Below, piece by piece: positions 1 to 56,103 of a DNA stretch of 56,103 nucleotides. Numbering within the stretch: position 1 is the stretch's first letter; every line of letters begins with the position of its first letter. Position numbers and translations under genes: made by a program. The stretch covers positions 5,946 through 62,048 of the forward strand of contig PLON01000041.1 of NCBI GenBank assembly GCA_003142095.1, written 5' to 3'. Under the pieces are notes generated by a model, which searched no databases, was not told where the DNA came from, and saw only the letters and a program-made list of their open reading frames with translations. This DNA is from Acidimicrobiaceae bacterium (GTDB lineage Bacteria > Actinomycetota > Acidimicrobiia > Acidimicrobiales > RAAP-2).

Positions 1-1
1 G

Positions 2-74
2 CTCCCAGAGCAGGACTCGAACCTGCAACCTAGCGATTAACAGTCGCTTGCTCTGCCAATTGAGCTATCTGGGA
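2..74 (-). tRNA. tRNA-Asn (anticodon GTT)
   Basis: Read on the minus strand, a complete cloverleaf folds here. The acceptor arms TCCCAGA and TCTGGGA pair perfectly, the T-loop reads TTCGAGT, and the anticodon loop TGTTAAT carries GTT, which decodes asparagine codons. The discriminator base is G. Only one further base is visible before the window edge, so it cannot be seen whether CCA is encoded. The gene lies 42 bases downstream of the sigma-factor stop codon on the same strand. Confidence 0.95.
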
Positions 75-116
75 ATGAATCTGAAAGCCTAGTTACGATA
101 TCACTAGCCGCGACGC

Positions 117-965
117 TCACTGTTGGTCGAACCAGCGTTGCAATCGTTCCGCTTCGGGGCTTTCGCGCACCGCGCGTCGACTCTTGTCAATGCGCTTGGC
201 CATGCCTTGGCGCGTAATGCCATAAGCCTTCGCAATCTCTTCAATCGACATCGTCTTGAATGTGTATTGCCAGAATGCGTCGAAGTCTTCACCCGTGAGA
301 CGTCGAACTTCATCGATGACCCACGCGGGCGCGTCGTTGAGATTGCTCGACGGTCGCGGATCGGCGACATCTTCCAACTCAACCGACGCGAAGCGGCGCG
401 ACTGCAACTCTCGACTGAGTTGCATGACCTCGTGCGCCTTCACTTGCGAGATTCCGAGTTCGTGCGCAACCTCGCGTTTGGTTAAGTGCTTGTCTTGATT
501 CGAGCGCTCGAATCGTTGGTACTTCAAGATCAACCGCATCTCCGCGTCAGTGAGTCCCGCTTGTTGTTGCACCGTTTGATTCACCAGTTTCATGATCCAG
601 TAGTTCGCGTACGTCGAAAACCGATTTCCCTTTTGTGGATCAAATCGGTGAAGCGCATTGACGAGCCCCTCGACGCCAGCGGCCTCGAGATCCTCGTTAT
701 AGAAGTGGTATCCCCGCTCGAGTACCCGCGCGCGAACGAGTCCGAACGTCGCGCGCAGCAACGTCGACTCGGCTTCTTGACCTTCCTGGCGCGAACGAAG
801 GAGTTGACGACGTTGCTGAGGATCGACGGTACTGGTATTGGTCGCGATGAGTTCGTTCGCGCGTCGCCCTTCTTCAATGATTGGGTACAGGGCCCGCTCT
901 TCCTCGACGTCGAGAGGCGCCAGGATTGCCATGCCGCCGATGAAACCGTGCATTCCCCTCGTCAC
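117..965 (-). CDS. sigma-70 family RNA polymerase sigma factor (divergent)
   Basis: This 282-residue protein has the sigma region 2 to 4 layout. Region 2 (about residues 66-135) includes GNRFSTYANYWI, the counterpart of the primary-sigma GFKFSTYATWWI -10 recognition helix. A region-3-like helical segment with an HTH (KREVAHELGISQVKAHEV) follows, and a C-terminal region 4 HTH (about 230-270, MSIEEIAKAYGITRQGMAKR). The GTG start overlaps the dnaG stop as GTGA, so it is the distal gene of a dnaG-sigma pair, like the macromolecular-synthesis operon that carries rpoD elsewhere. The -10 and -35 recognition helices differ clearly from primary-sigma consensus and there is no long acidic N-terminus. 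It may therefore be an alternative rather than the primary factor. Family is certain, promoter class is not. Confidence 0.85.
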   Translation of the reverse strand: MTRGMHGFIGGMAILAPLDVEEERALYPIIEEGRRANELIATNTSTVDPQQRRQLLRSRQEGQEAESTLLRATFGLVRARVLERGYHFYNEDLEAAGVEGLVNALHRFDPQKGNRFSTYANYWIMKLVNQTVQQQAGLTDAEMRLILKYQRFERSNQDKHLTKREVAHELGISQVKAHEVMQLSRELQSRRFASVELEDVADPRPSSNLNDAPAWVIDEVRRLTGEDFDAFWQYTFKTMSIEEIAKAYGITRQGMAKRIDKSRRAVRESPEAERLQRWFDQQ

Positions 966-2791
966 GATGACGTCAATGACGCGCGCTCAAGCAGCCATTT
1001 GCGAAGATCGTTCTCGGCGGCCCCGCCCTGGTCGGTCTCGAGGAGTTGCACTCGCTCTTCGACATCGCGGTCCATCGCGCCGGCCAGCTCCGGAGAGATG
1101 CGGCCTTCGAGCATGTCCCGGTTGAGATTCTTCCGCTCCGCGCGAACGGCGGCGCGAATGAGTTGTGCCACGACTGCCGTCACGTCAAACGATCGGTCTA
1201 GTTCTTCGACAACGAGCTCGCTGAGAACGAGAGCCTCTTCCTCTTCGCCGCGCCGCTCGAATTCGTCGATCAAGTCGTTGGCCCTCTGATTAGTACTCAG
1301 CGCTTCAAAGATGTCACGCTGCACTTCGTTGAGGAAATACGGCGCGATAAAGCGCTCCTTCATCGCGACGGGTCCGTGCACGATGAGACGCAATGCCTCA
1401 AGACCCGGACGCGGCATCGGTGATTTCGCTGGTCGACGAGGGGCCGGCTCGTTGGGGATCTCGCGAACACCGTGCTCACGAGGGCTCTTCGCGAGGTCTC
1501 GTACACGTGCGCGCAGCATGTTCTGGTCGAGTCCGAGTCGACCTACGAGGTCTTGGATGTATTGATCGCGCACCAGTTCACTCGGATGCTCGGCCAAGAC
1601 ATCCATCGCCGCTTCGGCGGCGCGCGCCCGGCCCTCGGCAGTTGTCAGGTTCGCGCCCTCCAAGACCCGGTCAAGGCGGAATCGTAAGAATGGCACCGCT
1701 TGCTCAATTGCAAGACGCAGAGCCGCGGGATCGCGCTGAGCGAGCTCGGCCGGATCAGTTCCTTTGGGCAACTTCGCCACGGCGACGTCAACTTCGTGTT
1801 GGCGCTCCCACTGATAGACCGACGCGGCGGCGCTCTGGCCCGCGGAGTCCGCGTCGTACGCGAGAACGATGCGCTTGGCAAAGTTGCGCATGATGCGAAA
1901 GTGATCTTCGCCGAGGGCGGTCCCGCACGTCGCGACGGCGCGCGGCAGGCCTGCCGTGAAAAATGCGATGACGTCGGTGTAGCCCTCGCACACGATGATC
2001 TCGCCGGACTTGATGATGTCGTCCTTCGCAAAATTCAGCGCGTACAACGTGCGCCGCTTTGAGTAGATCGGAGTCTCGGGACTGTTCTTGTATTTCGGCT
2101 CAACACGTCCATCGGATCGCGGTTCCTGGTTGCCCGACGTCGGCAGAATTCTTCCACCCACCGCAATGGCTTTGCCGCTTGGATCGAAAATCGGAAAGAT
2201 CACTCGCGCGCGAAGAGCGTCTTGGCGACGGTCACGCTTGTTGACGAAGCCGAGTCCCGTTGCGCTCAGCACCTTCTCGTTGAGGTTAAGAGACTTCGCG
2301 AGACCGTCCCACTCGTCGGGTGCCCAACCGAGGTGAAACTGGCGGGCCACGTCTCCGCTGATCCCACGCGAACGCAAGTAGTCGCGCGCGGGTCGTGCGT
2401 CGGGTGATGACAACAGCCGCTCGTGGTACCACGCGACGGCACGGTCCATCGCAACCATGGCCTCTTGGCGCTCTTTACGCTCCGGACCCGCGTTGGCGTC
2501 TTCGTGGAGTTCGATCCCCGCACGATCGGCGAGTTGGCGCAATGCATCCATAAAATCGAGATGCTGGGTTTCGCGTACCCAGGTGATCTGGTCACCTGAG
2601 GCTCGACACCCGAAGCAGTAGTAGCGGCCCTCCTCGGCGTTCACCGAAAATGACGGCGTTTTCTCGCCGTGAAACGGGCAGAGTCCGGTCCAGCGCTGCC
2701 CGGTGCGCTTCAGCGCCACCGTCTCACTGATGAGAGCCACAATGTCGGTCGCCGAGCGGACCTGTGCAATCTCGTTCTCGGATATGGCCAT
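962..2791 (-). CDS. dnaG: DNA primase
   Basis: DnaG makes the RNA primers for chromosomal replication. The 609-residue product begins with the CHC2 zinc-binding domain (C38, H41, C59, C62, in CPFHGEKTPSF and YYCFGCRASGD). The primase core and TOPRIM domain follow, with the acidic motifs IIVCEGYTDV and YDADSAG. The C-terminal third is the variable helicase-binding region. Length is normal for bacterial DnaG. The ATG start follows a 69-base intergenic gap shared with the divergent ABC transporter gene. Downstream, a sigma factor overlaps by 4 bases, implying cotranscription and coupled translation. Confidence 0.97.
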   Translation of the reverse strand: MAISENEIAQVRSATDIVALISETVALKRTGQRWTGLCPFHGEKTPSFSVNAEEGRYYCFGCRASGDQITWVRETQHLDFMDALRQLADRAGIELHEDANAGPERKERQEAMVAMDRAVAWYHERLLSSPDARPARDYLRSRGISGDVARQFHLGWAPDEWDGLAKSLNLNEKVLSATGLGFVNKRDRRQDALRARVIFPIFDPSGKAIAVGGRILPTSGNQEPRSDGRVEPKYKNSPETPIYSKRRTLYALNFAKDDIIKSGEIIVCEGYTDVIAFFTAGLPRAVATCGTALGEDHFRIMRNFAKRIVLAYDADSAGQSAAASVYQWERQHEVDVAVAKLPKGTDPAELAQRDPAALRLAIEQAVPFLRFRLDRVLEGANLTTAEGRARAAEAAMDVLAEHPSELVRDQYIQDLVGRLGLDQNMLRARVRDLAKSPREHGVREIPNEPAPRRPAKSPMPRPGLEALRLIVHGPVAMKERFIAPYFLNEVQRDIFEALSTNQRANDLIDEFERRGEEEEALVLSELVVEELDRSFDVTAVVAQLIRAAVRAERKNLNRDMLEGRISPELAGAMDRDVEERVQLLETDQGGAAENDLRKWLLERASLTSS

Positions 2792-2860
2792 AGAAAGAAG
2801 GTACCGGTTCTACCTCGATATCGCGTCGAGTGTTACATCGACTTACGTAAACTGCTCGCA

Positions 2861-3865
2861 ATGCCGGAATACGCCGTCGAGGCCCTCAACATCGTGCGCA
2901 CTTTTAGCGCTGGCGACGTGCGTGCGCTGGATGACGTCACGCTACGCGTCCCCACTGGCCAGGTCTTCGGACTGCTCGGACCCAACGGTTCGGGCAAGAC
3001 GACGATGGTGCGGATCTTGGCGACGATTCTCACGCCGAGTAGTGGATCTGCCACCGTCGCCGGTTTCGACGTCGTAAAACAGCCCAATCAGGTTCGTCGC
3101 CGTATCGGTCTCGCCGGCCAGAGCGCGACGGTGGACGAAAACCTGACCGGCTTGGAGAACCTACGCATGGTCGGCCTGTTAAATCATCTCAACAAGTCCT
3201 ACGTCGTCGCAAAGTCGGTCCAGCTCCTCAACGACTTTGGCCTCGCGGACGCAGGAAACCGCATTACCAAGACCTACTCAGGCGGCATGCGACGTCGACT
3301 CGACTTAGCGGCCGCGCTCGTCGCCAGTCCGCCCATTTTGTTTCTGGATGAACCGACGACGGGCCTTGACCCTCAGAGCCGACAGGACCTCTGGGGCATT
3401 ATCGAGCGGCTCGTCGAGGGCGGAACAACAGTGCTTCTCACTACCCAATACCTCGAAGAAGCGGATCGACTCGCAAAGCAACTCGTCGTCCTCAATCATG
3501 GAAAAATCATCGCCGAAGGCACCTCCCAAGAACTCAAAGAGCAAATGGGCGCGACGGTGTTGGCACTCACCTTTTCTTCGACAGGCGACGCCCTGCGTGC
3601 ACAGCCGCTGCTGGCAGACCTATCCATCCAGCCGGCGAACATCGAAGGATCGGTACTCGAGATGACCGTGGACAACGGGCCCTCGGTCACCGCTGATGCG
3701 CTTCGCCGTATTGACAGCGCGGGCATCATTCTCAACGGCCTGGCTCTGCGCGAACCGAGTCTCGACGACGTGTTTTTGAATTTGACCGGACACCGAGCCG
3801 AGGACATCGATGTAGAGACTCCCATCGAAACGGGACGCCGCGGTCGACGAAAGTCCAACGCGTGA
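2861..3865 (+). CDS. ABC transporter ATP-binding protein, DrrA-type
   Basis: ATPase subunit of a two-gene ABC-2 exporter. From the ATG at 2861 the product is 334 residues. It has Walker A GPNGSGKTT, signature YSGGMRRRLDLAAA and Walker B ILFLDEPTTGLD. A C-terminal extension of about 100 residues is typical of the DrrA (daunorubicin-resistance) subgroup. An upstream in-frame start at 2669 exists but would run inside the divergent dnaG, so I reject it. The stop overlaps the GTG of the permease gene by 4 bases. Substrate cannot be told from sequence; drugs, lipids or glycolipids are known for the family. Confidence 0.92.
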   Translation: MPEYAVEALNIVRTFSAGDVRALDDVTLRVPTGQVFGLLGPNGSGKTTMVRILATILTPSSGSATVAGFDVVKQPNQVRRRIGLAGQSATVDENLTGLENLRMVGLLNHLNKSYVVAKSVQLLNDFGLADAGNRITKTYSGGMRRRLDLAAALVASPPILFLDEPTTGLDPQSRQDLWGIIERLVEGGTTVLLTTQYLEEADRLAKQLVVLNHGKIIAEGTSQELKEQMGATVLALTFSSTGDALRAQPLLADLSIQPANIEGSVLEMTVDNGPSVTADALRRIDSAGIILNGLALREPSLDDVFLNLTGHRAEDIDVETPIETGRRGRRKSNA

Positions 3866-4659
3866 GTACGCTACCTTCCCCCACTTCCACGCACTCCGCC
3901 CTTCGCTGGGCATTCAGCGACGTCCTTACGATGGCGCGACGCAACCTCTTGGCCCTCTTTCGCATTCCCGTAGCGATCGTCTTCATGATCATTCAACCGA
4001 TCATGTTCGTTCTCCTGTTTCGCTACGTCTTCGGTGGCATCATCAGGATCCCGCACGTTTCCTACGTGAACTACCTCATTCCCGGCATCCTGGTGCAGAC
4101 CACGATGTTCGGTTCGGTCGGCACCGCGATCGGACTAGCCGAGGACTTGCAAAAGGGCCTCATCGAGCGTTTTCGCGCACTGCCGATGGCGCGCCTCGCG
4201 GTGCTCGCAGGTCGTACGGTTTCCGACCTCTTTCGCAACTTATTGGTCTTGGTCATCATCACTGGCGTGGGATTCCTCGTCGGTTTTCGGCCTCACGGTG
4301 GTTTTGCCGCCTACATCCAAGCGTGCCTCTTGATGCTCCTCTTCGCGTACTGCCTGTCGTGGGGCTTCGCCTTCATCGGACTCGCCGCGCCGAACTCCGA
4401 AGCAGCGCAGGCGATTACATTCCCTTTGATCTTTCCCCTCGCGTTCGCCTCGGCCATTTTCGTACCAGTCTCCTCGATGCCCGGCTGGCTCCAACCCTTC
4501 GCCTACAACCAACCAGTCAGTCAGACGGCTGATGCGGTGAGAGGCCTCATGCTGGGTACACCCCACGGCCAGTCCTCCTGGATCGCGCTCGCTTGGGCGT
4601 TCGGTGCGCTTCTCGTACTTGCGCCCCTTGCCGTTAACAAGTACCGCAAGGTCGCCTAA
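3862..4659 (+). CDS. ABC-2 type permease, DrrB-like
   Basis: This 265-residue integral membrane protein partners the ATPase encoded directly upstream (GTGA overlap). A short cytoplasmic N-terminus is followed by six hydrophobic segments, beginning around residues 35-60 (IPVAIVFMIIQPIMFVLLF). The central ABC-2 signature region lies near EDLQKGLIERFRALPMAR. The two genes form a self-contained exporter in the inner membrane. A thioesterase gene starts 3 bases after its stop and is probably cotranscribed. Confidence 0.9.
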   Translation: MSTLPSPTSTHSALRWAFSDVLTMARRNLLALFRIPVAIVFMIIQPIMFVLLFRYVFGGIIRIPHVSYVNYLIPGILVQTTMFGSVGTAIGLAEDLQKGLIERFRALPMARLAVLAGRTVSDLFRNLLVLVIITGVGFLVGFRPHGGFAAYIQACLLMLLFAYCLSWGFAFIGLAAPNSEAAQAITFPLIFPLAFASAIFVPVSSMPGWLQPFAYNQPVSQTADAVRGLMLGTPHGQSSWIALAWAFGALLVLAPLAVNKYRKVA

Positions 4660-4662
4660 CCG

Positions 4663-5082
4663 GTGACCGTTCTCAGCGCCGAACAGCTGCAAGAGATTGT
4701 GGTTGAAGCTTTCCCCGACTATCACGTTCCGGTCGTTGAATCGATCAATGGCGACACTCTGGTCTTGGCGCTCACGACGTCAACCCGCGACACCCGCCCA
4801 GGCGGCACGTTGTCGGGCCCTACGATGATGGCTCTTGCCGATAATGCCGCGTGGCTGGTGATCCTCGCCCACATCGGCCCCGTTCTGCTCGCGGTAACGA
4901 CAAGTCTGCACATCGACTTCTTGCGTAAGCCCGACGTAACTGACCTCATCGCAAAGGCTCGCCTCATCAAGCTCGGGCGTCGCCTCGCCGTTGTCGACGT
5001 CGAACTCGTCTCGCGCGGGTCAGACGACCTCGTCGCGAAAGCTCAAGTCACCTATTCAATTCCGCCCGGCGATCGCCCGTAG
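4663..5082 (+). CDS. hotdog-fold thioesterase, PaaI-like
   Basis: A 139-residue single hotdog domain protein. It contains the family pattern RPGGTLSGPTMMALADNAAW, where the helix carries the catalytic acidic residue, and a strand ending TTSLHIDFLRKP. Proteins of this group hydrolyse acyl-CoA or aryl-CoA thioesters in the cytoplasm. The GTG start lies 3 bases after the permease stop, so it is the third gene of the exporter operon. This position hints at a lipid or acyl substrate, which is inference only. It ends one base before the converging methyltransferase gene. Confidence 0.85.
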   Translation: MTVLSAEQLQEIVVEAFPDYHVPVVESINGDTLVLALTTSTRDTRPGGTLSGPTMMALADNAAWLVILAHIGPVLLAVTTSLHIDFLRKPDVTDLIAKARLIKLGRRLAVVDVELVSRGSDDLVAKAQVTYSIPPGDRP

Positions 5083-5083
5083 G

Positions 5084-5821
5084 TCAACGAGGCCGACGGC
5101 GCGCGTTTGTTCCGCGCAGCGTCATCGGTAGTTCGATGGGTGCGTCACCAAACTGCTCAAGAAGACGTTCACGAACTTTGCGTTCGACCTCGATCCGCGC
5201 CTCATCGCCCTGAATGATGGTGCCGGAGTACGTAGCGAAGCTCCCGACGATTTCGTCAATGGTGCGCGGCCAACTCCAGTGGAGTTCAAAGTTCTCTGCA
5301 TCGACGAACGGCCCGTCAGGATCAAGGTCGGCGGTCCAGCCGCGCGGTCGCGCGCGCGTGTCGTCGGGGCGATTACGCAGCGCCGTCAATTCGCGCATCC
5401 ATGGAACGCCACGACTATATCCATTCCACCACACGTGCAGCGCACCATCGTCGCGCAGCACTCGGGCGAGTTCGTTCGTGGCGTCGGGCTGGGTGAACCA
5501 GTGCCACGCCGAATTCATAAAGATCGCGTCAAACGATTCGTCCTCCACGGGTACCGACTCCGCACTACCGATCAACACCTCGACCTCGGGACTACGTCGC
5601 ACCAGGACCTTGCGCATGTCGTCGTCGGGTTCGATCACGCTCACGTTGGCACCGTGGTGCAGGAGAAAACGAGTCAGCTTGCCGGTGCCAGCACCGACGT
5701 CAAGAACCGAAAGTCCGGTGATGTCACCCATTAGCGTCGTGGCCCCTTCAGGCGGACTCGGGCGAAACATGTCGTACTGCTCGGCGACGGTTCCGAACTT
5801 GAGGCCCCGTCCGTCGCTCAC
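5084..5821 (-). CDS. class I SAM-dependent methyltransferase
   Basis: This 245-residue protein shows the Rossmann methyltransferase motifs: motif I LDVGAGTGKLTRFLL (about 39-53), an acidic strand-2 end VIEPD, and the post-motif FDAIFMNSAWHWF. The arrangement matches methyltransferase domain 11 or 25 proteins acting on small molecules. The substrate is unknown. Its ATG overlaps the glyS stop by 4 bases, making it the last gene of the uppS-recO-hemW-glyS run on the minus strand. Confidence 0.85.
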   Translation of the reverse strand: MSDGRGLKFGTVAEQYDMFRPSPPEGATTLMGDITGLSVLDVGAGTGKLTRFLLHHGANVSVIEPDDDMRKVLVRRSPEVEVLIGSAESVPVEDESFDAIFMNSAWHWFTQPDATNELARVLRDDGALHVWWNGYSRGVPWMRELTALRNRPDDTRARPRGWTADLDPDGPFVDAENFELHWSWPRTIDEIVGSFATYSGTIIQGDEARIEVERKVRERLLEQFGDAPIELPMTLRGTNARRRPR

Positions 5822-7143
5822 GCCGCGTCGACCGTCAGTGCTCGTAGGTGGTCCAACAGACCTGAGAGCGGAACGCGCACTTGGGTGGTCGTGTCGCGAT
5901 CACGCACGGTGACGGCGCGGTCGTTCAGTGTCTCGAAGTCGACGGTGATGCAGTACGGCGTGCCGATCTCGTCTTGACGGCGGTAGCGGCGCCCGATCGA
6001 CTGAGTGACGTCGTAGTCGCACATGAAGTGCGGCTGCAGCACTTCCAGCACTTCGTTGGAGACTCCTTCGAGCTCGGTCTTCTTCGACAGCGGCAAGACC
6101 GCCGCTTGGTAGGGAGCGAGTCGCCAGTCGAGGCGCAGAACGCTTCTGGTCTCGCCTTCCACTTCGTCTTCGTGATAGGCGGAGAGCAGAAAGGCCATCA
6201 TGGCCCTCGTCGCACCGGCCGCCGGTTCGATGACGTAGGGCGTGTAGCGATCGTTGGTCGTTGGATCGAAGTAGTCGAGCGCCACGCCCGAATGCTTCGC
6301 GTGTTGGGTCAAGTCGTAGTCACCGCGGTTGGCGACGCCTTCGAGTTCGTCCCAACCCCAGGGAAAGAAAAACTCGACGTCGGTCGTGCCCTTGGAGTAG
6401 TGCGACAGATCCGCCAACGCGTGCTCGTACTTGCGCAGCATCGACGCCGGAATGCCGAGGTCGACGTACCACTGAAAACGCGTCTCGATCCAGTACTGGT
6501 GCCACTCCGCCGCTTGATCCGGTGGGACGAAGTACTCCATCTCCATCTGCTCAAACTCGCGAGTGCGAAAGACGAAGTTCTGGGGGGTGATCTCGTTGCG
6601 AAAGGACTTACCAACCTGGGCGATGCCAAAGGGCGGTTTCTTCCTGGTCGTTGAGAGCACGTTGGCGAAGTTGGTGAAGATGCCCTGGGCCGTTTCGGGG
6701 CGCAGGTACGCCGTCGACCCTTCGCCTTCGACCGGGCCCGCTTGGGTTTTGAACATCAGATTGAAGGCTCGTGGGGCGGTGAACTTCGTGGAACCACAGT
6801 TCGGACAGACGCCGTCGATTTTGTCCTCGCGCCAGCGCTCTTTGCAGTTAAGACAGTCGACCAGGGGGTCGGTGAAAGTTTCCAAGTGGCCCGACGCCGC
6901 CCAGACGGCCGGTGGTCCGAGAATCGCTGCATCGAGGCCCACAATGTCGCGACGAGTCTGGACCATGGCGAACCACCAGGCGTTTTTGACGTTCCGCAGC
7001 ATGTTGACGCCGAGCGGGCCGTAGTCGTAGGTCGAGCGAAATCCCCCGTAAATCTCGGCAGACTGAAAGATAAAGCCGCGCCGCTTGGCGAGATTCGTGA
7101 CCTTTTCCAGCAGGGCGGGGTCGAGTTCAGGCGTTTCGGACAT
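5818..7143 (-). CDS. glyS: glycyl-tRNA synthetase, dimeric type
   Basis: Charges tRNA-Gly with glycine. The 441-residue protein is the single-chain alpha2 form found in Actinobacteria and Firmicutes. It opens with the conserved FQSAEIYGGFRSTYDYGPLG and carries a four-cysteine zinc insertion (CLNCKERW and CPNCGSTKF, about residues 97-120). The class II motifs FRNEITP and LRPETAQGIF follow, and the C-terminus is the anticodon-binding domain. Length is typical. hemW lies 17 bases upstream on the same strand. Confidence 0.96.
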   Translation of the reverse strand: MSETPELDPALLEKVTNLAKRRGFIFQSAEIYGGFRSTYDYGPLGVNMLRNVKNAWWFAMVQTRRDIVGLDAAILGPPAVWAASGHLETFTDPLVDCLNCKERWREDKIDGVCPNCGSTKFTAPRAFNLMFKTQAGPVEGEGSTAYLRPETAQGIFTNFANVLSTTRKKPPFGIAQVGKSFRNEITPQNFVFRTREFEQMEMEYFVPPDQAAEWHQYWIETRFQWYVDLGIPASMLRKYEHALADLSHYSKGTTDVEFFFPWGWDELEGVANRGDYDLTQHAKHSGVALDYFDPTTNDRYTPYVIEPAAGATRAMMAFLLSAYHEDEVEGETRSVLRLDWRLAPYQAAVLPLSKKTELEGVSNEVLEVLQPHFMCDYDVTQSIGRRYRRQDEIGTPYCITVDFETLNDRAVTVRDRDTTTQVRVPLSGLLDHLRALTVDAA

Positions 7144-7160
7144 CTTCCAAGGTTACAGGG

Positions 7161-8237
7161 CTACCCCGCGCTCTTTAATCGAACGATCACCTGGTTCGCC
7201 ACGAGACGCGCTTTGGGCGTCAACGTCACGCGTCCCGCGTCGACGGTGACGAGATGCGAAATCTCGTCGAGCGAGTCGAAGGCCTCAAGAGGAACGCCGC
7301 GGGCGGTGCGCATTGCTAAGGAGTCGCGTTCGAACTGTTGGGTGGACTCGTCCAAGAACTCCTCGCCGCCGAGAGGAGACTCACCTTTCGCGAGCAGCTC
7401 GATGTAGCGATCAGGCGTGCGAACGTTCCAAAATCGCCGACCGTGTTGGTGCGAGTGTGCAGCCGAGCCGAAACCGACGTAGTCGCCGTGTTCCCAGTAG
7501 ACGTGATTGTGGCGACACTCGTGTCCGGGTTTCGCCCAGTTCGAGATCTCTTCCCAGAGATATCCGTGGGCCGCGAGGACCTCGCCGACGAGGTCGTAGG
7601 CGTCGGCCGTCGCGTCTTCGTCAGGGTGGCGACGCGGATCTTGTCCGAGAGGGGTCGCGGGTTCGGGCGTCAACGCGTAGCAGCTGATGTGTGGCGGCGG
7701 GTGCTCGAGATCGATGAGGTCACGGAGAGTGTGACGCACGTCATTTAAGTTCTCGGCGCGCGAACCAACGATGAGGTCCATGTTCCAGGTGGAAAATCCC
7801 GCCTGCGTCACGGCTTCAGAGACTTCACGATGCGCCATCGTTCCGTGGCGACGACCAAGGTCGGCGAGGACGGCCGGCTGCGTCGACTGCACGCCGAAAC
7901 TCATGCGATTCACCCCGCCCGCGCGGTACGCGCGAAGTCGCTCGAGTGAGGCGTCCTCGGGGTTGCACTCCACGGTGACTTCGGCGTCGTCGCTGCGCGG
8001 GATGGCGTCCAGGATGCGCAGTAGCTCCTCGGCCGGAAGCCGCGATGGCGTGCCGCCGCCGAAGAAGACGGACGCCGCGACGGCCAGTCCCTGGGCCTTC
8101 GCGGCGTCGATCTCGCGAAGTACCGCCTGGACATAACGCACCATCAAGTGATCGCGATCGGCGTAGGTCGCAAAGGCGCAGTAGTCACAGCGATGCGCGC
8201 AAAAAGGTACGTGGACGTAGACACCGAATTCACTCAT
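7161..8237 (-). CDS. hemW: radical SAM heme chaperone HemW-like
   Basis: A 358-residue radical SAM protein related to oxygen-independent coproporphyrinogen oxidase. The [4Fe-4S] motif is CAHRCDYC (C13, C17, C20), directly after VYVHVPF. It also has the SAM-binding FFGGGTPSRL and the HemW/HemN pattern MSFGVQS. Its size and the PFC start favour HemW, a heme-trafficking chaperone, over true HemN. It lies between recO and glyS with gaps of 11 and 17 bases, so it is probably in one operon with them. Confidence 0.9.
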   Translation of the reverse strand: MSEFGVYVHVPFCAHRCDYCAFATYADRDHLMVRYVQAVLREIDAAKAQGLAVAASVFFGGGTPSRLPAEELLRILDAIPRSDDAEVTVECNPEDASLERLRAYRAGGVNRMSFGVQSTQPAVLADLGRRHGTMAHREVSEAVTQAGFSTWNMDLIVGSRAENLNDVRHTLRDLIDLEHPPPHISCYALTPEPATPLGQDPRRHPDEDATADAYDLVGEVLAAHGYLWEEISNWAKPGHECRHNHVYWEHGDYVGFGSAAHSHQHGRRFWNVRTPDRYIELLAKGESPLGGEEFLDESTQQFERDSLAMRTARGVPLEAFDSLDEISHLVTVDAGRVTLTPKARLVANQVIVRLKSAG

Positions 8238-8248
8238 TTACTGCCACC

Positions 8249-8992
8249 CTATGGTTCGCGTGGTGCCGCCAAGGGCGCGGACGCACCGGGTGAGCGAAGC
8301 CGTCGTCCAAAGTGCGCCTCGATCGACTCTTGAGCAATGGCCATGACCTCGCCGGCTCCCGCCGGCGGCGCATCGCGCAGCACGCTCGCCAGATCGCCAC
8401 CGAGCATGCGGCGGATGAGCGCCAACGCGGCGCCCGAGAGTGCAGCCCCTTGGCGACACTCGTCACAGAGAGTGCCGCCGAACTGCGCGTTGAAGGCGAC
8501 GAGCGGACCGGGGCGTCCGCAGTTAACGCAGACGTCGACGACGGGCTCTGAACCGTCGAGGGCTAAAAGTCGAAAAAAGAACGACGCGGGAACGAGCGAT
8601 GGATCGTACGACTCGTCGTCGAGTGTCAATAGCACGCGAGTCAACAGTTCGAAGATCGTCTCGTCGGGTACCCCATCGGAGGGAATCGCGTCAATCGCTT
8701 CGACGACGGCGTATCCCGCAGAAATCCGCGGATAAGAACCCCTCAAGGTTGCGAGACGCTCAAGGTGCGCGACGTGGCGCGCGATGTAGAACTCGCCGCG
8801 GGTTTTTACGAGATCGACCTTCACGTAGGCGAGCGTCTCCAACGTGGCGCCGAGTCGACTCGTGGTCTTGCGCGCGCCCTTGGCGAGAACGCGCACTTTG
8901 CCAAAGTGGCGCGTCCAAAGAACGACCACGCGGTCCGCTTCGCCCGACTTGAAGGTGCGAAGGACCACGGCGTCATCGTGGATCTCGTTCAC
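8249..8992 (-). CDS. recO: DNA repair protein RecO
   Basis: RecO mediates RecA loading onto SSB-coated single-stranded DNA in the RecFOR recombination pathway. The 247-residue product has the N-terminal OB fold (DDAVVLRTFKSGEADRVVVL), the helical middle region and the C-terminal four-cysteine zinc site (CVNCGRPG and CDECRQG). The start overlaps the small membrane-protein gene by 4 bases. In many Actinobacteria recO directly follows era. Here dinG and a TauE-type permease gene, on the other strand, separate the two. Confidence 0.95.
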   Translation of the reverse strand: MNEIHDDAVVLRTFKSGEADRVVVLWTRHFGKVRVLAKGARKTTSRLGATLETLAYVKVDLVKTRGEFYIARHVAHLERLATLRGSYPRISAGYAVVEAIDAIPSDGVPDETIFELLTRVLLTLDDESYDPSLVPASFFFRLLALDGSEPVVDVCVNCGRPGPLVAFNAQFGGTLCDECRQGAALSGAALALIRRMLGGDLASVLRDAPPAGAGEVMAIAQESIEAHFGRRLRSPGASAPLAAPREP

Positions 8993-9204
8993 GACTTCTG
9001 GTCGTCCTCGGGGTCTCGAAAGTGGGGTTTGCGCGGAGTAATCCCCATGTAACGCTGCAGCACCACCCCGAGGATGATCATCGCGGCGAGAATGGCCGGA
9101 ATCGCGAGGGGCACGACGAGATCGGACGACCCGTTAATGGCGAGCACCCACAAGGTGACGTACAACAACACGGCCACGAGAAGCGTGGCGCGCAGTACGG
9201 TCAC
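8989..9204 (-). CDS. small two-helix membrane protein
   Basis: This 71-residue protein is not recognised as a named family. It has two hydrophobic helices (about residues 4-24 and 30-51) and a polar C-terminal tail rich in acidic residues and lysine. It is locked between uppS and recO by 4-base overlaps on both sides, which supports real translation. Its function cannot be inferred; the neighbours concern cell-wall lipid carrier synthesis and DNA repair. Confidence 0.7.
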   Translation of the reverse strand: MTVLRATLLVAVLLYVTLWVLAINGSSDLVVPLAIPAILAAMIILGVVLQRYMGITPRKPHFRDPEDDQKS

Positions 9205-9941
9205 TCTTCAACGCCCCCAAAACGTCGCTCGCGATGTTGATACTGCTCAATCGCGCGAAAGAGGTCTTCGCGGCGAAAGTCCGGCCAGAGCACGTCCGTG
9301 AAGATCAACTCCGAGTAGGCCATCTCCCAGAGCAGGAAGTTCGAGATTCGGTACTCGCCGGACGTGCGCACCACGAGGTCGGGGTCGGGTAGTTCGGGGT
9401 GATACATGCGCGCTCTGATCATCTTTTCGTCGATCTTCTTCGCGGGCACCTTATCGGCGACGAGCTCACGCACGGCGTCGACGATTTCGGCCCGACCGCC
9501 GTAGTTAAAGGCAATATTCAACGTCAAATCCTTGTTGTTCTTGGTCAGTTCGATCGCCTCATCCATTCGGCGGAGCACGCCACGCGGCACGCGCCAGTCG
9601 CGACGCCCGGAAAAGACAATGCGCACCCCGTCGGCGTTCAGTTCGTGTTGGCGGCGCTCTAAGAGCCCGCGGTTGAAGTTCATGAGATAGCGCACTTCGT
9701 CGACGGGTCGGCGCCAGTTCTCGGTGGAAAAAGCAAAGACCGTGAGGGCTCTCACCCCACAGCTCAGTGCGCCGTAGGTCGTGTCGACGAGAGACTCTTC
9801 GCCGGCACCGTGGCCTTCGGTGCGTGGGAGCCCGCGACGCTGGGCCCAACGACCGCTGCCGTCCATCACAATGGCCACGTGACGAGGCACGCTGGAGAGA
9901 TCGAGGGACGCAGGAAGAGGAGTTGGGCGCGGATCGGGCAC
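9201..9941 (-). CDS. uppS: isoprenyl transferase (undecaprenyl diphosphate synthase family)
   Basis: A cis-prenyltransferase making long-chain polyprenyl diphosphate for cell-wall carrier lipid. The 246-residue protein shows the family landmarks: VAIVMDGSGRWAQ (first motif, catalytic Asp), TVFAFSTENW, and the C-terminal DLVVRTSGEYRISNFLLW. Two conserved positions deviate from the most common form: MDGNGRW is MDGSGRW here, and SGEQRLSNF is SGEYRISNF. Catalytic Asp and Arg residues are kept, so activity is expected. It is the first gene of the minus-strand run leading to glyS. Confidence 0.93.
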   Translation of the reverse strand: MPDPRPTPLPASLDLSSVPRHVAIVMDGSGRWAQRRGLPRTEGHGAGEESLVDTTYGALSCGVRALTVFAFSTENWRRPVDEVRYLMNFNRGLLERRQHELNADGVRIVFSGRRDWRVPRGVLRRMDEAIELTKNNKDLTLNIAFNYGGRAEIVDAVRELVADKVPAKKIDEKMIRARMYHPELPDPDLVVRTSGEYRISNFLLWEMAYSELIFTDVLWPDFRREDLFRAIEQYQHRERRFGGVEE

Positions 9942-9996
9942 CTCTAAAACCTAGCCGTCTCCCTGTTGCGAACTCCCGGGCCCGTAAGGTCGATAG

Positions 9997-11973
9997 GTGA
10001 AAAGTTTCGATCCCGATGACGACTCCCCCGTTATCGAACGCGACGCGGACGAGGGCGTTCAGCTCGACGACGACGTCGTGGAAGTCGACGCGGAACGAGC
10101 CTTGGCTCTGCTCGACGCGATCACGCACGACCTCCCCGGTGGCGGAGAAAGTCGCGACGGCCAGCGCGACATGGTGCGCGCCGTCGCCTCCGCCCTAACG
10201 CGTCGTCAACACCACGTCATCGAAGCGGGCACCGGCGTGGGCAAGTCCCTCGCCTACCTCGTGCCGTCGGTGATGTCCGGCGAGCGGGTCGTCATCGCGA
10301 CGGCCACGAAGAACCTCCAGGACCAGCTGGCGAGCAAGGACGCCCCCCAAGTTGCGGCGCACGTCAAAGGCGTGCGCGTGGCGGTCTTAAAGGGCAAACA
10401 GAACTACCTCTGTTTGAACCGCGCCCAGAGTCTCGGCGGCGGTGCGCAACTCAGGCTGGACGACGGCAGCGACATGCCGCGTGGCGTGGCCGACCAGATG
10501 CGACGTATTCTTCGCTGGTCGAACGACACCACGACGGGAGATCTCGACGAACTGCCCTTCGAGGTGGACTCGCGCGCGCGGCGCAGCGTCTCGGTCACCC
10601 CCCAGGAGTGTCTGCAACGCGCGAAGTGCCCTCAGGGCCAGAACTGCTTCGCGGAACTGGCGAAGGACCGCGCGAACGAAAGCTCGATCCTCATCGTGAA
10701 CGCCCACCTCTACGCCTCGCACCTCGCCTCGGGCTCGATGCTGTTGCCGAGCCACGAGTATGTCGTCTTCGACGAGGCCCATGAGATCCTCGACATCTTC
10801 GCGACACTTCTTGGCACTTCGCTCAATGCCGCGCGTCTTCGTGCCCTCGCCACGATTGCTCGTACTCTGCTCGGCGAGGCCGATCGAGCCGTGGCCGATC
10901 AACTTCTTTCGAGCGCCGACCGTTTCGCGGGTCTGCTCCTCGCTCAGTACGAAAGGAACGAGCTGAAGGGCCTCGACGAAGCGTGCCGCACGGAGTTGAC
11001 GCGCGCCAACGAATACGTGACGACGCTTGTGGAGCGACTGCGCGACCTGGCGACGACCTCATCGGACGCGGAGTTTCGCAAAGTCCGTGCGCTCGGCCCA
11101 GCCATTCATCTCGCGAATGACTTGGAACGCGTGAACAACGTGAAGGACTCGGAGCTGCTGTATCTCGCGCGTCGCGACCGCGAGGTCGACGTCGAGATAT
11201 CGCTCATCGACGTCGGGCCCCGCCTGCGCAGCGATCTCTGGCCGAACGTGACGGCGATTCTCACGAGCGCCACGATCCCCGACACGTTGACGAAGAACCT
11301 CGGACTCGACGACGTCGTGGTTGAACACGTGGCGAGTCCCTTCAACTACGCCGACAACGGTCTGCTCTACGTGCCCGACGGCTTCCCGGAGCGCAATGAC
11401 CCTAAAGCCGAAGCCGCAATCATCGAGGAGTTGGTCGGGCTCATCACCGCGGCCGGAGGACGGACTCTCGCCCTCTTCACCAACCGCTCCGTCATGCAGC
11501 GCGTGGCCGAAGCCGTCGCCCCGCGCCTCGACACCGAAGTCCTCGTGCAGGGATCCCTCTCGCGCCAGCGCCTCATTGAGGCATTTCGCGAGAGCCACGA
11601 GGCCAGCCTCTTTGCCGTCACGAGCTTCTGGCAGGGCGTCGACGTGCCGGGCCACTCACTCAGCCTCGTGACCATTGACCGACTGCCCTTTAGCGTGCCG
11701 AACGATCCCCTCGCCGAAGCGCGACGTGAACGCTCCAATAACCCCTTCATGGAAGTCGACCTGCCGCGCGCGACGATGCTGCTCGCTCAAGGCGTCGGAC
11801 GACTCATTCGCACGAAGGACGACCGCGGTGTCGTTGCCGTGCTGGACACTCGCCTCGCCTCAGCCCGGTATCGCTCGGTGATGTTCAAGAAGCTCCCGCC
11901 CATGCGTCGCACGCGCGACCGTGGCCAAGTGCACGAGTTCCTGCGAGAACTCAAGGATCTCCACGCAAGTTGA
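9997..11973 (+). CDS. DinG-family ATP-dependent DNA helicase
   Basis: An XPD/DinG superfamily 2 helicase of 658 residues. It has Walker A EAGTGVGKSLAYL, the Walker B variant VVFDEAHEI, and motif VI near AQGVGRLIR. Four cysteines (one in NYLCLNR, then CLQRAKCPQGQNC) match the iron-sulfur cluster between motifs Ia and II. Such enzymes unwind DNA with 5'-3' polarity and help resolve R-loops or repair structures. The start is GTG at 9997, 55 bases from the divergent uppS start. It interrupts the usual era-recO neighbourhood on the opposite strand. Confidence 0.92.
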   Translation: MKSFDPDDDSPVIERDADEGVQLDDDVVEVDAERALALLDAITHDLPGGGESRDGQRDMVRAVASALTRRQHHVIEAGTGVGKSLAYLVPSVMSGERVVIATATKNLQDQLASKDAPQVAAHVKGVRVAVLKGKQNYLCLNRAQSLGGGAQLRLDDGSDMPRGVADQMRRILRWSNDTTTGDLDELPFEVDSRARRSVSVTPQECLQRAKCPQGQNCFAELAKDRANESSILIVNAHLYASHLASGSMLLPSHEYVVFDEAHEILDIFATLLGTSLNAARLRALATIARTLLGEADRAVADQLLSSADRFAGLLLAQYERNELKGLDEACRTELTRANEYVTTLVERLRDLATTSSDAEFRKVRALGPAIHLANDLERVNNVKDSELLYLARRDREVDVEISLIDVGPRLRSDLWPNVTAILTSATIPDTLTKNLGLDDVVVEHVASPFNYADNGLLYVPDGFPERNDPKAEAAIIEELVGLITAAGGRTLALFTNRSVMQRVAEAVAPRLDTEVLVQGSLSRQRLIEAFRESHEASLFAVTSFWQGVDVPGHSLSLVTIDRLPFSVPNDPLAEARRERSNNPFMEVDLPRATMLLAQGVGRLIRTKDDRGVVAVLDTRLASARYRSVMFKKLPPMRRTRDRGQVHEFLRELKDLHAS

Positions 11974-12036
11974 CTCTGTTCTGATCAAGAAGCCCTGTAT
12001 ACTACTTTTTCACTAGTTTTTATCGAGCTTGGAGCC

Positions 12037-12960
12037 ATGCACCTCGATCTCTACCTTGTTCTCGGCAGCGCCGTCGTCGGACTGCTCGTCGGGCTGACGG
12101 GCGTCGGCGGCGGAGCGTTGATGACTCCGATGCTCGTGTTGCTCTTCGGCGTCACCCCGACGGCCGCCATCACCTCAGACCTCGTCGCGGCTCTCTTCAT
12201 GAAACCCGCCGGCGTCGCCATCCATTGGCGGCGCAAGACCGTCAACACGCGCATCGTGCGCTACCTGTGTTACGGCTCGCTACCCGGCGCGTTTGCGGGC
12301 ACGTACGCGTTGCACCTCATGGGCGAGAGCGCGGTCGCCGAGCACCGTCTTCAGATTCTCCTCGGCGCGGCCCTCATCATCGGTGCGGTCTCCATGCTGT
12401 TGCGCTCGCTCGCCGCGTCGAGTCGCCACCCGAACGGGGACATCGTGGTGCGGCGCGCTATCACGATCGCGATCGGGGCCGTAGGCGGCTTCATGGTGGG
12501 ACTCACTTCGGTCGGAGCGGGATCACTCATCGTGGTCTTACTCGTCTTTATCTACCCAAACCTGCGCAACGATCAGCTCGTCGGCACCGACCTCGCTCAG
12601 TCGGTGCCCCTCACACTGTCCGCGACGATCGGCACCTTGCTCTTCAGTCACGTCGACTTCTCGCTCACGACCTCGATCATCGTCGGATCGGTGCCCGCGG
12701 TCATTATCGGCGCGCTGCTCTCCTCGCGCTCAAACGGACTTCTGCTCCGTCGCATCATCATGGGAGCCGTGCTCTTGAGCGGTCTTAAATACGTCGGCTT
12801 CACGACCGACGCGCTCGGCGTTGCGGCGGTCGTGGTCGCCGCCGGGGTCACTGTGCTCAGCGTGCGAGACCTGCGCCGGGGCAAGGCCGACTCTCTAGTA
12901 GCCGAACCGGTCGAGAACGTCGTCTCGCTTCTGCCATCCCGGCTCGACTCGGACGCGTAG
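12037..12960 (+). CDS. TauE/SafE-family membrane permease
   Basis: This 307-residue polytopic membrane protein has the two-fold repeated TauE/SafE layout: VVGLLVGLTGVGGGALMTPML in the first half and VGGFMVGLTSVGAGSLIVVLL in the second. About eight hydrophobic segments are visible. Members move sulfite, sulfoacetate or other small organic anions; the substrate here is unknown. A TATACT -10-like box at 11998 and GGAG at 12031 precede the ATG. Its last 66 bases overlap the 3' end of era on the other strand. Confidence 0.88.
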   Translation: MHLDLYLVLGSAVVGLLVGLTGVGGGALMTPMLVLLFGVTPTAAITSDLVAALFMKPAGVAIHWRRKTVNTRIVRYLCYGSLPGAFAGTYALHLMGESAVAEHRLQILLGAALIIGAVSMLLRSLAASSRHPNGDIVVRRAITIAIGAVGGFMVGLTSVGAGSLIVVLLVFIYPNLRNDQLVGTDLAQSVPLTLSATIGTLLFSHVDFSLTTSIIVGSVPAVIIGALLSSRSNGLLLRRIIMGAVLLSGLKYVGFTTDALGVAAVVVAAGVTVLSVRDLRRGKADSLVAEPVENVVSLLPSRLDSDA

Positions 12961-13800
12961 TTCCAGGTAGAGACCTTCGGGCAGCTGGCGCCTCGCCGCA
13001 ATACCCACGTCCTTTAAGAGCTGGCCGCCCTTGCCGATCACCATGCCCTTTTGACTCTCGCGCTCGACGAGAATCTCGACCGTGACGTGGGGCCATTCGA
13101 ACTCCGCGACGCGACAGTGAATCGAGTGCGGCAGTTCTTGTTTGGTCTTTCGCACCAATTGTTCGCGCACCAGTTCGGCGATCCACGTCGCCTCGGTGAC
13201 ATCGGAGACCTCTTCATCGGGAAAGAGGAAGGGCGATTCGGGCATCTGTTCGGTTAAGAACGCCAATAGAGTCGCCGTGCCCTCGCCGGACTTCGCCGAG
13301 ACCGGAAAGTACTCAACGCGCTCGGCGACGCTGGCCCGACCCATGTCGGTGGCGACCTCTTCGACCGCGACGGCCGCGGCCAGCAGTTGCGCCGCCACCG
13401 CCTCGCGACCCGGTCGGTCGATCTTGTTGACGACCACGACGAGCTGCGGTCCGCCATCAGGGCGACCTTGGCCAATCATCGTCTCGATCACGTGGCGATC
13501 CCCCGGACCGATCGCTGACGAGGCGTCGATCACGGCGCAGACCACGTCAACGCCGTCGGCCGCGGAGCGCGCGGTGTCGTTGAGCCGTCCGCCGAGGGTG
13601 GTTTTTGGTCGATGGAGGCCGGGCGTATCAACGAGAATCACCTGAGTGTCGCCTTCGCTCACGATGCCGCGCACGGCGTGACGGGTGGTGTTCGGGGACG
13701 CCGCCGTGATCGTGATCTTGGTGCCAACGAGTTGATTGACCAGCGTCGACTTGCCGACGTTGGGCCGCCCGAGAATGGCGACGAAACCGGCGCGCGTCAC
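12895..13800 (-). CDS. era: GTPase Era
   Basis: Era is an essential GTPase that binds 16S rRNA and checks 30S subunit assembly. The 301-residue protein has G1 GRPNVGKST, G3 DTPGLH, G4 NKID, and a C-terminal KH domain (GMVIGKGGQLLKDVGIAAR). I chose the GTG at 13800 because homologues begin just before AGFVAILGRPNVGK and because it overlaps the upstream gene as GTGA. A longer ORF reaching 13953 would run through that gene. It is the last gene of the CIRCE-headed run, and its final 66 bases overlap the convergent permease gene. Confidence 0.95.
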   Translation of the reverse strand: MTRAGFVAILGRPNVGKSTLVNQLVGTKITITAASPNTTRHAVRGIVSEGDTQVILVDTPGLHRPKTTLGGRLNDTARSAADGVDVVCAVIDASSAIGPGDRHVIETMIGQGRPDGGPQLVVVVNKIDRPGREAVAAQLLAAAVAVEEVATDMGRASVAERVEYFPVSAKSGEGTATLLAFLTEQMPESPFLFPDEEVSDVTEATWIAELVREQLVRKTKQELPHSIHCRVAEFEWPHVTVEILVERESQKGMVIGKGGQLLKDVGIAARRQLPEGLYLELRVRVEPGWQKRDDVLDRFGY

Positions 13801-15080
13801 AGCGGACTCACGAGCGGTTCGACAAGGACCTCTTCGATGCGACGACCGTCCATGCGCGTTACGGTCAAGCGATATCGATCGGTCTGGAGGACGTCGCCGA
13901 CCTCGGGCACGCCACCGCGCAGATCGAGCACCAGTCCCCCGACCGTGTCCCAACCATCTTTGGGAAGGGCTAGTCGGTACTCCTCGTTGGCGTCGTCGAT
14001 GTTGAGACGTCCGCTCAGTTCAACCCCGCCCCCGACGGTGCGCTCGCCGTCGTCTTCGATGCTCGGGTCCGATTCATCGGTGATCTCTCCGACGAGCTCT
14101 TCCAGTACGTCTTCGAGCGTGACGACCCCCGCCGTACCGCCGTATTCGTCGACGACGATAAAGAGGTGAACCTTGGCCCGGCGAATTTCGGTGAGGAGTG
14201 ACGCGACGCGTTTGGTCTCGGGCACGAAGTGGGCCGCGCCCATGTGAACTTTGACACGCTCCGCACCTTGGCCGTCGACCACGAGATTCGCGAGGTGGCG
14301 CAGGTTCACCATACCGAGGACGTCATCGGCTCCTCCCTCACCGAGCACCGGCAGACGAGATCGTCCGCTGTCGATGGCGAGGTCGAGCGCGTCGCGCACG
14401 CTCGCCGTGGCGTCAATGCCAACGATGTCGATGCGCGGCACCATGACCTCGCGCACGATGGTGTCGCCGAACTCAATGACGGAGTGGATGAAGTTACGCT
14501 CGTCCGATTCAATGGCCGCGTCCTCGTGAGCCACGTCGGCCATGGCGAGGACTTCGGACTCGGTCATGCGAGGCTTCTGGCCTTTTCCCCCGAAGAGCCC
14601 GATCACCCGGTCGGCGACCGCGAGGAGCACCACTGAGATCCAACGAATGAGCCAGAAGCGCAAGATCCGTCCGACGACCGGCGCGCTCGTGAGGGCCGCC
14701 TGGTCGGGGTGTTGAACCGCGAAGTTCTTCGGGATGGCCTCGAAGGCGACGAAGATAACGATGACTTCGCCCGCGGTCGCGACGAAGACGCCGGCCGCCC
14801 CAAAGAGGTGACCCGCGAGAACGCCGACCATCGTGGCCGAGATCAGCTGACACATGAGCACCAACAACAACAAGGGATTCAAGAACTTCTCGGGCGCCTC
14901 GGTCAGAGCGACCAGTGCTTTCGCTCCACGACGTCCCTCTTCGCGCAGCGAGCGCGCACGCGACTTGTTCATTCGCGTGAGCGACGTCTCAGCCATGGCA
15001 AAAAAACCCGACAACATCAACAAGATCAGTACGGCGATCGACAGGTAGGTGTCGCCAGCGCGCCAGACGGCGGCGATCAC
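13797..15080 (-). CDS. CNNM/CBS-domain membrane protein (HlyC/CorC family)
   Basis: A 427-residue hemolysin-like transporter. The N-terminal DUF21/CNNM domain has several membrane helices (from LSIAVLILLMLSGFFAMAE). A CBS pair follows (near VMVPRIDIVGID and HLFIVVDEYGGTAGVVT), then a C-terminal CorC/HlyC domain. Relatives are linked to magnesium or cobalt efflux. The GTG at 15080 is preferred because it gives a 4-base GTGA overlap with ybeY; an ORF start at 15167 lies deep inside ybeY. The position between ybeY and era is the usual one in Actinobacteria. Confidence 0.92.
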   Translation of the reverse strand: MIAAVWRAGDTYLSIAVLILLMLSGFFAMAETSLTRMNKSRARSLREEGRRGAKALVALTEAPEKFLNPLLLLVLMCQLISATMVGVLAGHLFGAAGVFVATAGEVIVIFVAFEAIPKNFAVQHPDQAALTSAPVVGRILRFWLIRWISVVLLAVADRVIGLFGGKGQKPRMTESEVLAMADVAHEDAAIESDERNFIHSVIEFGDTIVREVMVPRIDIVGIDATASVRDALDLAIDSGRSRLPVLGEGGADDVLGMVNLRHLANLVVDGQGAERVKVHMGAAHFVPETKRVASLLTEIRRAKVHLFIVVDEYGGTAGVVTLEDVLEELVGEITDESDPSIEDDGERTVGGGVELSGRLNIDDANEEYRLALPKDGWDTVGGLVLDLRGGVPEVGDVLQTDRYRLTVTRMDGRRIEEVLVEPLVSPL

Positions 15081-15583
15081 GACGTCGACGCGCGGTAGTG
15101 ACGAGCGAGGAGCTCTCTCTCGCGCGCCTCCATCCGTTCGGCCTCCTCGTCGATCACGTGATCCCAACCCCGCAGGTGCAACACGCCGTGCACGATCAAC
15201 AGCGCCATTTCGTCATCCAGGCTGACCTCGTGTTCGACCGCGTTGCGCGCGGCGACGGCGGGACAGATCACCACGTCGCCCACCAATTGAGGAATCTCCG
15301 GCGCCGGGGGTTCCCCCGGGCCCGAGCCCCCGCCGTCGGGCACACGCCCAGACGGCTCAGGGTCGCCGTCGATAGGAAAGCTCAAGACGTCGGTCGACCC
15401 TTCGCGCCCCATGAACTGCTGGTTCAAGTCCGCAATGGTCGGTTCGTCGGCGAAGATCAGCGACACTTCGGCGAGTCCGCGCACGCCCTCGTCCACGAGC
15501 GCCCCGCGCGCGAGATCGACCCAGCGTTCTAGGTCAATTTCGTGGTCGTGCTGTTCGTCGGCCGCGTAGATGTCAATACTCAT
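15077..15583 (-). CDS. ybeY: endoribonuclease YbeY (rRNA maturation)
   Basis: YbeY is a zinc-dependent RNase involved in 16S rRNA 3'-end maturation and ribosome quality control. The 168-residue protein carries the metal site HGVLHLRGWDH (H-x3-H-x5-H) near the C-terminus and the family motif DVLSFP. A Pro/Gly-rich insert of roughly 25 residues (DPEPSGRVPDGGGSGPGEPP) lies between DVLSFP and GDVVIC, making it slightly longer than usual. It overlaps phoH upstream and the CNNM gene downstream by 4 bases each. Confidence 0.94.
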   Translation of the reverse strand: MSIDIYAADEQHDHEIDLERWVDLARGALVDEGVRGLAEVSLIFADEPTIADLNQQFMGREGSTDVLSFPIDGDPEPSGRVPDGGGSGPGEPPAPEIPQLVGDVVICPAVAARNAVEHEVSLDDEMALLIVHGVLHLRGWDHVIDEEAERMEARERELLARHYRASTS

Positions 15584-16539
15584 GTCGATCGTTCGTAGGC
15601 CGCCACGATATCGGCGACGATGCGGTGTCGCACCACGTCCTTGGTGCCGAGGTACACAAAGCTGATTCCGTCGACCCCACTTACAATCCGTTCGACGTCC
15701 GCCATACCGCTGCGCTTGCCGTTCAGGTCAACCTGGGTGACGTCGCCGGTGATGACGGCCTTGGAGTTGAATCCGATACGCGTGAGAAACATCTTCATCT
15801 GCTCGGGCGTCGTGTTCTGAGCTTCGTCCAAAATAATGAACGAGTCGTTCAGCGTGCGCCCGCGCATGAAGGCCAGGGGCGCCACTTCAATGGTGCCGTT
15901 CGCGATGAGACGCTGCGCCCCGTCGGCGCCCACCATGTCGTAGAGCGCGTCATAGAGCGGTCGAAGATACGGATCGACCTTCGCCATCAGGTCGCCCGGC
16001 AGAAAACCGAGGTTCTCGCCCGCTTCGACCGCGGGACGCGTCAGCACAATGCGTTGCACCTGGCGACGATGGAGCGCCTGCACGGCCTGGGCCACGGCGA
16101 GGTAGCTCTTACCGGTGCCGGCGGGGCCAATACCGAAGGTGATGATCGAGGTGTCGATGGCGTCGGTGTAGCGCTTCTGCCCGGCCGTGGAGGGTCGGAC
16201 ACTCTTCCCTTTGGCGCCGCGCACCACCTCGTGACGCAGGACTTCACTGGGTAAAAGGTCGTCGGCGACCATATCGATGGTGCGTGCGATCTTCGTCGTG
16301 TCGAGGGACTGGCCGCTTTCGAGCACCAGCACCAACTCGTCGAACAGTCGCAACACCATCGCGGCGTCGGGGCCAGTCACCGAGATCTGGTTGCCCTGCA
16401 CGCGAATCTTGGACTTCGGAAATGAGCGCTCGATGACGCGTAAGTTCTCGTCGCGCCCGCCGAGCAGTCCCGCCATGAGGTGAGTGTTCGCGACGTACGT
16501 CGTAGTGAGGGCCTCGTCGGCCTTAGCTTCTTGGCTCAT
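15580..16539 (-). CDS. phoH: PhoH-like ATPase
   Basis: A 319-residue P-loop ATPase of the PhoH family, often encoded beside ybeY and thought to act in RNA metabolism or phosphate stress. It has an N-terminal KH-like region, Walker A GPAGTGKSYLAVAQA (about residues 137-151), Walker B FIILDEAQNTT, and the conserved KMFLTRIGFNSKAVITGD. It is joined to the HIT gene and to ybeY by 4-base overlaps. Confidence 0.93.
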   Translation of the reverse strand: MSQEAKADEALTTTYVANTHLMAGLLGGRDENLRVIERSFPKSKIRVQGNQISVTGPDAAMVLRLFDELVLVLESGQSLDTTKIARTIDMVADDLLPSEVLRHEVVRGAKGKSVRPSTAGQKRYTDAIDTSIITFGIGPAGTGKSYLAVAQAVQALHRRQVQRIVLTRPAVEAGENLGFLPGDLMAKVDPYLRPLYDALYDMVGADGAQRLIANGTIEVAPLAFMRGRTLNDSFIILDEAQNTTPEQMKMFLTRIGFNSKAVITGDVTQVDLNGKRSGMADVERIVSGVDGISFVYLGTKDVVRHRIVADIVAAYERST

Positions 16540-16880
16540 CCAGGGGGCCAGGTCATCAGCCGGCCACCGAGCACGTGCGCGTGCATGTGCGACACCGTCT
16601 GTTGACCGTCCCGGCCAACGTTAAAGACGAGCCGGTACCCGCTGTCCTTCACGCCTTCAATTTCGGCCACCTTCTGGGCCAGGCGCATGAGGTCGTCAAA
16701 GACCCCGGGGTGCTTCACCGTGACCTCGTTGACGCTCATGAAGTGGGCCTTCGGCACCACGAGCACGTGAACCGGCGCCTGCGGGGCGATGTCGTAGAAG
16801 GCGAGTGAATCGTCGGATTCGGCGACCACCTTGGCGGGAATCTGACCCGCAACAATCTGACAAAACAGGCAGTCACTCAT
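16536..16880 (-). CDS. HIT-family nucleotide-binding protein (HinT-like)
   Basis: A 114-residue histidine-triad hydrolase. It has the N-terminal CLFCQIVAGQIPA, the middle strand HVLVVPKAHF, and the catalytic triad HMHAHVLGG near the C-terminus. HinT-type enzymes hydrolyse purine nucleoside phosphoramidates. The two CxxC-like cysteines at the start are typical of bacterial HinT. It lies 15 bases downstream of rsmE and overlaps phoH by 4 bases. Confidence 0.93.
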   Translation of the reverse strand: MSDCLFCQIVAGQIPAKVVAESDDSLAFYDIAPQAPVHVLVVPKAHFMSVNEVTVKHPGVFDDLMRLAQKVAEIEGVKDSGYRLVFNVGRDGQQTVSHMHAHVLGGRLMTWPPG

Positions 16881-16895
16881 CTAGTGCTCTCATCA

Positions 16896-17609
16896 TTACT
16901 CATATCGCGCGCCGTCCAGGGTCAATCCCCAGCCCCCCGCTTGAAAAGCCAGTAGCGCGGCGGCAACCACACCCGCCGTCTCGGCGCGAAGGACCGTCGG
17001 ACCAAGCCCGACGCGACGACGACCTTCATCCCACTCGCTTTCAGCCCAGCCACCCTCGGGTCCGACCGCGACGTCAGTGACCCCACGCCAGTCTCCCGAG
17101 CCGCCAATCTCGGCGACCGCAACACCGTCGGGCACGTCAGCGACGGCTACGGGATCGGCGATGTCGACGTCGTAGGTACGCCGGCACTGACCGGCGGATT
17201 CACGCGCGACCCGGCGCCAGCGCGCGAGGGTCTTCTCGCGCACGTCACCCGAGAACTTCACGACCGAGCGGTTCGTGAGCAACGGCACCACCCGGCTAAC
17301 GCCGAGTTCGGTCGCCTTCGCCACGGCCCACTGTGCGTGGTCGCCCTTCAGTGCGGCGAGGTAGAGGGTCGTCGTCGGCGCTTGTTCGTCTCGTTCGACG
17401 TCGCTCACACGACGAAGTCCGACGGCGTCGACGACGTAGATCGCCCACGACCCCCGCCCGTCGGTGACGACAACCTCTTCGCCGTCCTTCGCGCGTAAAA
17501 CCTTTCGCAGGTGGTGCTCGCTCGCCGTGTCGAGGACCGGATCAGACGGACTGTCGACGTGAAACTGCGCGAGCGCGGCCACGCGACGCGGCCACTCGGG
17601 GTGGGTCAC
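16896..17609 (-). CDS. rsmE: 16S rRNA (uracil1498-N3)-methyltransferase
   Basis: RsmE methylates U1498 of 16S rRNA. The 237-residue protein has an N-terminal PUA-like domain (HHLRKVLRAKDGEEVVVTDG) and a C-terminal SPOUT domain with VAVGPEGGWAESEWDEG, LGPTVLRAETA and the terminal knot region. Length is normal. The start overlaps the dnaJ stop by 4 bases. It belongs to the heat-shock/ribosome-maturation run controlled from the CIRCE site. Confidence 0.93.
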   Translation of the reverse strand: MTHPEWPRRVAALAQFHVDSPSDPVLDTASEHHLRKVLRAKDGEEVVVTDGRGSWAIYVVDAVGLRRVSDVERDEQAPTTTLYLAALKGDHAQWAVAKATELGVSRVVPLLTNRSVVKFSGDVREKTLARWRRVARESAGQCRRTYDVDIADPVAVADVPDGVAVAEIGGSGDWRGVTDVAVGPEGGWAESEWDEGRRRVGLGPTVLRAETAGVVAAALLAFQAGGWGLTLDGARYE

Positions 17610-18721
17610 TTCTTGGCCTTGCGACGACGAAAGAGCCCACCGCTTGGTTCGTTCACTTCTTCCTTACGGTGCTCGGCCCACGAGCGCAGCAGGGTCTCGG
17701 ACTGATCGTCGAGCTCGGTGGGCACGTCGACGACGAGGTGAATATAGAGATCTCCGCGGCCTCGGCCGTGCAGGTGTTCGACGCCCTCGTGGCGTAGTCG
17801 ATGGACGGTGCCGTTTTGACTGCCCGCTTCCACCTCGAGAACCTGCTCGTCGCGCAGCGTCGGGACGTTAATAGTTGCGCCGAGCACGGCTTGCGCAAAG
17901 CTCACGTGGGCCTCGTGGTGAAGATCGTCGCCGTGCCGCTCGAATCGTGGATCACTCACGACCCGCAGGTGCACGAACAGTCGACCGTTCGCTCCGCCAC
18001 GCAGACCGGCCGGTCCGCGATCGGCCAGACGCATCGTGGATCCGTCCTCGACGCCGGCGGGAATATGCGCACTGAGGGTCACGCTCTGTGGACGGCGACC
18101 TTCGCCGCGACAGTCAACGCAGGGCGTTTCAATTCGTGAACCCATACCCTGACAGCGCGTGCAGACCTGCGAGGTGACCATCTGACCGAGGATCGAGTTA
18201 CGCACGCGACGCACCTCACCACTGCCGTTGCACTGTTCACAGGTCACCGGCGTCGCCCCGGGAGCGCACCCCGAGCCGTCACACGTGGCACAGCGTTGCG
18301 GCAAGGTCACCGTCACGTCGCGACTTGCGCCAAAGGCCGCTTCTTCGAGGGTGATGTCGATCGACACCTCGGCGTCCGGGCCGGGCTGAGGGCCACGACG
18401 CGAATGGGCGTTGCCGGTGACGCCGCCAAAGAACATGTCAAAGATATCCTGCACCGAGCCGGCACCGAAGGGATTGCCCCCCGCGCCCGCGCCCGCGCCC
18501 ACGTCCGAACCGAAACGGTCGTAGTTAGCTCGCCGCTCGGGATCCGAGAGAATTTCGTAGGCCTGCGACACCTCTTTGAAGTGCGCCTCGGCCAACGGGT
18601 CGTGAGTGTTCGCGTCGGGGTGGTACTTGCGCGCGAGACGGCGGTACGACGTTTTCAATTCCTCGGGCGTGCTCGTCGCCTCGACTTCGAGGATCTCGTA
18701 CAGGTTGGTACTGCTAGGCAT
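17606..18721 (-). CDS. dnaJ: molecular chaperone DnaJ
   Basis: A 371-residue type I Hsp40 co-chaperone for DnaK. It has a J domain with HPD in ARKYHPDAN, a Gly-rich stretch (VGAGAGAGGNPFGAG), then four CxxCxGxG zinc motifs (CATCDGSG, CEQCNGSG, CTRCQGMG, CVDCRGEG) and two C-terminal substrate-binding domains. Its start overlaps the hrcA stop by 8 bases. Pairing with hrcA under a CIRCE site without dnaK or grpE nearby suggests this is the second (DnaJ2-type) copy common in Actinobacteria. Confidence 0.95.
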   Translation of the reverse strand: MPSSTNLYEILEVEATSTPEELKTSYRRLARKYHPDANTHDPLAEAHFKEVSQAYEILSDPERRANYDRFGSDVGAGAGAGGNPFGAGSVQDIFDMFFGGVTGNAHSRRGPQPGPDAEVSIDITLEEAAFGASRDVTVTLPQRCATCDGSGCAPGATPVTCEQCNGSGEVRRVRNSILGQMVTSQVCTRCQGMGSRIETPCVDCRGEGRRPQSVTLSAHIPAGVEDGSTMRLADRGPAGLRGGANGRLFVHLRVVSDPRFERHGDDLHHEAHVSFAQAVLGATINVPTLRDEQVLEVEAGSQNGTVHRLRHEGVEHLHGRGRGDLYIHLVVDVPTELDDQSETLLRSWAEHRKEEVNEPSGGLFRRRKAKK

Positions 18722-19760
18722 GCTCGGGCTCTCCCCCGAAATGGGTGGTGAGATGCTTCGACACGGCCTCGGCGGCGGCCATGACTTCTCGATACTTCAT
18801 GCGCGTGGGTCCAAGGAGACCAACGGCCCCGATGGTCTCTCCCTCGAGCGACACTGGCGCCACGATGACCGCGCACGACGACAACGGCTCGAAACCGTGC
18901 TCTGAACCAATGGCGACCGCGACGCCCTTTTCCAAGATGTCTTCGACGAGAGAGACGACGAGCAGTTCTTGCTCCAGGATCGAAAGCACCTGGCGTACAG
19001 TTTCGACGCCCTCGAAGACTTCGGCCACGCGCGACGAGCCGCCGATATAGACCTGCTCGCCCTCCATCGTTGGCATTTCGGCGTGCAGCAGCGAAACCCC
19101 TTCGCGCACCAACTTGGCCACCGTGTCGGTGCGGCTCGGCACCTGGACCTTCGACTCCAGGGTCGTGCCGATGAGGAGCGCGTTCAACTGTCGTGACGCT
19201 TCGCTCACGTCGAAGGGCGTCGCGTCAAAGCCCACGAGCACGCTGTTTTTCGTGACGGTGCCGTCGGAATAGACGGCCACGAGAAGATGGTGGTGCGCGT
19301 CGAGATTGACGAGCTGCACGCTCAAAATCGTGGCGCGTGAGTGACCCGATCCAACGACGACCGAGGTGTAGCTGGTGAGACGGCTGAGCAACGTCGCGGT
19401 CTGTTCGAGGACGTCTTCGACTTCGCCGCGTACGTGGGCGAAGAACTCTTTGATCTGGCGTTGCTGGGCCGGTCCGAGGACGCCCGCCTCCAGGTGGTCG
19501 ACGAAGTAGCGGTACCCCTTATCGGTCGGCACCCGGCCGGCCGAGGTATGAGGCTGGGCCAGGTAGCCCTCGCGCTCGAGGACGACCATCTCGGTGCGCA
19601 CGGTGGCGGGTGAGACGACGAGGTCGGCGTTGGCGGCGACCGAGGAGGAGCCGACCGGTTGGGCGGTGTCGATGTGCTCGACCACCACGGCCTCCAGAAT
19701 GGTTGCCTTGCGTGCGTCGAGGTTGCTGGGCTGGGGTGATGCGTTCACGCGCCGGGCCAT
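18714..19760 (-). CDS. hrcA: heat-inducible transcription repressor HrcA
   Basis: HrcA binds CIRCE operators and represses chaperone genes. From the ATG at 19760 it is 348 residues. An N-terminal winged helix (DLVVSPATVRTEMVVLE) and TSAGRVPTDKGYRYFVD lead into a GAF-like dimerisation domain. I chose this ATG because AAGGAG sits 4 bases upstream. A GTG at 19778 is in frame but lies inside the CIRCE element. It heads an eight-gene, mostly overlapping run down to era and is probably autoregulated through the operator just upstream. Confidence 0.95.
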   Translation of the reverse strand: MARRVNASPQPSNLDARKATILEAVVVEHIDTAQPVGSSSVAANADLVVSPATVRTEMVVLEREGYLAQPHTSAGRVPTDKGYRYFVDHLEAGVLGPAQQRQIKEFFAHVRGEVEDVLEQTATLLSRLTSYTSVVVGSGHSRATILSVQLVNLDAHHHLLVAVYSDGTVTKNSVLVGFDATPFDVSEASRQLNALLIGTTLESKVQVPSRTDTVAKLVREGVSLLHAEMPTMEGEQVYIGGSSRVAEVFEGVETVRQVLSILEQELLVVSLVEDILEKGVAVAIGSEHGFEPLSSCAVIVAPVSLEGETIGAVGLLGPTRMKYREVMAAAEAVSKHLTTHFGGEPEHA

Positions 19761-19771
19761 AGGTCTCCTTG

Positions 19772-19798
19772 TTAGCACTCGATTTTACCGAGTGCTAA
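19772..19798. promoter_or_regulatory. CIRCE operator
   Basis: A perfect inverted repeat, TTAGCACTC and GAGTGCTAA separated by nine bases (GATTTTACC). This is the canonical HrcA-binding CIRCE element. It lies 12 bases upstream of the hrcA ATG on the minus strand and 33 bases before the DinB-like gene on the plus strand, so it could affect both directions. Confidence 0.97.
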
Positions 19799-19830
19799 CG
19801 GCGTTGACGTCATGGGCGTAAAGTGAGCCC

Positions 19831-20349
19831 ATGGAAACCTTCGAGGCCCCAGAGCGCCCGCACATCCCCTTTAACGGCCCCGAACGGCTCCAACTGGAGT
19901 CCTGGCTCGACTTCTATCGGGCCACGGTCCTTGAAAAGTGCGACGGGCTCAACGCTGCTCAGCTCAAGCAGCGTCCGGTCGCCTCTTCGACCCTGTCGCT
20001 TCTCGGCATCGTTCGCCATATGACCTTCGTCGAGCAGGTCTGGTTCGAGACCACGTTCGCCGGACTCGACACCCTCGACTACTACAAGACCGAGGGCGAC
20101 CGCGACGCCGACTTCAACGGTCTCGACAGCGACGCCGTCGAGACCGTCTTTGACCTCTACGAGCGGGTTCTGAGGGTTTCCCGGGATCTCACCGCCGGTC
20201 ACGATCTGGATGAGAGGGCCAAAAAGCCCCGCACCGGGCGCGACGTCGACCTGCGATGGATATATGTTCACATGATCGAAGAGTATGCGCGCCACTGTGG
20301 ACACGCCGACCTGATCAGGGAGCTGATCGACGGAAAGACCGGCTACTAA
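19831..20349 (+). CDS. DinB/DUF664-family protein
   Basis: A 172-residue four-helix-bundle protein of the DinB superfamily. Metal-binding histidines are suggested by GIVRHMTFVEQ and by the C-terminal YARHCGHADLIRELIDG. This superfamily includes thiol-dependent S-transferases, often using mycothiol in Actinobacteria, but the reaction here is not known. It is divergent from hrcA and starts 33 bases from the CIRCE site, so heat-shock control is possible. Confidence 0.85.
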   Translation: METFEAPERPHIPFNGPERLQLESWLDFYRATVLEKCDGLNAAQLKQRPVASSTLSLLGIVRHMTFVEQVWFETTFAGLDTLDYYKTEGDRDADFNGLDSDAVETVFDLYERVLRVSRDLTAGHDLDERAKKPRTGRDVDLRWIYVHMIEEYARHCGHADLIRELIDGKTGY

Positions 20350-20453
20350 AAAAATCAAAAATGGGTCGTCGTTGGTGAGATTCTGTCGTTCCGTTGCCCT
20401 CAGGTGGCGATACTGGAATTAATGAGTCTCGCAGCACCCGGGTAGTTGGTCTG

Positions 20454-22823
20454 ATGCGCGGTTCTCTTACTGGCAACGCCGAGGGTAAGAACGACGCGCC
20501 ACATCGCACGTCGCACTCGATTCGCACGTGGGCCGTCATCGCGGCGATCGTCGTGGTGCTCGGATCCGTCAGCTCCATCATCGGAGCGAACGCCGTGGAT
20601 AACGCGCAAAATCAAAGCATCCACAGGAACTTCCTCACGTCCGCGGTCGAGATTGCGTCCACATTGAAACTTGAGATCCAGGGAGAACACGACTTGATTG
20701 AATCCGTCGAGTCGTTTCTCGTGGGCGACCCGAACGCTACCCAAGCGCAGTTCACCAAGTGGTCGAAGGACGTACGCGTTCTCGCGCGCCACGGCGCCGT
20801 CACCGTGCTCGGCGTGATCGACTACGTGACAGCCGCCGAGCTGCCGGCTTTCGCGAAACGCCAATCCGCCGAGCAAGCGGCGCCCTTTCGCATCGTCCCT
20901 GCGGGCAAGCGCCCCTACTACTGCTTGGCTCCTCTCGGCATCACGCGCCCCGGGTCCGCCGGGCTGCCGCGCGACATTGACGTGTGCGCGAGCGCTCTCG
21001 GCCCGCTCTTCATGAACGCCCGAGATACGGGCAAGAGCGCGGTCCTCCCCTACACCTACGACGGTGTGCACACCATTGCCCTCGAGACGCCGATCTATGA
21101 AGGCGGTGGGGTGCCCGCGACGCGCGCCGCGCGCGAACGCACCTTCGTCGCGATCATTGCGCTCACTCTCCTGCCTAAGGTCATCCTCACCACCGCTCTC
21201 GTCGATCACGCCGATACCGCGGTGGCTCTGCACTACGGCGGAGCACATTCGAGCGTCGTCTTTCATGGCGGCGTCGCGCCGCGCGACGCCGGAGCGGCGA
21301 CGGTGAATCTGCACGACGGCTGGACCATTGATGCCATAGGCGTCGCCAACGGAGGTGGCCTCTGGGGCGACGACGCGGCGCTCGCCATACTCTTTAGTGG
21401 AATTGCTCTCAGCTTCCTCGTCGGGGCTCTGATCTTTCAACTCGGCAGCGAGCGGTCTCGTCTCAAGCTGCTAGTCGACGAGCGAACGCAGGCGCTGAAC
21501 TTCCAGGCCACCCACGACGCGCTGACGGGCCTACCGAATCGGGCGCTCATCGTCGACCGCATTGATCAGCTGCTCGTGAGAAATCGACGACGCGGGACGC
21601 TCGGCGCGGCGCTTTACGTCGACCTCGACGATTTCAAGAACGTCAATGACTCACTCGGCCACGCTGCCGGCGACCATTTGTTGATCTTGGTCGCCGAGCG
21701 AATGAAGGGCGCCCTACGAGAAGCTGACACCATTGGGCGAATGGGCGGTGACGAGTTCGTCATCCTCATCGACGGCGGCGACGGCGGCGACGACGTCGCC
21801 GCACCCGACGTCGTCGCCCAACGGCTTCTCGACGTGATGCGTCGGCCCTTCGAACTGAGCCGATCGCTTCTGCCTCTCTATATCAATACGAGTATTGGCA
21901 TCGCGGTGGGCGACCGAACGTCGGGCAGTGAGTTCCTGCGCGACGCCGACGTCGCTCTCTACGAGGCGAAGTCGAACGGCAAAAACAAATACGTCTTCTT
22001 CAATCCGATGATGGAAGAGGAGATCGGCGAACGCGTCACCCTCGAACTCGACCTACGCTCCGCCCTCGCCGAGCGACAGTTCTACCTCGTCTATCAACCC
22101 TTCTATACACTCTCGGACCTCACCATGGTGGGGGTCGAGGCGTTGTTGCGCTGGCGACACCCGACCCGCGGCCTTCTCGAGTCCGACGAGTTCGTGCCCA
22201 TCCTCGAACGCACCGGTCAGATTCGAGAGGTCGGCGCGTGGGTTCTGAAGGAGGCGTGCACGCAGATGGCCGCATGGCACGCCCACGGCGACACGCTCGA
22301 ACTGTCCGTCAACGTCTCAGGGCGCCAGTTCGACGAGGAACTTCTCATCACTCAACTACGCGACGCACTGCGCGTCAGCGGACTCGCGGCCGGGTCTCTC
22401 AACATCGAAGTCACCGAGAGGACGCTGGGAGAAGATACTGAATCGATCGTGGCTCAGCTACAAAGCGTGCGCGGTCTCGGTGTGCGCGTCGCGATCGACG
22501 ACTTCGGCACCGGCTACTCCTCACTCAGTAGCCTGCGACAGTTCCCCGTGGACACGATCAAGATCGACAAGTCCTTTACCAAGTCGCTCACAACGTCGGC
22601 CGAGGCGCGTGCGCTGATGATGACCTTCATCCACCTCGGTCGCGACCTCCGACTGAACACGCTCGCCAAGGGCGTCGAGTCCTTCGAGCAGATGGATCTG
22701 CTGCGCGACACCGATCTCACTCTCGTCCAGGGCTACCTCTTCTCGCGTCCCTTGGAAGCGAACGCCCTCGAAGCTCAACTTCTCGTGCCGCGGCGTGACG
22801 TGAATCCCTCAAAGGGCGCGTAG
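20454..22823 (+). CDS. CHASE-GGDEF-EAL cyclic-di-GMP enzyme
   Basis: A membrane sensor of about 789 residues for c-di-GMP turnover. A first membrane helix (WAVIAAIVVVLGSVSSIIGA) is followed by an extracytoplasmic CHASE-like sensor domain and a second helix (LAILFSGIALSFLVGALIF). The GGDEF domain has an intact GGDEF signature (about residue 430). The EAL domain keeps its EAL motif (about 562), DDFGTGYSSL and the terminal VQGYLFSRPL. Both catalytic signatures are intact, so it could be bifunctional. The start is uncertain: the ATG at 20454 lacks a clear ribosome site, and an in-frame TTG lies at 20394. Confidence 0.9.
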   Translation: MRGSLTGNAEGKNDAPHRTSHSIRTWAVIAAIVVVLGSVSSIIGANAVDNAQNQSIHRNFLTSAVEIASTLKLEIQGEHDLIESVESFLVGDPNATQAQFTKWSKDVRVLARHGAVTVLGVIDYVTAAELPAFAKRQSAEQAAPFRIVPAGKRPYYCLAPLGITRPGSAGLPRDIDVCASALGPLFMNARDTGKSAVLPYTYDGVHTIALETPIYEGGGVPATRAARERTFVAIIALTLLPKVILTTALVDHADTAVALHYGGAHSSVVFHGGVAPRDAGAATVNLHDGWTIDAIGVANGGGLWGDDAALAILFSGIALSFLVGALIFQLGSERSRLKLLVDERTQALNFQATHDALTGLPNRALIVDRIDQLLVRNRRRGTLGAALYVDLDDFKNVNDSLGHAAGDHLLILVAERMKGALREADTIGRMGGDEFVILIDGGDGGDDVAAPDVVAQRLLDVMRRPFELSRSLLPLYINTSIGIAVGDRTSGSEFLRDADVALYEAKSNGKNKYVFFNPMMEEEIGERVTLELDLRSALAERQFYLVYQPFYTLSDLTMVGVEALLRWRHPTRGLLESDEFVPILERTGQIREVGAWVLKEACTQMAAWHAHGDTLELSVNVSGRQFDEELLITQLRDALRVSGLAAGSLNIEVTERTLGEDTESIVAQLQSVRGLGVRVAIDDFGTGYSSLSSLRQFPVDTIKIDKSFTKSLTTSAEARALMMTFIHLGRDLRLNTLAKGVESFEQMDLLRDTDLTLVQGYLFSRPLEANALEAQLLVPRRDVNPSKGA

Positions 22824-22834
22824 CTCGACGCGGC

Positions 22835-24646
22835 CTATTCGTCGAGTTTGAGGGCGGCGACGAAGGCCTCCTGGGGTACTTCCACCCGGCCGAGATTCTT
22901 CATTCGCTTCTTGCCCTCTTTTTGCTTCTCGAGGAGCTTGCGCTTACGGGTGATGTCCCCGCCGTAACACTTGGCCAAGACGTCCTTGCGGCGAGCCTTC
23001 ACGGTTTCTCGCGCGATGACCCGTCCGCCAATGGCGGCCTGGATGGGAACGTCGAACATCTGGCGCGGGATGAGTTCCTTCAAGCGCTCGGCCATCTTTC
23101 GTCCGTAGAAGTCGGCGTTCTCGCGGTGCACGATCGTGGAGAAGGCGTCGACCGGTTCGTGGTTAATCAGTACGTCGACGCGCACTACCTGACTCGTCAC
23201 GTAGCCGCTCGGTTCGTAGTCGAGCGAGGCGTAGCCTTTGGTGCGGCTCTTGAGAGAGTCGAAGAAGTCGATGACGACTTCGGCGAGCGGGATCCGGTAG
23301 CGCAGTTCGACACGCTCGGTGGAGAGATACTCCATCTTCGTCATCTCGCCGCGGCGACTCTGGCCGAGGTCCATGACGGCGCCGAGATACTCGACCGGCG
23401 TCAGGATCGTGACGTCGAGCATCGGTTCATCGACGTGGTCGAGGCGACTCGGGTCCGGCAGGTCCGTCGGGTTGTCGACAAGGACCTCAGAGCCGTCAGT
23501 GAGAAAGGCGCGATAAACCACCGACGGCGCGGTGGCGATGATGCCAAGGTTGAACTCTCGCTCCAGGCGCTCGCGGACGATCTCCATGTGCAACAGTCCC
23601 AAGAATCCGCAACGAAATCCGAAGCCCAGCGCGTGGGACTTCTCGGGTTCGTAGGTGATCGAAGCGTCGTTCAGCTTCAGCTTGTCCAGAGCGTCGCGCA
23701 GGTCCGCGAGATCGTCGCCATCGATCGGATAGATGCCGCAAAAGACCATGGGCTTGGGATCCTGATAGCCCTCGAGAGGAGCTGCCGCCGGATGGGCCGC
23801 TTCGGTGATCGTCTCTCCCGATCGCGCTCCCCCGACGTCGCGAATCCCCGCGACCACGAAACCCACTTCGCCCGGTCCGAGCACATCGACCTTCAACATC
23901 TCCGGCGTGCGAATGCCGATCTCTTCGAGTTCGTGGTTCGTGCCGGCGCGCATCATGCGGATCCGGGTGTCGTCGCGAAGCGTCCCCTGCATGATACGAA
24001 CGGAACTGATGACGCCGCGGAACTGGTCGTAATACGAGTCGAAGATGAGTGCCTGCAGCGGCGCGGACGGATCGCCGGTCGGAGCGGGAATGCGCGCGAT
24101 GATGGCGTCCAGCAGCTCTCGCACGCCTTCGCCGGTCTTGGCGGAGATGGCCAGCACCTCCTCGGCCGCAATGCCGAGGACTCGTTCGAGTTCGTCCTTG
24201 CAGCGTTCGGGGTCGGCCGCGGGCAGGTCGATCTTGTTGAGGACGGCCACGATCTCGAGGTTGTGCTCGAGCGCCTGGTAACAGTTGGCCAGCGTCTGGG
24301 CCTGGATTCCCTGGCTGGCGTCGACGAGCAACACCGCCCCTTCGCAGGCCGCGAGCGAGCGCGAGACCTCGTAGCCGAAGTCCACGTGGCCGGGGGTGTC
24401 GATGAGTTGGATCAAGTGGCCCTGGTACTTCACGCGCACGTTCTGAGCCTTGATGGTGATGCCGCGCTCGCGCTCGATGTCCATCGAGTCGAGATACTGC
24501 GCGCGCATCAGGCGAGGATCAACGGCCCCGGTAATCTCCAGGATTCGGTCCGACAGCGTGGACTTGCCGTGGTCGATGTGCGCAATGATGCTGATATTGC
24601 GGATTTTTCGGGAATCGACGGAGGATGGTGTAGTGGCCACGGTCAC
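22835..24646 (-). CDS. lepA: elongation factor 4 (back-translocase LepA)
   Basis: LepA is a ribosome-associated GTPase related to EF-G. The 603-residue protein has G1 [10 protein letters not shown]3 [12 protein letters not shown]4 NKIDLP, and the LepA-specific C-terminal domain ([20 protein letters not shown]). Length is as expected. It is divergent from rpsT, a common arrangement near holA in bacterial genomes. A 585-codon open frame on the other strand is an antisense shadow. Confidence 0.97.
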
Positions 24647-24763
24647 TTAAGGCTACCGGGCGCCGCTAGAAATTCGTAAGAGTGGAAGGGTTCTTGGGCG
24701 CTCTGGTAGCATCGACAGGCCCGCGCAGCGAGTTGTTGCGCCCTAAGAACGAGGTTGTCTTTC

Positions 24764-25027
24764 GTGGCGAATATTAAAAGCCAAATCAAGCGCAATAAGC
24801 AGAACGCGGAAGACCGCGAACGTAACAAGGCCGTCAAGTCCGAGTTGCGTACCCGCACCAAGAACGCCGTCGCCGCCGTGGGCAGCGACGGCGAGGCGAC
24901 CGCTCTGCGTCTTGCCGTCAAGCGCATTGACATGGCCGCGTCCAAGGGCATCATTCACAAGAACCAGGCCGCCAACAAGAAGAGCGGTCTGATGAAGCGG
25001 ATCGCTGCCCTGCGCGAAGAGGCGTAG
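24764..25027 (+). CDS. rpsT: 30S ribosomal protein S20
   Basis: An 87-residue basic protein that binds the 5' domain of 16S rRNA. It starts [20 protein letters not shown] after the GTG at 24764, which matches S20 homologues. A TTG nine bases upstream is rejected. GAGG at 24751 is the likely ribosome site. Its TAG stop abuts the TAA of the converging holA with no base between them, leaving no room for a separate terminator. Confidence 0.96.
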
Positions 25028-26044
25028 TTACCGGCGCCTCGCGCCAAAGCTCAGGCGCGCGAGTCGCGCTACGAGAACCTCGATCACCGTTAGTTCGGTC
25101 ACGTCCAGATCGCTCTCGAGATCCTTTCCGCCGTAACTGACGCCGCCCTTCAAGTCGAGATCCGCGTCGGTGATCCAGTGAACGGCCGTCGCGAGTCGCG
25201 CCGGCCCCAAGCGCTCGGACATCGCGAGCGCCTTGCCGGCCGGATACGCATTGATGCCGAGGAGTTGAGCCGCGTCTTCTTTTGTTCGCGCATCAGATCC
25301 TTCGAGGGCACTCATGTTGAGGTAGTGGCGTTGCAGCGCCGAGACGATCTGTAGACCAGCGCGCCGCCTCGACTCGAGCATGCGTCGCGCGACGACAATA
25401 GCCTTCGTGGCGTCGCCAGCGTCGAGTGCGTCGGTGAGGTCCCAGACCGGAACGTCGCCGGCGTCACCGAGGTACGGCTCGAGGTGACGAAAATCGAGCG
25501 GCGAGCTGCCGTAGATCGACTGGAGAGTGCGCGCCAGCGCGTCGATGCGCGCCACGTCATCGCCCACTTGTTCCGCCACGCGCTGGGCCGTCGCGTGATC
25601 GATCGAGACGTTGTACTCGTCCATCTTCGACTTAACGAAGGTCACGCGATCGGCGACACGCGCGCCGACGTTGACCTCGAGGACTTCCGCGGCGGCCTTC
25701 ACCAAGCGGTGCGCCTTCGTGCCGACCACGGCGAGGATCAAATACGTATCCGGTGATGGCGAGCCCATCCACTGTGTTAGCTGCGCGACTTCGTCGGCGA
25801 CGAGCAGTTGCGCGTCACGCACCACCACGACGCGACGTTCGACCAAGAACGGTGGCGTGTTGAGAGCCTCCAAGACACGCGGCAACGTGGAGTCGCCGCC
25901 CGAGATGGTGACGTCCTTCGCCGTAAAGTCCTGCAGCGCGAAGGACGGGTCGAGGTCACCGAGCGCGTTCGCCACCGCGTTGTGCACGGCGTCGTAGACC
26001 ATGGTGGCGTCTGAGCCCACGACGCAGACGGTCGCGTTACTCAT
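25028..26044 (-). CDS. holA: DNA polymerase III delta subunit
   Basis: HolA is the clamp-loader delta subunit that opens the beta clamp. The 338-residue protein has the family's N-terminal domain (LPRVLEALNTPPFLVERRVV), the KSKMDEYNVSI region and the C-terminal helical collar domain. Identification rests on overall pattern and on the neighbouring rpsT-lepA context. The ATG overlaps the folP2-like stop by 4 bases, making it the last gene of a three-gene minus-strand unit. Confidence 0.9.
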   Translation of the reverse strand: MSNATVCVVGSDATMVYDAVHNAVANALGDLDPSFALQDFTAKDVTISGGDSTLPRVLEALNTPPFLVERRVVVVRDAQLLVADEVAQLTQWMGSPSPDTYLILAVVGTKAHRLVKAAAEVLEVNVGARVADRVTFVKSKMDEYNVSIDHATAQRVAEQVGDDVARIDALARTLQSIYGSSPLDFRHLEPYLGDAGDVPVWDLTDALDAGDATKAIVVARRMLESRRRAGLQIVSALQRHYLNMSALEGSDARTKEDAAQLLGINAYPAGKALAMSERLGPARLATAVHWITDADLDLKGGVSYGGKDLESDLDVTELTVIEVLVARLARLSFGARRR

Positions 26045-26898
26045 TCCACGCTCGCCAGTCGTTCCAGCGCGTCACGCACTCGAACGGTTGCGGCCACGTC
26101 ATGCACCCGAACGATACGACAGCCCAGTGTGATCCCGAGCGCCGTCGCCGCGATTGACGCCGTGGCGCGCTCGCCGATCTCAAGGTTCAGCGTCACCCCG
26201 AGAAAGGTTTTGTTCGAGGCCGACAGCAGGAGGGGTGAACCGAGGGCCGCCAGCTTCTCCGAGTCGCGCAGGAGCTGCAGCGACTGTGCGGCCGTCTTTC
26301 CCAGGTCGAGCCCGGCGTCCAGGATGATTTGCTCGTCGGTGAGTCCGGCCGCCAGAGCCCAACGCCGACGCTCGAGAAGAAACTCACTCACTGACGCCGT
26401 GACGTCGTCGTAGTGCGGGGTCGGATCGGCGACGCGCGGGCGCAGTCGAATATGGGTCGCCACGACCGTGGCGTTTGCGGACGCCGCGACTTCGAGGTAC
26501 GCGGGGTCGGCAAAGCCGCTGATGTCGTTACCAATGCGAGCGCCGACGGCAAAGCTCGCTTTCGCCACTGACGCGCGCCACGTATCGACACTGAGAGGTA
26601 CGTCGAAGCGAGCGGCGAGTTCGCGAAGTACGGGCACAACGCGGTCGAGCTCTTCTTCTTCGCTGACTTCGTCGCCCGGCCCGGCCTTCACTCCCCCGAC
26701 GTCCAAGATGTCCGCTCCCTCGGCGACGAGTTGTTCGGCGCGCGCGAAGAAGGCGTCGAGGTCGTAGGTCGCCGCCGGTTCGTAAAAGGAGTCCTTCGTA
26801 CGGTTCAAGACGCCCATCACCAGGGCCCGATTCGTCACGTCCACGCGACGCGTCCCGAGGGCGACCACCAACGGCCCCGCGGGCCGAAAGACCGGCAC
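26041..26898 (-). CDS. folP2: FolP2-type dihydropteroate synthase homologue
   Basis: A 285-residue TIM-barrel pterin-binding protein. The first motif is MGVLNRTKDSFYEP rather than the canonical GILNVTPDSFSDGG. The second is DVGGVKAGPGDEV in place of DVGGESTRPG. These replacements are the hallmark of the mycobacterial FolP2 branch, for which the M. leprae member was reported to lack dihydropteroate synthase activity. The end of the barrel has SASNKTFLG and IVRVHDV. I infer a FolP2-like role, not confirmed folate synthesis. The GTG start shares one base with the upstream thioredoxin stop. Confidence 0.82.
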   Translation of the reverse strand: MPVFRPAGPLVVALGTRRVDVTNRALVMGVLNRTKDSFYEPAATYDLDAFFARAEQLVAEGADILDVGGVKAGPGDEVSEEEELDRVVPVLRELAARFDVPLSVDTWRASVAKASFAVGARIGNDISGFADPAYLEVAASANATVVATHIRLRPRVADPTPHYDDVTASVSEFLLERRRWALAAGLTDEQIILDAGLDLGKTAAQSLQLLRDSEKLAALGSPLLLSASNKTFLGVTLNLEIGERATASIAATALGITLGCRIVRVHDVAATVRVRDALERLASVE

Positions 26899-27602
26899 TA
26901 GTAGAGGCGACTCGCGAGCCGACGACGGTACGACACGTAACGCGGGTCCTCGGGGCCCAGCGCGTCGAGCATCTCGAGCAGCTGGTCCTTCGACGGTTCA
27001 TTCGTTGAGGACTGCTCGAGCAAATGCTCGAGGGTGAGATCTAAATCGCCATCCAGTCGCACTCCGCTTCGTTGCAAACGAAGTCGAGCGAGGATGGTCT
27101 TTGCGTCGAGCACGTGCGCGAATGGGGTAAGGAGCGCCTCGGCTTCGTCGAGTCGGTCCTCTTGACGTAAAAAGTCACCGAGTGCGACGACGGCGTCAAC
27201 GTTGCTCGGATCGAGTTCGAGTGCCGCGCGCAAGGACTCTTCGTCGCCCGCGTTCACCAACTGATCGACGATCGATGCACCCGGCGCTAGACGTTCGACG
27301 AATTCGCGTACCTGAGCCTCGGGCAGGGCCCCCACGAAGGAGTCAACGACGGCGCCGTCCTTAATCGCGAAGACCGCGGGTATCGACTGCACCTGAAAGG
27401 CACGCGAGATGTCGGGATTCTGATCGACGTCAACTTTTGCGAGTTCGACCGACCCGCCGGTTTCACCAATCACCTTTTCGATGATCGGACTGAGTGTCGT
27501 ACAGGGCCCGCACCAGGTAGCCCACAGATCGACAACGACCGGCACGGTCTTCGATCGCTCAATAACGTCGCTCGCAAACGTGGCGTCCGTGACATCTTTC
27601 AC
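26898..27602 (-). CDS. thioredoxin-domain protein with TPR tail (YbbN/CnoX-like)
   Basis: A 234-residue protein with an N-terminal thioredoxin domain containing DLWATWCGPCTTLSP and the cis-proline region SIPAVFAIKDG. A C-terminal half with tetratricopeptide character (ALELDPSNVDAVVALGDFL) follows. This layout is that of YbbN/CnoX, a chaperone-redox protein acting on unfolded clients. The start is GTG at 27602; a longer open frame to 27890 overlaps the divergent kinase gene and is rejected. It heads the unit with folP2-like and holA. Confidence 0.87.
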   Translation of the reverse strand: MKDVTDATFASDVIERSKTVPVVVDLWATWCGPCTTLSPIIEKVIGETGGSVELAKVDVDQNPDISRAFQVQSIPAVFAIKDGAVVDSFVGALPEAQVREFVERLAPGASIVDQLVNAGDEESLRAALELDPSNVDAVVALGDFLRQEDRLDEAEALLTPFAHVLDAKTILARLRLQRSGVRLDGDLDLTLEHLLEQSSTNEPSKDQLLEMLDALGPEDPRYVSYRRRLASRLY

Positions 27603-27669
27603 GAGCCTCAGCCTAACTGTCGCATCCGTTAAATGGAGAGGTCGCTGTTCGCTGTTAGCCTCGGCGACT

Positions 27670-28704
27670 ATGGGGATGGTGACGGGGATCAACGAAACCG
27701 GCGTCACGGCGTGGATGGTGGAGCACCTCGGCGCAATGGCTCCCCTTAACTTCGAACTCATCGCGGGCGGACGTTCTAACTTGACGTTTCGCGTGACCGA
27801 CGCCGCCGGCGCGACCTTCGCCTTACGCCGTCCCCCGATCAGCCACGTGCTGCCGACCGCCCACGACATGGTGCGCGAACACACGATCATTACCGCGCTT
27901 TACCCCCAGGGTGTACCCGTCGCGAGGCCACTCGGACTGTGCGTCGACCCCGAGGTGAACGAACGCCCCTTCTACGTCATGGAATTCGTCGAAGGTGCGA
28001 TTCTGCGCGACCGTGGCGAGGCGGAGACCACCTTCGACATCTCGACGAGATCCCTGATTGGCGAACATTTGGCCGCGACGCTCGCGCAAATGCACGACGT
28101 CGACGTTGAGACGGCGGGACTGTCGAACCTCGCGCGACACGATGGGTACATCGAACGCCAGATCAACCGCTGGCGCAGTCAGTTCGAACAAATGAAAGTT
28201 GAAGACGTCGATCACGAGAACATCGTCGAAGACGTCGGCGACCAACTCGCTCGATCGATTCCACGCCAGCAGCGCGTCGCGGTCGTGCATGGCGACTACC
28301 GACTCGACAACACGGTGTTGAACGAACGCGGCGAAGTACGCGCGATTCTCGACTGGGAGATCTGCACACTCGGTGATCCCGTGGCGGACCTCGGAACGTT
28401 GCTCTGTTACTGGGCCGAGCGAGGCGACGCGACGGAGTTTCTCCTCGGCGTGGCTCCCACGACGGCCGAGGGATTTATGAGTCGCGACGAGGTATTAAAG
28501 GCGTACGCGAACCACTCGAGTCTGGATCTCAGCAACGTTGCGTACTATCAAGCCTTCGGCTACTGGAAGTTGGCCTGCATCATGCAAGGGGTCTTCGCGC
28601 GATATCGCGCGGGAGCGACCGCGGGCGACCAGGGCAGCGTTGACGCCTATCCCGCATATATCGCGTTGCTCGCCGAGACGGCGAAGCGAACTTTGGAGAA
28701 CTGA
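27670..28704 (+). CDS. APH-like phosphotransferase (ACAD10/11 kinase type)
   Basis: A protein of 344 residues with the aminoglycoside-phosphotransferase fold. The catalytic loop is VVHGDYRLDNTVLNE and the metal-binding motif is ILDWEICTLGDPVADLG. N-terminal GGRSNLTFRV and VPVARPL match the ACAD10/11-like group, which phosphorylates hydroxyacyl groups in acyl-CoA catabolism. An antibiotic role is unlikely. Starts at 27670 (ATG), 27676 (ATG) and 27679 (GTG) are all possible. The stop shares a base with the next start (TGATG), so the two genes form an operon. Confidence 0.87.
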   Translation: MGMVTGINETGVTAWMVEHLGAMAPLNFELIAGGRSNLTFRVTDAAGATFALRRPPISHVLPTAHDMVREHTIITALYPQGVPVARPLGLCVDPEVNERPFYVMEFVEGAILRDRGEAETTFDISTRSLIGEHLAATLAQMHDVDVETAGLSNLARHDGYIERQINRWRSQFEQMKVEDVDHENIVEDVGDQLARSIPRQQRVAVVHGDYRLDNTVLNERGEVRAILDWEICTLGDPVADLGTLLCYWAERGDATEFLLGVAPTTAEGFMSRDEVLKAYANHSSLDLSNVAYYQAFGYWKLACIMQGVFARYRAGATAGDQGSVDAYPAYIALLAETAKRTLEN

Positions 28705-29585
28705 TGGACGACGAAATCTACGACCGCATCATCTTCTTGGCCGACCCCGACCTCAACGAGCCCGTGCTCGTGATCGGACTCGAGGGATGGATCGACGCAG
28801 GGATCGCCGCGAGCACCGCAATCTCCACGATGCTGGAGACCATCCCGACTGAAGTGCTCGCCACATTCGACACCGAGTACTTCATCGATCAGCGGGCCCG
28901 TCGTCCGCTCGCGCGCATCGTCGACGGCGTGACGACGGAACTCACGTGGCCGGAAATTCAACTGCGGTACGGACGAGACGGCGACGGTGCGGATGTGCTC
29001 TTTCTCGTCGGACCCGAGCCTGACTTTCACTGGAGCGACTTCGTCGACGTCGTCACCGACGCGGCCGGGCGTTTTGACGTGCGACTGGTCGTCGGACTGG
29101 GCGCCTTTCCCGCGCCCACGCCGCACACGCGGCCCATTCGGGTCATCGGCACGGCTCCGGCGTCGAGCGCGCACCTCCTGACCTCGGTCGGGTCGGTGTC
29201 AGGTGATCTCCAAGTGCCCGCCGGCATTGGCACGGCATTGGAACTTGGATTCGCCGAAGTAGACATGGACATCATCACGCTTTGGGCTCGCGTGCCGCAC
29301 TACGTTGCCTCAATGCCTTACCCCCAAGCGGCGGCGGCACTCATCGACGGTCTCGCGCGCATGTCAGGACTCACGCTTGACGCCGGCAACTTGCGGGCGG
29401 CGGCGGATGAAGCGCGCCAGCGCGTCGACGATCTCGTGACGAACAATCCCGATCATTCGACCATGGTCGAACGTCTCGAAGCCGCGGCCGATGAGACGGA
29501 AGGTACATCGCTCGGCGAAGAGCTTCCCAGTGGCGACGAACTCGCGGCGGAACTTGAGCGGTTCCTGCGCGGCGAGGCCAATTAG
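28704..29585 (+). CDS. PAC2-family protein
   Basis: A 293-residue protein of the PAC2 (proteasome assembly chaperone-like) family, widespread in Actinobacteria. Recognisable segments are PVLVIGLEGWIDAG near the N-terminus, VLFLVGPEPDFHW, and RVPHYVASMPYPQAAAALI followed by a helical C-terminus. Its molecular role in bacteria is not established, and no proteasome genes are visible here. It follows the kinase gene with a one-base overlap. Confidence 0.88.
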   Translation: MDDEIYDRIIFLADPDLNEPVLVIGLEGWIDAGIAASTAISTMLETIPTEVLATFDTEYFIDQRARRPLARIVDGVTTELTWPEIQLRYGRDGDGADVLFLVGPEPDFHWSDFVDVVTDAAGRFDVRLVVGLGAFPAPTPHTRPIRVIGTAPASSAHLLTSVGSVSGDLQVPAGIGTALELGFAEVDMDIITLWARVPHYVASMPYPQAAAALIDGLARMSGLTLDAGNLRAAADEARQRVDDLVTNNPDHSTMVERLEAAADETEGTSLGEELPSGDELAAELERFLRGEAN

Positions 29586-30164
29586 CTAGCTCGCGTCAAC
29601 GTCACTTTCGATTCGCAGTCCAAGTCCCAGCGCGTAGCCGTCAAGATAGAGCGCACTGTCGTTTTGACGTGGGTGGCGATCGGCGAGCTCGTAAAACTTG
29701 GCCGAGTGATCGGCTTCTTGCAGGTGCGCGAGTTCGTGCACCAACACCGCGTCGATCACCCACTCCGGGCACTGACGAAGTCGACTCGACACGCGGATCT
29801 CTCGCGTTCCTGGAGAACACGACGCCCAACGGGCCTGCTGGTTGGTAACCCAGCGCACCGAGACCGGCAGAATACCGTCGTTGTAGAGTTCGGCGAGAAC
29901 GTGCGCCCGCTCTTCGAGAGCGCCGTCTCCCCCGGCGTTCTGGGGACGCTGCGTGAGGAGACGTTCCACCAACTCGTCCACGAAGGCGCGCCGTTCGCGA
30001 CCGCGTACGCGCGCGGGGATCTGCACCACGATGCGACTCCCCGACCAGTGCGCGTTACCCGTCTTCTTCCGTCGCGTCGACGCGCGAATCTCCACTTCCG
30101 GTCGGTCGAAGCGCGGTGGCTCGATGGTGATCTGCGTCTCGCTCGACGCTGAGCTCTTCGCCAT
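29586..30164 (-). CDS. YgjP-like zinc metallopeptidase
   Basis: A 192-residue protein with the zinc-binding HELAH motif in VLVHELAHLQEADHSAKF and the preceding RWASCSPGTREIRVSSRLRQ. This is the pattern of the YgjP/WLM (DUF45) metallopeptidase-like family. The N-terminal half contains a basic R/K-rich strand (ASTRRKKTGNAHWSG). Substrates are unknown. Its ATG shares one base with the leuS stop (TAATG), implying translation after leuS. The plus-strand PAC2 gene converges and ends one base away. Confidence 0.87.
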   Translation of the reverse strand: MAKSSASSETQITIEPPRFDRPEVEIRASTRRKKTGNAHWSGSRIVVQIPARVRGRERRAFVDELVERLLTQRPQNAGGDGALEERAHVLAELYNDGILPVSVRWVTNQQARWASCSPGTREIRVSSRLRQCPEWVIDAVLVHELAHLQEADHSAKFYELADRHPRQNDSALYLDGYALGLGLRIESDVDAS

Positions 30165-32632
30165 TAGAGAATTATGTTCACCAGTCGAGGCGGACGAGCG
30201 ACGACGCGCGTGGGCGTCGCACCATTGAGAGCCGCAGCGATGTCGGCGTCGGCGAGAGCAGCTGCGGTAGCGTCGTCGTCGCTAATTGACGGCGCGACTA
30301 ACACACGGGCCTTCACCTTGCCGTTGACCTGAACGACCATCGTGACCTCGGCCTCAGCTACAAGCGCGGGGTCGGCGACGGGCCACGACAACAGGTGCAC
30401 GCTCGGCTGGTCGGGATGACGTTCTTCCCAGAGTTCGGCCGTGATGTGTGGGGTCATTGGCGCCAGCAGCTTCGCCATGATGTCGAGGGACTCCTCGAGC
30501 GTCGAAGGTGCGATGCCGTGTTCGCTGCGCGCCGCTTTCGAGACGGTGTTCAACAACTCCATGATGGCGGCGACCGCGGTGTTGTAGCTCCATCGCTCGA
30601 AGTCGTGGGTTACGCGCGCGATGGTGCGGTGCGCCGCTTGGCGAACGGCGAAGTCTGATTCATCCTCGACGTCATGGAAATTCACGTCATAGTGGTTCCA
30701 GAGTCGGTAAAAACGGTCGATGAAGCGCCCGCACCCGTCGATGACGTCGAGGGTCTGATCGGTCCAGTCGAGATCGTCGCCGGGCGGACCTGCGAAGAGG
30801 TGAAAGAGGCGAAGACCGTCGGCGCCGACCGTTCCGTAGAAGGCTTCGGGGGTGACGAGGTTGCCCTTGGACTTCGACATCTTGGAACCCGACAAGCGAA
30901 TCATGCCCTGAGTGAAGAGACGCTGGAAGGGCTCGCGCGGCAGTCCCGTAGCGAGGCCGACATCGTTCAATGCTTTCAAGTAGAACCTCGCGTACATGAG
31001 GTGAAGGATCGCGTGTTCGATGCCGCCGATGTACTGATTGACCGGCATCCACTTTGCCGCTTGCGCGGGATCGAAGGCCTTGTCGGGAGTAAAGGGATCC
31101 GCGAAACGCAAGTAGTACCACGAGGAGTCGGTAAAGGTGTCCATGGTGTCGGTCTCGCGGCGCGCGCGCTTTCCACATTTCGGACACGTCGTGTAGAGAA
31201 AGCCTTCGTGAGTGGCGAGCGGTGACTGACCGGTCTGGTCCATCGTGACGTCATCCGGTGCCAGGACGGGAAGTTGTTCGTTCGGGACCGGGACAATGCC
31301 GTCATCATCGCAGTAGACAACAGGAATGGGACAACCCCAGAAACGCTGGCGCGAGACCAACCAGTCGCGCAAGCGATAGTTGACCTTCGCGACGCCGTTC
31401 GCGTGACTAAGGAGGTACTCCGCCGCCTTGGCTTTTGCTTCGGTGACGTTGAGCCCATCCAAGAATCCAGAGTTAATGTGCGGCCCATCACCGGTGTACA
31501 CATCACCGTCGAATCCTTCGGGCGGTTGCACGGTGCGCACGACCGGTAGCCCGTGCACCTTCGCGAACTCGTAGTCTCGTTCGTCTTCACCCGGCACGGC
31601 CATGATCGCACCGGTGCCGTAGTTACCGAGCACGTAGTCGGCCACGTAGACCGGTACGCGCTCGCTCGTGAAGGGGTTCGTCACGTAACTACCGGTGAAG
31701 GCGCCACGCTTCTCCGCGGCCACGCCCTCGCTCGACGACGACGTGCGCTCTATCTCGCTGATGGACGTGGCGCGAGCGACGATCTCCTCGACGCGTAGAC
31801 GCTCGTTGTCCGTCGTGAGGAGCGCCAGCATGGGGTGCTCAGGCGCGACGACCGCGTAGGTGACGCCAAAGCCGGTGTCGGGTCGTGTCGTAAACACCCG
31901 CAGCGCCTTCGAAGGATCGTACGTGAGAGGTAGGTCGAACTCGACGCCTTCACTGCGCCCAATCCAGTTGCGTTGCATGGTCTTCACGCGTTCGGGCCAC
32001 TCGAGGTCGTCGAGACTGGTAAGGAGTTCTTCGGCGTAGTCCGTGATCTTGAAGAACCACTGCTCGAGTAAGCGTCGCATGACGAGATCGCCCGAGCGCT
32101 CGCACGTCCCGTCGGCGAGGACCTGTTCGTTCGCGAGGACGGTCTTGCATCCCGGGCACCAGTTGACCTGCGCCTCGGCGCGGTACGCGAGACCCGCTTC
32201 CAAGAACGCTAGGAATATTGTCTGAGACCACCGAATGTACTCGGGGTCGTGGCTGTAGACCTCGCGGCGCCAGTCATAGACGGCCCCGAGGCGTCGAACC
32301 GAGGTCTTGAGCTCGTGCATCCGGGCTTCGGTGAAGAGGCGCGGGTGACTTCCGGCCTTGATGGCGGCGTTCTCCGCCGGGAGACCAAAGGAGTCAAAGC
32401 CGTACGGCGACAGGACGGCTTTGCCGAGCATGGTCTGATAGCGCACCACGAGATCACCGAAGACGTAGTTACGCACGTGACCCTGGTGGGCCGCCCCTGA
32501 CGGGTAGGGGTACATGCAGAGGGCGTAGAAACGCTCGCGGGGGTCGTCGTTATCGACTTCGTAGGTGCCGTCATCCAGCCAGCGCGCTTGCCACTTCTCC
32601 TCGATGACGGTCACGTCAAATGGGCGGCTCAT
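30164..32632 (-). CDS. leuS: leucyl-tRNA synthetase
   Basis: Class I synthetase charging tRNA-Leu. The 822-residue protein has the HIGH-equivalent motif in YPYPSGAAHQGHVRNY, a CP1 editing domain (about residues 220-400, with TRPDTGFGVTYAVVAPEHP), and KMSKSKGN in SGSKMSKSKGNLVTPE. An anticodon-binding and C-terminal domain follow. Zinc-type cysteines appear in NWCPGCKTVLANEQV and CPKCGKRARRE. Length fits bacterial LeuRS. Confidence 0.97.
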   Translation of the reverse strand: MSRPFDVTVIEEKWQARWLDDGTYEVDNDDPRERFYALCMYPYPSGAAHQGHVRNYVFGDLVVRYQTMLGKAVLSPYGFDSFGLPAENAAIKAGSHPRLFTEARMHELKTSVRRLGAVYDWRREVYSHDPEYIRWSQTIFLAFLEAGLAYRAEAQVNWCPGCKTVLANEQVLADGTCERSGDLVMRRLLEQWFFKITDYAEELLTSLDDLEWPERVKTMQRNWIGRSEGVEFDLPLTYDPSKALRVFTTRPDTGFGVTYAVVAPEHPMLALLTTDNERLRVEEIVARATSISEIERTSSSSEGVAAEKRGAFTGSYVTNPFTSERVPVYVADYVLGNYGTGAIMAVPGEDERDYEFAKVHGLPVVRTVQPPEGFDGDVYTGDGPHINSGFLDGLNVTEAKAKAAEYLLSHANGVAKVNYRLRDWLVSRQRFWGCPIPVVYCDDDGIVPVPNEQLPVLAPDDVTMDQTGQSPLATHEGFLYTTCPKCGKRARRETDTMDTFTDSSWYYLRFADPFTPDKAFDPAQAAKWMPVNQYIGGIEHAILHLMYARFYLKALNDVGLATGLPREPFQRLFTQGMIRLSGSKMSKSKGNLVTPEAFYGTVGADGLRLFHLFAGPPGDDLDWTDQTLDVIDGCGRFIDRFYRLWNHYDVNFHDVEDESDFAVRQAAHRTIARVTHDFERWSYNTAVAAIMELLNTVSKAARSEHGIAPSTLEESLDIMAKLLAPMTPHITAELWEERHPDQPSVHLLSWPVADPALVAEAEVTMVVQVNGKVKARVLVAPSISDDDATAAALADADIAAALNGATPTRVVARPPRLVNIIL

Positions 32633-32682
32633 TACAACATTCTAGGGAAAATTGGCCCTAACCTCTCTCGCAAGGGAGAGCG

Positions 32683-33375
32683 ATGGCAGAGCCAAACTAC
32701 GTATTGGTACACGGGGCGTGGGGCGGCGCGTGGGTCTGGCGCGACGTGGGATCCGAACTCACCCGTCGAGGCGTGTCGTGGACCGCAGTCGACCTGCCCT
32801 CATCCACTCATGGCGCCCATCCCAATACGTATCTCGCGGACGACGCCAACGAAGTTGTCGCCGTCGCGAACCTCGAAGGTCCCGTCGTGCTGGTCGGACA
32901 TAGCTACGGCGGCGCCGTGATCACGGAAGCCGCGGAAGATGTCACGAACCTTGAGCGACTGGTCTACGTCGCGGCTTTGGTCCCGTTGCTCGGCGAAAGC
33001 GCGACCGAAGCAACCCGTGAGGTGCACGTTCGAACCCTGCTCGACAAAGCGATTCAGGTCGACAGCGAGTACGCCACTCTCGAACCCACGCTCGCCAAAA
33101 AAGCCCTCTACCAGGACTGCACTGAGGAGACGGCGGACTGGGCTGTCAGACAGCTCACGGCCCAAACGCTTGCCAGTTTTCGCAGCCCGCGCAGTGCGTT
33201 CGATGTCGACGTCCCCTCGTACTACGTTCGCTGCACGCTCGACAACGCGATTGATATGAGCATTCAGGAATTAATGGCGGCGAGGTGTCGCGAATTCTCG
33301 ACTCTCGAAAGCGGACATTCGCCCATGTTCTCGATGCCCGAGGCGCTCTGTGACCTTATTCTTACGACTGCGTGA
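32683..33375 (+). CDS. alpha/beta hydrolase
   Basis: A 230-residue alpha/beta-hydrolase with the oxyanion-hole region VLVHGAWGGAWVW, the nucleophile elbow VVLVGHSYGGAV, and the catalytic histidine in LESGHSPMFSMPEAL. It resembles the EstA/salicylate-esterase-like group of about 230-residue hydrolases. The substrate is unknown. GGGAGAG lies 4 bases before the ATG. It overlaps the MmcQ/YjbR gene by 4 bases. Confidence 0.9.
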   Translation: MAEPNYVLVHGAWGGAWVWRDVGSELTRRGVSWTAVDLPSSTHGAHPNTYLADDANEVVAVANLEGPVVLVGHSYGGAVITEAAEDVTNLERLVYVAALVPLLGESATEATREVHVRTLLDKAIQVDSEYATLEPTLAKKALYQDCTEETADWAVRQLTAQTLASFRSPRSAFDVDVPSYYVRCTLDNAIDMSIQELMAARCREFSTLESGHSPMFSMPEALCDLILTTA

Positions 33376-33761
33376 AGTCTGAGCACAAGATGAAGACTGG
33401 GGCCATCGCGACGTATCTCATGCGATATCCGGAGACTAGTGAGGAGCAGTCCTTCGGTCCCAACGTCGACGTCTACAAAGTGGCGGGCAAGGTCTTCGCC
33501 ATCGTGTCGCCGGAGGAAGAACCGTCCTCCATTTCTCTGAAGTGTGACCCCGTGATCGCACTCGAGTTACGAGAGGAGTACGACGCAGTAACTCCCGGCT
33601 ACCACCTCAACAAGGATCATTGGAACACCATCGTGTTGAACGACAGCGTGCCAGATAGAGAACTAAAGAAAATGATTGCGCATTCGTACGAGCAGGTCAT
33701 CGCGGGACTGCCGAAAGTGCTCCGACTTCGGATATCGCACGTCGATCGGCCCCGCGTCTAA
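33372..33761 (+). CDS. MmcQ/YjbR-family DNA-binding-fold protein
   Basis: A 129-residue protein of the MmcQ/YjbR (CyaY-like fold) family. It shows the pattern VYKVAGKVFAIVSPEE, ISLKCDPVIALELREEY, GYHLNKDHWNTIVLN and a C-terminal helix HSYEQVIAGLP. The function of the family is unclear despite its name. The GTG start overlaps the hydrolase stop as GTGA. It is the last backbone gene before the tRNA-Ala integration site. Confidence 0.87.
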   Translation: MKSEHKMKTGAIATYLMRYPETSEEQSFGPNVDVYKVAGKVFAIVSPEEEPSSISLKCDPVIALELREEYDAVTPGYHLNKDHWNTIVLNDSVPDRELKKMIAHSYEQVIAGLPKVLRLRISHVDRPRV

Positions 33762-33820
33762 CGGCTTCACCGCCAACTCTCCAATTTCCTTCGGCTGCTA
33801 CGATGGAAATCCGCGGCGCC

Positions 33821-33893
33821 GGGGGTATAGCTCAGCTGGTAGAGCACTTGCATGGCATGCAAGGGGTCAGGAGTTCGAATCTCCTTACCTCCA
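33821..33893 (+). tRNA. tRNA-Ala (anticodon GGC), integration target
   Basis: A full cloverleaf with acceptor strands GGGGGTA and TACCTCC, anticodon stem CTTGC/GCAAG with loop ATGGCAT (anticodon GGC), and T-arm GGAG-TTCGAAT-CTCC. The discriminator A is followed by CGA, so CCA is not encoded. The gene's 3' half is duplicated at 46063-46105, which marks it as the attachment site of the adjoining integrative element. Confidence 0.95.
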
Positions 33894-33894
33894 C
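33852..33894. repeat. attL: tRNA-Ala 3' half
   Basis: Left copy of the 43-base attachment repeat. It runs from the anticodon loop (ATGGCATGC) to the base after the discriminator (CTCCAC). It differs from the right copy at two T-stem bases that pair with each other. Confidence 0.88.
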
Positions 33895-33901
33895 GAATCA
33901 G

Positions 33902-33936
33902 AAGCCGTATTTTAAAGGGCTTTTCGAGTTTTTCTA
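33902..33936 (+). terminator. possible terminator after tRNA-Ala
   Basis: A small hairpin, AAGCC and GGCTT with an 11-base AT-rich loop, is followed by TTCGAG and a run of T residues. The stem is short, so this is tentative. It would end the tRNA transcript before the integrase gene. Confidence 0.4.
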
Positions 33937-33964
33937 ATTTCAGATCTGGTCTCCGCGACCGTTG

Positions 33965-33986
33965 TGTAAGCAACCATGTAAGCAAC
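33965..33986 (+). repeat. left pair of putative integrase arm sites
   Basis: TGTAAGCAAC occurs twice with a 12-base period, between the tRNA and the integrase start. The same decamer pair with the same spacing recurs near the right end at 45937-45958. Location and pairing are what arm-type sites of tyrosine integrases look like; binding is inferred. Confidence 0.6.
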
Positions 33987-33997
33987 GGCGGAAACTG

Positions 33998-35143
33998 ATG
34001 GCGCACAAACGCGGAAACGGCGAAGGATCGATCTATCGACGAGAAGTCGACGGACGTTGGATTGGCTCGATCGTGATCGGCTTTACCTCTTCTGGTCAGC
34101 AACGCCGAAGGACGGTCAGCGCAGCGACTCGTCGCGAAGCGGTCGAGAAACTCTCACGGCTCCAGGGCGACATCAGAGATGGTCTCGTAGCAACCGAACA
34201 GTCGATTACCCTGAGCGAGCTTGTTCAGCGCTGGCACGATGACGTCCTAAGACACCAGGTTCAAGAATCGGCAAGTTCGAACTATCTCAGTATCGCCAGA
34301 AACCACCTCTTGCCATCGCTGGGAAAGAAGAAACTCTCTGATTTAACTCCGGTCCACATCGATCATCTGTTGGCACAAAAAATTGAGGAGGGCTTGGCGC
34401 CTTCGACCGTGCGACGAGTCCGAGCAGTTCTCTCTCAAGCGCTCGACCAGGCCATGCGCTGGGGTTACGTGAATCGCAACATAGCCGCGCTGTCGCGCTC
34501 TCCTAAAGTCCCTCGAGCAGAGGGGCGCACTCTGTCCCCGGAACAGGCCAGGAAGTTCCTCGACGTGCTCCAGGGACATCGCAACGAAGCTCTCTACGCC
34601 CTGATGCTCTCAACGGGTCTTCGGCGAGGCGAGGCGCTGGGTCTGAAGTGGACTGACCTTGACGAGGTTGAAGGCATCCTCCGCGTTACTCGCCAACTGC
34701 GCCGGGCCGATGCCGGTCTGGTGGTGGTTGACACCAAAACCGCACTGAGCCGTCGAGGAGTCAACCTGGCGGCCCCCATGATTGAGTTGCTCGAGGCACG
34801 CCGAAAGATCCAGAGGGCCGAATTCGAGGCACTCGGGAGGGAGAGCGTCACATCTGATTTCATTTTCACCTCTTCGACAGGCACACCCCTCGATCCCCGA
34901 AATCTTTTGAGGGAATTCAAGGGTCTGTGCAAAAAGGCGGGTCTCGGAGATTGGCATGTTCACGAACTTCGTCATTCGGCGGCGAGTTTGATGCTGGCGC
35001 AGGGGGTGGCGCTCCAGGTGGTAAGCCGAGTACTCGGACACGCTTCAATCCGCATGACCGCAGATGTCTACGGCCACGTGCTGGCGCCGGATCGAGCGTC
35101 TGCCGCGGAGGCTCTCGGAGCAATTCTCTGGACAGCGGAATAA
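33998..35143 (+). CDS. int: tyrosine recombinase / integrase
   Basis: A 381-residue site-specific recombinase. The N-terminal arm-binding domain starts AHKRGNGEGSIYRREVDGRW. A core-binding SAM-like domain follows (about 65-150, LSELVQRWHDDVLR). The catalytic domain has Arg in LSTGLRRGEALGLKW, the HxLRH box in WHVHELRHSAASLML, a late His in LGHASIRMTADVYGHV, and the Tyr in that same segment. The ATG at 33998 matches homologue starts; an earlier GTG at 33962 would put the arm repeats inside the gene. It lies 104 bases from the tRNA-Ala and should catalyse integration there. Confidence 0.93.
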   Translation: MAHKRGNGEGSIYRREVDGRWIGSIVIGFTSSGQQRRRTVSAATRREAVEKLSRLQGDIRDGLVATEQSITLSELVQRWHDDVLRHQVQESASSNYLSIARNHLLPSLGKKKLSDLTPVHIDHLLAQKIEEGLAPSTVRRVRAVLSQALDQAMRWGYVNRNIAALSRSPKVPRAEGRTLSPEQARKFLDVLQGHRNEALYALMLSTGLRRGEALGLKWTDLDEVEGILRVTRQLRRADAGLVVVDTKTALSRRGVNLAAPMIELLEARRKIQRAEFEALGRESVTSDFIFTSSTGTPLDPRNLLREFKGLCKKAGLGDWHVHELRHSAASLMLAQGVALQVVSRVLGHASIRMTADVYGHVLAPDRASAAEALGAILWTAE

Positions 35144-35145
35144 GG

Positions 35146-35354
35146 AATTCTCAACCCTCAATCGAGGCTTTGATACGGTTGATGGCATCATTTACCGCTC
35201 ATCGAAAGATGAGTCCGGGGTTTGCTACGTCTTGTTTGTCACAAATGAAGAATGTGCAGACGCCGTCGATAACTGGATAAACGACCCCAAGTCCCGTCTA
35301 GGGCTTGTACCGTCTTCGTTGGCGACGTCAACTGGACTTTCGCACCTGAATTAG
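35146..35354 (+). pseudogene. possible RES-domain-like C-terminal fragment
   Basis: After the integrase stop, another frame encodes about 69 protein-like residues including DGIIYRSSKDESGVCYVLFV and WINDPKSRLGL, ending at a TAG. The GIIYRSS...CYVLF pattern resembles the end of RES-domain NAD-degrading toxins, but the rest of such a protein is absent. There is no good start of its own. I treat it as a remnant; the assignment is weak. Confidence 0.3.
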
Positions 35355-35391
35355 TGGACGTTTCTTATGGACGGGACTGCAGTCGTTTTGA

Positions 35392-35420
35392 TTGACAGTT
35401 TTGTCCACAGTTTGTATACC
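35392..35420 (+). promoter_or_regulatory. sigma70-like promoter match
   Basis: A perfect TTGACA is followed after 17 bases by TATACC. No convincing plus-strand gene follows, so the transcript would run antisense to the small membrane-protein gene and then to the RHS gene. It could be a chance match or an antisense RNA promoter. Confidence 0.35.
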
Positions 35421-35490
35421 TTTCAAAGGACCCTGTCCTATTAGTGGATCAATTTGTGGGGCACAATAACCTCAGCTGTAACAGCGACCA

Positions 35491-35862
35491 TCAACTGCGG
35501 TCCATTCCTCCGGCCTTGGCACCATTCGTTCGGCACCATTGATCAAATTTCTCCTCATTTGATGGTGGATCATTCCAGCCCACTTTCACCCCTAAGTACG
35601 CTCCTGCGGCCTTATGAAAGCGGTGGAGATGCAGTTCGGCAGAAACGAAAACGAGAATTTGAATGGCCACTAAGACGAATCCGGCAATGTGCAAGGCCGG
35701 TACCCCGTAGACACTCGCAACGATAAACGCCGCAAGCCAAGTTGGCGTTATCGCTAGAAAACTAATTCCCAATTCAAGCGCTCTCAGGTAATGCTCGGCA
35801 GCGGTACTGCCGCATCGGCGAGTCCAGACGGCTTGAAATCGGGAGCCAACTGTCCCTAACAA
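35491..35862 (-). CDS. small membrane protein, candidate immunity partner of the RHS protein
   Basis: A 123-residue protein, family not recognised. A basic N-terminus is followed by two closely spaced hydrophobic segments (about residues 31-50 and 54-74, including LGISFLAITPTWLAAFIVAS and IAGFVLVAIQILVFVSAELH). A soluble tail ends near NDPPSNEEKFDQWCRTNG. The only usable start is a TTG at 35862. It lies 36 bases downstream of the RHS gene on the same strand, the place where immunity genes of RHS toxins sit. The immunity role is inference from position and the presence of membrane helices. Confidence 0.55.
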   Translation of the reverse strand: MLGTVGSRFQAVWTRRCGSTAAEHYLRALELGISFLAITPTWLAAFIVASVYGVPALHIAGFVLVAIQILVFVSAELHLHRFHKAAGAYLGVKVGWNDPPSNEEKFDQWCRTNGAKAGGMDRS

Positions 35863-35898
35863 TATTCGTCCAGACTCATGTTCGAATGCTCCATGAAA

Positions 35899-37650
35899 TC
35901 AACCACAACTTTCGAGATAGCCGTTTTCGCCGAGTATGCCATCAAACGTGACGGCTCCGACCCCGCCCGCGAATCCAAAGGCGCCAGACAGTCCGCCATA
36001 GATGTCGACGACGCCATTTGCCGTCACCGCGCCCGTCTCGACCAGCGCTCCCGCAAATGCGCCAGCACCTCCAAGTAGTCCAGAACCAACCCCCACCGCA
36101 ACTCCTGTGCATGCCAGTCCATCATGGTGTCCGCTAGTGCCGATACACGCAGGCAAGTCGGCCAAACCACTTACAACACCGAGCCCTCCAGAAACTAATC
36201 CTAAGGCGATCGAGCCTTCGACAATTGCACCGAAACCCGTTGCTGCTGCCGCAACGCCAGCCACCAATCCCACTCCCGTCACAATGCCTCGCCAGTGATT
36301 TGTAACCGTGGAAACGACTGCCTCTCCAACGTCGCTCGTTGCCTCCGAAATATCGGAAATGGGATTGAGACTCCACAATCCCAACGGGTCCGTGTTATTC
36401 ATTGGATCGCCATTCGCGTACGAATATGGGGCCTTCGTAAGGATGACCAAGGGATCTACAGACATGAATTGCCCGGTTGTCGGGTCATAGTAACGATTGA
36501 TGAGGTACTGGAATCCGGTGGAGTCGGTGTAGGCGCCCGCGTAACCGAACGGGGTGTTGGCGTCGCAACTGCTGCAGTTACCGTAAGCGCTGTATGCGTT
36601 CGTGCCGTCGACATCGCCGGAGTTGCTGATTTGTTCTCGTACGCCGGTGTTGTCGGACACGAGGTAAGTGGGAGTAGATCCACTGATGCTGATCTGCTCA
36701 ATTGGCGCAGTACCGACGTTGGGTCCGTAGAGATAAAAGTTAGTTCCATCTTCAAGTAATTGAGGGGTCGAGCCTAGCGTGCTCCAGGTGAAGTCCTGGG
36801 TGCTGCCGCCAGCAGGAGTGTCAGAGATCCGAAGCCCGTCGCCGTTGTAGGCGTACGTCGAGGTGACGGTGCTGTTCGGGTCGGCACAGCTGTAGCCCGA
36901 ACTGTTGGTAGCTGTCTCGCAGGTCAGCGTACCGGCCTGGCTCCAACCGTACGTGGTTGCATCTCCACTTGATGGGGTGGCCGTGGTGCGTTGTCCGGCG
37001 GTGTCGTAGGTGTAGGCGGTGGCACCACTCGGTGGGCTGGAACAGGCGCCCGAACTCGTGCCGGTCCAGCACAACTGGCCATCGCTGTTGTACGCGTAGT
37101 CGGTGGTATCACTGCCGGTGGTGGTTGAGGTGAGCTGGTCGGCGGTGTCGTAGGCATAACTAGTGCTGCCAGCGCTTGTGACCTGGTTCAGAGGATCGTA
37201 GTCATCACTGCTGCCACTCCCTGCGCTGTTCGCGGTGACGTCCTCGTCGGCGTCACGTGTGAGATCCGCCAACGTCGTTGGCGTCCCACTCGTGGTGATG
37301 GACACAGAGTTCAGGTTGTCGGCGTCGTCGTAACCGTCCGCGACCGTCGTGTCGGTTCCCGACGGGAGCGTAGTGGACGTCACGTTGGCATCATGGTCGT
37401 AGGAGAAGCTCGTCGTGTTACCCAACCAGTCAGTCATCGACGTGTTCTCGCCAGCCGCGTTATAGACGTACGTGACGATCCCCACTCCCGAACCAACGTC
37501 CTGGCACGTGTTCCCGTCACTGTTCGGATAGGAGAGACACGTGACGTTCCCGTCCGCGTCGTAGCGGTACGTCACGGTGGCTCCGGCACCGTCGGTAGTC
37601 GACTCGAGCCGGCAGCGCACCACACTCCGCCGCAAACGTACGTGTCCCAT
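35899..37650 (-). CDS. RHS-repeat tip protein with hydrophobic C-terminal domain
   Basis: A 583-residue protein. Residues 20-280 contain about nine YD-type repeats (YRYDADGNVT, YAYDTADQLT, YTYDTAGQRT). Residues 367-425 form the RHS-associated core (FGYAGAYTDSTGFQYLINRY ... NNTDPLGL). After DPLGL the C-terminal domain of about 158 residues is Gly/Ala/Val-rich and hydrophobic (from about 452), ending NGYLESCG. RHS proteins usually exceed 1,000 residues. Here the frame starts at an ATG with GGTGA upstream and an in-frame stop just before, so it is an orphan tip or a 5'-truncated copy. The variable C-terminus may be a membrane-acting toxin; this is inference. Confidence 0.82.
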   Translation of the reverse strand: MGHVRLRRSVVRCRLESTTDGAGATVTYRYDADGNVTCLSYPNSDGNTCQDVGSGVGIVTYVYNAAGENTSMTDWLGNTTSFSYDHDANVTSTTLPSGTDTTVADGYDDADNLNSVSITTSGTPTTLADLTRDADEDVTANSAGSGSSDDYDPLNQVTSAGSTSYAYDTADQLTSTTTGSDTTDYAYNSDGQLCWTGTSSGACSSPPSGATAYTYDTAGQRTTATPSSGDATTYGWSQAGTLTCETATNSSGYSCADPNSTVTSTYAYNGDGLRISDTPAGGSTQDFTWSTLGSTPQLLEDGTNFYLYGPNVGTAPIEQISISGSTPTYLVSDNTGVREQISNSGDVDGTNAYSAYGNCSSCDANTPFGYAGAYTDSTGFQYLINRYYDPTTGQFMSVDPLVILTKAPYSYANGDPMNNTDPLGLWSLNPISDISEATSDVGEAVVSTVTNHWRGIVTGVGLVAGVAAAATGFGAIVEGSIALGLVSGGLGVVSGLADLPACIGTSGHHDGLACTGVAVGVGSGLLGGAGAFAGALVETGAVTANGVVDIYGGLSGAFGFAGGVGAVTFDGILGENGYLESCG

Positions 37651-38437
37651 GTCTCACCTTTTGCTAACACGTCCGCAGCGGCCCTCATGAGCGTCCGGCT
37701 TTGTCAATCGTGAATGTACACAGTGCCGAGATCGGCGTCAACTGTAACTGCATTACAGATTTTATCCCGGCGCCAACTTCAAGGTCGCAACTCATGTAAT
37801 CAGCCGCTAAACAATATGAACTAGTTCAAATCATGTCGGTAAACGCAGTCTCGCGTAGAGAACTACTTGAACTTTTTCGCTCATGAGAGCATTCGATTCC
37901 GTCTTCTTGGGACGGAACGCGAAGGACGGCATTCCCGAATGCGCCGATGAGGCAATTCGAGTGACTTAAATGAGGATCCCCTTACCGACAGCTGAGATCG
38001 CTCTTGGCTAGCCCATTCGTATCATGGTGATCCAGTTGGCTCCGGCGACAGAGATTGTTTTGAGCGTCCAGGATCGCTCGTGAACATTTGCGCAGGACGC
38101 AGTCCTCAATTGCCAGTCGTGAGTGAAGGTACCGGCAATAGTTTCTGGTTTACTAACACAAGGAGTAACCAACTCCATAGTGATTGAAAGTGTGATTAAA
38201 GATGTCCAGAAAAGATTCAGATCAGAGTGCTGACCAAACTGGTTCTAACCAGACACAAGAGGGTATCGCCGGGTAGCGGTGGCATTCGTAAGGGTGCCGA
38301 CTTGATGGCTTCACCAGTCATCGTTCCCGAGCAACAGAGAATTGAAATGCCCGTCGCTTTGGCACCTACGAATTCAGCCAAGATGGTCGAACAGGGTCCA
38401 GGTACAAGCACCCCGACCGACTAACAAGAAAGACATC
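37651..38437. other. 787-base region without a recognised gene
   Basis: Between the divergent RHS and DUF6338-like genes I see only short unconvincing frames (a 64-codon minus frame at 38217-38411 and scattered plus frames). The sequence is less GC-rich than the backbone. It probably contains both promoters and decayed DNA. Confidence 0.5.
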
Positions 38438-39175
38438 GTGCCAGAGACCATCGGCGCAATTCTCCTGTTTTTCCTTTTCGCTGTACCAGGAATGTCGTTT
38501 GAACTCCTACGGCAACGTCGTCGATCTTCGTGGAGCCAGACAAACCTCGAAGAATCCGTCCGGATCGTCATCGTGAGTATCCTTTTGGACACCTTTGGTG
38601 TAGCCGTGTATTTATTGATATCGCTGGTGCGGAGGAGCGCTTTCGTAAGTTTGAATGCAATGGCGAAGCTGGGAACCGCCAGATACTCGCGTCATCATCC
38701 GTGGGCATTGTTGGTCACCATTTTCATCGTTTTGACCGCTGGGGAGATATTAGGCCTCATGATTCATCGCTCACTGAACCATGAGGCGGGTGAAGGTATC
38801 GCGACTCGAATTCAACGTCAGTTTGAGAAGGTCCTTCATTATCAACCCGGTATGCAAATCGAGAGAAGCGACGTCTGGCAAACATTGTTCCGAGGTCTCC
38901 GACCACTGCACGCGGATACCGAGGTCACGATTGTGACCTGCCATGGCGATATGTGGACGGGAACTTTAGCCTCATATACCGTCGAGTCGGGTGACGTTAG
39001 AGATCTGGCCCTCCAGCAGCCCATTGAGGTTTTGCGTTCGCAGGGAACACCAGTTCCGGTTCCAACTAATTGGAAATTCGTAATCCTCCCCGCCTCCGAC
39101 ATACGAGAGATATTTGTCGGCTACATCAGGAAAGACGCTTCAGGAGTTGCTGGGAGCGAACAGAAACTTTCATAG
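38438..39175 (+). CDS. DUF6338-like membrane protein
   Basis: A 245-residue protein starting with GTG at 38438, preceded by AAGAAAG. The N-terminal part has a membrane helix (IGAILLFFLFAVPGMSFELL), then RRRSSWSQTNLEESVRIVIV. Two more helices (about 45-70 and 90-115) follow, and a soluble C-terminal domain contains VTIVTCHGDMWTGTLASYTV. This layout fits DUF6338, a family of unknown function found in actinobacterial accessory regions. I recognise it by pattern only. It stands alone on the plus strand. Confidence 0.7.
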   Translation: MPETIGAILLFFLFAVPGMSFELLRQRRRSSWSQTNLEESVRIVIVSILLDTFGVAVYLLISLVRRSAFVSLNAMAKLGTARYSRHHPWALLVTIFIVLTAGEILGLMIHRSLNHEAGEGIATRIQRQFEKVLHYQPGMQIERSDVWQTLFRGLRPLHADTEVTIVTCHGDMWTGTLASYTVESGDVRDLALQQPIEVLRSQGTPVPVPTNWKFVILPASDIREIFVGYIRKDASGVAGSEQKLS

Positions 39176-39625
39176 ATACCTGACACCCCTTCGATCTGCG
39201 AGCTGTCAATAATTTGCAAAATGCGAAGAGCGACTCGATCCAACTACTCAGGAAGATCCAGGACGGAGTTCCCCGGTGGGCCTTCCACAATTGCTTTTGT
39301 TAATGGGTCTTACTCATGGTGAGGCTCAATATGATCAACAGCATCGCAGCGTCAACTGTTGAAGCGACACTATTGACGGATATAGGACGCTCGCCTAAGT
39401 CACACAACTCGACTTCCACCTGCTTCCCTTCGCCCCACTCCTGACCACTTTCCCCTGATCTAGCCTCACACTCTTTCACTCGCGCCGCCTTCCGTTCTTC
39501 TGTTCTCGCGCTCCACACACTCGATTTCTCACCTCGCCTAGCTGGCCCCAGTTTTTTTGCTCACACGTCTGGCACTAGAGGTTTCAACTTGATTTCCGTG
39601 ACATTCTTCTGTTAGAAATCGGTGC
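39176..39625. other. 450-base region without a recognised gene
   Basis: No supported frame. A 72-codon minus frame (39300-39518) has no recognisable feature. The pyrimidine-rich stretch around 39417-39550 (many CCTTC and CACTC runs) is unlike the neighbours. Possibly regulatory or decayed sequence. Confidence 0.4.
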
Positions 39626-39928
39626 ATGGGACGCAAATCAAGAGCAAAGCAAGAGCGAAGGAAACTGGTGGCCAGGGAACCAGTGGCACCCGCGAAGGGC
39701 TCGTGGGGTGGAGCCCGCGAAGGAGCCGGACGTCCAGCGATCTATAGAACCGACGAAGAGCGTCGTGCCGCAGCAGCAGCTCGACGTCGAGCGTATAGAG
39801 GAGTGGCTTCAGTTGCACAAGAAGTTGTTGATCATGAACCAAATGAGTTGATAACCAGGGAACCAGTGGCACCCGCGAAGAACTCGTGGGGTGGTGCCCG
39901 CGAAGGAGCCGGACGTCCAAAGATTTAG
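39626..39928 (+). CDS. small basic protein with duplicated GGAREGAGRP motif
   Basis: A 100-residue, strongly basic protein with the order MGRKSRAKQERRK, unit 1 (REPVAPAKGSWGGAREGAGR), a helical linker rich in Arg and Ala (EERRAAAAARRRAYRG), and unit 2 (REPVAPAKNSWGGAREGAGR). GGAREGAGRP-type motifs occur in terminase small subunits and other DNA-binding phage proteins, so nucleic-acid binding is plausible. No partner gene is adjacent. I do not know its function. The duplicated units are also near-identical in DNA. Confidence 0.6.
   Translation: MGRKSRAKQERRKLVAREPVAPAKGSWGGAREGAGRPAIYRTDEERRAAAAARRRAYRGVASVAQEVVDHEPNELITREPVAPAKNSWGGAREGAGRPKI
39672..39919. repeat. 65-base intragenic direct repeat, 62/65 identical
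   Basis: Copies lie at 39672-39736 and 39855-39919, encoding the two GGAREGAGRP units. Only three bases differ. The 118-base segment between them encodes the Arg/Ala-rich linker. This points to a recent internal duplication or gene conversion. Confidence 0.9.
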
Positions 39929-40116
39929 AAGTTGAGAGCGTTGACAATGGGGCACGGTCAGTGGCTGGAAAAGGATGATGAACTATTCATTACGTCTTCA
40001 AGACTTGGCTAGAAGCAGCGTGGCGCTCAGAATGCGGAACAGCGAACTGAGCGCCCAATCACGCATTGCGAACTGTTAAGCCGACAAGAGAAATTACCGC
40101 AGCGTTTCCATCAGTC

Positions 40117-40842
40117 CTAGCTATTGTGAGTCCTTTTCGGCGCCAGCCGGTCAGCGTCCTTGCCGCGCGACTTCTTGCCCACTGTGGATCTGCTGGGCGC
40201 CGCTTTTTTTGCACCCACTCCTTTGGCCGCAACGTGCTTGCCGATGTCGGATCTCCATTTCGATCCGGCGGCAGCTGCCTTGGCCGTTTTTCTTGGTCGC
40301 ACCGCTGGGGCCGACGGACGTCCACCGCTTGCGAATCGAGTTGGCGCCGAAGTCCCTGCACTCTGGCCGATCAGTTCTAGTCCGAAGGTTGCACCGCTGG
40401 CTTGGTCGACAAATTCATCTCCGGGGGAGTCGAGCACGCCGTCTTCGACAAGCCATGGCGCTACGTCCGACCAGCGCCAAATCCTAGTTCCGCCTCTGAG
40501 CACACCTCGCGCAATCGGGAAGTTTCCTGGTCCACGAATTCCAATAACTAACTGACGAATGGACTCCTCGCTACGGTCAGTTCGCGACGCAATGTCAGGG
40601 ATCCCTACCAAGTCCTCCGCAAGCGAGATGACACGAGATCCCGGTATGGACTTTTCAACGTCTTTGCGCGCCTTTCGCAGTGCGGACAACGCGTTGGTGC
40701 CAGGGAGCGAAAACTCCATGAGCGTTTGACCCTGCCATCCACTTGCGGTGACCTCAGGAAGAACTCTGAACAAATTGGTCATGTGCTCGCCATTGAGTGG
40801 ATCGAAGCCCTCGACGACAAGTGAGAATTCAAAGCGTTTCAT
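40117..40842 (-). CDS. HTH protein with basic tail, candidate antitoxin
   Basis: From the ATG at 40842 the protein is 241 residues. The N-terminal half starts KRFEFSLVVEGFDPLNGEHM and is a small alpha-beta domain. A helix-turn-helix domain follows (about 90-140, LVGIPDIASRTDRSEESIRQ then FPIARGVLRGGTRIWRWSDV). The C-terminal 75 residues are Lys/Ala/Arg-rich (KTAKAAAAGSKWR, GKHVAAKGVGAKKAAP), like a histone-type tail. Actinobacterial relatives without the tail are often found next to small HicA-like genes. The gene 84 bases upstream on the same strand could be such a partner. Confidence 0.65.
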   Translation of the reverse strand: MKRFEFSLVVEGFDPLNGEHMTNLFRVLPEVTASGWQGQTLMEFSLPGTNALSALRKARKDVEKSIPGSRVISLAEDLVGIPDIASRTDRSEESIRQLVIGIRGPGNFPIARGVLRGGTRIWRWSDVAPWLVEDGVLDSPGDEFVDQASGATFGLELIGQSAGTSAPTRFASGGRPSAPAVRPRKTAKAAAAGSKWRSDIGKHVAAKGVGAKKAAPSRSTVGKKSRGKDADRLAPKRTHNS

Positions 40843-40926
40843 AGTGCCCTCTACTGTTGGGATTTCCCAACACATTACATCCTACGGTGAGGCTGTCAAG
40901 GCAAGGCGCAAGAAGGTGAAGCGCAG

Positions 40927-41163
40927 CTATTCAGCCCCTGGGCAGCGCTCCACTGCCCGTCGAATTGCTTTGGCATGACTACCGTCATTCGCGGCGGTGC
41001 TCCACACGCCGGCCCAGCAGTCTTTGTGACCATGAGGGCACACGATGTTGGCGAAATGTCCTGGAGAGTGCTCGAGTGCGAGCCACCCTGCGTCGCGAGC
41101 GACCTGAAGTGCCTTCTCGATTTCGCCGGTGGGGTGCCGCGGGATCTGTATCTTTTCGACCAC
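40927..41163 (-). CDS. small HicA-like protein, candidate toxin
   Basis: A 78-residue protein with the pattern IPRHPTGEIEKALQVARDAG, then SPGHFANIVCPHGHKDCWAG, then GVWSTAANDGSHAKAIRRAV. I recall this layout from a family of short proteins with a HicA/dsRBD-like fold. The CPHGHKDC cluster could bind zinc. The start is GTG at 41163 with no clear ribosome site. Together with the HTH gene downstream it may be a toxin-antitoxin pair; this is inference from layout and neighbourhood. A plus-strand frame over the same bases is less convincing. Confidence 0.55.
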   Translation of the reverse strand: MVEKIQIPRHPTGEIEKALQVARDAGWLALEHSPGHFANIVCPHGHKDCWAGVWSTAANDGSHAKAIRRAVERCPGAE

Positions 41164-41354
41164 CAGAAGAGATTAGTTTCGCCGAGCGACGAGTACCACG
41201 ACTGTGGGTGGAACAACTCGGTGACGTTCCGAGGTCGCCGACAGTCGACCAGCCGTCAGTCACGAACTTTCGAGCGACGAGCCAACTTGCATTACGTTCG
41301 CATTCGCATTGCGGATATTGGTATGCGCAATTACATGGTTTCAAACACTTTGGG

Positions 41355-41372
41355 TCGGGTCTCCGACACCAG
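41355..41372 (-). repeat. 18-base repeat downstream of first DUF4232 gene
   Basis: Read on the minus strand this is CTGGTGTCGGAGACCCGA, 21 bases after the TAG stop of the gene at 41394. An identical copy at 42034-42051 follows the second DUF4232 gene. It contains the inverted repeat TCGG/CCGA. Confidence 0.8.
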
Positions 41373-41393
41373 TCAACGCACATCGCGTCGGTT

Positions 41394-41897
41394 CTACGGC
41401 GTTAAGAACGTGAAACCTTTCGCCCATCCGAGAGCACTCTCGGTTAATTGGCAGGGCACGTAGAGAGTCAGACTCGGGATTGTCACTGATCCCCGATTGT
41501 CAGGAAGTGTCAGCTCAAGCTCAATGTAGGTGTGTTCTGCTCGGTGCGGATCGCCGCCGGGCATGCAACCAGTCGTCGCATCGAGAACGAAGGCCCCGCT
41601 CATTCGAGGCTTGAGAATCGAAGGACGAAACTTTGTATCGAGGTTGTAGCTGTGACTGGCTGGAAGAGAGTAAAACCGCTGCCCTCTGTAACCCTTTAAC
41701 GACGGAAAGCCTTCGAGGCGACACTCGGCTTTACCGACATTCATGATCGCGAAGGTATAGATGCCGTTTCCCGCGCCTGATTCTGAACCTGTGACACTCC
41801 CAATCAGATCCATACCTCGGCATGCGGGCACGTAATCCTTGGAAGATGCACCGGCAGATGAGATCACTGAGGTGGTTAGTGCAAGGAATACGCACAC
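41394..41897 (-). CDS. exported DUF4232-like protein A
   Basis: A 167-residue protein with a short hydrophobic N-terminus (CVFLALTTSVISSAGASS) that looks like an export signal. A beta-rich domain follows with DUF4232 features: CRGMDLIGSVTGSESGAG, FAIMNVGKAECRLEGFPSL, and late IELELTLPDNRGSVTI. The conserved cysteine pair (CRG and ECRLEG) is present. The only in-frame start is GTG at 41897. It is paralogous in layout to the next gene upstream. Function is unknown; such proteins are cell-surface or secreted in Actinobacteria. Confidence 0.7.
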   Translation of the reverse strand: MCVFLALTTSVISSAGASSKDYVPACRGMDLIGSVTGSESGAGNGIYTFAIMNVGKAECRLEGFPSLKGYRGQRFYSLPASHSYNLDTKFRPSILKPRMSGAFVLDATTGCMPGGDPHRAEHTYIELELTLPDNRGSVTIPSLTLYVPCQLTESALGWAKGFTFLTP

Positions 41898-42033
41898 AGA
41901 ATGACGCCCATCCGAGATAACTTCGAGCGCAAGTCAACTGAGGTCATGCACAATGTCTACTTCAGCGATCCCCCGAATCGCTTTCACGGTAGTTGAGCAT
42001 CAAACGCCAATGCCTGGTGCCAGATCTGTTGCT

Positions 42034-42051
42034 TCGGGTCTCCGACACCAG
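42034..42051 (-). repeat. 18-base repeat downstream of second DUF4232 gene
   Basis: An identical copy of CTGGTGTCGGAGACCCGA, 13 bases after the TGA stop of the gene at 42065. Flanking bases (GTT before it) also resemble the first copy. Confidence 0.8.
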
Positions 42052-42064
42052 AACTGTATTCAAC

Positions 42065-42715
42065 TCACTGCATTATTTCCGTCCGCAGTGGGCGTGGAGG
42101 ATCGCTGCCAGACACGCCTGCGACTATCGGGTTCACCGAGGCTCCGCCCCCGCAGTAGATCCAAGCGGAATACACGTGCGGTGGCACGGGAATTACCGCA
42201 CGCCCAGTCAGCGACCTCAACGACACTACGATCTGACTGGCGTGAATGCATTTGGACATGACGTCATTGCCGAAGATCCAAAACGACGCGACACCTCCGT
42301 CCGGCGACAGCCGAACAACTGGTATTCGCCGACCGGAGGCGACACCCATCTGGTCGTTGTACCGGTGCCCAGCAACGTTCTCAATTTGCATAGATAGTCG
42401 CTTGCCGTTTTCGCGGAAGGAAATCGTTGGGTAGCCGCTTATGACACATGAGGATCCTCCCTCATTGCGGACCCAGAACAGCTCTCCAAACGTTCCTGCG
42501 AGGCCTCCCGTCGTCCCGCGCCAGATAACGCTCAGGTCATCAGATCCGCATCTCAAAGTGGACGTTGTCGCGGAGGCCGCAGCGGTTCTGGTCCCGCCAT
42601 ATGGAACGAGCAAACTCAAAACAAGGAGAAGTCCTGTCGCGATGCCCGCACTCCTCGCGTGACCCCGATACATATTCGGAAACCTACTCTGCTTCACACC
42701 AATGGAGCGTCTCAC
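42065..42715 (-). CDS. exported DUF4232-like protein B
   Basis: A 216-residue protein with an N-terminal signal or anchor (GIATGLLLVLSLLVPYGGTR followed by TAAASA). The mature domain has DLSVIWRGTTGGLAGTFGE, FWVRNEGGSSCVISGYPTIS and a late Cys in YCGGGASVNP. The EGGSSCVISGYP segment is equivalent to KAECRLEGFPSL in protein A. The two genes run in tandem 167 bases apart, so a duplication is likely. Function is unknown. Confidence 0.7.
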   Translation of the reverse strand: MRRSIGVKQSRFPNMYRGHARSAGIATGLLLVLSLLVPYGGTRTAAASATTSTLRCGSDDLSVIWRGTTGGLAGTFGELFWVRNEGGSSCVISGYPTISFRENGKRLSMQIENVAGHRYNDQMGVASGRRIPVVRLSPDGGVASFWIFGNDVMSKCIHASQIVVSLRSLTGRAVIPVPPHVYSAWIYCGGGASVNPIVAGVSGSDPPRPLRTEIMQ

Positions 42716-42867
42716 CCAATACGCGAGACGAACCGTCTTTCTGTAGCTAGCGTTGGATTCTTCCGAGCTAAGACCTCGTGACTCCGAGTCCGCTTATTCG
42801 AAGCGCACGTCAGTTTAAGTGAGCCGCCAATGCAAGGTGGCATTCCCGTCGCGTCGGGTCAACGTCG

Positions 42868-43890
42868 TCAGTTGTAATGCGGTTCTCGAGTAGTCCAGTG
42901 GGCACCACCGTCCGTTGTGCTCCACAGTGTTGGGCGGTTGTTCTCAAACTCGCCGTCACCGAGCACAATGCCGTTGGAAGGACTGAAGAAGATCACTTGG
43001 CCAGTGCCGCCTGCGTCACCTCCCAAACCTGGTGGAACCACCATCCACGTGGTGCCACCGTTCCGGCTGACCATGAGAGAGCTACGTCCCCCCACGAGAT
43101 AGACCGTGCTGCTCGATACCGCGTCGATCTCGCCCAGGTAGCCAGAGAACTGTGAACCCGGGGTGCAGTGCAAGACATTCGTAGTGGAGAAGTGGCACAT
43201 TGATCTCACCTGCCAACTTCGACCTTCGTTCGTGGAGCGTAACGTCTCCTTCAACTGGTTACCGGCACTAGGTTCGCCCGCACACACGTCAAAGATCGTC
43301 CCGTCCGGAGCCGCAGAGAGCGCCACATTTGTGTAAAAGCCGCCGCAGGGAATTGTTCGACTTGACCACGTGGCGCCCGAGTCGGTCGTGAACCAAAGTG
43401 GTGTCGTATGTGTAGGCGTAGGCGTTCCGTCGCTGGCGCCAGAGCTCGAGGCCAGGTAGGCGGACGTCTGATTGATGCGCACAAGCCAGCCACTCCCTTC
43501 GGCATTCGCCGGTCGGACCTCGGCGCTTTGAGGCGTTGGCAAGACTGACCACGTCCTACCCCCGTTGGCCGAAGACAGGAGACGCAGAGCGACCGTTGAG
43601 TTGCTCGACGCAGAGAACGGTGCGGAGTGGCTCGTTTCGAGCATCCAGATCGAATTGCCGAGAGCCTCAACGCTGAGGACGGTTCCGCGTTGATGACTCT
43701 GTGACCACGTCACGCCGTTGTCGTGAGTAATGAAGAGCTCGGGTCCGTAGAGAAAGCCGTCACCATGATCATCGAATGCCAGTGCACTCGCTGGAGCACT
43801 TTGTGCACAGGGCCAAGTTACGACGAATACCGGTATTGAAAACGAAGCTCCACTGTTTATCGTGAGACCGACACGGTCACTACACGTCAC
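42868..43890 (-). CDS. BNR/Asp-box repeat protein, main part
   Basis: A 340-residue frame with at least four Asp-box turns of the S-x-D-x-G-x-x-W type (TTDSGATWS, STNEGRSWQV, SRNGGTTWMV, STTDGGAHWT; also SSANGGRTWS). This is a beta-propeller fold as in sialidases and photosystem assembly factors. No catalytic sialidase residues can be assigned. It begins at a GTG that overlaps the TGA of the upstream frame (43887-44120), which carries the signal peptide. The two frames probably were one exported protein. Confidence 0.75.
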   Translation of the reverse strand: MTCSDRVGLTINSGASFSIPVFVVTWPCAQSAPASALAFDDHGDGFLYGPELFITHDNGVTWSQSHQRGTVLSVEALGNSIWMLETSHSAPFSASSNSTVALRLLSSANGGRTWSVLPTPQSAEVRPANAEGSGWLVRINQTSAYLASSSGASDGTPTPTHTTPLWFTTDSGATWSSRTIPCGGFYTNVALSAAPDGTIFDVCAGEPSAGNQLKETLRSTNEGRSWQVRSMCHFSTTNVLHCTPGSQFSGYLGEIDAVSSSTVYLVGGRSSLMVSRNGGTTWMVVPPGLGGDAGGTGQVIFFSPSNGIVLGDGEFENNRPTLWSTTDGGAHWTTREPHYN

Positions 43891-44120
43891 GGTCCCAGGA
43901 CGCTGAAGACTCCGTAGCCGCGCGACGAGCTTAAGAAGGCGACAGTTGTCAAGGTGGTATTTGAGAGGAGTGCGCTCTTACTGGTCGCAACGGACGTCGG
44001 CGAATGCGTAGCGTCAAGTGATGCTGAATTTGCCACTGAAGAAATCAGTAGTGACATTGAGATGGCTGCAATGCTCACCGTAAGTACCCACATACACCTT
44101 CGATACCTAGTGATCCGCAT
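43887..44120 (-). CDS. N-terminal part of the BNR protein (separate frame)
   Basis: A 77-residue frame with a signal peptide (basic RITRYRRC, then WVLTVSIAAISMSLLISSVA) and then VAFLSSSRGYGVFSVLGP. This ending is the usual first strand of BNR propellers (x-F-x-x-x-x-x-G-Y/W). The next expected segment (CSDRVGLTINSGASF) is in the frame of the following gene. Either a frameshift has split the gene or the GTGA overlap couples two polypeptides. Confidence 0.65.
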   Translation of the reverse strand: MRITRYRRCMWVLTVSIAAISMSLLISSVANSASLDATHSPTSVATSKSALLSNTTLTTVAFLSSSRGYGVFSVLGP

Positions 44121-44253
44121 GTTTCTGGTTTAGCATTCACCACATTGCGCACTCTGGAAGTGATTGGCGCGCTAGCGCGGTAGCCGCGAGTGCCGGGCTG
44201 CAAAACTGAGTCACGTCGAGTCCCCGACGCATGACATCAGTCCGTCGAGTTTC

Positions 44254-45813
44254 TCACCGCGGAGACTCGTGAACGAAAAATAAGCCAAGGTAGTCCGTTT
44301 CGGCGAATTCTTCGACGATCACGCAGTTATCCTTCGCGCCACACGATAAGGCGTCGACACTCCCAGAAGTCGGAGCCAAATTCAGTCTGGTCAGACCTTT
44401 CAGACTCGCCAAGCGCGTGAAATGACCAGCGTCTTCAGAGAGAGCGTAGGGGCGAGTCGCCGAGGCCAGCGTGAAATACGATCCTGCGATGGTGCAGCTC
44501 TCGCTGGCCGAGCAGGCCATCTCGGAGCCACTAAATCCTCTAAATGCAAACGAAGCCGAGCCCGGTACGAGCCGAACAGGGCTCCAGGTCCTCCCTCGTT
44601 TCGTGAGCACGAAAAAGTAGAGGCCCGCGCCAGCCGGACCCAACGATTCACCGAAGGCGGTGCAATGTGTTGACGATCCGCACGACATGGATTGAATCTG
44701 CGAGTACTGGTTGAGGGCAGGCCTGGTCGCTCCCTTTACCTCAGAGGCGCGTTGCCATGCGCCAGAGATCTCGTCGACGACGAACGGGTGAGTGTGTCCC
44801 AGTTTGTCGGTATAGGAGCCTCCCGCGCTGCAGTTTCCTCGGGACCCACAGGACACCGCGCTTAACGTCGAGCTCGTTTGACCGGCGAGGCTGACCCCGG
44901 GGAACAGCACGGAAGATGCCCACCGTCCGTTCGTCTCATTGGCCACGAAACCTTCTTGTTGACCCGAAGGCGAAATCGATGTACCGACCGCTGCGCACGT
45001 ACCCGGGGTGCTGCACGAGAGACCATTGAGATTCGGGTACTCGCCGCGGTTCGCATCGCGGAGCCACTCGGGTGGCCCCCACACTCCGCGGACTTCGTTC
45101 ACGACGAATGACTTTTCAAACTGTCGCTTGTAGGTCGCGCCGGCCAAGACGCAGTCGTTGTCGCCATCGGCGCATCCCACTGAAGAGAAACTTCCTGCAG
45201 CGGCGCAGTAGCCCGTCGACGCGCACGACAGGTAGCTGATCGTCGCGCCTTCTTCGTTTCCGGGCGCGACCGCTCCGGTCACCGCCTGCGCGCCGCGCCA
45301 TTTCCCGTGAACCTCGTCGACGACGAAGGCAGTTGTCGGCCCGTCACCTCCGAGCAGTTCGGAACTGCTGAGTCCCTCGTCGTTGATGAATGATCCTCCG
45401 GCGCTGCAGTTGCCCGGAGAGGCGCACGAGATTGCCTTGATTGAGGCGTTATCAACCTCATTGGGTATCGCTGTGCCTTTGATTATTTGGGCCCTTTTCC
45501 AGCGCCCCATTGATTCGTTGAGCACGATGGCATCAGTGGTCTTGCTGGTTGATATGAATCCTCCGGCGCTGCACGCCGTCCCCGAGGTACACGAGATGGC
45601 GTTTATCACGACCTCATCATCTGACCCTGGCACTCGGGGAATGCGCACCGCCGCGGGGCGTCCCCAGTCGATTCGAAGTGGCTGGGAGGGAAGGGTCGCC
45701 AACGTGTAGGCGAGCGATGAAGCGAGGAACGTCAGGGCGACGACAATTACCGTGAGCCAGCGCCGCTTTTGTTGATGGAGTGCGAGAGGCTGGTAACGGG
45801 ACACAAGGGTCAT
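44254..45813 (-). CDS. exported protein with eight Cys-pair repeats
   Basis: A 519-residue protein. An N-terminal membrane or signal helix (WLTVIVVALTFLASSLAYTL) is followed by eight repeats of about 50-65 residues. Each starts like x-I-x-A-[IV]-S-C-x(5)-C-S-A-G-G-[SF] (for example INAISCTSGTACSAGG, IKAISCASPGNCSAGG, LSAVSCGSRGNCSAGG) and ends with F-V-V-[DN]-E-x-x-G-x-W. The Cys pair within each repeat probably forms a disulfide, and the whole is likely a beta-propeller outside the cell. Similar repeat proteins occur in Actinobacteria with unknown function. It is the first of four exported-protein loci on this strand. Confidence 0.8.
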   Translation of the reverse strand: MTLVSRYQPLALHQQKRRWLTVIVVALTFLASSLAYTLATLPSQPLRIDWGRPAAVRIPRVPGSDDEVVINAISCTSGTACSAGGFISTSKTTDAIVLNESMGRWKRAQIIKGTAIPNEVDNASIKAISCASPGNCSAGGSFINDEGLSSSELLGGDGPTTAFVVDEVHGKWRGAQAVTGAVAPGNEEGATISYLSCASTGYCAAAGSFSSVGCADGDNDCVLAGATYKRQFEKSFVVNEVRGVWGPPEWLRDANRGEYPNLNGLSCSTPGTCAAVGTSISPSGQQEGFVANETNGRWASSVLFPGVSLAGQTSSTLSAVSCGSRGNCSAGGSYTDKLGHTHPFVVDEISGAWQRASEVKGATRPALNQYSQIQSMSCGSSTHCTAFGESLGPAGAGLYFFVLTKRGRTWSPVRLVPGSASFAFRGFSGSEMACSASESCTIAGSYFTLASATRPYALSEDAGHFTRLASLKGLTRLNLAPTSGSVDALSCGAKDNCVIVEEFAETDYLGLFFVHESPR

Positions 45814-45936
45814 TCTGGCGTGTCCGACTACGCGATGGGTGATGACGTGAAAGCCTTGAGTGTTTCTTGATAGCGCGAGGGAGTAAATTCAAGGTCGGTG
45901 TTGAGTTGTTTTACAGGGCGCAACCGTACGTCTTGA

Positions 45937-45958
45937 TGTAAGCAACCGTGTAAGCAAC
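45937..45958 (+). repeat. right pair of putative integrase arm sites
   Basis: TGTAAGCAAC occurs twice with a 12-base period, identical to the left pair at 33965-33986 and in the same orientation. It is 105 bases inside the right attachment copy. Confidence 0.6.
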
Positions 45959-46062
45959 CACGAAAATTTCCGGGAAACTCCTGGAGACTTCCGTGGACGA
46001 AAGACCAATGAATGTATGCATTTATGGACAACTGCGAATCCCAGTGGAGGGTCAAAGTGTTG

Positions 46063-46105
46063 ATGGCATGCAAGGGGTCAGGGGTTCGAATCCCCTTACC
46101 TCCAC
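46063..46105. repeat. attR: displaced tRNA-Ala 3' half
   Basis: Right copy of the 43-base attachment repeat. The T-arm is GGGG-TTCGAAT-CCCC, and the end reads TACCTCCACCA, so this copy encodes the CCA terminus that the intact tRNA lacks. No 5' half is present, so it is not a functional tRNA. Confidence 0.88.
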
Positions 46106-46110
46106 CAAGT

Positions 46111-46139
46111 AAAAGGCTGATCAAAAAGGCTGATCAAAA
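46111..46139 (+). repeat. 13-base-period tandem repeat beside attR
   Basis: AAAAGGCTGATCAAAA occurs at 46111-46126 and again at 46124-46139, overlapping by three A residues. TGATCA is palindromic in each unit. It starts 5 bases after the attachment repeat. Confidence 0.75.
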
Positions 46140-46192
46140 GAGTTTTTATAAGCCTTGCGCAGCTCCACAAAATGGAAATGTGCGCGGTGGAC

Positions 46193-46213
46193 TTTAGCAA
46201 CGCCTTTAGCAAC
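46193..46213 (+). repeat. third, variant arm-like repeat pair
   Basis: TTTAGCAAC occurs twice with the same 12-base period as the TGTAAGCAAC pairs, but outside the element, 88 bases beyond attR. This may be the arm region of a second, related element to the right. An inverted GTTGCT lies nearby at about 46229. Confidence 0.45.
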
Positions 46214-46443
46214 TCGATCGCGGAGGTAGTTGCTGAACTCGTTTGATATGCACGCTAGTCCGACAGTCACAACAGGGTGCGTGCAGGGATACAGCAACTA
46301 ATGACAAGCCCAGATGGCTAGCCCGTCACTAGTTCTCGAGAAATAATCGATGTCACACCAGTGGCGTACGCTCATCTCGTGTCCCATCCGTTCTGCCAAG
46401 ATTGGAATGCCTCGACTCCCAAGTGCGGCAGGACCCTGTGACG

Positions 46444-47889
46444 ATGCACTACGACGAGCTCGCTCACCTACGGGCGCAGCACCCGGCGTGGGCGCTCCTT
46501 CGCTCCAATAACGCCGCGCTCGTCCTTAGTTTCCTTGGCCGCATGTTCGTTGACAACAATTCCAGCGACCTTCCAGCTTCCGTCCTCGCGACGGCGCTGG
46601 ACGAAGAATTGTACGCGCTTAACCAGCGTCTCGGTGAGAACAATTACCCCAAGACCGCGTCGGCGTACTTAGACGATTGGGCCTCAGCGGACCACGGCTG
46701 GCTTCGCAAGTACTATCCGGCGGGGTCTGACGAGGCACATTTTGACCTCGCCCCATCCGTTGAAAAGGCGCTGCTCTGGGTGCGAGACCTCCCTGCGCGC
46801 GAGTTCATCGGAACCGAGTCACGCCTCAACATCATCTTCGACCTACTTCGCCAAATGGTGTTTGGCGCCGATGATGATCCCGAACGCCGCCTCGTCGAGT
46901 TGCGGCGGCGGCGCGCCGAAATCGATGAAGAGATTGCCCGAGCCGATCGCGGGGAGATCACAGTGCTTGACGCCGTGAGCCAGCGTGATCGGTACCAGCA
47001 GTTCGCCCGCACGGCCAGAGAACTGCTCGCCGACTTTCGAGAAGTGGAGGAGAACTTCCGGAAGCTCGACCGCAATCTGCGCGAACAGATCGCCGGCTGG
47101 AGCGGATCGAAGGGCGCGCTGCTCGATGAGGCGCTCGGCAGTCGTAACGGCATCTCCGAGTCTGACCAGGGCCGAAGCTTTCAGGCCTTCTACGATTTCT
47201 TGCTGTCGTACCACAAGCAGGCTGAGCTCACCGAACTGCTCGAACGACTACAGGACATCGAAGATCTCGGTCGCCAGGACGACCGACTCAGCCGTATTCA
47301 CTTCGATTGGATCGACGCCAGCGAGCGAACGCAGGCCACCGTCCGCTTACTGTCAGATCAACTCCGACGCTTTCTCGATGATCAGGTATGGCTGGAGAAC
47401 CGGCGCGTCTTCGACCTGCTGCGCGCCATCGAAGCCAAGGCGCTGAGAGTTCGTGACCTGACCAACCCAGCCGTGAGCATGGAGCTTGACGACACGGGCC
47501 TCGCGCTCAGCCTGCCTATGGAGCGCCCGCTGTACCAGCGAACGCTGCGAGCACCGCTGGAGAGCGAGTCAATGGAGCAGGGCAACAACGACTTCGACTC
47601 CTCGGCTATGCTAAGCCAGCTCTACGTCGACCGCGACATGCTCGCTCAACGGGTGCTCAGTTCGCTGGGGCGTCACGACCAAGTCAGCCTCAGCGAGGTG
47701 ATCATCGGCGAACCACTGGAGCAGGGTCTGGCCGAACTCGTTGGCTACCTTTCACTCAACCAACCCGGGCTCGCCGTGATCTTCGACGAAGAGCGACGCG
47801 AGCGCATCGAGTGGAGCGCTGCGGACGTGGAGCGTGTGGCCGACCTGCCACGGGTCAACTTCAGCCGCGACCGATTGGAGATGCCATGA
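46444..47889 (+). CDS. jetA: Wadjet protein JetA (DUF3375)
   Basis: A 481-residue kleisin-like subunit of the Wadjet SMC complex. The N-terminus HYDELAHLRAQHPAWALLRS then ALVLSFLGRMF is the DUF3375 signature, and long helical segments follow (ERRLVELRRRRAEIDEEIAR). I use the ATG at 46444 because homologues start there. GTG at 46438 is nearer to AGGA, and the frame extends to a TTG at 46402. It is the first gene of jetABCD and overlaps jetB by 4 bases. Wadjet is known to cleave closed circular plasmid DNA after loop extrusion. Confidence 0.92.
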   Translation: MHYDELAHLRAQHPAWALLRSNNAALVLSFLGRMFVDNNSSDLPASVLATALDEELYALNQRLGENNYPKTASAYLDDWASADHGWLRKYYPAGSDEAHFDLAPSVEKALLWVRDLPAREFIGTESRLNIIFDLLRQMVFGADDDPERRLVELRRRRAEIDEEIARADRGEITVLDAVSQRDRYQQFARTARELLADFREVEENFRKLDRNLREQIAGWSGSKGALLDEALGSRNGISESDQGRSFQAFYDFLLSYHKQAELTELLERLQDIEDLGRQDDRLSRIHFDWIDASERTQATVRLLSDQLRRFLDDQVWLENRRVFDLLRAIEAKALRVRDLTNPAVSMELDDTGLALSLPMERPLYQRTLRAPLESESMEQGNNDFDSSAMLSQLYVDRDMLAQRVLSSLGRHDQVSLSEVIIGEPLEQGLAELVGYLSLNQPGLAVIFDEERRERIEWSAADVERVADLPRVNFSRDRLEMP

Positions 47890-48497
47890 CCGACATGATG
47901 TCCGTCGCAAATACTGAACCATCGGACCTATCCCTTGTTCTTATCCAACTCATGAAGGGACCCCTGTACCGCGACACCCACGAGAAGCTCTGGAGCGTCT
48001 TGCTCGGAGTGCGCCACCAGGTCAGCGACTACGTAACGGTGCTTGGACTGAGCGTCGTGGTCGACGAAGCCGAGGGCTACGCCTTCCTGCGCAGCCGTCC
48101 CATCGACGACGAAGCCGCTGAGTTTCCCCGACTGGTGGCCCGGCGCGCCCTCTCCTTTCACGTCAGCGTTCTGCTAGCCCTGCTGCGCAAGCGTTTGGCC
48201 GAGTTCGACGCCAGCAGCGCGGACACCCGACTGATCCTCAGTCGCGATCAAATGGTAGAGATGCTCCGGCTGTTCATGCCCGACTCCACGAACGACGCCC
48301 GACTGGTGGACACAATCGACGCCCACATCAACAAGGTGACTGAACTCGGTTTCCTTCGCCGACTGCGCGACGAGCAGGACCTCTTCGAGGTCCGACGAAT
48401 CCTCAAGGCCTATGTCGACGGGCAGTGGCTCTCAGAGTTCGACGCCCGACTGGACGAATACCTGACTGAATTGAGCCACGTCGAGGGGTCTGGCTGA
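47886..48497 (+). CDS. jetB: Wadjet protein JetB (DUF4194)
   Basis: A 203-residue protein matching DUF4194, the KITE/MukE-like subunit that bridges JetA and JetC. Typical segments are [57 protein letters not shown] and the C-terminal [16 protein letters not shown]. Its ATG overlaps the jetA stop (ATGA), and its stop shares a base with the jetC start (TGATG). Confidence 0.93.
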
Positions 48498-51400
48498 TGT
48501 CGCCGCTGTTCAGCCTGATCGACCTCGACGACGGACTGCCCGACCGACTGCCCGGAAGTCGTCTGCAACGCCTCGAAGTCTTCAACTGGGGAACCTTCGA
48601 CCAAAAGGTCTGGTCCTTTGAGCTCGGGGGTCGCAACGCGCTGCTGACGGGCGACATCGGCTCGGGCAAATCCACACTCGTCGACGCGATCACCACACTG
48701 CTCTTACCGGCGAACAAGATCTCCTACAACAAAGCCGCCGGTGCCGAGACCCGTGAGCGCGATCTGCGATCCTACGTGCAGGGACACTACAAGTCCGAAC
48801 GAAACGAGACGACGGGGGTTTCACGTCCGGTGGCCTTGCGAGATACCCAGCACTTCTCGGTCATATTGGGAGTCTTCACCAACACCGGCTACGCCACCAC
48901 GGTCACCTTGGCCCAGGTGTTTCGTACCAAGGATATGGGCTCGGGTCAGCCCGAGCGGTTCTTCGTCGTCGCCGACACTGACCAGTCGATCGCTAAGGAT
49001 TTCTCTGAGTTCGGCACCGAGTTCAACTTCCTGAAACGCCGGCTGCGCGAAGGCGGCGCGAGAGTATATGACAGCTTCCCCGAGTACGGTCGGGACTTTC
49101 GACGCCGACTCGGCATCGAATCCGAGCAGGCCATGGAGCTCTTCCATCAGACAGTGTCAATGAAGGCGGTCGACAACCTCAATGACTTTGTTCGCAGCCA
49201 CATGCTCGAGCCCTTCGACACCAAGAGTCACATCGCTTCGTTGATCGAACACTTCGATAACCTCACCCAAGCCCACGACGCGGTCGTGCAGGCTCGCGCC
49301 CAACTGGACCTGCTCCAGCCGCTCGTGATCGACCTCGACTCCTACGATCAGATGTCGAACTCGCGTGCCACCCTCGAGCACCAACTTGCGGCGCTGCCCT
49401 TCTACTTCGCTGACCGTACGCGCCAGGCCCTTCTCCACGAACTCGAATCGCTCTCGGTCCAGTTGCACGATCTGAGTCAGGAACTTGAGTCGCAAGAAGC
49501 CAGCGTCAGGGACCTGCGCGAAACCGAGGCGCAGTTGAATTTGCAGATTGCTGGAATCGGAGGTGACCGGCTGGCCGACATAGAGAGATCGATCGAGCGC
49601 CACCAACGGGACAAACCAATTCGCCAGGCAAAGTTCGACCACTTCAACGCCTTGTTAGGGCAGGTGGGCATGGACCAGGTGTCGGTCGCTGAACAGTTCC
49701 TCGCCACCCACGACCGGGCTGCCGCCAGGCGAATGGAGCTAGAGGGCGAACTCGCCGCCATCGAGAACAATCTTAACGAGCGACGATTCGAGCAACGCTC
49801 GATCAACGAGCAATCCGAGGGAGTAAACAGGGAACTGCAGAGCCTGCAGACGCGTCGCAGCAACATTCCCCGTAACAGCCTCGAGTTACGCCAGCGCCTG
49901 TGCAACGAACTCGCCATCGAACCCGACCAGCTACCCTTCGCCGGAGAGTTGATCCAGGTCCTCGAAGAAGCTAGCCAATGGGAAGGTGCGGCAGAGCGCG
50001 TACTGCACAACTTCGCCCTGTCCCTGCTGGTTCCCGATCAGCGTTACGAAGCCGTGGCGGCCTGGATCAACGACCACCATCTCAATGCCCGAATTGTCTA
50101 CTACCGAGTGCCCAACCGGATGGCGCCTGCGACCCTGCCCGAACGCCGGTCGGCCCATCCCCTGCTAGTCGACATGCTCGAACTGAAACCCGAGTCAGGA
50201 TTCGAGACATGGTTGAAGGCCGAGCTCTCTCGGCGGGCCAACCATGCGTGCGTGTACACGATTGACGAGTTTCGCACCACGCAGCGGGCGGTCACGCGAG
50301 CTGGACAGATCAAGGACAAAGAACGCCACGAGAAGGACGACCGCCGACGTATCGACGACCGCCGAGAGTACGTGCTCGGTTGGACGAATCAGGCCAAAGT
50401 TGACGCTCTACTCACCCACGCCGGCACACTGCAGGAGCGACTGATCTCCCTCTCGAGCGTCATCGCGGACCTTGCGAATCACGACGAGACAGCTTCACTC
50501 CAACTCCAGTCGTTGGCTCGTCTGGGCGAGCACTCAAACTGGGACGACCTGGACTGGCAAGCTCTGGTGCGTGAAATTGCGGCGCTGCACGACGAACGAC
50601 TTCGTATCACGTCGTCATCGGACACGCTGGTCCTCCTAACATCAGAGCGCGAACGAGTCCGACAAGAGATCTCCACCCACGAGCACTCACGTGACGGTTT
50701 GCAACGAGACCGGGGTGCTGCCGAGGGCCGACAACGCACCGCCGAGGCCGAGTTGGACCGCGTCGGGACGATGTTATCCAATGCGCAGGCCGTGGAGGTC
50801 GCCACCGAATCGTTCACCTTGATTGACGTGGCGATGGCGTCCGAGCTCGACGGTTCAGCGCCAGACGTGGTGCGCCTCACCACGGTCCACCAATCCATCA
50901 ATGCCTCCCTCGTGCACCAGCTCAACGCGATCACCAAACAAGAGGGTTCGCTCGCACAGCGCATCGTGAGGTCGATGGGCGCATTCCGGGGGAAGTACCC
51001 TCACGAAACCATCGAGTTTGACGACTCGCTCGCATCGGCCCGAGAGTATCGCCAACTCCATCAACGAGTAGCCGACGACGATCTTCCCCGATTCGAACGC
51101 GAGTTCAAGGACTATCTCAATCAAAACGCGATCCGCGACGTCGCCGGATTCTCGGCCCAACTCAACAAGCACGAGAAGCAGATCCAAGATCGCATCGGAA
51201 CCATCAATGAGTCCTTGGCCGACATTGACTATAACGAGGGACGCTACATCCGACTCATGGCGAACCAGACAACTAACACTGAAGTTCGCGAGTTCCGTGC
51301 TGACCTGCGCGCCTGCACGGACAACGTAGTCGGCGGGAGCGCCTCCGACCAGTACTCAGAAGAGAAGTTCCTCCAGGTCAAGCGCATCATCGACCGGTTC

Positions 51401-51949
51401 AAGGGTCGAGAGGGTGCCACCGAACAGGATCGTAACTGGACTCGTAGAGTAACCGACGTCCGACAGTGGTTCCTGTTCTCCGCCTCCGAGCGGCGGCGAG
51501 CCGACGACATCGAGTACGAGAACTACAGCGATTCGGCGGGAAAGTCGGGCGGCCAGAAGGAGAAACTCGCCTATACAATTCTGGCCGCATCGTTGGCGTA
51601 CCAGTTCAAGTTGGACTGGGAGGCCGAGCGATCGAAGGCCTTCCGATTCGTCGTCATCGATGAGGCGTTTAGTCGCGGCTCCGAAGTCTCGACCCGCTAT
51701 GCCTTACGTCTCTTCACCCGTCTCGGGCTGCAACTTCTCATCGTGACCCCGCTCCAAAAGATCCACGTGATCGAGCCACACGTCGCGGCCGTCGGCTTTG
51801 TCGACAACCTCAACGGCAACTACTCACGACTCCAGTGCCTCACGATCACCGAGTACCGGCGTCGTCGTCTCGAGCGCATCGCCGTCACCGATGTCACGAG
51901 CCAAGTGACCGTTGAGGGCAAGGGCGTTACCAGCAACCGCGACGCATGA
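48497..51949 (+). CDS. jetC: Wadjet protein JetC (SMC-like ATPase)
   Basis: A 1,150-residue SMC/MukB-like motor. Walker A is [19 protein letters not shown] (GSGKST at 55-60). Two long coiled-coil regions flank a hinge-like middle near 450-620. The C-terminal head has the signature [15 protein letters not shown] (about 1015) and Walker [13 protein letters not shown] (about 1051). JetC should extrude DNA loops using ATP within the JetABC complex. All ATPase motifs are intact, so the system appears functional. It is locked by overlaps to jetB and jetD. Confidence 0.95.
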
Positions 51950-53139
51950 CCTCCTGGACGAACGTCGATGACCTGCTAGCCACCTTGCGCAAGCGTTGGG
52001 CGACGGGGCGTTACTTGAGCGACTACGCCGAGAACTTGCCGTGGGTGCGGGTCGAACTCCCCGTGAAGGCACCGTCGGCGAGCGAGCTGCTTGATCGATT
52101 CGATGATGCATCGCGCTGGGCCGAAAGATTCCAGCGCGATAGCCATACCGGCGGAGGCGTGGCGCGCTTTGGGGTGACATTCCGTACCGTCAAGGGCAAG
52201 AACCTCGGAGCAAACTCGGTGCCGGCACGAGTCCGGATCGAGAGCTTCGAACAACTCTGCTCGCTGATTGGTACGACCCGCGACGTACGCCTCCTTGATG
52301 CCATTCTGATGCAAACAGAGGTAGCAGCGCCGGAGCTCGTACCATGGGTGGTCGCCCATCCTTTGAGCGCGATAGAGCATCAGGGCATCTGGGGCGACTT
52401 GTTGGCCACGGTCAACTGGATCATCACTAACAGCACGGAAGTCCTCTACCTGCGCCAAATCGACGTCGAGGGTCTTGACACCAAATTCGTCGACCACCAT
52501 CGCAAACTGCTCAACGAACTCTTAACGGCCGTGCTGCCCGAGGATCGGATTGACTCCGAGTACAGCGCCGCCGACTTCGCGCGCCGGTTCCGCTTTCGAC
52601 CCAAGCCAACCTATACGCGGCTCCGTTTACTCAACCCACAACCGGCCCTCCCGAAGGACCTCAGCGAGATCACATTGCGCACCGAGGAACTTGCCGTTCT
52701 CGAGTTCGTCGCCGACACTGTTTTTGTCGTCGAAAACGAGATCACCTACCTCGCCTTTCCCGCCGTTCCGAATTCAATCGTCGTCTTCGGATCCGGATTC
52801 AGCCTCGCTGCCTTGCAAGACATCCCCTGGATGGATAGACGGGAGATCGTCTACTGGGGTGACATCGACACGCATGGCTTCGACATCTTGCACCGACTGC
52901 GGACTCAATTCGATTCCGTGCAATCGATAATGATGGATCTTCAAACACTGCTCGCCCATCCCCGGCAGTGGGTGACCGAGCCCAGCCCCACCAGCCGAGC
53001 TCTGACGAACCTTAACGATGCTGAGCGGGCGCTGTATCACGACCTCATTGAGGATCGCTACGGCCCGGCGGTCCGCCTAGAACAGGAGCGAGTGCGTTTC
53101 TCATGGCTGCAACAAGCGCTGCAGCCATGGATGTCCTGA
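51946..53139 (+). CDS. jetD: Wadjet nuclease JetD (DUF3322-DUF2220)
   Basis: A 397-residue protein. The N-terminal half is DUF3322-like ([22 protein letters not shown]-type segments). The C-terminal half is the DUF2220 TOPRIM domain, related to the Spo11/TopoVI-A family. The conserved Glu is in [14 protein letters not shown] and the DxD motif is [15 protein letters not shown] (D306 and D308). JetD is the nuclease that cuts circular DNA in Wadjet. Its ATG overlaps the jetC stop by 4 bases. All four jet genes are present in the type I order. Confidence 0.94.
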
Positions 53140-53343
53140 CCCGCTTTCTTCATTTCCGACTTATCACCACGCCCTAAGTTATTGGCCAAAAGTCAACTTA
53201 AAGGACTACCGGCGACACCCCTAGTGCGAGATCCGTGAAATTGGTGATGATTCTTGCGGAATTTTGGTATTACCGTCTGCGTGAATTTCGTACTGCACGC
53301 TGCGTGATCGGACGGGCCAGATGCGTGGCTACTACTACGAACT
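53140..53343. other. intergenic region between jetD and the AbiE promoter
   Basis: No coding potential is visible. The sequence is AT-richer than the jet genes and has several GTGAAATT or GCGTGAAT-like short repeats (near 53236, 53279 and 53303) that could be degenerate operators. No clear terminator hairpin was found after jetD. Confidence 0.4.
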
Positions 53344-53423
53344 CCCCCATTTACGGTGTATAATGCAGTTCTAATTACTCATTAGTACTACACAAACCCC
53401 CGTTATCAGGGTATAATGCAGTT
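53344..53423 (+). promoter_or_regulatory. duplicated promoter/operator of the AbiE operon
   Basis: Two copies of a unit CCCCCrTTA...GTATAATGCAGTT lie 53 bases apart, with TATAAT boxes at 53359-53364 and 53412-53417. The second has a -35-like TACACA 17 bases upstream. It ends 6 bases before the abiEi GTG, so the transcript should begin at or next to the start codon (leaderless). Between the copies lies the palindrome CTAAT-TACTC-ATTAG. AbiEi proteins are known to autorepress by binding repeats at their promoter. Confidence 0.7.
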
Positions 53424-54164
53424 GTGGAACGCCATAAGACCCTAGATCGCATCGCAAATCTCGCCGAAGAGCAGTGGGGCCTCGTGACCCGCCGTCAACT
53501 CGAAAACGTCGAGATTCCAGCAACGACGCTCGAGCGCCTTACGGCGCCAGACTCAGTTCTGAAGCGAGTTGCCTACGGCGTCTACCGGCTCGTGGGTTCA
53601 CCCACACCAGATCACATGGAACTGCGAGCCGCGTGGCTGCAGCTGGCTCCCAACGTACCCGCGTGGGAGCGCACTCCTGCAGAAGGCGTCGTGTCGCACC
53701 GGTCGGCGGCGGCGCTCTATGGCGTAGGCCACCTCCCAGCGGACCGGCACGAGTTCACGCTGGCCCGGCGCAAGCAGAGCCGACGGCGAGATGTTCGTCT
53801 TCACCAGCGCCACCTCGCGGACGAAGAATGGAATCAACTTCGCGGACTGCCGGCGACCCGGCCGGCACGAATCGTCTCTGACCTGCTGTACGACCACGAG
53901 GACCCTGGGGCCGTCGCTCAGATTATTGTCGACGCCATCCGCCCGGTCTTCGACTACCCCGGAGCTTTCGCGGTGAGCCTCGCCCCCCACGCCGGAAGAT
54001 TCGGACTGCGCCGCGATGATGGGCTCGCCCTCCTTCGCTGGCTGCTCGATCTCGTCGGTGATAAGGACACTGAGAAATGGATGCAAGAGGCCCGCAGTTC
54101 GATGATCGCTCGCTCTGCACCGACTCGCGCACCTTCAGCGTCACGACCGGCAGTACCAGCGTGA
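53424..54164 (+). CDS. abiEi: AbiEi-family antitoxin / repressor
   Basis: A 246-residue type IV antitoxin of the AbiE abortive-infection system. The N-terminal winged helix (IANLAEEQWGLVTRRQLENV, then LKRVAYGVYRL) is the AbiEi DNA-binding domain. The C-terminal part (VVSHRSAAALYGVGHLPADR, LPATRPARIVSDLLYD) is the antitoxin domain. The start is GTG at 53424, just after a TATAAT box. It overlaps the toxin gene by 4 bases (GTGA). The antitoxin counteracts AbiEii without stable protein contact in characterised systems. Confidence 0.9.
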   Translation: MERHKTLDRIANLAEEQWGLVTRRQLENVEIPATTLERLTAPDSVLKRVAYGVYRLVGSPTPDHMELRAAWLQLAPNVPAWERTPAEGVVSHRSAAALYGVGHLPADRHEFTLARRKQSRRRDVRLHQRHLADEEWNQLRGLPATRPARIVSDLLYDHEDPGAVAQIIVDAIRPVFDYPGAFAVSLAPHAGRFGLRRDDGLALLRWLLDLVGDKDTEKWMQEARSSMIARSAPTRAPSASRPAVPA

Positions 54165-55057
54165 GCGAACGCCAGCGCACCTATTCGAGTCCGATGGCCT
54201 TCCGTCGAGCGCTCACCGACAAGCTCAAGGTGGTCGCGGAGACGAGTCGGTGGAACCTCCCGCAGCTCCAGCGGCAGATGGCCTACGACCGCTTCTTAGA
54301 GCGGCTATACCTCGTCGATGACGGGTGGGTCGTAAAGGGCGCTACGGCGCTCCTTGCCCGCGAAATTGGCGTTCGAGCCACAATCGATGTCGACGTCTAT
54401 CGAGCGGTGGAACGTCAAGCTGCTGAAGCCGACATCGGTCGAGCGGCAGACCTGGACATCGGCGACTGGTTCAGGTTCGATATAGGCCCGGCACGCGCAC
54501 ACTCCGACGGAGCAGCCGGCGTCCGGTTTCCAGTGACCGCATATGTCGGAGCGACGGAGTGGGCTCAGTTCCACGTCGATCTAGTGGGCTCGAATCTGCG
54601 CATGACCGGGGAGCCTGATGAAATGCCGGCGCTAGCCCGGATCGTGATGCCCGACGTCGCCCAGCACGGTTATCGGGTCTACCCGCTCGTAGATCATGTG
54701 GCCGACAAAGTGGTGGCAATCATCGAGCGGCACGGAGACCGTCCATCTACCCGTTTCAAGGACCTCGTCGACCTCGTCGCCATCATTACGGAGGCATCGG
54801 TCGACGCCAAACTTCAGAGAACGGCACTGCAGTCGGAAGCGACGCGGCGAGGAATCATTCTGCCAAACCGTTTCGATGTACCTGACCGTGAACTTTGGAA
54901 GACGGGGTATGAGAGCGAAGCACAACGCTCGCTCCTGCCTTTGGCTCAAACGCTCGACGAAGCACTGGCGATAGTGAGGCCATTCGTCGATGCACTTTTG
55001 GACGAAACGGCAATCGATCACTGGGACCCGACGACGCTGCAGTGGAGTCGCACATGA
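54161..55057 (+). CDS. abiEii: AbiEii-family nucleotidyltransferase toxin
   Basis: A 298-residue toxin with the nucleotidyltransferase motifs KGATALL (K59-G60) and ATIDVDVYR (D76 and D78), and the later RFKDLVDLVAI. Characterised relatives transfer nucleotides to the acceptor end of tRNAs and block translation. The GTG at 54161 is preferred because it overlaps the antitoxin stop as GTGA; an ATG at 54077 lies deep inside the antitoxin gene. The usual KGGTAL is KGATAL here. Together with Wadjet it makes a two-system defence island. Confidence 0.9.
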   Translation: MSERQRTYSSPMAFRRALTDKLKVVAETSRWNLPQLQRQMAYDRFLERLYLVDDGWVVKGATALLAREIGVRATIDVDVYRAVERQAAEADIGRAADLDIGDWFRFDIGPARAHSDGAAGVRFPVTAYVGATEWAQFHVDLVGSNLRMTGEPDEMPALARIVMPDVAQHGYRVYPLVDHVADKVVAIIERHGDRPSTRFKDLVDLVAIITEASVDAKLQRTALQSEATRRGIILPNRFDVPDRELWKTGYESEAQRSLLPLAQTLDEALAIVRPFVDALLDETAIDHWDPTTLQWSRT

Positions 55058-55428
55058 CGTGGACCCGACACCAGATTCAATACCAAACTCTGATGAGTTG
55101 CCACCACCGATGTTCGGCGACGATGATGGCCAAGTCCCGGCGACCCCACAACACCGAAGCGCCGAACCTCGCCCCTTCGAGCCACGAAAGTTGCTCCGTC
55201 ACTCGGCTCGGCTTGTCGTACACGCCTCAACTCGAACTAGGAACCGAAGGGTCGGAACTGCTGAGCTTTTTGGCAAATATTTCCTTTAGCAGTGAGGTAG
55301 GCCACTGGTTCAGCAGACCACTGTTGCAGTTCAGGTCTCGACCAGGCCATAGTGATGGCTTTCCAGCGCACCGACCCGAGACCAGCGGTCCCCGCAACGT
55401 GAGTCAACCTCCCCAGCGGCCCCCTTTC
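55058..55428. other. 371-base region of debris, no gene supported
   Basis: Only short unconvincing frames occur. Read on the minus strand, this is what follows domain V of the group II intron, so it should contain domain VI, the intron 3' end and the exon junction. I could not place those boundaries. Confidence 0.4.
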
Positions 55429-55462
55429 AAACCGTGCATGCGGTTCTCCGGCACACGGCTTT
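55429..55462 (-). ncRNA. group II intron domain V
   Basis: A 34-base hairpin on the minus strand. It starts AAGCCGTG with the catalytic AGC triad, has an upper stem CGG/CCG around a GNRA-like AGAA loop, and closes with CACGGTTT. Size and layout fit bacterial group II intron domain V. It lies 10 bases downstream of the maturase stop, as expected. Confidence 0.7.
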
Positions 55463-55472
55463 CCGACATCGT

Positions 55473-55733
55473 TCACCGCCGTGCATGCGCAGTCCCGTAT
55501 CTCACGTTCCCAGAAAGTGTGTAGACCCCGAGGCTCTTGAACCATTCGTAAGTGAATCGAGTGGCCCAGTTGCGCCCGGAGAGTCCGTGCTTGGTGCTGG
55601 CCAGTATGGCCATCCGTTCCGCGACGTAACTGTCGATGATGCTGAACTTCCGCGATGAGTTTCCAAAGCGGAAGTAGCCCGACCAACCCCGCAGCACGGG
55701 ATTGAGTCGGTCCACGACAACATCTAACGACTG
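55473..55733 (-). pseudogene. group II intron reverse transcriptase/maturase, C-terminal fragment
   Basis: About 87 residues of the maturase-specific (domain X) region: LDVVVDRLNPVLRGWSGYFR, FSIIDSYVAERMAILAS, and WATRFTYEWFKSLGVYTLSG. The reverse-transcriptase domain that should precede it is missing. The frame upstream changes at about 55734 into the end of an IS21-like element. The protein is inactive, so the remnant could move only with help in trans. Confidence 0.85.
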
Positions 55734-55802
55734 TGTCGACGCCGCTTGAAAAGTGAGCCATAACGCTGCTTGAAAAGTGAGCCACCTAACCAAGATGGGA
55801 AG
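55734..55802 (+). mobile_element. left end of an IS21-like element
   Basis: Begins TGTCGACGCCG and contains two copies of the direct repeat GCTTGAAAAGTGAGCCA (from 55744 and 55770), which end before the istA start. IS21-family elements carry such multiple repeats at their termini. The element lies directly against the truncated maturase, so its insertion or a later deletion removed the rest of the intron. Confidence 0.7.
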
Positions 55803-55949
55803 GTGATCACTTTGGAAAACTGGGCACTTATCAGGCACCTCCACCTCAGCGAAGGCGAATCAATGCGCTCGATCGCTCAGAGGTTGGAGATCTCGCGAAA
55901 TACCGTGGCGAAGGCGGTGGCGTCGACAACACGGTTTGGCCTGCTCTGA
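55803..55949 (+). pseudogene. truncated IS21 transposase istA (N-terminal HTH only)
   Basis: From GTG at 55803 the frame encodes 48 residues: ITLENWALIRHLHLSEGESM, then RSIAQRLEISRNTVAKAVAS, then an unrelated short tail and a TGA. The first 40 residues match the IstA N-terminal helix-turn-helix. Full IstA is about 350-500 residues, so the gene is truncated or frame-disrupted after the HTH. No istB is visible before the window ends. Confidence 0.75.
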
Positions 55950-56103
55950 ACGCCAGTGAACGGTTCTCGAGGCGATGGCATTCTGGGCAAGACGCGCGAA
56001 CTCGAATCAGGACGCGAGCGCCGAAAAGGGGCGCGATCAATCTAAAACCTGATGAACGAGGATGCTCGACCGAGGAATGCGGCTAAATGTACCAGGAAAT
56101 GTA
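55950..56103. other. terminal 154 bases, no gene supported
   Basis: No recognised IstA sequence continues in any frame here. The sequence may be unrelated DNA joined to the broken element, or the continuation may lie outside the window. Confidence 0.4.

Follow-up and report, generated by a model that had tools for sequence, protein, structure and literature searches.

Twin 36-bp Dyads and a Predicted Leaderless Start as the Candidate AbiEi Operator-Promoter of an Acidimicrobiaceae abiE Locus

Introduction

Two members of the AbiEi family of antitoxins, Rv2827c of Mycobacterium tuberculosis and the AbiEi of S. agalactiae, are reported to act on their own promoters, where they bind inverted repeats and repress, with cooperativity that is positive for the S. 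agalactiae protein and negative for Rv2827c (PMC7319586). Binding to inverted repeats in its own promoter, with repression, is likewise described for the AbiEi of S. suis (PMC7319586, PMC11062541). The operator of S. agalactiae is made of one pair, two 23-bp repeats with a gap of 3; that of Rv2827c consists of four 23-bp repeats forming two inverted-repeat pairs within positions -1 to -131 of the start codon, with gaps of 13 bp within and 4 bp between the pairs, and its proximal pair lies over a predicted SigA promoter (PMC7319586). In that paper, the word "leaderless" is used twice, both times in the reference list. A second line of work in M. tuberculosis, based on RNA sequencing, found 32 of the 37 toxin-antitoxin pairs with a primary start to be leaderless, their mRNAs sharing a TANNNT -10 element and starting at the start codon (PMC3898074).

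The locus described here lies in a stretch of 56,103 nucleotides from an Acidimicrobiaceae genome, denoted in this work as the window, and its abiEi gene is preceded by two dyads. The nearest layout to these twin dyads is that of the Rv2827c-Rv2826c operator. Both combine an AbiEi-family antitoxin with tandem inverted-repeat pairs near the start codon and with autorepression, shown in that case and predicted in ours, and in the window too there are two dyads, the second of which ends next to the start codon. However, the four 23-bp repeats and their gaps have no counterpart in the window, and the pair period of 63 bp, summed from the published lengths for Rv2827c, compares with 36-bp dyads placed 52-53 bp apart; the two antitoxins are alike by fold, and their operators are set side by side by layout. 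The similarity to S. agalactiae and S. suis, that is, repression through inverted repeats in the promoter, is a predicted one for the window, which has two dyads instead of one pair and a predicted leaderless start. This start recalls that of the M. tuberculosis toxin-antitoxin mRNAs, although the latter was mapped by RNA sequencing and ours is predicted from sequence.

A further parallel is offered by the C proteins of restriction-modification systems, which are unrelated to AbiEi and whose upstream site activates. As in the window, their operators contain two inverted repeats ahead of a leaderless, autoregulated gene, but the C-boxes are short (CTAAG-n5-CTTAG in Csp231I) compared with dyads of 36 bp (PMC4824078). 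What is known, then, is the existence of AbiEi operators made of inverted repeats; what appears to be new is the twin 36-bp dyad with a 53-bp period, associated with a predicted leaderless start. The layout is called new because the titles and opening parts of abstracts in the papers surveyed on AbiEi promoter repeats, leaderless mRNA and actinobacterial operators name no twin operator of this kind.

The abiE Locus and Its Neighborhood

The open reading frames of the window, together with profile searches, revealed an abiEi-abiEii pair on the + strand. The first gene (53424-54164) encodes a protein of 246 residues, an antitoxin and predicted DNA-binding repressor, matched by the PADLOC AbiEi model at 5.7e-71; the Pfam family AbiEi_4 gave 22.3 bits, below its cut-off of 25. 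The second gene (54161-55057) encodes the AbiEii toxin, a nucleotidyltransferase (PF08843, 58 bits for a cut-off of 22.5; PADLOC AbiEii, 2.2e-84), and its GTG start overlaps the abiEi stop codon in the sequence GTGA. The locus therefore displays the features of a type IV AbiE system: AbiEi, AbiEii directly downstream and inverted repeats in the abiEi promoter.

Upstream of abiEi, and on the same strand, are jetC (48497-51949) and jetD (51946-53139) of a type I Wadjet system. The gap between the end of jetD and abiEi spans 284 bp and contains both dyads. A search of the loci with tblastn found JetD beside abiEi, besides the window, in L002 alone, a count that is a lower bound because many loci hold less than 3 kb of upstream DNA; a linkage between Wadjet and abiE was rejected on this basis. 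In L002, whose record is labelled Acidobacteria, JetC (partial), JetD, AbiEi and AbiEii are 87-92% identical to those of the window, a likeness reflecting either a recent transfer or a mis-binned contig.

Anatomy of the Twin Dyads

The region ahead of abiEi contains a direct repeat of 41 nt (53330-53370 and 53383-53423) whose copies are 76% identical, start 53 bp apart and include CCCCC (53344-53348 and 53397-53401) and the 13-mer GTATAATGCAGTT (53358-53370 and 53411-53423). The second copy ends at the base just before the abiEi GTG. A first-pass annotation of this DNA had reported tandem units, spaced by 53 bp and carrying TATAAT, before abiEi, with the second TATAAT 6 nt from the GTG. This description proved correct to the base, since the hexamer at 53412-53417 is followed by GCAGTT and then by the GTG at 53424. 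A point absent from that annotation is that each 41-nt copy constitutes a hyphenated inverted repeat of 36 bp. Unit 1, the upstream operator dyad, occupies 53334-53369 (+ strand), with its centre between 53351 and 53352; unit 2, the downstream operator dyad, which also contains the promoter, occupies 53387-53422 (+ strand), with its centre between 53404 and 53405, and ends 1 nt before the GTG. The outer arms of unit 2 are ACTACA/TGCAGT and its inner arms CCCCC/AGGG. The window dyads are moderately symmetric, with 5 and 6 of their 12 inner pairs formed.

The 13-mer GTATAATGCAGTT matches the 2.64-Mb genome exactly at these two places only, with one more site at one mismatch, and exact matching of this 13-mer across the genome revealed no other AbiEi targets. 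Both its confinement to the locus and the absence of the paired layout from random stretches, described below, indicate that the paired repeat is not due to chance.

Conservation of the Dyads in AbiEi Relatives

The upstream DNA of AbiEi relatives was compared, first for 29 loci and then for more, yielding 32 with a readable 5' end, the window included. Several loci were dropped before counting: L025 and L065, which lack the 5' end; L029 and L030, matched only from residues 72 and 54, respectively; L067, matched from residue 32, with an internal stop and no unit found; and L031, L060, L061, L062 and L063, which were taken, judging by length and position on the contig, as the contigs of L015, L006, L009, L010 and L018, respectively. 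A narrower set of 25 loci leaves out the near copies L002, L004 and L007, as well as L033, L034, L064 and L066; the close loci L008 and L010 are both kept, and the unit 1 of L020 counted there is not a real dyad. As the relatives share ancestry, all these counts refer to non-independent events.

At least the downstream dyad precedes abiEi in all 32 loci, and in 29 of them two dyads 52-53 bp apart are found. The spacing is 53 bp in 24 and 52 bp in 3; the other two are L018 (52 bp by one scoring, its tied best pair being at 62 in another) and L034, whose two dyads measure 35 bp and lie 52 bp from each other. Only the downstream dyad is clearly visible in L020, L033 and L066, and hence the upstream one appears to be dispensable in some loci. 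The outer arms read ACTKCA/TGMAGT across the relatives; the inner arms are CCCCC/GGGGG in those nearer to the window and GCTCA/TGAGC or similar in others. The paired layout scored 19 or more in 24 of the 32 abiEi upstream regions and in none of 836 stretches of 143 bp drawn at random from these loci (mean 14.1, maximum 18), of which 20 reached 17, at scattered spacings; by the outer-arm score, 4 of the 29 paired loci (L011, L018, L019 and L023) attain only 17-18 or less.

Since the units were located by their outer arms alone, the inner arms provided an independent test. In the 25 loci, an average of 6.40 inner-arm positions out of 12 paired in unit 1 and 6.60 in unit 2; shuffled letters gave 3.1 and shifted centres 2.8. 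In addition, the inner left arms of units 1 and 2 agreed at 4.04 of 6 positions within a locus versus 3.05 of 6 between loci, a value that none of 2000 permutations equalled. The conserved distance, the symmetry and a core that changes but is shared by both units are best explained by one protein that travels with the dyads and reads both, and AbiEi would be the obvious candidate. It might be argued that some other host regulator reads them instead, but the dyads accompany abiEi in genomes labelled as several phyla, they change in concert and, in the window's genome, the exact 13-mer is restricted to this locus, all of which makes such a regulator very improbable.

Among 25 further loci of the phylum, with identities of at most 41% (L035-L059), inspection by eye revealed no convincing pair of 36-bp motifs before the gene. 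Four of them, all below 41% identity (L038, L041, L043 and L045), displayed a different repeat, of the TTGCAA type, and a TAC-type -10 six bases ahead of the ATG, on the basis of which leaderless promoters embedded in operators may be common among the AbiEi genes of this phylum.

Operator versus Promoter

In the window, the -10 hexamer TATAAT (53412-53417, + strand) lies in the right half of unit 2, and a -35-like TACACA (53389-53394, + strand) lies in its left arm at a spacer of 17 bp, both together matching the consensus at 10 of 12 positions. The -35-like element is weak on its own and overlaps the operator arm. The TATAAT of unit 1 (53359-53364, + strand) might be regarded as a second promoter, peculiar to the window copy and not conserved. 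Indeed, TANNNT occurs at the -10 position of unit 2 in 24 of 25 loci and at that of unit 1 in a single one, the window itself (27 and 2 of 28, respectively, when near copies are counted), and the individual columns T, A and T are kept in 25, 25 and 24 of 25 loci in unit 2 versus 10, 11 and 15 in unit 1. The tandem TATAAT is therefore nearly peculiar to the window copy, and the retention of the -10 downstream only indicates that conservation of the upstream unit reflects its role as operator. Judged by these alignments, what is duplicated at the family level is the operator, as a tandem pair of operator dyads, and not the promoter.

These data bear on the initial suggestion that both copies act as promoter and as repressor target. 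The second half of it is sustained by the symmetry of the dyads, their concerted change, their presence with abiEi and the AbiEi-like fold of the protein, and AbiEi may well recognize both dyads; the first half, a duplicated promoter, does not agree with the distribution of TANNNT, and tandem promoters were rejected as a feature of the family. A rival reading, implied in the first-pass annotation, is that both boxes are active and produce a leaderless mRNA together with another whose leader measures 53 nt. The perfect TATAAT in both units of the window and the TATACT found in unit 1 of the close relative L004 speak for this arrangement, which we nevertheless hold to be unlikely given the absence of TANNNT from unit 1 in nearly all loci, a promoter scan of this stretch that lists unit 2 only and a 53-nt leader in which the sole ribosome site would be a distant AGGG.

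A Predicted Leaderless Start

Sequence evidence also supported the proposal, made in the first-pass annotation, that the abiEi message is leaderless. In the window, no ribosome site separates the -10 from the GTG start codon (53424-53426, + strand), and transcription is predicted to start at 53424. Of the 32 loci, 24 have 6 nt between the -10 and the start codon, 4 have 5, 1 has 8, 2 have 9 and 1 has 11, so that the gap is 5-6 nt in 28 loci. Assuming that transcription starts 7 nt downstream of the -10, leaders would measure between 0 and about 5 nt, which leaves no room for a ribosome-binding site; those of about 2-5 nt are possible in the four loci with gaps of 8-11 nt. In one of these, L023 (gap 9), GGAG stands just ahead of the ATG and would be exposed by an earlier transcription start. 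Among the 6-nt gaps was counted that of L015, where the start position (3001-3003) is occupied by ATA, the sole candidate within 16 nt of the dyad, so that the start is either broken or a rare case of leaderless initiation at AUA.

The genomic background was evaluated in 222 kb of the same genome (12 stretches plus the window), considering ORFs of at least 150 residues (n = 159). TANNNT stood 6 nt ahead of the first start in 13 of the 159 ORFs, abiEi included, compared with 1, 0, 3 and 3 for gaps of 4, 5, 7 and 8. This arrangement affected 3.6% (14/388) of the ATG/GTG codons near gene starts versus 0.25% of internal codons, and Shine-Dalgarno-like starts were found at 35 of 159 first starts versus 191 of 1997 internal codons. 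Because of the peak of TANNNT at the 6-nt gap, leaderless starts look like a general class in this genome, beside the Shine-Dalgarno-like ones.

Among 93 plasmid records with a relative, 8 diverged AbiEi genes (35-42% identity; Rhodococcus, Nocardia and Streptomyces) were sampled by eye, and 6 of them displayed TANNNT, six bases and ATG. In the Rhodococcus plasmid pLP337 (L071), a 51-bp repeat (719-769) with 20 of 25 positions pairing is found ahead of abiEi and encloses TACTAT, six bases and the ATG.

The AbiEi Protein and Its Putative Recognition Helix

An AlphaFold2 model of AbiEi was obtained from an alignment of 30 sequences (mean pLDDT 81.9, pTM 0.69). The best solved Foldseek matches were 1zel (Rv2827c, E 3.0e-5) and 6y8q (S. 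agalactiae AbiEi, E 7.9e-5), with VIA Z values on the model of 7.2 and 8.5, respectively. The TM-scores were low (0.42 and 0.38) and the rmsd large, suggesting that the modelled domains agree better than their arrangement. At the sequence level, a phmmer search of the window AbiEi against the PDB gave no match up to E 1, and a scan of viral contigs gave one weak, partial match (27% identity, residues 77-142).

According to our reading of the model, helices 23-28 and 33-39 would form a helix-turn-helix, whose putative second helix contains residue 34. With a label set beforehand (C or T at position 13 of unit 2), the mutual information was computed over all protein columns; residue 34 ranked second (0.82), behind residue 221 (0.90), with L024 and L032 as exceptions. 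With a second label, defined once the data had been inspected (CCC at positions 11-13 of unit 2), residue 34 was T in 16 of 16 CCC loci and in none of the 15 others, which carry A, S, D or R; this count includes near copies and excludes L034. L028 was left out of the tree, and both L026 and L028 out of alignment A1. The tree required 5 changes and provided three independent pairs on supported branches, with at most two concordant and none discordant, and the covariation between residue 34 and the operator is for this reason suggestive only. The cleanest pair is formed by L014 and L020, two close proteins with CCCC versus GCTCA operators and T versus A at residue 34.

A Model for Autoregulation

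The anatomy of the dyads, its conservation, the restriction of the -10 to unit 2 and its distance to the start are direct observations. Binding and repression by AbiEi, the position at which transcription begins and the function of unit 1 are what we infer from them. These elements can be integrated in a model, which we consider very likely, in which AbiEi, bound to two dyads on the same face of the DNA, represses a leaderless abiEi-abiEii operon; this region would then be the operator-promoter through which a type IV abiE system regulates itself. In this model, each of the two 36-bp dyads, 53 bp from centre to centre, would be bound by AbiEi through its N-terminal winged helix, probably with one molecule per half-site. 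As 53 bp correspond to about five helical turns, both dyads would look to the same side of the helix. Within the downstream dyad lie the -35-like region, the -10 and the bases that lead up to the start codon, except the last, so that AbiEi bound there would exclude RNA polymerase from the promoter. The upstream dyad, centred at about -72, would act in an auxiliary manner, raising or tuning occupancy, and cooperative binding of AbiEi across both dyads is possible. When AbiEi is low, transcription would begin at the G of the GTG and produce a leaderless abiEi-abiEii mRNA, with abiEii translated through the GTGA overlap.

The conservation of an upstream unit without a -10 could also be accounted for by a switch in which AbiEi activates from the upstream dyad and represses from the downstream one. 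Position -72 suits a class I activator, and the centre of the upstream dyad falls at about this point. The C-protein genes provide a precedent, as they pair two inverted repeats (OL and OR) with a leaderless mRNA and are activated at low and repressed at high levels of the protein (PMC4824078). However, the AbiEi proteins characterized so far are reported to repress (PMC7319586, PMC11062541), and loci exist with the downstream dyad alone, so that we regard such a switch as quite unlikely and favor an auxiliary role for the upstream dyad in repression.

Distribution and Possible Uses of the Candidate Operator

The abiEi subfamily is patchy, being detected at E <= 1e-30 in 11 of 397 genomes of the order and in 3 of the 14 genomes listed for the genus, counting that of the window. 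The record labels of the loci are Acidimicrobiaceae, Streptosporangiaceae, Gaiella, Solirubrobacterales, Chloroflexi and one Acidobacteria, the first five being carried by paired-dyad loci; single labels are possibly wrong, as most records are MAGs. L006 belongs to a named strain, Acidithrix ferrooxidans PY-F3, presumably in culture; its AbiEi shares 78% identity with that of the window, and both dyads stand ahead of the gene there as well. Tentatively, it can be imagined that a 90-bp cassette (two same-face dyads, a promoter and a leaderless start abutting the operator) travels with abiEi across phyla, while the recognition helix (T at residue 34 with CCC inner arms, A, S, D or R with others) and both sets of half-sites are re-tuned together, perhaps avoiding cross-talk between AbiE copies.

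The comparison furnishes a sequence-level definition of the AbiEi operator, usable for finding sites in unannotated genomes, in which operator and promoter are told apart through conservation, and it suggests that an operator and a leaderless start can be tied together with a single base between them. It also supplies naturally occurring variants of both operator and recognition helix, including that of A. ferrooxidans PY-F3, for specificity tests in a toxin-antitoxin family of phage defence.

On the other side of the window's operon, a minus-strand ORF is found at 55473-55844, whose product we take to resemble the C-terminal portion of a maturase from a group II intron. A repeated TTGAAAAGTGAGCC lies close by, and both are possibly remnants of mobile elements bordering the defence genes.
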